A DNA stretch of 37,450 nt from a virus: positions 1-37,450 of the IMG/VR virus record IMGVR_UViG_3300046657_000035, one strand, 5' to 3'. A program made the position numbers and the translations under genes. This document shows, in pieces, positions 1 to 37,450 of this stretch. Under the pieces are notes generated by a model. It made no database searches and was not told the origin of the DNA. It saw only the letters and a list, made by a program, of their open reading frames with translations. Numbering within the stretch: the first letter of the stretch is position 1; every line of letters begins with the position of its first letter.

Positions 1-611
1 ACCGTCGCGTCGAAGCGCCGGTCGCGGAGCGTCCTCTGAAGCGCGTCCATCGGGTTGGAACTCGCCAGCTCGGCCTCGTAGCGCCGGACCCAGCCGGCCT
101 GGGAGTCGGTCAGGCCGATGACGCCCCCGGTCCTCCGCCCGTCGGCCCCGACGCGACCGACGAGGTCGAGCGCGGAGGTCCTCGGGTTGTCCCCGCGCGC
201 GAGGCCATCGGTGAGGTAGTTCCGGATCATCTGGCGCTGGTCGTTCAGGACGTCCGTCACGAGCCGCGACGAGTGGTCCGAGAGCCACCTCTCCGCGGCC
301 GGGTTGCGGACGTCGAACTGGAATATCGTGCGGAAGCCGTCGGCGCCGCGGATCGCTGGCATCGCCCCGGCGGTCGCGGCACCTCCCGCCTCGAACGAGG
401 AGGAGATCGCTCGATCCAGTGGTCGGAAGGCGACTGGATCGAGTCCGACCGCGCGGATCGCCCCGTCGACGTTCCCCGCGCGGAGCATCGCCTCGATCTG
501 AGAGACGTGAGCGGTCCCGCGGAGGTTCTGGATCGACTCCTCGAACGCGCGGCGGAGGACCGGGTCCCACGCCTCTATCATCTGGCGGATGCGCGTTCCT
601 ATCCTGGCCAT
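1..611 (-). CDS. Phage head morphogenesis (minor head) protein, C-terminus cut by window edge
   Basis: The frame is open from ATG at 611 to the window edge, so about 203 N-terminal residues are visible and the C-terminus is missing. The N-terminal half is helical (it begins MARIGTRIRQMIEAW). The later part, with LVGRVG, a G/T-rich turn, GWVRRYEAEL and TLRDRRFD, resembles the SPP1 gp7 / Mu gpF-like minor head proteins, which sit inside or at the portal vertex. Its place after the connector genes fits that role. The start overlaps the stop of the upstream gene (TGATG), implying translational coupling. An 11-bp inverted repeat with pseudoknot-like topology lies inside the gene at 410-450. Family assignment is by pattern only and is moderate. 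Confidence 0.55.
   Translation of the reverse strand, partial: MARIGTRIRQMIEAWDPVLRRAFEESIQNLRGTAHVSQIEAMLRAGNVDGAIRAVGLDPVAFRPLDRAISSSFEAGGAATAGAMPAIRGADGFRTIFQFDVRNPAAERWLSDHSSRLVTDVLNDQRQMIRNYLTDGLARGDNPRTSALDLVGRVGADGRRTGGVIGLTDSQAGWVRRYEAELASSNPMDALQRTLRDRRFDAT
410..450. repeat. Intragenic inverted repeat with pseudoknot topology
   Basis: Arm A (410-420) is perfectly complementary to 433-443 (11 bp). Arm B (421-427) is complementary to 444-450 (7 bp). The order A-B-loop-A'-B' is that of an H-type pseudoknot. The codons here (GGA, CCA, CGA, CTG, GAT) differ from the usual GC-ending codons of the gene. Function is unknown. Confidence 0.55.
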
Positions 612-1015
612 CAGACCCTGAACCTCGGCTTCCTCGTCTTCGCGTAGGCCTCGATCAGCTCCGACGTAACGTGCTGGATCACGTAGGCCTCGAACTCCGA
701 CGACGGCTCGTCCTCCCCGATCACCCGGCAGAGCCCCTGCCACACGTGGACGGCCTCGTGAACGAGGAGGCCGACGATCGCGACCGGGTCGTCCTTCGCG
801 TCTAGCGCGTCGGCTATCGTCACGAGGAAGAGGGAGGTCCCCTCCTTGTTCGAGAACGTCGAGCACTTCCCGTCCGCGACCGGGTAGGACGACGACGTCT
901 TGACGTCGAGGCGACGCATCTCCCGGTCCCACGCGTGGGCCGACGGGCAGAAGCCGTAGTAGACCGGGAAGAAGAACCTGTTGCACCACACGACCTTCCT
1001 CAGCGAAGCCTTCAT
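611..1015 (-). CDS. Putative HExxH zinc metallopeptidase-like phage protein
   Basis: This 134-residue protein starts at ATG 1015, which overlaps the upstream stop (TGATG). A longer frame from 1117 would run across the upstream gene and is rejected. HEAVH at residues 86-90 is a zinc-binding HExxH motif, and glutamates at 107 and 109 (SSEFEAY) could supply the third ligand of a gluzincin-like fold. The N-terminal part carries aromatic residues and cysteines (VVWCNRFFFPVYYGFC). Similar short HExxH proteins occur near connector genes in other phages. It could process a head protein or act on the cell surface; neither role is shown. It is coupled to the minor head gene downstream. Confidence 0.5.
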   Translation of the reverse strand: MKASLRKVVWCNRFFFPVYYGFCPSAHAWDREMRRLDVKTSSSYPVADGKCSTFSNKEGTSLFLVTIADALDAKDDPVAIVGLLVHEAVHVWQGLCRVIGEDEPSSEFEAYVIQHVTSELIEAYAKTRKPRFRV

Positions 1016-1437
1016 CAGAGTTGGCAGCCCCAGGCGGAGACCGAGACCGTCCCTCCCGCGCCGGGCGCGGCGGAGGTGACGACGATCGCGGTGTTTATGT
1101 CGGCCGACACCAGGCACGTCGGACCGATCCTTGGCTCGACGATCCCGAGGTCGGACGCGAGCGGCGCGGTGAACTGAGTAAAGTTGAGCGTGCCGCCGAG
1201 TACCCCGGTCGCGGTCGCGTTCCCGGTCGCGGCGGCGGTCGCGTTCGCGCGGATCGAGAACCCGCAGAGGTAGGTCCGCTTCCCGGCCGCGGCGGGGAGC
1301 GTCGCGGTTGTCGCGCCGGTCGTCCCGACCGCCGAGTTGCTCACGGCGACGACGCCGGCCTTGTCGCAGAACGCGAGCGCCGGGCTCGACGCGAGTACGA
1401 GCGCGAGGAGCGCGGCGAGGAGCTTGAGCGTCTTCAT
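1015..1437 (-). CDS. Secreted or surface-exposed cysteine-containing protein with signal peptide
   Basis: The 140-residue product has a clear Sec-type signal peptide: MKTLK, then a Leu/Ala-rich core, then an SPALA cleavage site before FCDKAG. The mature part is rich in Ala, Thr, Gly and Val and looks beta-structured. Four cysteines (FCD, YLCGF, PTCLV, WGCQL) could form two disulfides outside the cytoplasm. It sits among connector genes and overlaps the metallopeptidase start by one base. A periplasmic or cell-surface role, or a virion decoration, are possibilities. The family is not named with confidence. The start at 1437 has a purine-rich ribosome site (AGGGAGACGAAG). Confidence 0.7.
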   Translation of the reverse strand: MKTLKLLAALLALVLASSPALAFCDKAGVVAVSNSAVGTTGATTATLPAAAGKRTYLCGFSIRANATAAATGNATATGVLGGTLNFTQFTAPLASDLGIVEPRIGPTCLVSADINTAIVVTSAAPGAGGTVSVSAWGCQL

Positions 1438-1447
1438 CTTCGTCTCC

Positions 1448-1570
1448 CTAGAACGAGGTCAGCGCGCGAGTGGTGATCGTGACGACGAAGTGGCCGAAGC
1501 CCCAGCCGAGCGCCGCCCCGAGGGCGGCGAGGAAGAACGCGCAGAGCGTGGGGAGGGAGCACGTCGGCAT
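1448..1570 (-). CDS. Tiny single-pass membrane protein (40 aa)
   Basis: The ATG at 1570 overlaps the stop of the upstream connector gene (TGATG). The product has two cysteines near the N-terminus and one hydrophobic segment (LCAFFLAALGAALGWGFGHF), with a short polar tail. No family was recognised. It is the first of three very small membrane proteins interleaved with head-completion genes in this arm. Spacing to the downstream secreted protein is 10 bases. Confidence 0.6.
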   Translation of the reverse strand: MPTCSLPTLCAFFLAALGAALGWGFGHFVVTITTRALTSF

Positions 1571-1950
1571 CAGAGCGAGCACCTTAGTTCCCACGTCGCG
1601 CGGGCGGGGTCGGTCATTATCGCCTTGAGGCCCGACGTCCCCTCCGGGACGACGGTGTAGGTCCTCCCCCGGATCGTGATCCGGTCGAGGTTCTTCGGGT
1701 CGGTCGCGAGCGTCGATGCGAGGATCAGGAGCTTGACGTCCGTGTCGGAGACGAGCCCGCCTCCCATCGTACCGGAGTCGAACTCGTCCTCTATCGCCTT
1801 GCACGGGAAGGTCGTCGTCGTCGGTGGGAGCGGGTCCGCCGGGTCCGGCGAGGAGACCGGGACGTCGCGCGTGAGTACGGCGTCGAGGAAAATCGGCGAC
1901 ATCGCCTTCCCGATCGTAGCGGCGAGCGAGCCGAGGAGGGGGCTAACCAT
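1570..1950 (-). CDS. Head-tail joining / head closure protein
   Basis: This 126-residue protein is of typical size for tailed-phage head-completion proteins. The layout is a variable N-terminus with a proline-rich linker, then CKAIEDEF, then a beta-rich block with VKLLILASTL and RITIRGRTYTVV. That matches the 'attachment/head-tail joining' pattern in which a C-terminal beta fold carries an ITIxGxxYxV strand. Such proteins cap the portal after packaging. It overlaps the 81-residue gene upstream by 8 bases and the tiny membrane gene downstream by one base. The exact Pfam family cannot be confirmed without a profile search. Confidence 0.55.
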   Translation of the reverse strand: MVSPLLGSLAATIGKAMSPIFLDAVLTRDVPVSSPDPADPLPPTTTTFPCKAIEDEFDSGTMGGGLVSDTDVKLLILASTLATDPKNLDRITIRGRTYTVVPEGTSGLKAIMTDPARATWELRCSL

Positions 1951-2188
1951 CGAGCACCTCGATCCTCACTCTCCCCTCGACGCGCCTCTCCGCGATCCGG
2001 TCGCCGTCGCGCACGAGGCGACCGTCGGCGGAGCGGACGTAGCCGAGGACGAACCCCTCCTCGTCGTCGCACGTGATCACGTCGCCGACCCGCGCGTCGT
2101 CGAGGAAGATGTCGAGGTGCCTACGCTCCGCGACGAGCTTGCGCCAGGCCTCGTGGCCGGGGTCTTCCCTGTCGATGGAGTAGCGCAT
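1943..2188 (-). CDS. Conserved small phage head-region protein (81 aa)
   Basis: Starts at ATG 2188, overlapping the DUF3309 stop by one base; a longer frame upstream is a shadow of neighbouring genes. The product (MRYSIDREDPGHEAW..., DVITCDDEEGFVLGY, GRVRIEVL) resembles a small beta-rich protein commonly found beside phage head-tail genes, with the pattern 'LDD.RV.DVITCDDEEG.V..Y...G'. Function is unknown, but location suggests a structural or assembly role. It overlaps the head closure gene by 8 bases. Confidence 0.7.
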   Translation of the reverse strand: MRYSIDREDPGHEAWRKLVAERRHLDIFLDDARVGDVITCDDEEGFVLGYVRSADGRLVRDGDRIAERRVEGRVRIEVLDG

Positions 2189-2343
2189 CAGAGCTTCCCG
2201 AGGAGGACGAGGATGAGGAGGATCACGAGGACGAGCCCGAGGCCCCCGGAGGGGCCGTAGCCCCACGAGGCCGAGTGGTTCCACGTCGGGAGCGCCCCGA
2301 CGAGGAGCAGGACGAGGATGATCAGCAGGATCGTTCCGAGCAT
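2188..2343 (-). CDS. DUF3309-type short membrane protein (51 aa)
   Basis: Translation from ATG 2343 gives MLGTILLIILVLLLVGALP, then TWNHSASWGYGPSGGLG, then a second hydrophobic run ending LLGKL. The hydrophobic - PTW - SWGYGPSGG - hydrophobic architecture is the hallmark of DUF3309, a very short two-segment membrane family common in proteobacterial chromosomes and in some phages. Function is unknown. The ribosome site is AGGAGACCAAG, and the stop overlaps the next ATG (TGATG). Its presence inside the head gene cluster suggests host-derived cargo or a membrane-acting morphogenesis or lysis accessory; this is inference. Confidence 0.8.
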   Translation of the reverse strand: MLGTILLIILVLLLVGALPTWNHSASWGYGPSGGLGLVLVILLILVLLGKL

Positions 2344-2352
2344 CTTGGTCTC

Positions 2353-2568
2353 CTATCGCTTCGGCCGAGGTCCGCTCCCGAACATCTCGCGCGCGGCGGC
2401 CTCGCGCTGCTGAGGCGTCGGTCCGGTCTTCGGGTTCACGGAGAAGCCGTGCTTCATCTGGTCGGTCTTTCCCGGGCTGCGACCGGCGGTCCCGCTCGTT
2501 CGCGGACCGACGCCTCCGCCGCTGGACCACATTCCGTGGTCGTCTCTCGGCTGACCGGGGCTTCCCAT
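2353..2568 (-). CDS. Hypothetical small basic protein (71 aa)
   Basis: ATG 2568 is preceded by a good ribosome site (AGGGAGGCGAAG), which decides the start. The N-terminal half is Gly/Ser/Pro-rich and probably disordered. The C-terminal half (MKHGFSVNPKTGPTPQQREAA, MFGSGPRPKR) is more typical of a small folded or binding peptide. No family was recognised. It lies 9 bases before the DUF3309 ribosome site and 10 bases after the connector gene. Confidence 0.55.
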   Translation of the reverse strand: MGSPGQPRDDHGMWSSGGGVGPRTSGTAGRSPGKTDQMKHGFSVNPKTGPTPQQREAAAREMFGSGPRPKR

Positions 2569-2578
2569 CTTCGCCTCC

Positions 2579-3157
2579 CTACGCTCTCACCGCACGCGCC
2601 GTGTACTCGCTCGTCTCCGAGCCGGTGATCAGGCCCGCGAGGATCGCGTCGATCGCGACGAAGGTCGTCATCGCGCTCGCGCTCCCGAAGTACTCGATCC
2701 CGACGGAGCCGGCCTTGAGGCTCTTGATCGCGCCTCCGCGATCGAGGTCGGGCGCGAGCGACCCGGGCGAGACGAGTTCGCGCCACGCCGCCTCGTTCTG
2801 GGCGAGCTTCATCTCGATCGGTATCGCGTTTACGGGGATCGCGTTCCCCTCGGAGTCGACGACCGTCGCGAGCGGGCCGTAGTTCACGAAGACGCCGTTG
2901 ACGAACCTCCCGGCCTTGCGCGGCCAGAGGAGGCCCTGGCCGGCCGGCCCGAAGGTCCGGACCCCGGGCCAGCTGACGCGGTAGGTCGTGTCGAGCCACT
3001 GCGCTCCCCGGACGAGCGACGACTTGACCTGGTCGCTCGAAAACGAGGTGTAGACGTAGAGCCGCTGGTCCGCCCAAGCCTTCCAGAGCGCCTCGTCCTG
3101 GTAGGCGTTCGCGGCCGGGATGCCGGCCCCCGTCTCCATGGTCAGCGTGACGGCCAT
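2579..3157 (-). CDS. DnaT-like head-tail connector protein
   Basis: The 192-residue protein begins MAVTLTMETGAGIPAANAY and contains W...RLYVYTSF, LVRGAQWLDTTYRVSWPGVR, GQGLLWPRKAG, an IP...IEMKLAQNEAAW helix and a late VGIEYFG strand. This is the pattern of the phage family annotated in databases as 'DnaT-like ssDNA-binding protein', whose members sit directly after the coat gene and are thought to be head-tail adaptors (gp6-like). The database name is probably misleading; the context is structural. The start has typical length and motif register. The tiny gene upstream ends one base away. Confidence 0.65.
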   Translation of the reverse strand: MAVTLTMETGAGIPAANAYQDEALWKAWADQRLYVYTSFSSDQVKSSLVRGAQWLDTTYRVSWPGVRTFGPAGQGLLWPRKAGRFVNGVFVNYGPLATVVDSEGNAIPVNAIPIEMKLAQNEAAWRELVSPGSLAPDLDRGGAIKSLKAGSVGIEYFGSASAMTTFVAIDAILAGLITGSETSEYTARAVRA

Positions 3158-3280
3158 CTAGCGGCTCCCGTCCTTCCCCGGCTCGTAGGCGACGCCCCAC
3201 GGCATGAGCCCAGCGACCCAGTAGTACGTCAGCGCGAGGGCGCCGAGGAAGAACGCGACTGCTCCGACCGCGATGAGCAT
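3158..3280 (-). CDS. Tiny membrane protein (40 aa)
   Basis: ATG 3280 opens a 40-residue product with one hydrophobic segment (MLIAVGAVAFFLGALALTYY) followed by WVAGLMPWGVAYEPGKDGSR. It fits precisely between its neighbours: its TAG directly abuts the next gene's ATG, and the upstream stop is 4 bases away. Codon use is the usual GC-ending type. No family was recognised. Single-pass topology with a short cytoplasmic or periplasmic tail is likely. Confidence 0.55.
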   Translation of the reverse strand: MLIAVGAVAFFLGALALTYYWVAGLMPWGVAYEPGKDGSR

Positions 3281-3284
3281 CGGC

Positions 3285-3668
3285 CTAGTCCTCCGCCGCC
3301 GAGGCCAGGCGCTCGGCCTCCTTCTTCTTGTGGGGTCCGGAGACGTCGAAGTCCCCGCGCATCACGTACCACTCGCCGGACCCGCGGTGGACCGCGCGCT
3401 TCGGCTCGGTCGAGGCGCGCCGCGCCTCGTCGGCCTCGATCTTCCTCTTCGCGACCTTCGGCTCCTCCCAGACGACGTGGTCCTCCGTGAGGTCGCTCTG
3501 ATTGATGACGACGAAGCCGCCGGGAGCACGGTCGTCGACGACGCGGACGGTCGGACACGGGCCGGCGACCATCGGCTGCTTCATCGCGGTCGTCACCGCG
3601 GCCTGGGCCGCCGCCGCGGCGGCTGCGAGGACCTCCGGTCGAACGTGAACCGCGTTGTTCTCACTCAT
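3285..3668 (-). CDS. Hypothetical head-region protein (127 aa)
   Basis: ATG 3668 has a GGAGTGAAGC ribosome site. The N-terminus (VRPEVLAAAAAAAQAAVTTA) is an alanine-rich helix. The middle (GGFVVINQSDLTEDHVVWEE) is beta-like, and the C-terminus is charged and helical. It lies between the 214-residue coiled-coil protein and the connector genes, so a capsid-associated role is plausible but unproven. A strong hairpin lies just upstream in the leader. No family was recognised. Confidence 0.65.
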   Translation of the reverse strand: MSENNAVHVRPEVLAAAAAAAQAAVTTAMKQPMVAGPCPTVRVVDDRAPGGFVVINQSDLTEDHVVWEEPKVAKRKIEADEARRASTEPKRAVHRGSGEWYVMRGDFDVSGPHKKKEAERLASAAED

Positions 3669-3688
3669 GCTTCACTCCTTCGGGTAGG

Positions 3689-3711
3689 CCCGCGGGGACG
3701 ATCCCCGCGGG
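3689..3711. other. Intergenic hairpin (10-bp perfect stem)
   Basis: Arms 3689-3698 and 3702-3711 are perfectly complementary with a 3-base loop. The site lies between the 214-residue gene and the 127-residue gene on the transcribed minus strand. There is no T-run after it on that strand, so it is more likely an mRNA stability or partial-termination element than a full intrinsic terminator. Confidence 0.6.
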
Positions 3712-3743
3712 GAAATTTTAGCGTGGGAGCCGCCCGTCGAAGG

Positions 3744-4388
3744 CTAGCCGAGCGCGTCGGCTTCGAGCTTCTGGTTGTGCTCGACCTGATCGCGGTCCTC
3801 CTCCGGAGGAACCTGAGGGACCTGAATCTCGTCCCGGTTCCAGCCGGCGCGGAGGTTGTCGCCGACCATGTCGGGGTGACAGAAGGAGTAGACCTTCTCG
3901 CGCGAGTCCGGCGTGGTGCGCGAGAGGCGAACGGTCTTCGCCGAGTCCTGCTCGGGGAGGCCGGGGGCGGGCTTCGGGTTCGCCGGGTCGTTACCGAACT
4001 TCTGGGCGAAGTGCGACCCCGCCGGGAGGTCCTCCGGCTTCCCGTAGCCGAGCGTCTTCGCCTCGGCGATGGTGTGGACGTCGGCCGGCGTCAGCGGACC
4101 GACGTCGGTCTGGAGCCGGTTGAGCTCGGCCCGCGCGTCGTCCGCGTCCTGCCTCGCCTTGTTCGCCTCGACCTGCTCCTTCGAGAGCTTGCCATCGGCG
4201 ACGAGGCGCTTCTCCTCGGCGACCTTGTCGAGCTTCACGACCTCGGCGTGAGCGTCCGCGATCTCCTTGTCGCGCTGCTCCTTCGTCTTCGCCTCGATCT
4301 TCTCCTTCTTGATCTCGGCGGCCTGAGCCTTCTGGGCCTCCTTCACGTCGGTGGCCGTTACCTTCACGTCTTCCTTCGCGTTTGCCAT
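3744..4388 (-). CDS. Hypothetical coiled-coil protein after the coat gene (214 aa)
   Basis: ATG 4388 follows a GAGGAGCCACACG ribosome site. Residues 1 to about 95 are rich in Lys, Glu, Ala and Asp with heptad-like spacing (KEDVKVTATDVKEAQKAQ..., AEEKRLVADGKLSKEQVEAN) and should form a long coiled coil. The C-terminal half is Pro-rich and more compact (KVYSFCHPDMVGDNLRAGW, EIQVPQVPPEED). No known family was recognised. Its place immediately after the coat gene suggests a capsid decoration or assembly role. Each end is bordered by an intergenic hairpin. Confidence 0.7.
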   Translation of the reverse strand: MANAKEDVKVTATDVKEAQKAQAAEIKKEKIEAKTKEQRDKEIADAHAEVVKLDKVAEEKRLVADGKLSKEQVEANKARQDADDARAELNRLQTDVGPLTPADVHTIAEAKTLGYGKPEDLPAGSHFAQKFGNDPANPKPAPGLPEQDSAKTVRLSRTTPDSREKVYSFCHPDMVGDNLRAGWNRDEIQVPQVPPEEDRDQVEHNQKLEADALG

Positions 4389-4424
4389 CGTGTGGCTCCT
4401 CGTTTGTTCGGTTCGTCTCGGGGA

Positions 4425-4447
4425 CCCGCGGAGAACTCCTCCGCGGG
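4425..4447. other. Intergenic hairpin after the coat gene
   Basis: Arms 4425-4433 and 4439-4447 form a 9-bp perfect stem with a 5-base loop, about 20 bases after the coat stop on the transcribed strand. It lacks a downstream T-run. It could protect the abundant coat mRNA 3' end or set the coat to downstream-gene ratio. Confidence 0.55.
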
Positions 4448-4466
4448 CCGCTCTGTTCCGCTGCTA

Positions 4467-5636
4467 CTAGCCGAGCAGCAGGGCGACGTTCTCCTGCTTC
4501 ACGACCGCCTGGCCCCACGCGAGGCCGACCTCGTACTTGACCTGCCTGTACTGGAGGTAGAGGCTGATCTCGAACGTAATCCCCGAGTACGGGTCGGTGA
4601 GGAGGTAGCGGTCCTCCGCCATGTCCATCGGGTTTCCGGAGGCGTCGAGCGGGACGGCCGGGGCGCGGGTCGCGAGGACCATCGCCGACTTCGAGAGCGC
4701 GATGTTGGGGGTGAAGTTGTTCCCCACCGTGAGCGCCGTGGCCACCGCCGGGAGCGCGATGCGCAGGCCGGGAGCGCCGATGACGATCGTGCCCGGCGCC
4801 GCGATGCCGGTGACGACGACGTACTTGTTCGTGTCGCCCGCGAACGTCACGACGTCTCCGGCGAGGATCGTGCCGGAGCCCGTGATGAGCGGGATCGAGG
4901 TCGTCCCGACCGGGAAGCCGGCCGCGGTCGAGGTGTACGCCGTGCCGGTGCCCTTGACGACCGCCTTGACGCCCGACGAGTTATGAATGTCGAAGCTCTC
5001 CAGGCGACCCACGACGCCGTCGCGGAGGAGACCGTCGGTCCCGGCCTCGTTCACCTTGAAGAGGACGGACTGCTTGCCGCGGAGGTTCGCCATCGCCGCC
5101 GACCCGAGGATGAGCTGACGGTCCGAGAGCGGGGCTCCGTTGTCGTCGAGGATCTGAAGCGCCCCGGCGACGTCCGAGAGGTCGCCGGCCGTCCCGAAGG
5201 GAGCGGCGCCGGCCGAGCCGAAGGCCCGCGACGCGGCGACGCGCGCCGTGTTCACGACGTCGGTCTCGACCTCGTTCACGAGCGTGCGGAACGCCTGGGT
5301 GAACTGGTTCGTGAGGATCGCCCTCGCGCCCGGTCCGTTGTTGTTCAGGCCCTTCTGCTCCTCGCCGTTCCAGCGGATCGGAACGTAGCGGGACTTCGTG
5401 ATGGTGATCGGGATGTTCGTGATCACCTGGTCGCCGTCGTTCGGCGCGGTCACGCCCGGCGTGATGTCGGACGCCGTGACCGCGGGCGCGACGAACGAGC
5501 TGACGGTCTGCCCCTTCGCGGCGCGGGCGACCTGGCTGTCTCGGGTCACCGCCGGGATCGCGCCGATGAGCTCGCGCGCGATGACGTCGAGCGACTCGTA
5601 GAGGGTCGGGATGAGACCCGTGAGGGTGTTGGCCAT
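4467..5636 (-). CDS. Major capsid protein, P22 coat protein family
   Basis: The 389-residue product starts MANTLTGLIPTLYESLDVI at ATG 5636 with an AAGGAGG ribosome site. Recognisable P22-coat-like blocks are the N-terminal LIPAVTRDSQVARAAKGQ, the ITKSRYVPIRWNGEEQKG block, the NEVETDVVNTARVAASRAFG helix, the ILDDNGAPLSDRQLILGSA block and LFKVNEAGTDGLLRDGVVG. The length is close to the family's usual 390-430 residues. It forms the icosahedral shell (HK97 fold with an insertion domain in P22). Gene order terminase - portal - scaffold - coat supports the call strongly. Confidence 0.9.
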   Translation of the reverse strand: MANTLTGLIPTLYESLDVIARELIGAIPAVTRDSQVARAAKGQTVSSFVAPAVTASDITPGVTAPNDGDQVITNIPITITKSRYVPIRWNGEEQKGLNNNGPGARAILTNQFTQAFRTLVNEVETDVVNTARVAASRAFGSAGAAPFGTAGDLSDVAGALQILDDNGAPLSDRQLILGSAAMANLRGKQSVLFKVNEAGTDGLLRDGVVGRLESFDIHNSSGVKAVVKGTGTAYTSTAAGFPVGTTSIPLITGSGTILAGDVVTFAGDTNKYVVVTGIAAPGTIVIGAPGLRIALPAVATALTVGNNFTPNIALSKSAMVLATRAPAVPLDASGNPMDMAEDRYLLTDPYSGITFEISLYLQYRQVKYEVGLAWGQAVVKQENVALLLG

Positions 5637-5769
5637 GGCTCTTGAGCCTCCTTGTATGACCGGTGAAGAACTTCGCCTTGCGGCGTCCGCCGCGTGCGCC
5701 GTTCCTCATCCAAGGAAGCCGGCCTTCCGTCTCGCCGGGGAGGGCCATCCGACCCCGCCCCGACGTCGT

Positions 5770-6618
5770 CTAGTCCTGTATCTGCCGCGAGTCGGCGGTC
5801 CCCGGGATGGCGACCTTCCGCTGAGAGGCAGGGTCGAGGGCGTTGAACTCGGCGCGCGTGATCGTCTTCCCGCCGCCGTTCGCCTGGTGGCGCTGATTGT
5901 GGGGAGCGCCGTCCCCCTTCGCGTTCTTCCCGAGGACGATCTGGTCCTTGTTCGGGTAGCTCCCGACGATGATCTCAAGCGCCTCGTCGAACTTCGCGAC
6001 CGACCCGGGGTTCGTGAGCGAGAAGACCTGCTCCGTCCCGCCGGGGGTCTTGTAGCCGACGACCTCGCCGGTGTTCTCGTCGACCTTGAAGTGCTTCCCG
6101 AAGACCGCCTCCGCGACGTCCGCGGGGATCGCGAGGCGGGTCGTGTGCTTCTCGTCCGTGATCATCTTCGCGCGCGAGAAGCTCCCGCCGATCAGCGTCG
6201 AGTTCAGCTGACCGCGGAGCTTGTCGTTGTCGGCCTTCGAGATCGCGAGGGCCTCCGCCGCCGCCTTCGCGGCGTTCGCGACGGTCTCCTCGGCCGCCTT
6301 CCGGGCCTGGGTCTTGATCTCCTCGACCTTCCCGGCGGCGATCAGCTCGCCGTCCTTGATGTTCTTCACGGTGTCGAGGGCGGCGAGGGCCGCGACCGGG
6401 TCCGTAATCTTCTCGAACGGCTTGAGCTTGAGGTCGAGGCCCTCGGCTCGCTCGCGGTGGCTCTTCGCCTCCCCGTTGAGCTGACCGATCTTCGCGACCG
6501 TCGCCGGGGCGTCGAACGGGACCTCCTTCCCGTCCTCGTGGACGTAGATCGGCTTCGTCCCGTCCTCGGTGATCTCGGCGTACTTCTTGCCTGCTACCTC
6601 TACGATCTTGAGCTTCAT
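5770..6618 (-). CDS. Capsid scaffolding protein
   Basis: The start chosen is ATG 6618 (MKLKIVEVAGKKYAEI), which has an AAAGGA site; a frame from 6669 adds 17 residues without support. The 282-residue protein has an N-terminal small beta region, a long charged helical centre (LNGEAKSHRERAEG..., ARKAAEETVANAAKAAAEA), and a C-terminal part with LIGGSFSRAKMI and FGKHFKVDENTGEVVGY. Its size, helical content and position between portal and coat fit the internal scaffold that directs procapsid assembly. A 133-base leader separates it from coat, which has its own ribosome site. Confidence 0.75.
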   Translation of the reverse strand: MKLKIVEVAGKKYAEITEDGTKPIYVHEDGKEVPFDAPATVAKIGQLNGEAKSHRERAEGLDLKLKPFEKITDPVAALAALDTVKNIKDGELIAAGKVEEIKTQARKAAEETVANAAKAAAEALAISKADNDKLRGQLNSTLIGGSFSRAKMITDEKHTTRLAIPADVAEAVFGKHFKVDENTGEVVGYKTPGGTEQVFSLTNPGSVAKFDEALEIIVGSYPNKDQIVLGKNAKGDGAPHNQRHQANGGGKTITRAEFNALDPASQRKVAIPGTADSRQIQD

Positions 6619-6745
6619 CTTCGCGTCCTTTCGTGAGGCATCCGCCTCGACTCCTGCCTCGCCGGGCATCCGCCCGGCCTACGGGACAAAGCTTATAGAC
6701 CGATTCTAGCAGGAGCCGGGAAGAGGGGCCTCTCCTGGACCGTCC

Positions 6746-8455
6746 CTACTGCATCGTCGCTGGCGCCGCGACGGGCTTCTTCGGAGGGACGGTGACGGGC
6801 TTCTTCGGAGGGATCAGGAGACCAGTCTTCGGGTCTATCTGTTCCTCCCCGTCGAGCATCGAGTTCGCCTGGTGCTCGGCGATCTTCCGGACCTCCTCGT
6901 CCTCGTCGAAGCTCGGGGATAGGATGCCGCGGCGCGCGGCCTCGGACCGCTCCGTCTCGGGCGAGAGGACGCCGCGCCCCTCCATCGCGCCGATGATCTT
7001 CATCTCCTCCGTGCCGTTGATGTCGACGCCGAAGTCGGTGTGGACCTCCACGGAGACCGTGTCGCTGATCTTCATCCACTCCGCGGTGTACTTCATCGCC
7101 TGGTCGAGGACGTCCTTCAGGCCGTTCGCCCAGACCTCGACGGCGGAGTGAGACTTCGCGCCCTCGATCGCCGCGCCGGTCGCCGTCATCGTCCCCGACT
7201 TCGACGTCGTCGGCTGCTTCGCGAGTCGACGGAAGTCCTCCATCGTGTCGTTGACGTCCTCGCGGACCTCCTTGATGTTCGCCGCCGGGGGAGCGATGTA
7301 GTCCCACGACGACTGAACTCCCTCGGCCTTCGGCGGTGCGAAGAGGACGACGCCGGGTCCGACCTCGACCTGAGGCGCCTTCTCGTTCTCGACGTAGTAG
7401 TCCGTCCCCTCGGCCGTGACGTTCTCGTCGGTCGGCTTCGGCGGGGCCATCCCGTTCCCGACGAGCATCGGCGACCCGGCGAGCGTGAGGATTCGGTCCT
7501 TCCGCGAGAGCGAGTGGTACAGCTCGATCTGCATGTTCGCGAGGTCGAGCATCGGCGACTTCACGTAGTACGTCCCGCTCCGCTCTCCCGTGAAGAAGAG
7601 CGCGACAGGAATCTCGGAGACGCCCTTAAGGAGCACGGGCTGAGCGTCCATGTAGTACTTCCCGTCTGCCCTCTTCGTCCACGTCTGCCACGTCGGCTGG
7701 TCGAGCGCGTCGAGTTCGAGGACGCGGACGCGATCGATCGTCGCCTCGGCGAACCCGTCCTTGACGACCTCGCACTCCAGGAAGCGGATGTGAGAGATCA
7801 CCGTCCTCCCCGCGACCGTCTTGAAGAGGCACTGAACGATCGCGTCGCCGCGGACGTGAACCCAGTACGGCCGAGCGCCGATCTTCTTCTCGACGGCGAC
7901 CGTCGCGCGCTCCGGGACGTCGGCCGGATACGTCACGTAGATAGCCTCCAGGCCGTAGGCGATCCCCTTCTTGAAGGTCTCGCGCGCGAAGTCGTGAAGC
8001 GAGTTGCCAGTCCCGTCGACGTCGTCGACGAAGCCGCCCTCGCGCTTCTTCGGAACCGGCTTCTTCGCCGGTGGAGCGCCCGGGAGCGGCTCGGGAAGCG
8101 GCTCGCTCGTCCCCTCCTCCTCGACCGGCGTGCCCTGTATCTCGTCCGGCGCGTCGGAGTTCACCTTCACCTTCTTCGTGAACGGCTTCGAGCATAAGTT
8201 GTCCAGGGCGTCGGTGAACTCTGGTCGCCACGGGGCCGAGGCGAGGCGGACGCTGTAGGCCGCGCTCGACTCCCGCGAGTACTGAGGGAGGTAGGTCGTC
8301 CGCTTCGCCTTGATCACCTCCGCCCCGGCGACGATGTCGCTGATCTTCGTCCAGCCTCCCTCCATCGCGCGGTAGTCCTTCGACTTCGTCGAGGGATCGA
8401 GCCTCGGGTCGCCGGGGACGGCCGCCGGGGCTCCGCTCGCGGGGTAGTCTGCCAT
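6746..8455 (-). CDS. Portal protein, DUF4055 type
   Basis: The 569-residue product has the DUF4055 portal pattern: an N-terminal WTKISDIVAGAEVIKAKRTT, YLPQYSRESSAAYSVRL, a FTDALDNLCSKPFTKKVKV block, then a central region with ELYHSLSRKDRILTLAGSPM. A late helical stretch (EDVNDTMEDFRRLAKQP) and a variable C-terminus rich in Pro/Lys (PPKKPVTVPPKKPV) follow. Portals form the dodecameric ring at the packaging vertex. It is directly downstream of the large terminase (13 bases) and upstream of the scaffold, the usual order. Residues 110-145 look like a flexible Pro/Glu insert. Confidence 0.85.
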   Translation of the reverse strand: MADYPASGAPAAVPGDPRLDPSTKSKDYRAMEGGWTKISDIVAGAEVIKAKRTTYLPQYSRESSAAYSVRLASAPWRPEFTDALDNLCSKPFTKKVKVNSDAPDEIQGTPVEEEGTSEPLPEPLPGAPPAKKPVPKKREGGFVDDVDGTGNSLHDFARETFKKGIAYGLEAIYVTYPADVPERATVAVEKKIGARPYWVHVRGDAIVQCLFKTVAGRTVISHIRFLECEVVKDGFAEATIDRVRVLELDALDQPTWQTWTKRADGKYYMDAQPVLLKGVSEIPVALFFTGERSGTYYVKSPMLDLANMQIELYHSLSRKDRILTLAGSPMLVGNGMAPPKPTDENVTAEGTDYYVENEKAPQVEVGPGVVLFAPPKAEGVQSSWDYIAPPAANIKEVREDVNDTMEDFRRLAKQPTTSKSGTMTATGAAIEGAKSHSAVEVWANGLKDVLDQAMKYTAEWMKISDTVSVEVHTDFGVDINGTEEMKIIGAMEGRGVLSPETERSEAARRGILSPSFDEDEEVRKIAEHQANSMLDGEEQIDPKTGLLIPPKKPVTVPPKKPVAAPATMQ

Positions 8456-8468
8456 CGCGCTCTCCCTA

Positions 8469-10166
8469 CTACGACGCTACCTGATACGTCCCGACGGCGG
8501 CTCGCGCGGGCTCGTGGGCCGGGACCGGCCAGTACGCCATCACGACGGCGTCGGCGAGGTTCGGAGACTTCGTCCCCTCCGGCTGCTTGTTCACCACTAG
8601 CTTCAACCTCTTGCTAGGTCCCGCGGTCGCCTGAGAAAGCTCCTTGCGGAGCTTCGCGAGGAGCGGGAGGTCGCTCGGGAGCGATATGAGATCGCCGCGG
8701 CGGAACGTGTATCCCGATTCGGTCCGCGCCCGGTAGGTCACCTCGAACCGGCGGCGGAGCTGCCACCACGCCTGGGCCTTGAGGTTCTCGTAGAAGTCCT
8801 CGTTTATCGGCGAGTTCTTGTCGCCCGGGACGACCCTCCCGCGCGGGTCGAGGACGCTCGCTCCCGCGCTCCAGGCGACGAGGGAGACGTTCCTCGGCAT
8901 CTGCTTCTCGGCCTTCAGGCGGTTCGCCTCGGCCTTGACTCCCGCCCCGACCCCGACCGAGTCGTACTGAAGCTCGATCGGCGCGAACCTCTTCACTCCG
9001 TCGACGGCCGTCCTGGTAGTGAACCCGGTGTCGCGGTCGCCCCACTCCTCGACGCTCTTGAGGACGAGGCCCTTCCGTACCGCGAGCGCGTTCGTGTCGC
9101 CGCCCTCGTCCGCGACGTCGAGGCCGGCCCCGTACATCCCGTCGTCCTTGAAGCCGAGCGCGAGGTGCGCGTCGATCGCGGCGGCGACCCACTCGCCCGG
9201 GATGATGACGCCGACGATCGCGGCCGAGTAGTTGCGGTCCACCTCTTGGGCGAAGATGTGAAGGAGCCCGTCGTCCTTCGACTTCTTCTTGCGCGCGTCG
9301 TACCACGCCTGACTCTTCGCCGGGTGCTCGCGCCAGTCCATCACGAAGACCGAGGTCCGAGCCTTCTCCATCGCGCGGCCGGGGACGTACTCGGCGCCGT
9401 TCTCGCGCCGCGTGTGAAAGACGTTCCCGAGCCCGTTGACCGACGACATATCGATCTGAACGCGCGTGTTGTCAGTGAGGGCCGCCTCGATCTTCTCGGG
9501 CCGCTCGTAGTGGGCCGACTCATCCTTGAAGTAGACGAGCTTCCTCCCGCCGCGGCCGATGTTGTCCCCGCTCTCGCCGGTTATCGTCGCCATCGTCTGA
9601 GGGTTCACGAACCTCATGAACGACATGTTCGTGGCCTCGTCGAAGCCGGCCGGGATGAACTCCGGCGGGAGGCCGCGGACGATGAACCTCATCTTCTCGA
9701 AGATCGAGTCGAGGTCGCCGAGCTTGTCGACGAGGTCCTCCTTCCGCGACCCCCAGCCGACCGACGACCCCGGCCAGAACAGGAAGAGCCAGACCGAGAA
9801 GGCGCAGGCCGCGAACGTCGCCCCCATGTCGCGGCACTTCTCGACGAGACCGCACTCCTCGCTCGTGAGGCACGCGTAGAAGAACTCGATCAGCTCGCGC
9901 TGGCGCCGGAAGAGGACGAAGGGGAGCCTCATCGGGAGGTCGCCGCCCGCGTTGCGCGGGTCGTAGGTGTCGCACCAGTCGGAGATGAACTCGACCGGGC
10001 GCGTCCGGTAGTACTCCATCGCGCCGACCGCGAGGCGGCGGTCCTTCCTCATCGCGACGAGGCGACGCTGACGCTCCGCGAAGACCGCGACGTAGTCCGG
10101 GGGCCACGGCTCCTTCGTCCTCGGAACTAGATTCTCGAAGACCTCGCGAGCCGGCCTGACGTTCAT
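8469..10166 (-). CDS. terL: Terminase large subunit (packaging ATPase-nuclease)
   Basis: The 565-residue product has a terminase-type ATPase domain: a degenerate Walker A at about 110-117 (K-CRDMGAT) and Walker B with catalytic Glu at about 211-216 (VYFKDE). The RNase-H-like nuclease domain shows D350 (GAGLDVADEGG), D402 (LQYDSVG) and a late Asp in NLADAVVMAYW. These give ATP-driven DNA translocation and headful or site cutting. The start at 10166 overlaps the upstream gene by 4 bases (ATGA). It follows the putative small terminase and one small membrane protein, which is an unusual insertion between the two terminase genes. Confidence 0.92.
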   Translation of the reverse strand: MNVRPAREVFENLVPRTKEPWPPDYVAVFAERQRRLVAMRKDRRLAVGAMEYYRTRPVEFISDWCDTYDPRNAGGDLPMRLPFVLFRRQRELIEFFYACLTSEECGLVEKCRDMGATFAACAFSVWLFLFWPGSSVGWGSRKEDLVDKLGDLDSIFEKMRFIVRGLPPEFIPAGFDEATNMSFMRFVNPQTMATITGESGDNIGRGGRKLVYFKDESAHYERPEKIEAALTDNTRVQIDMSSVNGLGNVFHTRRENGAEYVPGRAMEKARTSVFVMDWREHPAKSQAWYDARKKKSKDDGLLHIFAQEVDRNYSAAIVGVIIPGEWVAAAIDAHLALGFKDDGMYGAGLDVADEGGDTNALAVRKGLVLKSVEEWGDRDTGFTTRTAVDGVKRFAPIELQYDSVGVGAGVKAEANRLKAEKQMPRNVSLVAWSAGASVLDPRGRVVPGDKNSPINEDFYENLKAQAWWQLRRRFEVTYRARTESGYTFRRGDLISLPSDLPLLAKLRKELSQATAGPSKRLKLVVNKQPEGTKSPNLADAVVMAYWPVPAHEPARAAVGTYQVAS

Positions 10167-10444
10167 CGGCTACTCGACCAGGTGCAGACGGTCTGGGCGG
10201 AGTCGACGCACCGTCGCGTCACGCCGGGCGACGGCGAGGACGTTCGAACTCCTCCGACGAGCATCGTCCTCGGCGAGGGGGCGGCTAGGAGGTTGACAGC
10301 GAGCGCGAGCGACGCGACGGCGAGGACGGCGAGGAGCGGAGCGGCGATACCGAGCGCCCTCCGTCGCGACGCGGAGCGACGGCTCTCGTCGGCGAGGATC
10401 GCCTCGATCGTCTTGGCGGAGGAAGGGTGGACAACGAGCTTCAC
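10163..10444 (-). CDS. Single-pass membrane protein between terminase genes (93 aa)
   Basis: A GTG start at 10444 overlaps the upstream stop (GTGA), and its own stop overlaps the large terminase start (ATGA), so it is locked into the operon. Residues 1-30 are a polar helical segment (SSAKTIEAILADESRRSASR). Residues 31-54 form one membrane helix (LGIAAPLLAVLAVASLALAV), followed by a Ser/Pro/Arg-rich tail with two cysteines. No family was recognised. A membrane protein between small and large terminase is atypical. Confidence 0.65.
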   Translation of the reverse strand: MKLVVHPSSAKTIEAILADESRRSASRRRALGIAAPLLAVLAVASLALAVNLLAAPSPRTMLVGGVRTSSPSPGVTRRCVDSAQTVCTWSSSR

Positions 10445-10929
10445 CGGATCATCTCCTGGTAAGCCTCGGCCGCCTGCTGAGGAGTCATCGGGCCGAGGAT
10501 CGCGCGGACCTCGCCCTCGATCTTCCCCTTCAGCTGGATCGCCTGGAGGCGAGGGTGGCAGTAGGGCGCGGCGTCTACCGCGCAGGCCTGGGCGCGGTCG
10601 CGCGCCGCGAGGAAGTTCGCGAGGACCTTCACCGCCTCGGCGCGGGCCTCGGGGTCGAGCGCGGTCTCCGGGTCATCCTCCGCGCCGAGGATGATCTCGT
10701 TCAGCCTCTCGCCGAGCGACGTCGCGGCCTTCCACCAGAAGAGCATGTTCTCGTGCATCAGGTGAAGCGGGCTCTCGCCCGAGTCGCATATCTCCTGCGC
10801 CGTCTTACGCGTGAGGAGCGTCGTCGATCCCTCCTTGCGGCCGGAGTTCGGGCGCGGCCCGCCGTTCTTCGCGCGCTTGTCGCGGACGACCAGCTCCTTG
10901 CTAGCAGGCTTTCGCTTCGGCGCGGCCAT
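10441..10929 (-). CDS. terS: Putative terminase small subunit
   Basis: The start chosen is ATG 10929 (MAAPKRKPASKELVV), 10 bases after an AGGAG site; a frame from 11049 would run through the AT-rich leader and is rejected. The 162-residue product has a basic N-terminus with GGPRPNSGRKEGSTT, SPLHLMHENMLFWWK, and a C-terminal DRAQACAVDAAPYCHPRLQ block. That combination is common in phage DNA-packaging small subunits that bind the packaging site. It is the first gene after the AT-rich block and lies one gene from the large terminase, which supports the call. Confidence 0.7.
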   Translation of the reverse strand: MAAPKRKPASKELVVRDKRAKNGGPRPNSGRKEGSTTLLTRKTAQEICDSGESPLHLMHENMLFWWKAATSLGERLNEIILGAEDDPETALDPEARAEAVKVLANFLAARDRAQACAVDAAPYCHPRLQAIQLKGKIEGEVRAILGPMTPQQAAEAYQEMIR

Positions 10930-11035
10930 TGTTGAAAATCTCCTATTTCCACCGACGACTACCGCGAACCGGGGCTCCGGGGGAAGGGTCCGAAAAATGG
11001 AAACTGCTAAGTTATTGATATCGCTACATATCGCA

Positions 11036-11158
11036 TTTCCATTTTCCATTTTTGACCTGGAACGGAGAACTCTACCCCCTTTCGCTATTTTTACTTTCTT
11101 ACTTACTATAACTTCTTACTAGAAGTATCCGTTAGGACCCAAAAATGGAAAATGGAAA
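11036..11158. repeat. 19-bp perfect inverted repeat in AT-rich block
   Basis: Bases 11036-11054 (TTTCCATTTTCCATTTTTG) are the exact complement of 11140-11158, with an 85-base centre. Each arm contains a tandem TTTCCAT unit. A related single copy is at 10993-11003. The arrangement suggests paired protein-binding sites that could loop DNA. Confidence 0.75.
11111..11126. promoter_or_regulatory. Operator-like palindrome
   Basis: ACTTCT-tact-AGAAGT is a perfect 6-bp inverted repeat with a 4-base spacer, adjacent to a TATAGT hexamer on the minus strand. A repressor or activator site overlapping a promoter is possible; no -35 match is convincing. Confidence 0.3.
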
Positions 11159-11211
11159 AAAATAAGCTAATAGAATCAATACCTCGTTTTTTGGTCCCGA
11201 CCAGAGAATGG

Positions 11212-11511
11212 TTAACGGTTGAGACGTTTTAACGTTTTTCGCTCCTCCTCGCGCTCTAGTCTTCTTCCTCCGCTCCAGCCCCCTCGCCGCGAGGAGTGAA
11301 ACACCGTGAACCCCGCCGCGAGGGCCGCGACGATCCACTCCCGCGCCGCGCTCCGCTCCGCCCGGACGTCGAACGTTACGCCGTAGGCCCCGCGCCCGCT
11401 CCAGTGGTGCCCGAACGCCGGCTCGCCGAGCGCGAGGACGCTGTAGTTCATCCTCCGCCGCGTCGCGTCGTCGAGCATCCCGTCCGCGATCTCCTCCGCC
11501 TCGCACGTCAT
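11212..11511 (-). CDS. Hypothetical protein (99 aa)
   Basis: ATG 11511 follows the primase-helicase stop by 13 bases with a GGGGAGAG ribosome site. The product begins MTCEAEEIADGMLDDATRRR, has a central aromatic and Gly-rich portion (GEPAFGHHWSGRGAYGVTF) and a basic C-terminus (RREREEE-like, KTLKRLNR). Its last codons run into the AT-rich block. No family was recognised. It closes the replication part of the left arm. Confidence 0.55.
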   Translation of the reverse strand: MTCEAEEIADGMLDDATRRRMNYSVLALGEPAFGHHWSGRGAYGVTFDVRAERSAAREWIVAALAAGFTVFHSSRRGGWSGGRRLEREEERKTLKRLNR

Positions 11512-11524
11512 CCGATCTCTCCCC

Positions 11525-13849
11525 TCACATCTTGAACCACGACGCCGCGAGGTCGCGGACGTCGAGCGGCTTGACCCTCTCCATCAGCTCCTTCATCGCG
11601 ATCCGCGTCATCGCCGCGTTCGAGCAGAGGACCTTACCGTGGGCCCCGTGGGCGTGGTTCTCCTCGGGGTGGACGTGCCACCCCTTCGCCTTCGCGACCT
11701 TCCTCACCGTCAGCGGCTTCTCCAGGCGGTCGCTCGCCCGGCCCTCGTGTATCTGGTTCTTTATCAGCTCGACGAGGGCCTTGTCGTAGACGACCGCGCC
11801 GGGGCTCTTCCAGACCCCGTTCGCGCCCGACGGCCGCGCGTTCCGCGCGAGCCAGTCGCGCGTCTCCGGGCGGTCCTGCCTCATCGCGTCCTCTACCTGG
11901 TCCAGGAACTCGGAGACGAGCGTCATCCCCGGCGAGTAACCCTCCTTGACGACCGCCTCCTTCTGCCTCGACCACGGCGCGGCCTCCGACCGCTCGACGG
12001 CCGCGTTCTCGGCGAGCCACTCGCGGCAGTACCTCAGCACGATCCCGAGCCCGCCCTCCTCCAGCCACCTGTTCAGCTCGTTCCAGTACTCCTTCGTCCG
12101 CTTCTCCTCCGTCACCTCGGGGACGAACCAGCGCCGGTCGTCGGCCGAGAGCTGGATCGCCCTCATCGAGTTCGAGCACGCGAAGCAGTGGAGCCAGTTC
12201 TCGACGTCGTAGTTCGCCATGTACTTCTTCGAGACCGTCACCATCTTGTCGGTCACGATCGTCTTCAGGTTGTTGTAGGCCTTCGAGGAGTGGCCGGCGT
12301 ATATCTCGTGAATCACCGCGAGCCGCTTGTGCGCGAGCCAGTAGTTGAAGCTGCTGTCGACGATCTCCTTCTCCGAGGGGTAAGAAACATTACTGGCTCC
12401 CACTAGGGGAGCCAGTATCTTTTCTCCGAGCGTCCCCTTCCCGACGCCCTGCACCTCCGAGATCATCAGCACGCCGTACGACATCTTCACCTCTGGCCGC
12501 GCGACGAGCGTCGCGACCCACCGCGTGAGCTCCGTCCGGTCTCCCTCGTCGGGGACGAGGCCCCTCATGAAGTCGAGGAACGGCTCGGCCGACCCCTCCT
12601 CCTCGCGGATGTCCGGCGGCCAGTACGTGTTGATGAACCTCCCGCCGTCCCCGGCCGAGTATATTCCCGGCCTCCGGCTCGGGTCGTACTTCAGGTCTGC
12701 CGACTTCGACGCGGCGTCGGCCTTTAGGAGCCGCGCGGTGTCGTCCGTGTCGGAGAACGGCCGGACGTGAGAGTTGAACTCCTGAGCCGTGTGCATGAGG
12801 TTCGGCCAGTCCCTGTGAACGAAGACCTCGGGCTTGACGGAGTGGTACCACTCCTCGCGGAACGCGCGCCGGAGGACGGCGAACGGCCTCCCCTTCCCGC
12901 CGTCGGAGACAAGCTCCGTCGCGTGGGTCGCGGAGACGACGAGCCGCGCGAGCCTCGGACCGAGGAACCGCCTCCCCTTATAGAGCGTCTTCGGCATCTC
13001 GTCGGCGAGGTCCCACTGGGGCGGCCACCGCTTGTCGAACCGTATCCCCTTCAGCGAGCCGCCGTAGGCGCGCGAGACCTCCTGGAGAGCCGACTGTCCC
13101 TCCCAGTCGTTGTCGCAGACGTAGACGGTCTCCGACGGCTTCGCCGCGCGAAGCTCGTCGTAGTCGGCCCTGTGCGGAGCCAGGGCCCCGCCGATCATCC
13201 CCCAGTGGCAGTAGCCGGCCAGCTCCTCGCCCCACGGGTGAGCCTCAAGCTCCTCGCGCCTCGCCGGGTCGTTGACGAGCCCGTCGACGAACTTCGCGCC
13301 CTTCGCGCCCTCGTGGACCATGATCCTCGGCGTCTGCCGCTCCGGCTTCCAGAACGGGAGCGCCCCGTCGGGCTCCAGGCGACGCCACTCGCCGTCGGAG
13401 AAGAACGTCCACGGCACGTAGGCCTTCCCCCCTTCCCGCGTCCCGATCCGCTCCTGACACATCACCACCGACTTCCTCCGGAGGTCCCAGAAGACGTGAA
13501 GCTCCCCCGAGCAGCGCGCCCGGAGCGCCTTGACCTGGGCCTCTGTCGCCCCGACCGCGACCGGCCAGTCCGACGCCGCGATCTCCAGCGCGATCGCGTC
13601 GGCCTCGGCCTTCGTCGGCTCCAGGTCCTTCTTCGAGACCCGGATCGACCCGTCGGCGCCGAGGCGAACGAGCCCCCTCTCGATGTAGTACGACCCGCGC
13701 TGCTCCTTCACGATGTAGCGCCGGAAGTTCAGCTTCTCCGCGCCGATCCTCTCGGCGTACGCGTCGAGGGCCGGCGTCGCCGACCCGCGCTCGACTTCGG
13801 CGCGCGCGCTCTTCTTCCCCCTCGCCGGGGTCGTCTTCTTCTTCGCCAA
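11525..13849 (-). CDS. Primase-helicase with TOPRIM-like region and SF3-type ATPase (DUF5906-like)
   Basis: The 774-residue protein likely starts at TTG 13849, six bases after AGGAGG. The N-terminal half has TOPRIM-like features: E180 in RIMVHEG and D246/D248 in VCDNDWEGQSAL. The C-terminal half is a superfamily 3 helicase-like ATPase with Walker A at about 465-474 (EVQGVGKGT), Walker B at about 511-516 (VIHEIY) and a sensor-like FACSNS followed by DDRRWFVPEV. This layout matches phage proteins with DUF5906 that unwind and prime DNA during replication. A hairpin with atypical codons lies just after the Walker A helix. It heads the replication role of this arm, while the polymerase lies in the other arm. 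Confidence 0.85.
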   Translation of the reverse strand: MAKKKTTPARGKKSARAEVERGSATPALDAYAERIGAEKLNFRRYIVKEQRGSYYIERGLVRLGADGSIRVSKKDLEPTKAEADAIALEIAASDWPVAVGATEAQVKALRARCSGELHVFWDLRRKSVVMCQERIGTREGGKAYVPWTFFSDGEWRRLEPDGALPFWKPERQTPRIMVHEGAKGAKFVDGLVNDPARREELEAHPWGEELAGYCHWGMIGGALAPHRADYDELRAAKPSETVYVCDNDWEGQSALQEVSRAYGGSLKGIRFDKRWPPQWDLADEMPKTLYKGRRFLGPRLARLVVSATHATELVSDGGKGRPFAVLRRAFREEWYHSVKPEVFVHRDWPNLMHTAQEFNSHVRPFSDTDDTARLLKADAASKSADLKYDPSRRPGIYSAGDGGRFINTYWPPDIREEEGSAEPFLDFMRGLVPDEGDRTELTRWVATLVARPEVKMSYGVLMISEVQGVGKGTLGEKILAPLVGASNVSYPSEKEIVDSSFNYWLAHKRLAVIHEIYAGHSSKAYNNLKTIVTDKMVTVSKKYMANYDVENWLHCFACSNSMRAIQLSADDRRWFVPEVTEEKRTKEYWNELNRWLEEGGLGIVLRYCREWLAENAAVERSEAAPWSRQKEAVVKEGYSPGMTLVSEFLDQVEDAMRQDRPETRDWLARNARPSGANGVWKSPGAVVYDKALVELIKNQIHEGRASDRLEKPLTVRKVAKAKGWHVHPEENHAHGAHGKVLCSNAAMTRIAMKELMERVKPLDVRDLAASWFKM
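12391..12417. repeat. Intragenic hairpin in the helicase gene
   Basis: Arms 12391-12401 and 12407-12417 are an 11-bp perfect inverted repeat with a 5-base loop. The surrounding coding strand uses codons rare elsewhere here (GCT, CCC, CTA, GTG, AGT, AAT, GTT, TCT) for residues just after Walker A. Confidence 0.75.
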
Positions 13850-13859
13850 GCCGGCCTCC

Positions 13860-14048
13860 TCAGAGTTTATCGATCTCGTCCTCGATCTTCGCGAGCGCCT
13901 CCGCGTCGGTCCGGCCCTCGCCCTTCACGAATCGTCCGGAGCCGTGAGTGAGTAGCCAGAACGTGAAGTGTCGCCCGCGGAGCCGATAGTCGTTGTGAAC
14001 CGCGACGCGCCACCCGGCCGCGCGTAGCCTCCTCAGGATCGCCTCCAC
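13860..14048 (-). CDS. Conserved small phage protein (62 aa)
   Basis: GTG 14048 is preceded by AGGAGGAGACGC. The product reads as one compact alpha/beta unit: EAILRRLRAAGWRVAVHNDY, RGRHFTFWLLTHGSGRFVKG, then EGRTDAEALAKIEDEI. The pattern 'GWxVAVHNDYRL ... FTFWLxTHxSGRFVKGEGRTDxEAL' recurs in unrelated phage genomes as a short protein of unknown function. It lies just upstream of the primase-helicase, so a replication accessory role is conceivable. Confidence 0.75.
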   Translation of the reverse strand: MEAILRRLRAAGWRVAVHNDYRLRGRHFTFWLLTHGSGRFVKGEGRTDAEALAKIEDEIDKL

Positions 14049-14058
14049 GCGTCTCCTC

Positions 14059-14292
14059 CTATCGCCCGATCAGCTCTGGTCGTCGGTGTGTGAGCGGGAG
14101 AGGCCCCCGCACGGTCCCGTCCGCCGCGATCGTCGTCGCGTCGTCGAGCGGCCCGAGGCGCGCGAACGGCCGCCCCTGGTACGTGAGGACGAACGTCTCG
14201 CCGCGCTCGCGTATCGCGTACGAGATCGCTCCGACTCTCCTCCTCAGCTCGACCATCGTCACCGTCTTCTCCTTCACGCTCTCCTCCTTCAC
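14059..14292 (-). CDS. Phd/YefM antitoxin-like DNA-binding protein
   Basis: The start is GTG 14292 or GTG 14277; each sits after an identical AGGAGGAGAGC-like site created by a 15-base tandem duplication. The product has TVTMVELRRRVGAISYAIRE, then RGETFVLTYQGRPFARLGPL, which is the Phd/YefM fold pattern (helix, then a beta hairpin with 'vlTyxGxPxAxLxP'). Such proteins repress their own operon and neutralise toxins. No toxin gene is adjacent, so it may be a stand-alone repressor or a host-toxin antidote. The C-terminus is short. Confidence 0.55.
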   Translation of the reverse strand: MKEESVKEKTVTMVELRRRVGAISYAIRERGETFVLTYQGRPFARLGPLDDATTIAADGTVRGPLPLTHRRPELIGR

Positions 14293-14300
14293 GCTCTCCT
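14271..14300. repeat. Tandem 15-bp duplication of a ribosome site and GTG start
   Basis: Bases 14271-14285 and 14286-14300 are identical (CCTTCACGCTCTCCT on the plus strand). On the coding strand each unit supplies an AGGAGG-like site and an in-frame GTG, giving two possible starts five codons apart. Confidence 0.75.
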
Positions 14301-14303
14301 CCT

Positions 14304-14555
14304 CTAGATTCCCAGTGGCCTCTGAGTCGCCTCGCTTATCCCATCGTCATTCGGAGGGTCGCGCGGCGCGCGCCGGAGCGGGAACGACGCCGGGTCCCTC
14401 GCCCGCTCCTCCTGGATCACCTTCCGGACCGCTCCCGCCGTGAACCTCGACCCGTCGACCCTCCCGATCGTCGCGACGATCCGCGGAACGGAGTAGCCGC
14501 GCTCCCACATCCACCTCACGCGCTCGACCGGGATCGTCCGCCGCGCGCCGCTCAC
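14304..14555 (-). CDS. Putative helix-turn-helix protein (83 aa)
   Basis: GTG 14555 overlaps the upstream stop (GTGA); a longer open frame upstream is a shadow of the SLOG gene. The core ERVRWMWERGYSVPRIVATIG followed by FTAGAVRKVIQEER looks like a helix-turn-helix of the resolvase/MerR-like 'GYSxPxIAxxLG' type. The C-terminal 30 residues are Pro/Arg/Asp-rich. It is likely a DNA-binding regulator; the target is unknown. Confidence 0.6.
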   Translation of the reverse strand: MSGARRTIPVERVRWMWERGYSVPRIVATIGRVDGSRFTAGAVRKVIQEERARDPASFPLRRAPRDPPNDDGISEATQRPLGI

Positions 14556-15028
14556 GTCGTCCTCCACTCGTCCCACAGGTTGTCGATCGCGACGCCGGGC
14601 CGGTGCCTCCGCGCGTAGCTGACGCAGTTCGCCGTTCCCCCGGCCGAGCCGTCCCAGAGCGCCGCGAGCCGGTCGCAGTGGTCCACCATCCACTCGTTCC
14701 GCGCCTGAAACTTCCAGTCCGCGTGGCCGCCGCCGGTCACGACGACGACCCGCGCGGCGCTCGCGAGGACGCGCTCGTACCTCCGCTGGCCCTCGACCGG
14801 CCACCGGCTCTCCTGGCCCTCGAAGGCCACCGCCGCGACGAGGGGGACCGAGAGCGAGAGCGCCGCGAGCGCGAGCGCGGTGTCCCACCCGATCGCCATC
14901 CCGGAGACGACCTCGGAGGGCCTCTCCCCCTTGAGGTACTTCTCCGCGAGCCCGACGAGCCGCGCGAGGACGTCCTCGCCGTACCCTCCGAGCTTCATCG
15001 GCCTGTGGCCGGTCCCGGCGACGATCAT
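14552..15028 (-). CDS. SLOG-family protein (YspA / DUF1273-like)
   Basis: ATG 15028 overlaps the upstream stop (ATGA). The 158-residue product has the Rossmann-like SLOG signature: an N-terminal IVAGTGHRPMKLGGY, then VVSGMAIGWDTALALAA, VPLVAAVAFEGQESRWP, a VVVVTGGG strand, WKFQARNEWMVDHCDRLAAL, and WDGSAGGTANCVSYA. SLOG proteins bind nucleotide ligands or free nucleic acid bases, and some act as sensors in conflict systems. In phages this family is frequent but functionally unassigned. It could scavenge or sense a nucleotide signal; that is inference. Confidence 0.8.
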   Translation of the reverse strand: MIVAGTGHRPMKLGGYGEDVLARLVGLAEKYLKGERPSEVVSGMAIGWDTALALAALSLSVPLVAAVAFEGQESRWPVEGQRRYERVLASAARVVVVTGGGHADWKFQARNEWMVDHCDRLAALWDGSAGGTANCVSYARRHRPGVAIDNLWDEWRTT

Positions 15029-15216
15029 TCCTTCTTCTCCCTCAGCGCCGACTTCCCGACGCGCTCCCCCAGGAACGGGAACGCCGTCCCAAGCTCGACG
15101 AGAAGCTCCGACGATCTCCGCGCCCCGGCGTCGAGGCGAGCCCTCGCGCACATCGTCTTGAGGACGCAGATGCCGAGGTAGGCCGACCACACGACGTCCT
15201 CTTCTTCCTTCGTCAT
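15025..15216 (-). CDS. Hypothetical small helical protein (63 aa)
   Basis: ATG 15216 overlaps the upstream stop (TGATG) and its stop overlaps the SLOG start (ATGA). The product (MTKEEEDVVWSAYLGICVLK, TMCARARLDAGARRSSELL) is helical with two cysteines and a basic C-terminus. No family was recognised. Confidence 0.6.
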   Translation of the reverse strand: MTKEEEDVVWSAYLGICVLKTMCARARLDAGARRSSELLVELGTAFPFLGERVGKSALREKKE

Positions 15217-15494
15217 CAGTGCCTCGTCTCCCTCGACTCCCTCATCAGTTTGAGCACGTGCTCCGCGAGCCCGGCCTCGCTAGTCTCCCTCACGAGTCTC
15301 CACGCGACCTCGACGGTGACGACCTTGTCGTCCATGACGACGCCGAACTTCACCGCCTCCCGCCCGCGCGCGTTCTCGATCTTCGCAGCGAACGCGACGT
15401 CGATCTTCTCGCCGCGCTCCGCGCGCTTCATCACCTCGGCTATCTTCCGAGCCTGAGCGACGAGTACCCGGAGCGGCGACCGCGACGTCGTCAT
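15216..15494 (-). CDS. Hypothetical protein (92 aa)
   Basis: The start chosen is ATG 15494, whose ATGA overlaps the upstream stop; a frame from 15770 is a shadow. The product (SPLRVLVAQARKIAEVMKRA, VAFAAKIENARGREAVKFGV, VVMDDKVVTVEVAWRLVRET) has an N-terminal helix, a beta-hairpin-like centre and a C-terminal helix. No family was recognised. It is coupled at both ends to its neighbours. Confidence 0.65.
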   Translation of the reverse strand: MTTSRSPLRVLVAQARKIAEVMKRAERGEKIDVAFAAKIENARGREAVKFGVVMDDKVVTVEVAWRLVRETSEAGLAEHVLKLMRESRETRH

Positions 15495-15787
15495 CGCGCG
15501 TGTCCTCCCCGCCGCCCGGAGTCGGGCCGCGCCTGGTGCTCCTCGTCCGCGGTCCTCTCGCGGTGCTCCGCGGCCGCCTTCTCCGCGCAGGAGAGGTCCT
15601 CGTCCCGGACGTGGTAGAACGCGTCGGGGTAGGCCACGACGAGCCCGGGCTCCTGACGGAGCCTCGGCCGGAGCGCCGCGTCGAACCGCGCCCTCCCAGA
15701 GAACGAGAGCCCGCGCCTCGCCCTCCGCGCGCGCCTCACGCGCGCGGCCCACGCCCAGTCGTCGAGCCACCGGAGGAGCCGGCTCAC
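15491..15787 (-). CDS. Hypothetical basic protein (98 aa)
   Basis: GTG 15787 overlaps the upstream stop (GTGA). The product is very rich in Arg and Ala (WLDDWAWAARVRRARRARRG) with a central VVAYPDAFYHVRDEDLSCAE segment and a charged tail. Nucleic acid binding is possible from the charge alone. No family was recognised. Confidence 0.55.
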   Translation of the reverse strand: MSRLLRWLDDWAWAARVRRARRARRGLSFSGRARFDAALRPRLRQEPGLVVAYPDAFYHVRDEDLSCAEKAAAEHRERTADEEHQARPDSGRRGGHAR

Positions 15788-16242
15788 GCGCGCGGCTCCG
15801 AGCGGACGACGACCTCGTCGCCCTCGATCGAGACCCTGACCTGGCGCCGCTCGAAGTCCTCGTCGAGGGCGACGCGGACCTCTCCTCCGGCCGACGCGAC
15901 CACGGACGCGAGCGCGAAGTAGATCGCGAGCGCCTCGTCGAGTCGATGAGACCTGGGAGGAGGGGGAGGAGCCTCCCCGACGACGAGCTTGACGGGCGGG
16001 TGGCCGGTCCCCACGACGTGAAGGTAGAGAGGCGCTCCCCTGGAGAGCCTCTCTACCTCATCCGGCGTCGGCTCCCAGGCCGTGACCATCTCCGGCGTGT
16101 CCGGCCCGTTCACCCTGCAGTCGTACTTGAGGTCGAGAACGTTCCCGCCGGTCTCCGCGGACTGGTCCCGGAGCGGGAGCCCGAGGTAGCCCTGGGACTT
16201 CCCGAGCACGCGCGTCGCGCCCTCGATCATCTTTATGATCAT
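15784..16242 (-). CDS. Conserved phage protein of unknown function (152 aa)
   Basis: ATG 16242 overlaps the upstream stop (ATGA); a frame from 16455 is a shadow. The N-terminus IKMIEGATRVLGKSQGYLGL, then EMVTAWEPTPDEVERLSRGA and HVVGTGHPPVKLVVG are a motif series seen repeatedly in phage early regions ('TRVLGKSQGYLGLPLRD ... MTTAWxPTPxEL'). The C-terminal half has a Pro-rich linker, a helix and a beta hairpin (QVRVSIEGDEVVVRSE). A 12-bp hairpin in atypical codons lies at 16022-16058. Function is unknown. Confidence 0.7.
   Translation of the reverse strand: MIIKMIEGATRVLGKSQGYLGLPLRDQSAETGGNVLDLKYDCRVNGPDTPEMVTAWEPTPDEVERLSRGAPLYLHVVGTGHPPVKLVVGEAPPPPPRSHRLDEALAIYFALASVVASAGGEVRVALDEDFERRQVRVSIEGDEVVVRSEPRA
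16022..16058. repeat. Intragenic hairpin, 12-bp perfect stem
   Basis: Arms 16022-16033 and 16047-16058 are perfectly complementary; within the 13-base loop a further 4-bp pairing (CTCC/GGAG) is possible. Codons in this patch (GAG GTA GAG AGG CTC TCC AGG GGA) are atypical for the gene. Confidence 0.75.
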
Positions 16243-16466
16243 GCCTTCATCTTCCTCTCGCACCGCGTGCACTTGTCGACGACGAACATGTCGAGGTCCC
16301 AGCCGTGGCTCGGCCGAAGGCCGCACGCCGCCGCGGAGAACCTGATCTCGTGGAACGAGTCCGAGTCGGTCTCGACGGCGTGGAGCTTCCAGCCGCGCCG
16401 GCCGGCGTCCGGTCCGGTCGCCGGGTTCCGCGGGTTCGGGGCCGTCGTGAGCCACTGAACCTTCAT
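16239..16466 (-). CDS. Hypothetical zinc-ribbon-like protein (75 aa)
   Basis: ATG 16466 overlaps the upstream stop (ATGA), preferred over the GTG three codons earlier. The product has WLTTAPNPRNPATGPDAGRR, GWKLHAVETDSDSFHEIRFS, AAACGLRPSHGWDLDMF and a terminal KCTRCERK. One CxxC pair plus a further Cys/His could bind a metal ion. The recurring phage pattern 'CGLRPxHGWxxDxFxxxKCxRC' is familiar but unassigned. Confidence 0.6.
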   Translation of the reverse strand: MKVQWLTTAPNPRNPATGPDAGRRGWKLHAVETDSDSFHEIRFSAAACGLRPSHGWDLDMFVVDKCTRCERKMKA

Positions 16467-17254
16467 ACCCCGCACATCCCCTCGCAGTCGTTGATGAACT
16501 CGTTCTTCTCGTCGCGACCGGTCCCGAAGTCGACCTCGCCGAGCGGGACGAGGGACGGGTGGACGTACCCGGCCTTCCCGTACAGCTCGACCATCGCGCG
16601 CGACCGGACCCCGGCGTCGAACGCGACGGCGTAGGCGAACTCAGCCGGCTCGTCCCTCTTCATCGTCGCCCACTGAAGGTCGCTCTTGTACGGGCAGTAG
16701 ACGCAGCTCGACTTCGGCGGCCGGGGGTAGCCCTCCGCCGCGAGCCACTCCAGGCAGCCGTCGCGCGTCTTCCCGAGTTCGAGGAGCGGGTGGCGGTTCG
16801 CGAGGAAGCGGATGCCGGACGGCCGCGCGCGGATGATCTCGTCGACGGATATTCCGATCCACATCGAGATCGCCCCCGGCGCGACGTACGAGCGGGAGCC
16901 GACGCCGAGAATCTCCCGCGCCTTCCTCCGGATCGGCCGGAGCTTGAAGTTGCGCGTGCACTGGCGCCCGAGCATCCCGCGTCCCTTCTTCGTCTTGATG
17001 AACAAGGGAGGCCGCGCGTCCTTGTAGCCGGCGAAGACGGCCTCGGAGAGCCGCCCGCGCTCGGAGGTGACGTAGACCGGGAACGGGAGGACGCCGGACA
17101 TCAGCCACCTGAGGTGCTCGTAGACGGCGGCCGGCTCGTCCCGCGTGTCGGCGAAGATCGCCGCGTCCGGCATCGGCGTGATCATCCCGCGAGCGGCCAT
17201 CAGCGCCATCGCGGTGCTCTGAACTCCGGCCCCGAGCGAGATGACGTTCAGTAT
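16463..17254 (-). CDS. PP-loop ATP pyrophosphatase, PAPS-reductase-like family
   Basis: The conserved region starts at about 17250 with LNVISLGAGVQSTAMALMAA, which contains the PP-loop (SLGAGVQS). No ATG, GTG or TTG lies in frame close to it. The codon that fits best is ATA at 17254, eight bases after AGGGAGG and overlapping the upstream stop (TGATA); CTG codons on each side are alternatives. A GTG at 17320 would overlap the neighbour by 67 bases. The 263-residue product has cysteines in GRQCTRN, KSSCVYCPYK and a terminal CEGMCGV. The family adenylates or activates substrates such as sulfate, thiolated bases or deazaguanine precursors. The phage substrate is unknown. Confidence 0.75.
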   Translation of the reverse strand: MLNVISLGAGVQSTAMALMAARGMITPMPDAAIFADTRDEPAAVYEHLRWLMSGVLPFPVYVTSERGRLSEAVFAGYKDARPPLFIKTKKGRGMLGRQCTRNFKLRPIRRKAREILGVGSRSYVAPGAISMWIGISVDEIIRARPSGIRFLANRHPLLELGKTRDGCLEWLAAEGYPRPPKSSCVYCPYKSDLQWATMKRDEPAEFAYAVAFDAGVRSRAMVELYGKAGYVHPSLVPLGEVDFGTGRDEKNEFINDCEGMCGV

Positions 17255-17451
17255 CAGATCAGCCTCCCTAGTAAGATTCCGATCCCGACGCCGACTCCGA
17301 CGCCGATGACGAGTGACCACGGGTGGCGCCTCGCCGTCGCCGCGAACCTCGCGACCGGGCCGGGCTCGGCCGGCTCCGGCAGGGGGTAGGTGCGCGGCTC
17401 GACGCCGACCGCGATGCCGACGAGGTCCGACGCTGCACTCTTGATTTTCAC
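17254..17451 (-). CDS. Small membrane protein with glycine-rich helix (65 aa)
   Basis: GTG 17451 follows GGAGGAGGTCACC. It is the first gene of the left arm. The N-terminal 40 residues are polar and Pro-rich. The C-terminal helix alternates Val/Ile with Gly (VIGVGVGVGIGILLGRLI), a glycine-zipper pattern typical of membrane-embedded oligomers; DUF883-like small proteins look similar. Its stop is shared with the start of the PP-loop gene. Confidence 0.6.
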   Translation of the reverse strand: MKIKSAASDLVGIAVGVEPRTYPLPEPAEPGPVARFAATARRHPWSLVIGVGVGVGIGILLGRLI

Positions 17452-17702
17452 GGTGACCTCCTCCGCGCGGAAGCCCGCGGGCCGCGCTCCTGGTCTCCGG
17501 GAGGAGGGAGGGGCGCCGGCCCGCGGGTCCTCTCCGTCCCGGTGGTGATGCGGCGTGCGGCCTTGGCCCCGGGAGGAGAGAATCGAAGCCTAACCCGAAC
17601 CGCGTCGATGTGTAAAATTTCGATTTTCTTGGGAAAAAATATTTGTAGCTCCAACCGAGGCGGCGTGATCCTATCCGAGTCGTGGAAGAGGAGACCCCCC
17701 GA
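17452..17702. promoter_or_regulatory. Divergent intergenic control region
   Basis: The 251-base non-coding gap separates the leftward and rightward arms and must hold the promoters of both, or at least of the right arm. Bases 17609-17650 are AT-rich, with TAAAAT at 17613-17618 and a short inverted repeat AAAAT-ttcg-ATTTT at 17614-17627. No -35 hexamer matches well on either strand. The half towards the left arm is GC-rich and highly structured. Confidence 0.45.
17474..17527. other. Leader hairpin of the left arm
   Basis: Bases 17474-17484 are perfectly complementary to 17517-17527 (11 bp), enclosing 32 bases that contain a further CTCC/GGAG pairing. The structure lies in the likely 5' leader of the left-arm transcript, about 25 bases before the first GTG. 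Confidence 0.5.
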
Positions 17703-18344
17703 ATGACGACTCAGCCGTCCCCCGAGGTCGCTCGCGCCGCGGCCACTAGCGCGAGCGCCGCCCCCTCCGACAAGCTCGACCTCCTCCGCGCGAAGGCCGC
17801 GAGCGCCCGCGACCTCCGCCTGGAGATCGACGACCTCCTCGCGAGGGTCGAGGAGAAGAAGCGCGACCTCAACCGGCTCTTTCAGGAGGAGCTTCCCGCG
17901 CTCATGGACGCGGCCGGGACCGACAAGATCGGCGCCCCTCCCTCCGGCAACAAGCGCGGGATGGACTTCGAGCTTCACAGCTACTACTCCGCGAGCATCT
18001 CGGCGAAGTGGGACCCGAAGCGGAAGGAGGCGGCCTACGCCGTGCTCAAGTCAAGGAAGGCCGAGGGCCTCATCCGCGCGACCATCGAGGCCCGCCTCCC
18101 CAAGGGGAACCTCGCCGCCGCGAAGAAGGTGATGGCGTTCGTCAAGAAGCTGAAGATCAAGGGCGCGGTCGCGGACCTCAAGCAGTCGGTTCACAAGGGG
18201 ACGCTCTCCGCGTGGCTCCGCGAGACCTACGAGGACCACCGCAAGACCCTCTCGGCGAAGGAGCTGGAGGCGATCGGCGGATCGGTCGGCCGCGTCGTCC
18301 GCGTGAAGGACCGCGACGACGAGGGCGCGGGAGACGACGAGTGA
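17703..18344 (+). CDS. Conserved phage early protein with coiled coil (213 aa)
   Basis: First gene of the right arm. ATG 17703 is preceded by GGAAGAGGAG, chosen over GTG 17682. Residues 28-65 form a coiled coil (KLDLLRAKAASARDLRLEID, EEKKRDLNRLFQEELPAL). Then come a GTDKIGAPPSGNKRGMDFEL segment, YYSASISAKWDPKRKEAAY, a basic helical region and TLSAWLRETYEDHRKTLSAK. Proteins of this design are widespread near phage replication genes without assigned function; nucleic acid binding is plausible from the Lys-rich helices. Its stop overlaps the next GTG (GTGA). Confidence 0.75.
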   Translation: MTTQPSPEVARAAATSASAAPSDKLDLLRAKAASARDLRLEIDDLLARVEEKKRDLNRLFQEELPALMDAAGTDKIGAPPSGNKRGMDFELHSYYSASISAKWDPKRKEAAYAVLKSRKAEGLIRATIEARLPKGNLAAAKKVMAFVKKLKIKGAVADLKQSVHKGTLSAWLRETYEDHRKTLSAKELEAIGGSVGRVVRVKDRDDEGAGDDE

Positions 18345-18532
18345 CGAGGGGCCGACCGCGGACGTCGAGGGAGCGCCGGGTCGCCGCGGTGGCGGACTAC
18401 CTCCTCGGCCTACCGCTCAAGATGTTCCTCCCCAAGCACGGTGTCACCCACGTGACCGTCATCGGGTGGGTCGCCCGGGCCGGGTGCTTCCGGCTCCGCA
18501 ACAAGATCGCCTCGACGAGGAGGGTCACCTAG
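18341..18532 (+). CDS. Small putative DNA-binding protein (63 aa)
   Basis: GTG 18341 overlaps the upstream stop (GTGA). The product starts TRGRPRTSRERRVAAVADYL and continues LLGLPLKMFLPKHGVTHVTV, IGWVARAGCFRLR. The second part resembles a helix-turn-helix ('FLPKHGVTHVTVIGW' as the turn and recognition helix) preceded by a basic arm. A regulator for the adjacent promoter region is a reasonable guess. Confidence 0.55.
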   Translation: MTRGRPRTSRERRVAAVADYLLGLPLKMFLPKHGVTHVTVIGWVARAGCFRLRNKIASTRRVT

Positions 18533-18534
18533 CG

Positions 18535-19272
18535 ATGGACGGCCGCCTCCAGCCCCTGCTCTCCGCCCTCTACCGCGCCCGCGGCGAGAGCGCGACTCAC
18601 GTCGTCGCCGTCCGCGACGAGAGGGACGGCGCTCCGTCCTTCGTCCCGGTCTTCCCGGGGAGGAGCGCGCGCGAGGTCGCGGCCGAGTACGGCGGCTTCC
18701 CCTACAAGGTCGTCTCCGGGGTCTACGACCTCCGCGAGGACCTCGACGAGCAGGTCCGCCTCTCTCGGGAGCGGCGCGTCCTCAACTTCAACGATCACGA
18801 CCGGGTGGAGTACTCCGTCCGGCCCACGGCTCAGCCAACGAGGAGAACGACGATGAACTACACCACGGCAGCGTTCCTTGTCAACCGAGGCATGAGGGCG
18901 GTCCTCGCGGTCTACGAGGAGGACCTCGACGGCCGGTCCGCGCCGAAGCGGACGATGTTCAAGACCCTCGACCCAAAGGTCGCGAAGGACGACCTCGTCG
19001 TCGTCCCGTCGAGCACGCGCCACAAGGCGACGATCGTGAAGGTCGTCGAGGTGGACGTCTCCGTCGACTTTGATGACCCGACCCCGGTCGCGTGGATCGT
19101 CGCCCGCGTCGACCCGGCCGAGCACGAGCGCCTCTCGAAGCTTGAGGGCGAGATGGTCGAGATTCTGAAGAAGAAGGAGTTCGAGAAGCGGCGCGCGAAG
19201 GTCGCGGCCGACCTCGGCGTGGGGGACGACCTGAAGTCCCTCCCGCTCTACGCGAACGGCGACGCGCCGTAG
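18535..19272 (+). CDS. Two-part hypothetical protein with probable internal start (245 aa)
   Basis: ATG 18535 opens a 245-residue frame. Residues 1-105 (DGRLQPLLSALYRARGESAT, VVAVRDERDGAPSFVPVF, YGGFPYKVVSGVYDLREDL) and residues 107-245 (MNYTTAAFLVNRGMRAVLAV, KTLDPKVAKDDLVVVPSSTR, then a charged C-terminal helix) look like two separate proteins. A strong ribosome site (GAGGAGAACGACG) precedes the in-frame ATG at 18853, just like starts of other genes here. Either an internal start yields a 139-residue second product, or a stop codon has been lost and two genes fused. Neither part has a recognised function. Confidence 0.65.
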   Translation: MDGRLQPLLSALYRARGESATHVVAVRDERDGAPSFVPVFPGRSAREVAAEYGGFPYKVVSGVYDLREDLDEQVRLSRERRVLNFNDHDRVEYSVRPTAQPTRRTTMNYTTAAFLVNRGMRAVLAVYEEDLDGRSAPKRTMFKTLDPKVAKDDLVVVPSSTRHKATIVKVVEVDVSVDFDDPTPVAWIVARVDPAEHERLSKLEGEMVEILKKKEFEKRRAKVAADLGVGDDLKSLPLYANGDAP

Positions 19273-19278
19273 GTTTCC

Positions 19279-19320
19279 CGGGACCGGTCCCCCTCGCCTG
19301 ACCCAGGGGAGCCGGTCCCG
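19279..19320. terminator. Long imperfect hairpin, possible terminator or leader structure
   Basis: CGGGACCGG (19279-19287) pairs with CCGGTCCCG (19312-19320), and after a two-base mismatch the stem continues with a CCCCT/AGGGG-type pairing. It follows the 245-residue gene's stop by seven bases. There is no T-run, so termination would be weak or factor-dependent. A GC palindrome (centre GCATGC at about 19331) comes next. Confidence 0.4.
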
Positions 19321-19365
19321 GAGCGCGCGCATGCGCGCGCGCTCTTAAGAGGGAAGAAGGCCGAA

Positions 19366-19406
19366 GGGAGTCGGCCGAGGGTGTGGTACGGCGAAGGCCG
19401 ACTCCC
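19366..19406. other. Leader hairpin before the 124-aa gene
   Basis: Bases 19366-19376 (GGGAGTCGGCC) are perfectly complementary to 19396-19406, with a 19-base loop, ending about 17 bases before the ribosome site of the gene at 19434. This 161-base gap contains no gene. Confidence 0.5.
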
Positions 19407-19433
19407 GGACGTCTGACGAAGAAGGAGAAGACC

Positions 19434-19808
19434 ATGAGCAAGCGACACGAGGCCGACGTCTCCGCCCGCGCGGCGCTCCGCGCGTCCCACCTCGCTCAGA
19501 TCGACGCGCTGACGCGCCCCGGCCTCTCCCCTATCGACCGCGTCGTCCGCTTCGGGGACGCCGCCGACCTGCCCCTCGACAAGGTGATCAGGTCCCTGGC
19601 CGACCTCGTCAAGTTCTCTCCGGCCCGCGCGGTCTGGCAGTACGGCGACCTCCCGATGAGCCTGTTCGCCAACCTCCCGGGCTGCCGCTGCCCGGTCATC
19701 GAGTGCTGCCCCGGCGTCACCCACGACGTGACGATCGACTGGACCCCGACCGCCGAGGAGCTGGAGGTCTTCTCCGCGATCCAGCTCGACCGGAGGTTCC
19801 CGGAGTGA
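19434..19808 (+). CDS. Hypothetical cysteine-containing protein (124 aa)
   Basis: ATG 19434 follows AAGGAGAAGACC, the canonical site of this phage, and is preferred over GTG 19383. The N-terminal half is helical (RAALRASHLAQIDALTRPGL, VVRFGDAADLPLDKVIRSLA). Then comes CRCPVIECCPGVTHDVTIDW, with four cysteines and a histidine that may hold a metal, followed by TPTAEELEVFSAIQ. No family was recognised. A structured leader precedes it. Confidence 0.65.
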   Translation: MSKRHEADVSARAALRASHLAQIDALTRPGLSPIDRVVRFGDAADLPLDKVIRSLADLVKFSPARAVWQYGDLPMSLFANLPGCRCPVIECCPGVTHDVTIDWTPTAEELEVFSAIQLDRRFPE

Positions 19809-20044
19809 CCGTCTGGCGCCTGGAGATGAGGAGCACGGAGGACTGGAGCGACGTCCGCTACCGCGACTACACGACGTCGCTCGCGCGCGCCGAGGCCCAC
19901 CGCCTGATACCGAAGCTCCGCTTCACCGATAGTAACCACGGCGTCGTCCCGGTCGTCGCGGAGCACCCGGGAGGGAAGCGCCTAAAGGTCGTCCACGACC
20001 TCGCGCAGTACGTCCGCGAGCACGCCAAGGGAGGGAAGAAGTGA
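19805..20044 (+). CDS. Hypothetical small protein (79 aa)
   Basis: GTG 19805 overlaps the upstream stop (GTGA); an earlier in-frame start lies inside the previous gene. The product (TVWRLEMRSTEDWSDVRYRD, SLARAEAHRLIPKLRF, GKRLKVVHDLAQYVREH) looks like a beta-alpha-beta unit. No family was recognised. Confidence 0.6.
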   Translation: MTVWRLEMRSTEDWSDVRYRDYTTSLARAEAHRLIPKLRFTDSNHGVVPVVAEHPGGKRLKVVHDLAQYVREHAKGGKK

Positions 20045-20220
20045 AGATCGACAAGGCCGTCGCCCTCGCCGCCGAGGTCCTGTGCTTCCTCTTCATGGTC
20101 GTCGTCACCGTCGTGATCGTCGCGTCCGCTCCCGGGTGGATCAAGCTCCTCGCCGCGTTCCCACTCGGCGGAGCGGTCGTCGTCGGGAAGGCCGCTCGCG
20201 ACGTCTACGAGATGAGGTGA
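20041..20220 (+). CDS. Small two-helix membrane protein (59 aa)
   Basis: GTG 20041 overlaps the upstream stop (GTGA). The product is MKIDKAVALAAEVL, then CFLFMVVVTVVIVASA, a PGWIK turn, LLAAFPLGGAVVVGKA and a charged tail ARDVYEMR. Two hydrophobic stretches around a Pro-Gly turn suggest a hairpin membrane protein. Codon use matches its neighbours. Confidence 0.6.
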   Translation: MKIDKAVALAAEVLCFLFMVVVTVVIVASAPGWIKLLAAFPLGGAVVVGKAARDVYEMR

Positions 20221-20223
20221 CCG

Positions 20224-20454
20224 ATGAGTCCGCCCTGGAACAAGATCGAGTTCGAGCCGTGGTCGGCCGGCGATGTCGGCGTCACCGTGAACAACTACGG
20301 CGAGGAGCCGATCGTCCTCGGTCTCCTCGTCGGTGAGACCGTGCACTCAGATCCCGAGGCGTGGCTCTCTCCGGAGGCCGCGCGGGAGCTAGCGAGGAAG
20401 CTCGTCGAGGCGGCCGACGCCACCGACCGGGCCGGGAGGACGACGGATGTCTAG
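20224..20454 (+). CDS. Hypothetical small protein (76 aa)
   Basis: ATG 20224 lies three bases after the previous stop. The product has a beta-rich front (DVGVTVNNYGEEPIVLGLLV) and a C-terminal helix LSPEAARELARKLVEAADAT, a tail seen in several small phage proteins. It overlaps the next gene by 8 bases. Function is unknown. Confidence 0.6.
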   Translation: MSPPWNKIEFEPWSAGDVGVTVNNYGEEPIVLGLLVGETVHSDPEAWLSPEAARELARKLVEAADATDRAGRTTDV

Positions 20455-20764
20455 GTGCCCGAAGTGCGGAGCGAAGACGAAGCGGACCAAGACCGACCCC
20501 CGCCGCCGCTGCGGAGCCGGCTGCGGCTACATGCGCGGCCCGGAGAACCTCGGGACCGACGGACGACCGCTCGACCCGTCGCGCACCCTCCCCTTCTCGC
20601 TCGCGGCCTGGAGCGCGTCCCTCGTCGCGACGACCGCATCGGCCGAGCCGACCTACTCGCGTGTCAACGAGAAGACGCGCGAAGAGTCGCTCGTCGTCGC
20701 GCTCGTCGTCCTCACGATCCTCTTCGTCGTGATGATGTCGCTGATCGCACGGGGGCCGCGATGA
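20447..20764 (+). CDS. Zinc-ribbon membrane protein (105 aa)
   Basis: ATG 20447 lies within the end of the preceding gene. The N-terminus has CPKCGAKTKRTKTDPRRRCG, AGCGYMRG: two CxxC-type pairs spaced as in a zinc ribbon. A flexible stretch follows, then a C-terminal membrane helix (SLVVALVVLTILFVVMMSLI). It would tether a small metal-binding domain at the membrane. No known family was recognised. Confidence 0.6.
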   Translation: MSRCPKCGAKTKRTKTDPRRRCGAGCGYMRGPENLGTDGRPLDPSRTLPFSLAAWSASLVATTASAEPTYSRVNEKTREESLVVALVVLTILFVVMMSLIARGPR

Positions 20765-20967
20765 CCTCGATCGACGCGACGCCGGAGCCGCTCCACCTCG
20801 TCACGCAGCGCGGCCAGCCCTACGGCTCCGTCCGCCGCTGCTGCGAGCAGTGCGGGAGGATGTGCTGGCCGGGGCGACCCGGATCGGCCGAGCGGTGGAC
20901 CGACGACCCCGTCGTCTTCGACGACGCCGAGAACAACTGTCAGCGACGACGCATACTCATAACCTGA
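20761..20967 (+). CDS. Small cysteine-rich protein (68 aa)
   Basis: ATG 20761 overlaps the upstream stop (ATGA). The core VRRCCEQCGRMCWPGRPG holds four cysteines, with one more near the C-terminus (NNCQRRR), suggesting a metal-binding knuckle. No family was recognised. Confidence 0.55.
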   Translation: MTSIDATPEPLHLVTQRGQPYGSVRRCCEQCGRMCWPGRPGSAERWTDDPVVFDDAENNCQRRRILIT

Positions 20968-20983
20968 GAGAAGGAGAACTACG

Positions 20984-21859
20984 ATGGCCAAGACCGCTAC
21001 GAAGACCCCGGCCCGGCGCGAGGCGTCGCGCGAGGTCGCGACGACCGGCCCGAGCACAGGGAACCTCCCGGCTCACCTGAGGGGCTACAAGTCCGAGGGA
21101 GCCGGCGTCCCCACGGAGGCGAAGGACTTCCTCCTCCCGATGGCGAAGGTCCTCGACGCGAAGAGCCCCGAGGTCGAGAAGCGCGGCGCGAACTACGTCA
21201 AGGGCGCCGAGGCCGGCGACATCCTCATCAAGAACGCGCCGGTCCCGCTGATCAAGGGCGAGGTCGGCTTCCCGTTTCAGCTCTGCTACCGCGACGAGGC
21301 GATCGTCGAGTGGATACCGCGCGGGAAGGGCGGCGGAGGAGGCTCCGGCTACGTCGGGCGGCTCCCGATCGACTTCATGACGAAGAACCCGCGGGACGTC
21401 GAGATGCGTCCCCACCCGGAGAACAAGCAGAAGCTCGTCCCGTACCGGAAGAGCAGCGGGAACATGCTCGTGGAGACGAAGTACTACGGCGGCTTCATGC
21501 TCCCGGAGGAGGACGGCGAGGACTTCGAGCCGATGCCCCTCGTCCTCCCGTTCGCCTCGTCGGGTCACACCGTCGCGAAGCGCTGGAACATGATGCTCGC
21601 CTCGAAGCGGATCAACGGGACGCGCGCCGACATCTGGCTCTGCGTCTACCGGATCAAGACCGCCCTGCGTCAGCGCGGCGAGCAGGCGTGGTACCTCTTC
21701 GACCCGAGCGACGCGGGCGAGGGAGGCGAGACGCTCTGGGTCGCGACCGCCGCCGACGTCGTTCGCGGCAAGGCGCTCCACGAGAGCATCGCGACCGGCA
21801 CGAAGCAGTTCGCCCCGGACGAGGCCCCGGCCGACGAGTCCGCCGACGACCGGATGTAG
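20984..21859 (+). CDS. Conserved phage protein, possibly ssDNA-binding or recombination-associated (291 aa)
   Basis: ATG 20984 has GAGAAGGAGAACTACG before it. Blocks include NLPAHLRGYKSEGAGVPTEA, FLLPMAKVLDAKSPEVEKRG, YVKGAEAGDILIKNAPVPLI, EAIVEWIPRGKGGGGGSGYV, VETKYYGGFMLPEEDGEDF and PFASSGHTVAKRWNMMLASK. This order is familiar from a widespread phage protein in replication regions that has no firm function. The acidic, disordered C-terminus (DEAPADESADDRM) resembles that of ssDNA-binding proteins. This gene is a candidate for a phage SSB because no other one is visible, but that is inference. Confidence 0.7.
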   Translation: MAKTATKTPARREASREVATTGPSTGNLPAHLRGYKSEGAGVPTEAKDFLLPMAKVLDAKSPEVEKRGANYVKGAEAGDILIKNAPVPLIKGEVGFPFQLCYRDEAIVEWIPRGKGGGGGSGYVGRLPIDFMTKNPRDVEMRPHPENKQKLVPYRKSSGNMLVETKYYGGFMLPEEDGEDFEPMPLVLPFASSGHTVAKRWNMMLASKRINGTRADIWLCVYRIKTALRQRGEQAWYLFDPSDAGEGGETLWVATAADVVRGKALHESIATGTKQFAPDEAPADESADDRM

Positions 21860-21876
21860 GTGGCGTTCCCGCGTTC

Positions 21877-21908
21877 CCGGAGCCGGCTGGTCTCGCGTCC
21901 GGCTCCGG
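21877..21908. other. Perfect 10-bp hairpin after the 291-aa gene
   Basis: CCGGAGCCGG at 21877-21886 pairs with CCGGCTCCGG at 21899-21908 around a 12-base loop. It lies in the 64-base gap between the 291-aa gene and the next GTG and ends six bases before its ribosome site. There is no T-run, so an mRNA 3'-end protector or start-site modulator is more likely than a terminator. Confidence 0.55.
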
Positions 21909-21923
21909 TGAGAGGAGGAAGAG

Positions 21924-22265
21924 GTGCTCGAACTGACTCAGGAGAGGAAGGACGCCGTCTTCGCGCTCGTCGAGGCGTCTGCCGCGCGCGGTGACCGCTG
22001 CCCGACGAACGCGGACCTCCCCTTCGGGTGCAAGAACGCGCTCCCGGCCCTGGCGCGAGAGGGGAAGATCAGGATCGAGGTATACTCGCGCAACTGGAGA
22101 GTCGTCACGATCCTCGTCGGCCCTCACCGCGGGAAGAAGACCAAGGCTCCCCCGGTGGGGGTCGGGGAACCATACGTCGTCATCGACGACGAGCAGGACC
22201 GGGTGCCGGGCCAGAGTCAGAGATCGAAGAGGCGACTCGTGCCCTACGCCGGGTCGGAGAGATAG
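21924..22265 (+). CDS. Winged helix-turn-helix-like protein (113 aa)
   Basis: GTG 21924 is preceded by AGGAGGAAGAG. The N-terminal 65 residues follow a LexA-type wing pattern: TQERKDAVFALVEASAARGD, CPTNADLPFGCKNALPAL, AREGKIRIEVYSRNWRVVTI. The C-terminal half is basic and probably disordered (VPGQSQRSKRRLVPYAG). A sequence-specific regulator of early genes is plausible. It is separate from the upstream gene by a hairpin-containing gap. Confidence 0.6.
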   Translation: MLELTQERKDAVFALVEASAARGDRCPTNADLPFGCKNALPALAREGKIRIEVYSRNWRVVTILVGPHRGKKTKAPPVGVGEPYVVIDDEQDRVPGQSQRSKRRLVPYAGSER

Positions 22266-22274
22266 GAGAGACCG

Positions 22275-22829
22275 ATGTCCAGAAGGCTCAACGGCTACCT
22301 GCGCGACCGAATCGTTCGTGAGCTTCTCGCTCACCGCTTCGGCGCGGAGGAGCGGAGGCTCGTCGAGGTCGCTCGCAACGTCGCGGCGGCGATCTACCGC
22401 GACGCATTCGACGAGGGCGACGTCTCCCGGATGTGCTCCCTCCCGGAGGGGTGGCTTGAGACCTCTGCGTACGTCCACGCCACGATCGGCGGGAGGTACG
22501 AGAGCCTCTGTCTCGGGGAGGAACGCCCGTTCCCTCACTCGCGGCACGACCAGTGCCTCGGGGTCTACGACGGGAAACACGAGATCGCCGTCGCCTTCCT
22601 CGCGTGGAAGGGGATGAGCGACGACCTCCGCAGCGCGAAGAAGCGCGCAGAGCACGCCGCTCGCGCGATCCTCGAATCCGTGACGACCGTCGGGGCACTC
22701 GCGGCCCGCTGGCCCGAGGCCACGCCGTTCGTCCCCGAAGCGGAGCGGGTCGAGAACCTCCCGGCACTCGCGACCGACGAGGTCAACGAACTGCTCGGGA
22801 TCGGATCGAAGAGGAAGGACGCCGCATGA
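22275..22829 (+). CDS. Nmad5-like putative nucleotide-modification protein (184 aa)
   Basis: ATG 22275 opens a 184-residue protein with an N-terminal RRLNGYLRDRIVRELLAHRF, EERRLVEVARNVAAAIYRDA helix pair, a central beta region (LCLGEERPFPHSRHD), and a C-terminal VTTVGALAARWPEATPFVPE, NLPALATDEVNELLGI. The 'TV..L...WPE...F.P' plus 'LP....VN.LLGI' ending resembles the nucleotide-modification-associated domain 5 family, found in phages, sometimes with hypermodified DNA. The biochemical role of Nmad5 is uncertain. The stop overlaps the next start (ATGA). Confidence 0.5.
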   Translation: MSRRLNGYLRDRIVRELLAHRFGAEERRLVEVARNVAAAIYRDAFDEGDVSRMCSLPEGWLETSAYVHATIGGRYESLCLGEERPFPHSRHDQCLGVYDGKHEIAVAFLAWKGMSDDLRSAKKRAEHAARAILESVTTVGALAARWPEATPFVPEAERVENLPALATDEVNELLGIGSKRKDAA

Positions 22830-23503
22830 CGAACCCCGACCTGCTCAACAAGCTCGCCCGCGACCTCGGAGGGAAGATCGAGGAGGTCGGTCGCCTCCCA
22901 GACGGCTCCGGGTTCGCGACGATGTCGATACCGCTCCCGAGGGACCACTGGTCCACGGCAAACCCCGACGCGCCGAACGTCCCGCCGATGCCGTTCCGGA
23001 TGGGTCAGGACGACCCGCGCAGTCACGACTTCGCTCAGAAGGTTCGCGCCGCGGCGCGGTACGCCTACCGCTCGGCGACGATCAACGGGAAGGAGGAGAT
23101 GGACCCGGACGCGCTCCTTCAGAACCTCCTCGTCGGTCTCTTCGGATATAACACGTCGGACGGCCTCTCTCAGATGGGCGAGCCCGGCTTCGTCGTCCAC
23201 CCCGACCCGATCCCGCCGCCGTTCCCGGCGACGATCGACCGGGCGCTCGCGCTCCGTCTCGTTCTCCTCGTGGAGAGGCTGATCGTTGCCCGCGAGATTG
23301 ACCACGGGTCGAAGGTCAACGGCATCATCGTCGCGCTTGCCGCTCAAGGCGACGAGGACGTCCTCCTCTGCGACGCGGTCCGCGAGGCGATCGGCGAGTA
23401 CCGGTTCGACGAGGACGCCTGCCCCGGCCACGTCGCGTCCGCGCGCGACCCGAGGGTCTGCGGACGCTGCGGGGCGAGCGTCGAGTCGATGAGGCCGGAC
23501 TAG
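22826..23503 (+). CDS. Hypothetical protein with C-terminal zinc ribbon (225 aa)
   Basis: ATG 22826 overlaps the upstream stop (ATGA). The N-terminus (NPDLLNKLARDLGGKIEEVG, FATMSIPLPRDHWSTAN) is followed by helical segments and ends with CPGHVASARDPRVCGRCGAS, a Cys-His-Cys-Cys set able to bind zinc. It contains a 7+4 bp hairpin at 23328-23355. No family was recognised; the common phage pattern of a variable helical body with a C-terminal zinc ribbon suggests nucleic acid contact. Confidence 0.65.
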   Translation: MTNPDLLNKLARDLGGKIEEVGRLPDGSGFATMSIPLPRDHWSTANPDAPNVPPMPFRMGQDDPRSHDFAQKVRAAARYAYRSATINGKEEMDPDALLQNLLVGLFGYNTSDGLSQMGEPGFVVHPDPIPPPFPATIDRALALRLVLLVERLIVAREIDHGSKVNGIIVALAAQGDEDVLLCDAVREAIGEYRFDEDACPGHVASARDPRVCGRCGASVESMRPD

Positions 23504-23646
23504 AACGCGGTGGTCCTCCGAGCGTCGTCGCCGACCCGCGCACGCCGGGGTCGGCCTCCGCCTCCTCTTCCACGAGCGGAACGCGGTCGGCGCGAAGGAG
23601 CCAAGCCGGGGTCGCGGCCCGAGCCACCGAACTAGGAGAAGACGAG
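23504..23646. other. Non-coding gap (143 bases)
   Basis: No convincing gene lies here. One short inverted repeat is visible: CCGACCC at 23531-23537 with GGGTCGG at 23548-23554. The canonical ribosome site TAGGAGAAGACGAG ends the gap. Confidence 0.5.
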
Positions 23647-23787
23647 ATGACCGACGCGCTCGCGAAGAAGATACGGGAAGCGAAGATCAAGGCGATGAAG
23701 GACCCCCGCGTCAAGGTCGTCCTCCGACTCGATGTCGTCGAGATCGCGGAGCTAGACAGCTTCGTCTCGCTATGGAGGAGCAAGTGA
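23647..23787 (+). CDS. Small hypothetical protein (46 aa)
   Basis: ATG 23647 has the typical AGGAGAAGACGAG site. The 46-residue product (TDALAKKIREAKIKAMKDPR, VKVVLRLDVVEIAELDSFVS, LWRSK) has a basic helix, a beta strand and a short helix. Its stop overlaps the next GTG (GTGA). No family was recognised. Confidence 0.6.
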   Translation: MTDALAKKIREAKIKAMKDPRVKVVLRLDVVEIAELDSFVSLWRSK

Positions 23788-24167
23788 CCGACGCCACGCT
23801 CGCTCGACTCTGGGGCCTCGCCGCCGACGCGCTCGTCCGCGAGACGAACCTGATCACGATTCCGGAGGACGACCTCGCCGCGCTCCTCCCCCACCTCGAC
23901 CTGACGTGGTCGGAGACGATCGGCGAGGTCCCGAAGCTCGCGAGGATCAAGTTCGGCGGCTTCGAGGTCGTCGTGACGGACCGGAGGGGGCCGAGGAGCG
24001 GGACGCTCTGCATCGTCTCCAAGCCGGCGCTCAGCCCTCACCTCGCCGTTAAGATCGTGGCACGCGCCGAGAGCGCGAGGCGCGACGGCTGGACCCAGCC
24101 GGTTGACCTGAAGCTCACTACGCCGGAGCTTCACGAGCTGGCAGACCTGGTGAGGAGGATAACGTGA
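23784..24167 (+). CDS. Hypothetical protein (127 aa)
   Basis: The start chosen is GTG 23784, which overlaps the upstream stop and follows GGAGGAG; an ATG four codons earlier lacks a ribosome site. The product (TDATLARLWGLAADALVRET, FGGFEVVVTDRRGPRSGTLC, VDLKLTTPELHELADLVRRI) is alpha/beta with an 'LTPAELHELADLVR'-type C-terminal helix common in small phage proteins. Function is unknown. Confidence 0.65.
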   Translation: MTDATLARLWGLAADALVRETNLITIPEDDLAALLPHLDLTWSETIGEVPKLARIKFGGFEVVVTDRRGPRSGTLCIVSKPALSPHLAVKIVARAESARRDGWTQPVDLKLTTPELHELADLVRRIT

Positions 24168-24376
24168 CCGGAAGAAAGCTGACCGACCTGAAGATGACGT
24201 ACCACCACCAGACCGAGATGGCCGTCCTCGTCTCGCTCCACGGCGTCCGCGGCGAGGCCGAGTGGCTCCCGAAGTCGGCGATCGAGGTCGACGTCGACTA
24301 CGACGAGCTCGTGCCCGGGAAGAAGGTCGAGGTCACGCTCCCCGTCGACCTCGCGATCGAGAAGGGACTGGCGTGA
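24164..24376 (+). CDS. Hypothetical small protein (70 aa)
   Basis: GTG 24164 overlaps the upstream stop (GTGA). The product (TDLKMTYHHQTEMAVLVSLH, GEAEWLPKSAIEVDVDYDEL, GKKVEVTLPVDLAIEKGLA) is beta-rich, and the 'WLPKSAI.V' segment is found in other phage proteins that hug a small beta barrel. No function is assigned. Confidence 0.65.
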   Translation: MTGRKLTDLKMTYHHQTEMAVLVSLHGVRGEAEWLPKSAIEVDVDYDELVPGKKVEVTLPVDLAIEKGLA

Positions 24377-24606
24377 TGAAGCGACACCTCTACGCCAGCG
24401 ACGACGGGGCGACCACGACCCTCGTCGTCGAGACCCCCGACGGCTGGTACGTCGCGAAGGCGATCCACGCCGAGGCCGAGGTCGTCGGCTCCGTGATGGC
24501 CGGGAGCTGGGGTAACGCGCTCTCCGCGGTCTGCGTCTTCGACCGTGAGCACGGGATCGCTCCCGTGTTCTTCGCGGGGATCGGCGAGAGGAAGGTGACC
24601 GAGTGA
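24376..24606 (+). CDS. Hypothetical small protein (76 aa)
   Basis: ATG 24376 overlaps the upstream stop (TGATG). The product (HLYASDDGATTTLVVETPDG, WYVAKAIHAEAEVVGSV, NALSAVCVFDREHGIAPVFF) is compact and beta-rich. No family was recognised. Confidence 0.6.
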   Translation: MKRHLYASDDGATTTLVVETPDGWYVAKAIHAEAEVVGSVMAGSWGNALSAVCVFDREHGIAPVFFAGIGERKVTE

Positions 24607-24800
24607 TTCGCGCGCTCGCCGAGTTCTTCGCGAGGTGGAGGGAGGCGCGTCGCGTCCGCCGCTGGCTCGACCGAGTCGGGAGGAGCCTCCCGGAGCCGGC
24701 CGTCTTCTCGCTCTGCGAGGGCTGCGGTTGTTTCTCTCAGACCGAGCGTGACGGGACCTGCCACGTCTGCCGAGACCCGAAGAGGAGGATCGAGCTGTGA
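24603..24800 (+). CDS. Small zinc-ribbon-like protein (65 aa)
   Basis: GTG 24603 overlaps the upstream stop (GTGA). A basic N-terminal helix (FFARWREARRVRRWLDRV) precedes a Cys set SLCEGCGCFSQTERDGTCHV, CRDPKRR, which contains two CxxC pairs. It probably binds zinc and nucleic acid or protein. No family was recognised. Confidence 0.65.
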   Translation: MIRALAEFFARWREARRVRRWLDRVGRSLPEPAVFSLCEGCGCFSQTERDGTCHVCRDPKRRIEL

Positions 24801-25126
24801 GGACCACGAAGGCGGAGTACGAGCGCCTCGCAGCGGCGTGCGAGCGAGCGATCGCGAGGGAGATCGACGAGGGGACCGGGGCCGAACTCGCGACAACCGC
24901 CGACGCGCTCCGCCTCGCGGCCGAGCAGAGCGAACTCCACCTCTGCCAGTGCGAGTTGTCCGGAGACGTCTACGTCCTGGAGCCGGGGAAGGGCTGCGAG
25001 CTTTGCGACCCCGCGCGCGACCCGAAGGAGCCGTTCACCGTCGAGAACGTGAGGAAGGCGCTTCGGCACCTCTCCGAGCGTCCTCGCTCCCCGTTCAAGG
25101 TCAATTTCCCGGAGACGAAGCGATGA
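24797..25126 (+). CDS. Hypothetical cysteine-containing protein (109 aa)
   Basis: GTG 24797 overlaps the upstream stop (GTGA). The N-terminal part is one long helix pair (AEYERLAAACERAIAREIDE, ADALRLAAEQSELHL). CQCELSGDVYVLEPGKGCEL, CDPARDP then supplies four cysteines. A C-terminal basic helix (FTVENVRKALRHLSERPRS) follows. It may be a helix plus zinc-ribbon adaptor. Confidence 0.6.
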   Translation: MRTTKAEYERLAAACERAIAREIDEGTGAELATTADALRLAAEQSELHLCQCELSGDVYVLEPGKGCELCDPARDPKEPFTVENVRKALRHLSERPRSPFKVNFPETKR

Positions 25127-25338
25127 GGAGAGAGTACTGGCAGAGCCACGATTCTAGCGGCTTCCGAGCGAAGGTCACCGTCGAGTTGGAGACTCCGCGA
25201 GACGCCCCCGAGCTTCCTCCCGAGCGCATGGCGCGCGCCGAGGAGATCGCGGAGGACGTGATGGAGAAGCTAGCTCCGAAGCCGCTTGAGATCGTCCAAG
25301 CGATGATGGGACGATCGAGCGCGGGAGAGAAGCGATGA
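25123..25338 (+). CDS. Hypothetical small protein (71 aa)
   Basis: ATG 25123 overlaps the upstream stop (ATGA). The product starts RREYWQSHDSSGFRAKVTVE and is followed by a helical part (RMARAEEIAEDVMEKLAP). No family was recognised. Confidence 0.6.
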   Translation: MRREYWQSHDSSGFRAKVTVELETPRDAPELPPERMARAEEIAEDVMEKLAPKPLEIVQAMMGRSSAGEKR

Positions 25339-25595
25339 CCATCCGCGAGCGCCCACGAGCCTTCGTCTACGTCTGCGACGGCTGCGGAGACGAGCACGTT
25401 CAGGAGAACGCCAGCGGTCACTACGCGAACTCCGTCCCTCCGGCGTGGGTCAAGATCACGGTTCAGCCGAACGTAGCGAGCGAGAGGAGAGAGTACCTCG
25501 TCTGCGACGAGTGCGGTCCCACGATCGTCTCGACCCTCCGCTCCGCTCTTGATCGAGCAGGAGCCTCGCGTACCGAACTCCCGGAGGACCGCTAA
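25335..25595 (+). CDS. Zinc-ribbon-like protein (86 aa)
   Basis: ATG 25335 overlaps the upstream stop (ATGA). AFVYVCDGCGDEHVQENAS and REYLVCDECGPTIVSTLRS provide two CxxC pairs 47 residues apart, framing a beta-rich core (AWVKITVQPNVA). This is a classic two-knuckle zinc ribbon layout. The stop overlaps the FAD-oxidoreductase start (TAATG). Confidence 0.7.
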   Translation: MTIRERPRAFVYVCDGCGDEHVQENASGHYANSVPPAWVKITVQPNVASERREYLVCDECGPTIVSTLRSALDRAGASRTELPEDR

Positions 25596-26572
25596 TGGCC
25601 ATCACCATCGTCGGTGCCGGGATGGCCGGCCTACTCGCCGCGCGGATGCTCCGCCACCGCGACCCGGTCGTCGTGGAGGCCCAGGAGAGCCTCCCCAACA
25701 ACCACTCCGCCGTCCTCCGCTTCCGCTCCCCGGCGGTCGGCGACGTCCTCGGGATTCCCTTCCGCCGCGTCTCGATGACGAAGGCCGTCGTCCCGTGGAG
25801 GAACCCGGTCGCCGACGCGCTCGCCTACGCGCGGAAGGTCTCCGGGGTTTCGCGCTCCGACCGCTCGCTTCCGCTCGCCCCCGAGGTCGCCGACCGCTGG
25901 ATCGCCCCGCCCGACCTCGTCGAGCGGATGGCGCGAGGAGTCGAGATCAAATTTTCTACTAAATTTGATTTCAACTCCTCCGGGGAGAAGGTGATCTCGA
26001 CGATCCCGATGCCCAGCCTTATGTCGTCTCTCGACTTCCCGGGGCGCTCCGATGTCGTCTTCGTCTATGCTCACGGCTGGAACGTTCGTGCCAAGCTCAA
26101 TATGACGAGTGCGTACGTCTCGCTCTACGTCCCGTCGCCGGACCACAGCTTCAGTCGGGTCTCGATCACCGGGGACGAGCTGATCGTCGAGTACTCGCGA
26201 CCAATTTCCTCGCTCGCCTCGGTGGAGGCCGACATCGAGAGGTCGCGCGCCTGGATCGTGAAGGACGTCGAGTCCGCCCTCGCGCTCCTAGGCCTCCCCG
26301 CGACCGCCGTCGCTGGATTCCCGGTCGCGCGGGTTCAGCGCTACGCGAAGATACTCCCGATCGACGACGAGGCGCGGCGCGCGTTCATATTCTGGGCGTC
26401 CTCGGTCCGCGGCGCGGCCTATCAGCTCGGTCGCTACGCGACCTGGAGGCCCGGGCTCCTGATGGATGACCTCGTGAAGGACGTCCGGACGATCGACGCG
26501 TGGATCGAGGCCGGAGCGGCCGGGGGCTACGCGATGGACCTCCACGAGGCGGCGAAGCGGAGGGGAGCGTGA
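25595..26572 (+). CDS. FAD/NAD-dependent oxidoreductase
   Basis: ATG 25595 overlaps the upstream stop by one base. Residues 3-31 (ITIVGAGMAGLLAARMLRHR, VVVEAQE) form a Rossmann dinucleotide fold with GxGxxG and an acidic end of strand 2, the FAD-binding hallmark. SLPNNHSAVLRFRSPAVGDV follows, and the C-terminal part has YQLGRYATWRPGLLMDDLVK, a flavin-amine-oxidase or mutase-like closing segment. It is joined to the thymidylate synthase operon, ending 51 bases before that ATG. Substrate is unknown. It may supply electrons to ThyX or modify a base. A hairpin in atypical codons lies at 25946-25969. Confidence 0.75.
   Translation: MAITIVGAGMAGLLAARMLRHRDPVVVEAQESLPNNHSAVLRFRSPAVGDVLGIPFRRVSMTKAVVPWRNPVADALAYARKVSGVSRSDRSLPLAPEVADRWIAPPDLVERMARGVEIKFSTKFDFNSSGEKVISTIPMPSLMSSLDFPGRSDVVFVYAHGWNVRAKLNMTSAYVSLYVPSPDHSFSRVSITGDELIVEYSRPISSLASVEADIERSRAWIVKDVESALALLGLPATAVAGFPVARVQRYAKILPIDDEARRAFIFWASSVRGAAYQLGRYATWRPGLLMDDLVKDVRTIDAWIEAGAAGGYAMDLHEAAKRRGA
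25946..25969. repeat. Intragenic AT-rich hairpin
   Basis: ATCAAATTT (25946-25954) is perfectly complementary to AAATTTGAT (25961-25969) with a 6-base loop. It uses AAA, TTT, TCT, ACT and GAT codons inside a gene otherwise almost free of them. Confidence 0.75.
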
Positions 26573-26622
26573 CCGACTACGACCATCACGGAACAACTTT
26601 CAAGACCGAAGGAGAAGAAGCA

Positions 26623-27384
26623 ATGAACGACAAGACCGCGAGGGTCGCCCTCGTCGAGTACACCGGCCGACCTGACCCGTGGCGGGCCGCCGACCTGATG
26701 ATCTTCACGAAGCGGACGCGGGTCGAGATGGCCCCCGGCGGCGTCGACGAGATCGCCGCGTGGCCGGAGGAGAAGAAGCTCGCCGAGCTCACCTACATGG
26801 CGAACACGGTCCCGTCGTCGTGGGAGTTCACCGACTACGTCTTCCTCGTCACCGGGGTCACGCGCGCTTTCACTCACCAGCTCGTCCGGACCCGCTCGGC
26901 GAGCTACGCTCAGCAGGCGATGCAGGTCCTCGACGTCTCTCAGGGCGATGGCTGGAGCTACCACACCGGGCCGACGATCCTCGCCGACCCGAAGCTGGTG
27001 GCGATCTACGACGGGACGATGAGTGGGATCGCGGAGAACTACCGCACGCTCGTTCGGAGCGGCGCGCTCATCGAGGACGCGCGCGAGGTCCTCCCGACCG
27101 GAATCCTCACGAACATCTGCGTTAAGATGAACCTCCGCTCGCTCTGCGACCTCCTCCGCAAGCGCGCGTCGCCGCGGAACGTCTCCGAGTGGGACCACGT
27201 CCTCCGCGGCATCCGCGAGGCCGTCCTCGCCGCTCACCCGTGGTCGCCGATCTTCCTCGACCGGACCGCGGACCGAGTAGCTGCCGACCTCTACCGGGAG
27301 CTTGAGGAGATCGGCGGACTCCGCGACCCGAAGCGGGTCCGGATGACGAAGCTCGTTGACCAACTTTTGACGAGGCCGGAGTAA
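26623..27384 (+). CDS. thyX: Flavin-dependent thymidylate synthase (ThyX), divergent motif
   Basis: The start chosen is ATG 26623 after GAAGGAGAAGAAGC; a GTG at 26569 with a GTGA overlap is a possible alternative (18 extra residues). The 253-residue product has RVALVEYTGRPDPW, TRAFTHQLVRTRSASYAQQA, then the GWSYHTGPTI and ICVKMNLRSLCDLLRKR blocks that mark ThyX. The signature, RHRxxSxNxxSxR in typical members, reads RTRSASYAQQAMQ: histidine, the second serine and the last arginine are replaced. ThyX makes dTMP from dUMP with FAD and methylenetetrahydrofolate. The change may be typical of a phage subfamily or mean another substrate. Confidence 0.85.
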   Translation: MNDKTARVALVEYTGRPDPWRAADLMIFTKRTRVEMAPGGVDEIAAWPEEKKLAELTYMANTVPSSWEFTDYVFLVTGVTRAFTHQLVRTRSASYAQQAMQVLDVSQGDGWSYHTGPTILADPKLVAIYDGTMSGIAENYRTLVRSGALIEDAREVLPTGILTNICVKMNLRSLCDLLRKRASPRNVSEWDHVLRGIREAVLAAHPWSPIFLDRTADRVAADLYRELEEIGGLRDPKRVRMTKLVDQLLTRPE

Positions 27385-27385
27385 C

Positions 27386-27432
27386 ACGGGAGAACCGGCC
27401 GATCCTCCCGTTGTTCTACCTTCCCTGATCGG
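27386..27432. other. Structured leader: hairpin with possible pseudoknot
   Basis: ACGGGAG (27386-27392) pairs with CTCCCGT (27405-27411). CCGATC in its loop (27399-27404) pairs with GATCGG (27427-27432), so the order allows a pseudoknot or two alternative hairpins. A T-rich stretch (27411-27422) follows the first hairpin, so weak intrinsic termination after thyX is possible. Confidence 0.45.
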
Positions 27433-27455
27433 TCACAACGCAAAGGAGCACCACC

Positions 27456-27881
27456 ATGAGGCACGAGAAGCTGGCTCACCCGGAGTGGTCCGCCATTCCC
27501 GAGCCGGACAGCAAGCGACACGGGTTCTGGCCCAACACCGTCTACTTCACCAGGGACCTCTCCAAGGTCGTCATCGTCCTTCGGGAGAGCGACACCAGGG
27601 CCTTCGCGATCAACGAGAGGACCGTCGAGAAGCACCGCGAGTACGCTTCCAACTGCCGCGTCCGACTCGTCGATCAGGATCGCGAGATCGTCTGCGAGAC
27701 CAACCTCGGGACCGTGATTAACAACCTAGTCGGTCACGAGGTGAACGTCGGGAAGTACGGGAACTACTTCTGGCTGGATAACTCCTTCCGCGTCTGCGAG
27801 CTTCGACGTCGTCAGGACGTCGTCGACGAGATCGAGGAGGAGAGACCGACCAAGAAGCGCATGATCCCGAACTACCGATGA
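27456..27881 (+). CDS. Hypothetical protein (141 aa)
   Basis: ATG 27456 follows AAAGGAGCACCACC. The product has a beta-rich core (TVYFTRDLSKVVIVLRESDT, FAINERTVEKHREYASNCRV, NYFWLDNSFRVCELRR) and a charged tail. No family was recognised. Its own leader and slightly different codon use (CCC, TCC, AAC, ACC with fewer G/A-rich codons) suggest it was acquired independently. Confidence 0.65.
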   Translation: MRHEKLAHPEWSAIPEPDSKRHGFWPNTVYFTRDLSKVVIVLRESDTRAFAINERTVEKHREYASNCRVRLVDQDREIVCETNLGTVINNLVGHEVNVGKYGNYFWLDNSFRVCELRRRQDVVDEIEEERPTKKRMIPNYR

Positions 27882-27911
27882 CGTGAAGCGGGGAGAAGGA
27901 GCCCGAGAGTC

Positions 27912-28499
27912 ATGAACGCAGGAACGCGCCTCACGGCCGCGGGAGCCTTCTCCCACCTGAAGACGCTCGACGACGTCGTCGCCGACTTCGTCGCGCGCTA
28001 CGGCGACGGCGGGAAGAGCCACGACCGGGTCGTCGCCTTCGCGGCGAAGCAGACGTCGCTCGGGAGCGCGATCCGCGTCGCGTGTGCCGGCCGCGGCGAG
28101 GACGGGAAGATGATGTCGTACCAGAGCCGGATCAAGCCGAGGGCGACGGCGACGCTCACCGAGAGGCTCCTGGAGAACCGGAAGCGGCTCTCCGACGCCG
28201 CCGACTTCGACGCGCTCCACGACGTCGTCCACGACCTCCGTCCGATCGGGATCGCGGAGCTGACGACGTACTGCGTCGCGCTCCGGATCGGCGCGTACCT
28301 CCGCCTCGAACCGAGGCGTCACCTCTACCTTCACACCGGGGCGGCGAAGGGCTGGCGCGCGCTGACGGGAGACCGGACGAACCCGGTCCGCGTCCTGATG
28401 GAGGACGTCCCGGCCGTTCTGAGGCCTCTGGGACCTCACCGCCTCGAAGACCTCATGTGCGAGTACCAGGACGTCCTTCGGCCGGAGATGATCCGTTGA
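27912..28499 (+). CDS. Hypothetical protein, possibly helix-hairpin-helix DNA-binding (195 aa)
   Basis: ATG 27912 follows GAAGGAGCCCGAGAG. The product is mainly helical: VADFVARYGDGGKSHDRVVA, SAIRVACAGRGEDGKMMSYQ, RKRLSDAADFDALHDVVHDL. A PIGIAELTTYCVALRIGAYL, then EPRRHLYLHTGAAKGWRAL segment resembles the HhH-like 'G..ALRIGAYLxLEPxxVYLHxGxxxG' found in phage proteins that may bind DNA. An enzyme role cannot be assigned. The stop overlaps a TTG (TTGA). Confidence 0.6.
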   Translation: MNAGTRLTAAGAFSHLKTLDDVVADFVARYGDGGKSHDRVVAFAAKQTSLGSAIRVACAGRGEDGKMMSYQSRIKPRATATLTERLLENRKRLSDAADFDALHDVVHDLRPIGIAELTTYCVALRIGAYLRLEPRRHLYLHTGAAKGWRALTGDRTNPVRVLMEDVPAVLRPLGPHRLEDLMCEYQDVLRPEMIR

Positions 28500-28903
28500 C
28501 TACCCCGCTCACGAGGTGGCACCACGGCATCTGCCAGGTCACCGGGGACATGGTCCGCTACTTCGGCCCTGGCCTCACCGTGGCGAAGGTGGCCGACTGG
28601 TCGGAGGCGCTCCGGAAGGTCGCCGACGAGATGAGCGCGAGCTGCGAGGAGAGGAGGAGGGCCCACGATGTATCAAAGAGAGCTGGACCTCCGGCCGACG
28701 CCGGTCGGGGAGGCGCGGGAGGAGCTGAAGCAGAGGCTAAGGACCGTTCTCCCGCGGGACCACGCGTCGGTCTCGATCGTGGCGGCGGCGATCGAGCGTC
28801 TGATCGACGCGAAGATCGACGAGGCGCTCGGAAGAAGGCTGACGCGTCTCCTCGCCGACCACAAGCTCCTGGTCCTGAAAGAGTGAAGAGGAAGGAGCGA
28901 TGA
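28496..28903 (+). CDS. Hypothetical ORF, real at 5' end, overprinted by the next gene
   Basis: A TTG at 28496 overlaps the upstream stop (TTGA) and opens a 135-residue frame ending exactly at an ATGA junction with the gene at 28900. Residues 1-57 (PLTRWHHGICQVTGDMVRYF, VAKVADWSEALRKVADEM) use typical GC-ending codons. From about residue 58 the frame becomes Ala/Gly/Arg repetition because it reads the 72-residue gene (28668-28886) out of frame. Probably the ancestral protein was about 60 residues and lost its stop, or both frames are used. Confidence 0.4.
   Translation: MTTPLTRWHHGICQVTGDMVRYFGPGLTVAKVADWSEALRKVADEMSASCEERRRAHDVSKRAGPPADAGRGGAGGAEAEAKDRSPAGPRVGLDRGGGDRASDRREDRRGARKKADASPRRPQAPGPERVKRKER
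28668..28886 (+). CDS. Small helical protein (72 aa)
   Basis: ATG 28668 follows GAGGAGGAGGGCCCACG. The product is helical throughout: QRELDLRPTPVGEAREELKQ, LRTVLPRDHASVSIVAAAIE, RLIDAKIDEALGRRLTRLLA. Codons end mostly in G/C, confirming this frame over the overlapping one. The pattern of two amphipathic helices resembles small replication accessory proteins; no family was recognised. Confidence 0.75.
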   Translation: MYQRELDLRPTPVGEAREELKQRLRTVLPRDHASVSIVAAAIERLIDAKIDEALGRRLTRLLADHKLLVLKE

Positions 28904-29718
28904 GCAAGAGGGACCCCGTCCAGCTGATCGAGCGCGCGATGAAGCTCGTCGCCGACGGAAACCGAGCGGCGGCGATTGACGAGCTTCGTGAGGCGCGCTC
29001 GGCGCTCCTCGACCGCGAGGGCGACGACCTCCACGCGACGCTACGCTCCGCGGTCGAGAACCTCCGCTCGGCGGACAAGGACGAGCGCCGCGTCGAGGCG
29101 GCGTGGCGGATCGCGAACCGGATCGAGACCGCCCTGAATAGGGCGGAGCCGCTCCCGCGGCCGGACGCGGCGCGCGCCGTCCTCTACGAGGCCGAGGACC
29201 TCCTCCGCGAGGCTCACTACGCTCACGTCAAGATGGGGCTCTGGGGCCAGGGCGGCGCCGCGCTCTCTCACGAGGTCCGGATGTTCGCGCTCCACTTCTC
29301 CCCGGACGCGGTCAAGGAGCAGCCGGGAGGGAGGACCGTGACCGGTGACGGTCGCTGGGACAAGTGGTGCGAGAGCCTCAGCGCGCTCCTGGAGAAGCTC
29401 CCGGAGGCGCGGCCGGGGACGCTCCCCGATTGCGCGCTTCCTCACGGTATCGACCCCTGCGAGGGGTGGCGAGCGGAGCACGACCTTAGGCTCCGGGCGG
29501 AGGAGGCCGCGCGCGCCCGGTCGAGGTCGATCGCCGAGAGGTTCGCGAAGGTCATCCCGAAGACGATGGGGCAGCGCGACGAGGACGGCAGGGTCCGGTG
29601 GCTCTACATGGTCAACTGGGTCGTCAGCGTCCTCAAGTCCGAGGACGAGAGCTTCGACGCCGGGAAGTTCTACGAGAAGATCGGGATCGACACCACCTTC
29701 CCGGAGGCGACGAGATGA
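28900..29718 (+). CDS. Hypothetical protein (272 aa)
   Basis: ATG 28900 follows AGAGGAAGGAGCG. The N-terminal half is helical (PVQLIERAMKLVADGNRAAA, TLRSAVENLRSADKDERRV) and DAARAVLYEAEDLLREAHYA continues that. Then come GMALWGQ-like turns (VKMGLWGQGGAALSHEVRMF) and RVRWLYMVNWVVSVLKSEDE near the end. A 7-bp hairpin with an AAT-AGG pair of codons lies at 29129-29146. No family was recognised. Confidence 0.65.
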   Translation: MSKRDPVQLIERAMKLVADGNRAAAIDELREARSALLDREGDDLHATLRSAVENLRSADKDERRVEAAWRIANRIETALNRAEPLPRPDAARAVLYEAEDLLREAHYAHVKMGLWGQGGAALSHEVRMFALHFSPDAVKEQPGGRTVTGDGRWDKWCESLSALLEKLPEARPGTLPDCALPHGIDPCEGWRAEHDLRLRAEEAARARSRSIAERFAKVIPKTMGQRDEDGRVRWLYMVNWVVSVLKSEDESFDAGKFYEKIGIDTTFPEATR

Positions 29719-29984
29719 GCGACGGGGAGGAGAAGGTCGTCGTCCGCAGGTTCCGCGAGCGGGTCGCGAAGGTCGAGGAGGTCTTCGAGCGGAGGAACTA
29801 CCGCCAGGAGAAGGTCGGCGACAGGACCGAGTGGGTCTACGACGACGTCTCGCTCGGGTGGTTCGTCGTCCTCGCCAACTCGCGCGAGAAGACTCACTTC
29901 GGGATGGAGCGCCCGGACGACGTCGCGGTCGGTGACCTCTTCGAGGTCTCGTTCAGGAAGGTGGAGGAGAAGAGAGATGGCTGA
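29715..29984 (+). CDS. Hypothetical small protein (89 aa)
   Basis: ATG 29715 overlaps the upstream stop (ATGA). The product (EEKVVVRRFRERVAKVEEVF, YDDVSLGWFVVLANSREKTH, DDVAVGDLFEVSFRKVEEKR) combines a helix with beta strands. No family was recognised. It overlaps the next gene by 8 bases. Confidence 0.65.
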   Translation: MSDGEEKVVVRRFRERVAKVEEVFERRNYRQEKVGDRTEWVYDDVSLGWFVVLANSREKTHFGMERPDDVAVGDLFEVSFRKVEEKRDG

Positions 29985-30153
29985 CGCGAAGGACGACGAG
30001 CCGCCGCCCAAGGTCCCTTTCTACTACTCGAACGAGCACGACCAGGGGATGGGCGTCCCGGGGCGGTGCCGCTGCGGCGGTCCGCTCGACCTGAAGGCGC
30101 TCGGCTGGACCTGCTCCCGCTGCGGCACCGGGTACGGAAGGAGCGACCGATGA
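29977..30153 (+). CDS. Small zinc-ribbon protein (58 aa)
   Basis: ATG 29977 lies in the end of the preceding gene. CRCGGPLDLKALGWTCSRCG supplies a CxC and a CxxC pair, the pattern of a mini zinc ribbon. The stop overlaps the MazG-like start (ATGA). Confidence 0.6.
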   Translation: MADAKDDEPPPKVPFYYSNEHDQGMGVPGRCRCGGPLDLKALGWTCSRCGTGYGRSDR

Positions 30154-30695
30154 AGTCCTACCTGAGGATGGCGAGCGAGCTTCGCCAGGTCGAGTGGGGC
30201 GCCGACGCGCTCTCGCTCCACTTCCGCGGGATCGAGCTTCTCGGCGAGGTCGGCGAGGCCGCGAACGTGATGAAGAAGCTGGAGCGCGAGCGCCTCGGGA
30301 TACGCGGCTCGCGCGCGACGGTGGACGACCTCGCGAACGAGCTTGCCGACGTCGTGATCTGCGCCGACCTCGTCGGCCTCGACGTCGGCGAGCACGTCTC
30401 GACCGGGCGCGGCGCCCTGATGATATACTCCGGCACGGAGTTCGACGCGCTCGGGGTCGTCCTCGGGAAGATGGCCGGGCGGGCGCTGGAGATGATCGAG
30501 ATGGTCGTCCGCGCGCGCCTCGTCGGGCGCGGAGAGCGGGAGACGGTGGACGTCCTCGCCTCGACCCTCGGGGAGCTGATCAAGGTTGCCCACCGGATCG
30601 CGTCGGAGAGGGGGATCGACCTCGACGCGGCGGTCGTCGCGAAGTTCAACGCGACGTCCGAGAAGATCGGCCTCAAGACGAGGATGAAGGTATGA
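30150..30695 (+). CDS. MazG-like NTP pyrophosphohydrolase with insertion
   Basis: ATG 30150 overlaps the upstream stop (ATGA). The N-terminal FRGIELLGEVGEAANVMKKL carries the ExxE-type metal site of the all-alpha NTPase fold, and ELADVVICADLVGLDVG the second ExxD site. The end LIKVAHRIASERGIDLDAAV, VAKFNATSEKIG matches the closing part of phage MazG-like proteins. Between them sits a 60-residue insertion that is absent from the short phage forms known to me. The family hydrolyses nucleoside triphosphates to monophosphates, which can remove unwanted or alarmone nucleotides. Role here is inferred. Confidence 0.7.
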   Translation: MKSYLRMASELRQVEWGADALSLHFRGIELLGEVGEAANVMKKLERERLGIRGSRATVDDLANELADVVICADLVGLDVGEHVSTGRGALMIYSGTEFDALGVVLGKMAGRALEMIEMVVRARLVGRGERETVDVLASTLGELIKVAHRIASERGIDLDAAVVAKFNATSEKIGLKTRMKV

Positions 30696-31195
30696 CCAAG
30701 GCACCGAAGCGGATCGTCCTCTGGGACGTCGACCACGTGATGGCCGATAGCGGCTGGCGCGACTCGATGATAGGCGGCGAGGGAGGCTGGGACGCCTACC
30801 ACCTCGCCGGGAAGGACGACGCCCCGGTCGAGGTCGTCGTCGACATGATCCGCGCGTTCCGCGCCTACGGCTTCGAGAACGTCGGCCTCACCGCGCGGCC
30901 GGAGAAGTGGCGAGGCCTCTCGATGGAGTGGTTCGTCCGCTGCGGCGTCCCGCTCGACGACGTCATGATGCGGCCGACGAACAACTTCGACCCGTCCCCG
31001 AAGGTGAAGCTCGACCTCGTCCGCGCGCGCTGGCCGGACTACCGAGAACGCATAGCGTTCTTGGTAGAGGACCGCGACGACGTCTGCGCCGTCTTCCGCG
31101 CGGAGGGAGTCGTGTGTCTTCAGTGCCACGTCTACGCGGTTCACGCCCCGTCGGTCCCGCTCCGACTGGAGAACGAGGAGGGAGTCGCCAGGTGA
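30692..31195 (+). CDS. HAD-family phosphatase (polynucleotide phosphatase-like)
   Basis: ATG 30692 overlaps the upstream stop (ATGA). The 167-residue product has the HAD motif I as DVDHV (D12, D14) instead of DxDGT. A LTARPEKWRGL block (motif II-like T), a motif III-like lysine (KVKLDLV), and FLVEDRDDVCAVF (motif IV DD) follow. The order and size match the phosphatase half of phage polynucleotide kinase/phosphatases (T4 Pnk-like) without a kinase domain. It could trim 3'-phosphates at nicks or dephosphorylate nucleotides. A 12-bp hairpin lies at 31040-31066. Confidence 0.75.
   Translation: MTKAPKRIVLWDVDHVMADSGWRDSMIGGEGGWDAYHLAGKDDAPVEVVVDMIRAFRAYGFENVGLTARPEKWRGLSMEWFVRCGVPLDDVMMRPTNNFDPSPKVKLDLVRARWPDYRERIAFLVEDRDDVCAVFRAEGVVCLQCHVYAVHAPSVPLRLENEEGVAR
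31040..31066 (+). repeat. Intragenic hairpin in the HAD gene
   Basis: Arms 31040-31051 and 31055-31066 pair over 12 positions on the plus-strand RNA, with one G-U pair and a 3-base loop. Codons here (CGA, GAA, CGC, ATA, TTG, GTA) are atypical. Confidence 0.7.
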
Positions 31196-31929
31196 CCCTC
31201 CTCCGCGCGAAGGGCTACTCGAACCGCGACGGGGTCTGGATGGATCGCCAGAACGTCGAGGACGGCCTCCTGATGCTCAAGGCGCTCGACGCCAAGTCGG
31301 TCCGCGTCGCGTTCTTCGATCCCCAGCACCGCCCGCTCATGGACAAGATGCGGTACGGGAACGAGGGCGCGAGGATGTCGGCGCGCTCCGCGCTTCCCCA
31401 GATGCCAACGACGGTGGTCTACGACTTCGTCTGCGAGATCGCTCGCGTCCTCCGTCCGTCCGGCTACCTCTTCCTCTGGGTCGACAAGTTCGCGCTCGTC
31501 CAGGGGACATTCAACAATCCACTGCTCTCCTCCGTCGACCTGATCACGTGGGAGAAGAGCCGGATCGGGATGGGCTACCGGACGAGGCGGAAGTCGGACT
31601 ACCTCCTGGCGATGCAGCGCCCGCCGCTCGCGGCCCGCGCGACGTGGCGGACCAAGCCGATGATCCCGGACGTGTGGACGAACGAGAGAGAGGCAGCGGC
31701 ACGGCTCTACTACTCGAAGGAGGAGAGGACGATCTTGAAGAAGCCCGAGGGACTCCATCCTCACGCCAAGCCGGAAGGCCTCCAGCGCCGGATCATCGAG
31801 GCGACGACGCGGAGGGGAGACGTCGTCGTCGACCCCGCGGCCGGGGGCTACTCCGTGATGAGGAGCGCGCTCGCCGCCGGGCGCCACTTCCTCGGGTGCG
31901 ACTTGAGAAGGTGGGAGGGAACGAAGTGA
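31192..31929 (+). CDS. DNA methyltransferase (N4/N6 type) with DPQH motif
   Basis: GTG 31192 overlaps the upstream stop (GTGA). The 245-residue product carries an early FFDPQHRPLMDKMRYGNEG, the position of the catalytic DPPY motif IV, here DPQH. VLRPSGYLFLWVDKFAL follows, then SRIGMGYRTRRKSDYLLAM. The late VVVDPAAGGYSVMRSALAA and GRHFLGCDL hold the SAM-binding motif I. The circularly permuted order is the beta class of amino-methyltransferases. Many phage members carry DPQY; histidine at this place is unusual. It may protect phage DNA from restriction. No cognate endonuclease is visible. Confidence 0.8.
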   Translation: MTLLRAKGYSNRDGVWMDRQNVEDGLLMLKALDAKSVRVAFFDPQHRPLMDKMRYGNEGARMSARSALPQMPTTVVYDFVCEIARVLRPSGYLFLWVDKFALVQGTFNNPLLSSVDLITWEKSRIGMGYRTRRKSDYLLAMQRPPLAARATWRTKPMIPDVWTNEREAAARLYYSKEERTILKKPEGLHPHAKPEGLQRRIIEATTRRGDVVVDPAAGGYSVMRSALAAGRHFLGCDLRRWEGTK

Positions 31930-32393
31930 AGCCTATCAGGACCCCGGACGAGGCCCTCGCGCGCCTCGGCGAGCTGTACCTTCAGCGCCACTCCGTCTAC
32001 GGGAGCACCAACGAGGACTTCGGGAAGGTCTTCATGGCCTTCTTCCCCGCCGGGGTCGAGGTCCGCGACGAGGAGACCGCGAACCGCCTCGCTCTCTTCA
32101 ACCACGTCGCTGACAAGCTCGCGCGCTACGCGCGCCAGTTCGCGAACGGAGGCCACGAGGACTCGCTCGACGACGTCTCGATCTACGCTCAGCTCCTCCA
32201 GGAGTACGACAAGAAGTGCCTCGCGCGGGCGATCCCGTCCGCGCGCGTCAGGAAGCTCCTCGACGAGATGATCGCGATGCTGAGGAACGACGACGGAGGT
32301 CTCGACTTAAATCAGATCAAGTCCCTCGGATCGGCCGTGGACGTCGTCAACGTTCTGTTCGACAAAATGAAGGAAGAGGAGGACGGAGCGTGA
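31926..32393 (+). CDS. Putative all-alpha nucleotide pyrophosphatase-like protein (155 aa)
   Basis: GTG 31926 overlaps the upstream stop (GTGA). ARLGELYLQRHSVYGSTNED, FGKVFMAFFPAGVEV and LFNHVADKLARYARQF with a GGHEDSLDDVSIYAQLLQEY block resemble phage proteins related to MazG (DUF6378-like) in which ExxD-type acidic helices bind magnesium. The 'KL.RYA..F.NGGH.DSLDDL..YA' motif is recognisable. Role is likely nucleotide-pool control, unproven. Confidence 0.6.
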   Translation: MKPIRTPDEALARLGELYLQRHSVYGSTNEDFGKVFMAFFPAGVEVRDEETANRLALFNHVADKLARYARQFANGGHEDSLDDVSIYAQLLQEYDKKCLARAIPSARVRKLLDEMIAMLRNDDGGLDLNQIKSLGSAVDVVNVLFDKMKEEEDGA

Positions 32394-32644
32394 CGATGTG
32401 GGAGGAGACCGGGATGGACCACGCCGTCGTCGCCGGCCAGAGGATCGCGCGGCCGTCGAGGATCGCTCGGAGCGACTGGCTCGACGTCCAGCCCGCTCTG
32501 ATGAACGACGTCGAGGACGTCTCCCTCGACTCCGTCGTCCTCTTCGGCCAGGTCGTCCTTCGACCAACTGCGGTTGGTCGAAGCGAGTGGGAGAGCTACT
32601 GGAGGCGCGCGGCTCGGCCGCTCCGCTACGGAGACCTCCGATGA
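32390..32644 (+). CDS. Hypothetical small protein (84 aa)
   Basis: GTG 32390 overlaps the upstream stop (GTGA); an in-frame ATG at 32396 is an alternative. The product (WEETGMDHAVVAGQRIARPS, WLDVQPALMNDVEDVSLDSV, GRSEWESYWRRAARPLRYGD) shows no recognised family. An 11-bp perfect hairpin in atypical codons lies at 32558-32583. Confidence 0.6.
   Translation: MTMWEETGMDHAVVAGQRIARPSRIARSDWLDVQPALMNDVEDVSLDSVVLFGQVVLRPTAVGRSEWESYWRRAARPLRYGDLR
32558..32583. repeat. Intragenic hairpin, 11-bp perfect stem and 4-base loop
   Basis: CTTCGACCAAC at 32558-32568 is the exact complement of 32573-32583, with loop TGCG. The codons (CTT CGA CCA ACT, GTT GGT CGA) are rare elsewhere in this gene and its neighbours. 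Confidence 0.8.
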
Positions 32645-33258
32645 AGAAGACCCTCCGGCCGCGGGCCAAGCCCAAGAGGCTCCGCCTCTCGTACCACCGC
32701 GTCAAGAGGCGGGTCGAGCCGTCGCTCGCGGTCGTCTTCGACACGGAGACGACCGGTCTCGTCGACAACCGGACGCTCGCGCTCGATCGCCAGCCCGAGA
32801 TCATCGAGTTCTACGCCTGCGTCGCCGACCTCTCGACCGGGAAGATCAAGCGGGAGGTCGACGTCCTGATCCGCCCGAGCAAGATGCCGCTCCCTCCGAA
32901 GATAACTCAGATCACCGGCATCACCGACGCGATGCTCGACGGGAAGCCGAGCTTCCGGGAGATAGCGAAGGGAGTCACCGCGATACTCGCGGCGACTCCC
33001 TTGGTGATCGCTCACAACGCGTCCTTCGACAAGGACGTGGTCGAGATCGAGCTTCAGCGCCTCGGGAAGTCCCTGACCTGGCCGCGGCTCCTCTGCACGG
33101 TCGAGGCGACCGTCGGCCTCCGGGGATACCGGCTGGACCTCTCGTCGCTCTACGAGCTACTGTTCAACAAGAAGTTCGCCGGGGCTCACCGGGCTCGCCA
33201 CGACGTCGGCGCGCTCGTCGAGATCGCCGTCGAGCTTCGGCGGAGGGAGATGATATGA
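32641..33258 (+). CDS. DnaQ-like 3'-5' exonuclease (DEDDh)
   Basis: ATG 32641 overlaps the upstream stop (ATGA). The 205-residue product contains ExoI VVFDTETTGL (D34, E36), ExoII IAHNASFD (D130) and ExoIII HRARHDVGAL (H183, D188), the four acidic residues and histidine of the DEDDh exonuclease family. A basic N-terminal 25 residues precedes them. It most likely proofreads for the DNA polymerase III alpha subunit encoded downstream, which lacks its own exonuclease domain. A strong hairpin lies at 32968-33002. Confidence 0.9.
   Translation: MKKTLRPRAKPKRLRLSYHRVKRRVEPSLAVVFDTETTGLVDNRTLALDRQPEIIEFYACVADLSTGKIKREVDVLIRPSKMPLPPKITQITGITDAMLDGKPSFREIAKGVTAILAATPLVIAHNASFDKDVVEIELQRLGKSLTWPRLLCTVEATVGLRGYRLDLSSLYELLFNKKFAGAHRARHDVGALVEIAVELRRREMI
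32968..33002. repeat. Intragenic hairpin in the exonuclease gene
   Basis: AAGGGAGTC (32968-32976) pairs with 32994-33002, and after one A-C mismatch CCGCG (32978-32982) pairs with CGCGG (32988-32992), with a 5-base loop. Codons ACT CCC TTG at the 3' arm are atypical. Confidence 0.65.
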
Positions 33259-33752
33259 AGACGAAGCGCCCGTGGGGAGTTCACGTCATCGGCGACCTCG
33301 TCGCCCCGCCCGGAGTTCAGGCCGGCCTCCCCGGCGGGCGATGGGTCCGAGCGGTCCCGGAGCCGTACTCCGGGAACCGGATCGTCGCCGCCTGGTGGGT
33401 CCTCACCGGCCGCGCCCACGCCGTCGTCTGGCCGGAGCCCGGAGACCTGGAGCGGGCGATCCACCCCGACCGCATCCAGAGCCCGCGCGCGCCGACGAGC
33501 GGCGTTCCGCCGCGGGACGTCCAAGACTTCGTCGAGAAGAGCGAGAGCGTTGGCTACCGCCTAGCGCGCCACCTCTACGCGCGCGAGCACGGGAAAGACG
33601 AGGGCGCTCCGAAGTTCGACGACGTCGGGTCAGTCGTGGCCCACGACTACTTCCGCCGGGCGCGCGAGATCATCGACCTCGGTCGGAGGATCGACCCGCT
33701 CATGGAGCACGATCCCCACGCCACGTTCCTCTACGAGGGAGTCGAGATATGA
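33255..33752 (+). CDS. Hypothetical protein (165 aa)
   Basis: ATG 33255 overlaps the upstream stop (ATGA). The product has a beta-rich first half (RPWGVHVIGDLVAPPGVQAG, GNRIVAAWWVLTGRAHAVVW) and a helical second half (VGYRLARHLYAREHGKDEGA, HDYFRRAREIIDLGRRIDPL). No family was recognised. Confidence 0.65.
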   Translation: MKTKRPWGVHVIGDLVAPPGVQAGLPGGRWVRAVPEPYSGNRIVAAWWVLTGRAHAVVWPEPGDLERAIHPDRIQSPRAPTSGVPPRDVQDFVEKSESVGYRLARHLYAREHGKDEGAPKFDDVGSVVAHDYFRRAREIIDLGRRIDPLMEHDPHATFLYEGVEI

Positions 33753-33901
33753 CCAAGCAGGGCAAGAGCGTCATCGCGGTCGTCCTCGCCGCAGCGGTCC
33801 TCGGCGCCGGGATCGGCTACAACGTCGGCTACGGCGTCGGCTACCGGGTAGCGGTGAGCGACTGGAAGGCGTTCTTCAAGGAGGAGGAGAAGAAGCCGTG
33901 A
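33749..33901 (+). CDS. Tiny membrane protein (50 aa)
   Basis: ATG 33749 overlaps the upstream stop (ATGA). TKQGKSVIAVVLAAAVLGAG, IGYNVGYGVGYRVAVSDWKA, FFKEEEKKP: one N-terminal membrane helix with a Gly/Tyr-rich continuation and a charged tail. No family was recognised. Confidence 0.55.
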   Translation: MTKQGKSVIAVVLAAAVLGAGIGYNVGYGVGYRVAVSDWKAFFKEEEKKP

Positions 33902-34305
33902 GGCCGATCCTCCTCGGCATGTGCCTCGGCCCCGCGGGCGGGACGGAGCCGCTCGGGATCGACGTCCCGGGCTCGGCCGGGTGGCGGCTCTGGAAGATGA
34001 GCGGGCTCTCGCGGAGCACCTACCTCTCATCCTTCAAACGGACGAACCTCGTCCCGGGGAAGAGGTGGAACGCGAGAACGGCGAGGACTACAGCGATCGC
34101 ATTCGTCCTCGGCCTTCGAGCCGGCGACATAGTAGTGGCCCTGGGTAGCGAGGTGAAGGCCGCCATCAAGTACGCCGGGGGCAATGGCGTCGTCCTGGAT
34201 GCCAGGATTCACTTCGTCCCTCACCCCTCGGGGCGGAACCTCTTCTACAACGACCCCGCGAACCGCCGCCGCGTCGGGCGGCTCCTGAGGAGGCTTGCGA
34301 CATGA
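33898..34305 (+). CDS. Uracil-DNA-glycosylase-like protein (135 aa)
   Basis: GTG 33898 overlaps the upstream stop (GTGA). The product begins RPILLGMCLGPAGGTEPLGI, has the FKRTNLVPGKRWNARTARTT block, VLGLRAGDIVVALGSEVKAA, and ends with VPHPSGRNLFYNDPANRRRV. The HPSGRN-type motif and the leading 'LG..PG' loop are characteristic of UDG-superfamily proteins. It is shorter than true UDGs and the catalytic residues cannot be assigned with confidence. It may bind or excise a base, or protect uracil- or modified-base DNA. It sits between the exonuclease and polymerase genes. Confidence 0.6.
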   Translation: MRPILLGMCLGPAGGTEPLGIDVPGSAGWRLWKMSGLSRSTYLSSFKRTNLVPGKRWNARTARTTAIAFVLGLRAGDIVVALGSEVKAAIKYAGGNGVVLDARIHFVPHPSGRNLFYNDPANRRRVGRLLRRLAT

Positions 34306-34571
34306 GCGAGATCGACACGATTACCTACACCGCGCGCGAGGTCGCCGCGATCTACCGGCGGGGCTTCGACGACCCGTACCCCGACAAGCTCGGCCCGGCC
34401 GAGGTCAAGGGTCGCAAGGCGTGGCGCCTGGAGCACCTCCTCGACCTCTCCGCGCGGGAGAAGGCGATGAGCGCCGGGACGAAGCTCGACTTCCGAAACG
34501 AGGCCGGCCGCGAGGGGATGCCGACGGCCGACGAGATCGAGCCGACGCAGCTCCAGGAGTTCGAGAAGTGA
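34302..34571 (+). CDS. Helix-turn-helix-like protein (89 aa)
   Basis: ATG 34302 overlaps the upstream stop (ATGA). TITYTAREVAAIYRRGFDDP, LGPAEVKGRKAWRLEHLLDL resembles an excisionase/MerR-like winged helix ('YTAREVAAI...'). The C-terminal half is charged. A DNA-binding accessory is plausible. The stop overlaps the polymerase GTG (GTGA). Confidence 0.5.
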   Translation: MSEIDTITYTAREVAAIYRRGFDDPYPDKLGPAEVKGRKAWRLEHLLDLSAREKAMSAGTKLDFRNEAGREGMPTADEIEPTQLQEFEK

Positions 34572-37450
34572 TCCGAACCGGCTACTCGTTCCGCACCGCG
34601 GTCGGTCACCTCCCCGACGTCGTCTCGCGCGTCAAGGAGATCGGCTGGAAGGAGCTTCCGCTCGCGGACCGCTGCTCGACCTTCGGGTTCGTCCGCGCGC
34701 GGAAGGAGGCAGAGAAGGCCGGGCTCCGGGTCGTCTACGGCGTCGAGCTGGCCGTCGTCCCCGCGCTCGGCCAGAAGCGGCCGGTCGTCGACTACTGGAG
34801 GTTCTACGCGCTGGACTCCCTCCGCCCGCTCCACGACCTCGTCGGAGAGGCGACGTCGAACCCGGGGCGCGAGCCGTCGCTCCTCTACCACCAGGCCCTC
34901 GCCGCGACCGGCCTGATCAAGGTCTCCGGCGAGAGGCTCCTGATCGACGAGGTCGATCTTCGGACCTCCGGTTTCTACGTCGGGCTCTCCCCGGCGACGC
35001 CGAAGGCGCTCTTCGACGAGGCGAGGCGGAGGCACCACTCCTTCGTCGCCGTCCCCGACAACCTCTACCCGCGGCGCGAGGACGCGGAGTTCTACAAGGT
35101 CGCGATGGGCTTCCGCTCGACGACCCAGACCTACCCTCAGTGGATCGTCTCCGACGCCGAGTGGCGCGACGCGGTCGCGTGGTTCGTCCCGAAGAAGGAC
35201 CAGGACCTCGCACTGAAGTACCGAAGCGCGGTTCTTCAGTCGTGCCGCGCCGAGCCGAGGAGGGCCGCGCTCCTCGTCCCGGAGAAGAAGAAGACGCTCC
35301 GGGCGATGTGCCTCGACGGGGCGAAGAAGCTCGGGGTCCGGATGACCGACGAGTACTCCGCCCGGCTCGACCGCGAGCTGACGATGATCGCGGAGAAGAA
35401 GTTCGAGGACTACTTCTACATCCTCGCCGACATGATCGGCTGGGCGAAGCGGCGGATGATCGTCGGGCCGGCGCGCGGGTCGTCGTGCGGCTCGCTCGTC
35501 TGCTACCTCCTCGGGATAACGTCGATCGACCCGATCCCTCACGGCCTCGTCTTCGAGCGGTTCATCGACGTGACCCGCTCCGACCTCCCCGACGTGGACG
35601 TGGACTTCTCCGACGAGCGGCGCCACCTCGTCTTTCAGTACGCCGAGGAGAAGTACGGGGCCGATCACGTCGCGCGGCTCGGGACCGTCGGGACGTTTCA
35701 GCCGAAGTCAGCCCTCAACCAGGTCGCCGCCGCGCTGAAGATTCCGACCTGGGAGATCGAGAAGGTCACGGCCGGGATAATCCAGCGCGCCCAGGGCGAC
35801 AACCGGGCCTCCCAGACGATCGAGGACACGCTGACGACGACCGACGTCGGTCGGCGCCTCGTCGAGAAGTACCCGGAGGTCCGGATCGTCGCGCGGCTAG
35901 AGGACCACCCGACGACGGCGGGCCAGCACGCCGCCGGGGTCGTGATAACGAAGCTCCCGGTCGCCGAGCACGCCGCCGTCGACCGCCGGACCGGCGCGGT
36001 GATGGCGGACAAGAAGGACGCCGAGGCGCTTGACCTCCTCAAGATCGACGCGCTCGGCCTCACGCAGCTCTCGATCTTCGAGCGGACGCTCGACCTCCTC
36101 GGGCGGCCGTCGGTCTCCGGCTTCCTGGAGACTCTCCCGCTCGACGACCCGGCCGCGTTCGAGGTCCTGAACAAGGGTCACTTCTCCGGGATATTTCAGT
36201 TCACCGGTCAGTCGGTCCAGGGCCTCACGCGCCAGGTCACGGTCGACAAGCTAGAGGACCTCGTCGCGATAACGGCGCTCGCCCGCCCGGGTCCGCTCGG
36301 CGGAGGCGGGGCGGAGGAGTGGACGCGCCGGAGGAACGGGAGCACCCGGGTCTCGTACCCTCACGAGGCGTTCGAGCCGTACCTCCGGGACTCGCTCGGG
36401 ATCGTGATCTACCAGGAGCAGGTCCTCTCGATCGGCCGCGAGATCGGCGACCTCTCGTGGGAGGAGGTCACGAAGCTCCGCCAGGCGATGAGTAAGTCGC
36501 TCGGGAAGGAGTACTTCGACCAGTTCGGCGACAAGTGGAAGACGAACGCGGCGAAGCGCGGAATCCCGCGCGACCTCCTTGGGAAGATATGGGAGGACCT
36601 CTGTAACTTCGGCGCCTGGGCGTTCAACAGGTCTCACTCGGTCGCGTACGGCGTCGTCTCGTACTGGTGCTGCTGGCTCAAGGCTCACCACCCGGTCGAG
36701 TTCGCCGCGGCGACGCTCGACTCCGAGGCCGAGCCGGCGAAGCAGATCGCGATACTCCGCGAGCTTCGCGACGAGGGAGTCGACTACGTCGCCGTCGACC
36801 CCGAGCGGAGCACGGACCGCTGGATGCCGGCCAAGCGCGGGCGGAAGACGATCCTCGTCGGCCCGCTGACGTCGATAAAGGGCATCGGGCCGGCGACGGT
36901 GACGGAGGTCCTGGAGGCGAGGCGGACGAAGACCGAGCTTCGGCCGGCCCTGGCGAAGCGCCTAGCGGCGGCGAAGACGGACATCGACTCGCTCTACCCG
37001 GTCCGCGACGCGACCGAGGCGAGGATGAGGGAGGCGCGCGAGCGGGTAGCGGAGATCGAGGCGAAGGACGGGACGATGACGGAGGCCGAGGCCGACGAGC
37101 TCAGGCGCTGGCGCCTCGTCGCTAACGTCGTCTCGACGCCGGTCCCGATCTCCGACGTCGCCGGGGGAGCGCGCGGCGAGGTGATGGTGATCGCGCTCGC
37201 CGACAAGATTCAGATGACGAACGAGAACGAGCTGGTCCGCGTTCAGAAGCGCGGGAACCGGGTCTCCGGCCCGGAGACGTCTCTCAACCTATTCGTCTCC
37301 GACGACACCGGCCGGCTCTTCTGCAAGGTTCACCGCCGCGACTACGAGAACGTTGGGCGGGAGATCGTCGAGCGCGGGAGGGCCGGCCGCGCGATCTACG
37401 CCCTGAAGGGGAGCGTGTTCTCGAAGGACGAGTTCACGATGCTATGGGTC
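34568..37450 (+). CDS. dnaE: DNA polymerase III alpha subunit, partial (C-terminus beyond window)
   Basis: GTG 34568 overlaps the upstream stop (GTGA) and the frame stays open for 961 codons to the right edge. The N-terminus is PHP-like (GYSFRTAVGHLPDVVSRVKE, GLRVVYGVELAVV) but the metal-binding His pair of active PHP domains is missing (RTGYSFRTA; LADRCSTFG). The palm has GPARGSSCGSLVCYLLGIT at about residue 300 and the catalytic PDVDVDF at about 341-347. The finger and helical regions follow (SGIFQFTGQSVQGL, WAFNRSHSVAYGVVSYW), and an OB-fold-like strand series begins near the right edge. The replicative polymerase lacks an internal exonuclease, so the DnaQ-like protein four genes upstream is the likely proofreader. 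Confidence 0.92.
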   Translation, partial: MIRTGYSFRTAVGHLPDVVSRVKEIGWKELPLADRCSTFGFVRARKEAEKAGLRVVYGVELAVVPALGQKRPVVDYWRFYALDSLRPLHDLVGEATSNPGREPSLLYHQALAATGLIKVSGERLLIDEVDLRTSGFYVGLSPATPKALFDEARRRHHSFVAVPDNLYPRREDAEFYKVAMGFRSTTQTYPQWIVSDAEWRDAVAWFVPKKDQDLALKYRSAVLQSCRAEPRRAALLVPEKKKTLRAMCLDGAKKLGVRMTDEYSARLDRELTMIAEKKFEDYFYILADMIGWAKRRMIVGPARGSSCGSLVCYLLGITSIDPIPHGLVFERFIDVTRSDLPDVDVDFSDERRHLVFQYAEEKYGADHVARLGTVGTFQPKSALNQVAAALKIPTWEIEKVTAGIIQRAQGDNRASQTIEDTLTTTDVGRRLVEKYPEVRIVARLEDHPTTAGQHAAGVVITKLPVAEHAAVDRRTGAVMADKKDAEALDLLKIDALGLTQLSIFERTLDLLGRPSVSGFLETLPLDDPAAFEVLNKGHFSGIFQFTGQSVQGLTRQVTVDKLEDLVAITALARPGPLGGGGAEEWTRRRNGSTRVSYPHEAFEPYLRDSLGIVIYQEQVLSIGREIGDLSWEEVTKLRQAMSKSLGKEYFDQFGDKWKTNAAKRGIPRDLLGKIWEDLCNFGAWAFNRSHSVAYGVVSYWCCWLKAHHPVEFAAATLDSEAEPAKQIAILRELRDEGVDYVAVDPERSTDRWMPAKRGRKTILVGPLTSIKGIGPATVTEVLEARRTKTELRPALAKRLAAAKTDIDSLYPVRDATEARMREARERVAEIEAKDGTMTEAEADELRRWRLVANVVSTPVPISDVAGGARGEVMVIALADKIQMTNENELVRVQKRGNRVSGPETSLNLFVSDDTGRLFCKVHRRDYENVGREIVERGRAGRAIYALKGSVFSKDEFTMLWV

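Follow-up and report, generated by a model that had tools for sequence, protein, structure and literature searches.

An AT-rich inverted-repeat block upstream of the terminase genes of a virus contig as a candidate late-operon control region

At the late promoter A3 of phage phi29, proteins p4 and p6 form a nucleoprotein hairpin, in which about 120 bp of DNA is folded by phage protein on inverted A-tract sites (PMC3100819). The cosB site of lambda-like phages, with the order R3-IHF-R2-R1, has R2 opposite in orientation to R3 and R1 (PMC4669245), and the omega/ParB operators of pSM19035 consist of tandem non-palindromic 7-bp units, which overlap promoters and are bound by an RHH protein (PMC9499535). 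We describe here an AT-rich block in a virus contig of 37,450 bp (IMG/VR record IMGVR_UViG_3300046657_000035; the whole of this stretch is called the window) that resembles each of these systems in part. Like the phi29 A3 switch, the block lies at an early-to-late boundary and has several inverted A-tract-bearing sites, and the p4 site CTTTTT-15 bp-AAAATG resembles its A-rich boxes. The p4 sites, however, each take one dimer and consist of inverted repeats separated by 15 bp, whereas each arm in the window is made of direct 7-bp units in tandem, with 85 bp between the arms, and the likeness is a proposed one for a window in which a scan restricted to sigma70-like promoters, at positions 10000–12000, gave 0 sites. 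As in lambda-like cosB (PMC4669245), three copies of one box stand upstream of terS with the middle one opposite, but the layout seen here accompanies unrelated terminases, the IHF match falls in another interval, and cosN is only a candidate. The omega operators are likewise made of tandem 7-bp units, of which each window arm has two, but omega sites comprise 7–10 contiguous units as against 2–3 in each arm of the lineages compared below, and a search for an RHH_1 (PF01402) regulator in seven records, including the window record, which is a fragment, was empty. Finally, the blocks of phages Pam3, RHph_TM26 and RHph_I72 are similar to that of the window in that the gap preceding terS is AT-rich and carries inverted, iterated words, with a homologous TerL downstream, but they use a TTAAG-type word at 9–10-bp spacing, and each genome carries a further block ahead of its early operon, whereas one block is seen in the window fragment.

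The GC content of the block is 41%, compared with 68% for the record, of which it is the sole AT island, and the block coincides exactly with the intergenic gap from terS to a 99-aa ORF (Table 1). The sequence-only reading had described a sharply AT-rich block in a GC-rich genome, located between replication and packaging genes, and this was borne out with correct coordinates, the 99-aa ORF lying downstream of the DUF5906 primase-helicase gene. The genes for TerL, portal and major head protein are downstream of the block, all on the minus strand, and terS starts with the ATG at 10929, with AGGAG at 10940–10944. The record has no end repeats and is probably a fragment of a phage genome. Searches of Rfam and for tRNA gave no match. 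A NusG-like gene was not detected in the window by a search that also missed the NusG-like gene of one related contig (G014).

Table 1. Coordinates of the block and of neighbouring features in the window.
Feature	Position	Strand	Basis or remark
terL, terminase large subunit, 565 aa	8469..10166	-	57.7% identity to Pseudanabaena phage Pam3 TerL
terS, terminase small subunit, 162 aa	10441..10929	-	named from position before terL and relatives' position; weak PHROG hit
AT-rich intergenic block upstream of terS, candidate control region	10930..11211	- (read in minus direction)	41% GC
Third copy, AAAAATGGAAA	10993..11003	+	word search
TATCAATAACTTA, perfect match to IHF consensus WATCAANNNNTTR	11008..11020	-	only perfect one in record
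Inner arm, exact inverted copy (TTTCCATTTTCCATTTTTG on +)	11036..11054	-	repeat search
Spacer between arms, AT-rich, 85 bp	11055..11139	.	40% GC
Outer arm, CAAAAATGGAAAATGGAAA, two tandem ATGGAAA units	11140..11158	+	repeat search
Possible fourth, degenerate box, GGACCAAAAAACGA	11184..11197	-	2 mismatches to GGWCCNAAAAATGG
99-aa ORF, function unassigned, just upstream of block	11212..11511	-	
DUF5906 primase-helicase, 774 aa	11525..13849	-	last clear replication gene before block

The two arms form the perfect 19-bp inverted repeat that had been noticed from the letters alone, at the positions given there; the tandem TTTCCAT units ascribed to them are present, two per arm and reading ATGGAAA on the plus strand in the outer arm, and the third copy reported at 10993 was also located. 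With mismatches allowed, the repeat extends to 39 nt at 77%, and it ranks first among the spaced inverted repeats of the whole record. In 300 dinucleotide-preserving shuffles of the block, the longest inverted repeat was 13 bp, and most were 7–9 bp. When the repeat was sought elsewhere in the genome, a check that had been proposed, AAAAATGGAAA was absent from the rest of the record, and with up to 1 mismatch allowed it occurred 5 times in 37,450 bp, all inside the block, against an expectation of 0.02. The inverted repeat and the iterated words are thus far from chance. The third copy was also found to be in register (GGTCCG-AAAAATGGAAACTG, 10987–11006), with an identity of 85% to 11135–11154. 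The possible fourth box, weak in that 22% of shuffles match at up to 3 mismatches, would render the array roughly symmetric about 11097. A search of viral contigs with the exact pattern AAAATGGAAAATGGAAA gave more than 100 matches, which were taken as chance in AT-rich contigs.

For comparison with relatives, the primase was used as a query, which yielded contigs of 7–72 kb having gp33-like, gp34-like, PNKP and other genes in common with the window, and six of them (G012, G013, G014, G016, G018 and G021) were read. A terL of the window type was found in none of the primase-lineage contigs, and homologues of the window terS were present only in G013 (47%) and G014 (39%). As in the window, an AT-rich region with inverted arms was located directly upstream of the first late gene in all six lineages. 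The common layout consists of arms of 2–3 tandem units of ~7 bp, inverted around an AT-rich spacer of 72–138 bp, and it abuts either a NusG-like gene or terS, while the terminases are mostly unrelated across the lineages. The arms were TTTGACAATTGTCAAATTT and AAAATTGTCAATTGTCAAA with a spacer of 138 bp in G012, CGGCCCAAAACCCATTTT and its exact complement with a spacer of 77 bp in G021, and ACTTCCATAAACATCTC and its complement with a spacer of 94 bp in G016, and they were imperfect in G013, G014 and G018 (spacers of 78, 72 and 112 bp, respectively). No other spaced inverted repeat scores higher than the arms within the records of the window, G012, G016 and G021. Going from the spacer outward, most arms show an A-run and then 2–3 WTGGNNN units or a variant thereof. 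The self-similarity of the arms peaks at lag 7 (z = 5.9 across 7 lineages), although the true z is lower because the two arms of one genome are not independent, and the test is biased because the arms of G013, G014 and G018 were delimited by eye. The box words differ between lineages while the layout stays; the G013 arm includes the window's own word, AAAAATGGAAAA. The first late gene was identified as NusG-like by Pfam PF02357 in G012, G013, G014 (L180), G016 (L185) and G021 (L182), and by eye in G018. The distance from the primase gene is 2.6 kb in G013 and 12 kb in G018, in which the primase is at 46.9–49.3 kb and the block at ~34.6–35.0 kb beside the NusG-like gene, terS and terL.

Relatives of the window TerL were compared as well. 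RHph_TM26, RHph_I72 and Pam3 each have exactly two such iteron blocks, one before terS and a near copy, more than 20 kb away, before the SNF2 helicase gene, which opens the other (early) operon. The paired blocks of RHph_TM26 (L174; 15858–16335 and 42295–42622), which are similar to each other and ~330 bp in size, have equivalents in RHph_I72 and Pam3, with a core conserved between the Rhizobium and cyanobacterial phages. Between the block and terS, eight terL relatives have TTGCC and, after it, GGGC and a TATA-like hexamer, with 17–18-bp spacing in the five that were measured, and a sigma70-like promoter follows the terS block in most of the eight. A contig of Bradyrhizobium sp. JYMT SZCCT0180 (L191; terL identity of 63%) is organised in the same way as the window, with a primase gene, arms built from TTGGTTAGG units and separated by 92 bp, a third copy, terS and terL, and no NusG gene between the block and terS. 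No comparable block was found upstream of terS in at least 10 other terL relatives (for example, L004, L007, L008, L031 and L033).

The block therefore has non-random repeats and a position at the start of an operon, and its layout recurs with other words in related phages. We consider the chances slightly better than even that it is the promoter/operator of the late (terS-terL-portal-capsid) operon with looped sites. This reading is favoured because the block keeps to the start of the late operon while the distance to the primase, the type of terminase and the word change; a cos or pac site should follow the terminase and a primase-bound origin should follow the primase, so that both are less expected. 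It is also favoured by the iteron blocks of RHph_TM26, RHph_I72 and Pam3, which mark both operon starts. That the block binds a protein, forms a loop and acts as a promoter with late timing is what we infer: a protein would bind cooperatively to the tandem boxes in both arms, and as the arms are bridged, the AT-rich DNA between and beside them would fold into a loop or hairpin, which would set the place and time at which RNA polymerase starts late transcription towards terS on the minus strand. The timing and direction are putative for the window, as no promoter was recognised there. Of the three functions suggested in the sequence-only reading, namely a late promoter with loop-forming operators, an origin and a pac/cos site, it is thus the first that the comparative evidence favours, although the scan for sigma70-like sites gave no promoter in the window. 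Conservation of the arms in relatives, the absence of which had been named as a refutation, holds for the layout, whereas the words diverge and several terL relatives are without a block. The blocks of the different lineages, whose words differ, could be homologous or convergent. The block may act as the key switch of the left arm, as had been suggested.

The strongest rival, which we nevertheless regard as unlikely, is that the block is a lambda-like cosB with three TerS boxes, in which the outer arm would be R3, the inner arm R2 and the copy at 10993 R1, and cosN would be placed near 11190–11206 (TTTGGTCCCGACCAGAG, a partial dyad ~48 bp from the outer-arm centre). Two points make it the strongest: the three copies are oriented to one another as R3, R2 and R1 are, and the affiliation of TerL fits, the Pam3 TerL, with which that of the window shares 57.7% identity, having been assigned by the Pam3 authors to the lambda-like 5' cos group (PMC9382816). 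Moreover, the block adjoins terS and holds the IHF-consensus site. This site, however, lies between the equivalents of R2 and R1, and not between R3 and R2 as in lambda, and none was detected in the vicinity of the relatives' blocks. The recurrence of the layout ahead of unrelated terminases and, in RHph_TM26, RHph_I72 and Pam3, the second block copy far from terS also argue against cosB. Furthermore, the boxes do not follow TerS: tracking of TerS by the arms, which seemed true for G013 and G014, failed with G021 and G018, in which WTGG/YGG-type boxes accompany a terS without detectable similarity. An apparent packaging end is, in addition, located elsewhere in two lineages. In the 61,214-bp contig of G012, an HNH gene and terS/terL lie at opposite ends, the G021 contig stops 84 bp past HNH, and another contig (L183) reads through the HNH|terS gap. 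Judging from the contig ends of G012 and G021, those in the gap are probably natural packaging (cos) ends, more than 1 kb (~1–1.5 kb) from the block. A CGCGGGGT word is shared near these ends (G012, 1–838 and 59225–61214; G021, 33651–33735).

A replication origin, at which an initiator such as the DUF5906 primase-helicase would bind the boxes and melt the AT-rich spacer, is somewhat less probable still. Inverted iterons do flank an AT-rich spacer, as expected of a flanked unwinding segment, and the primase gene is nearby in the window, G012, G014 and L191, but in G018 the block remains with the late operon far from the primase, and the idea of an origin tied to the primase failed with this genome. 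Besides, the word that goes with the closest primase (G012, 58%) is TTGTCAA, unlike that of the window, whereas ATGG-type words are found with primases of lower similarity. The cumulative GC skew has no minimum at the block but, as it also follows gene content, is not informative for an origin. We find it very improbable that the arms encode a long leader-RNA hairpin through which the late operon would undergo processive antitermination of the NusG/RfaH type. The NusG-like gene after the block in six lineages and the retention of complementarity between arms whose sequence changes are in line with such a hairpin, but the window, in which the third copy is unpaired, yielded no NusG-like gene, the Pam3 group has multi-copy iterons in both orientations, and one arm of the L186/L190 block carries a change that the other arm does not compensate. 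It is scarcely credible that the repeat is the remnant of a small inserted (MITE-like) element: terminal-type inverted repeats do enclose a short AT-rich interior, but no target duplication was found at the flanks, a third copy lies outside the repeat, and the layout recurs at the same place in other phages with different words.

Beyond the late-operon control region proposed for the window, the comparable blocks could represent a conserved class of late-operon switch with two outward-pointing clusters of 7–9-bp boxes ~90–160 bp apart, in which the layout is kept while words and terminase modules are exchanged, and the word, as a lineage-specific regulator address, would mark the boundary between replication and late genes. 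We put this forward tentatively, as possible though doubtful; no described element of this kind was found in the open-access literature. Late-gene switching is not understood in most environmental phages, and a layout that is recognisable without a known sequence would help in finding late control regions and could be searched for across many uncultured phages. Words that vary while the geometry is constant would likewise account for the failure of sequence searches to detect such elements. Comparable blocks are present in Pam3 and the RHph Rhizobium phages, which are cultured, and can be tested there.

Several further observations were made in the course of the comparison. NusG/RfaH-like genes stand first in the late operon before terS in several uncultured phages, at 10307–11017 in L180, 10829–11398 in L182, 11769–12509 in L185, 357–935 in L044 and 5444–5944 in L045. 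In L045, an inverted repeat of 30 nt (~5032–5101), which has few mismatches and encloses a loop of 10 bp, lies upstream of a NusG-like gene. The cultured phages MinM1 and ppBjS10J-1 also encode a NusG-like protein, and single looks at them showed iterated or spaced inverted words in the gap preceding its gene. On the minus strand of the window, positions 14059–14292 encode a 77-aa Phd/YefM-like protein, which is below the Pfam cut-off and has no obvious adjacent toxin, 14552–15190 a SLOG/DprA-like domain protein (YpsA family), and 16463–17320 a phage-borne protein of the PAPS reductase family.
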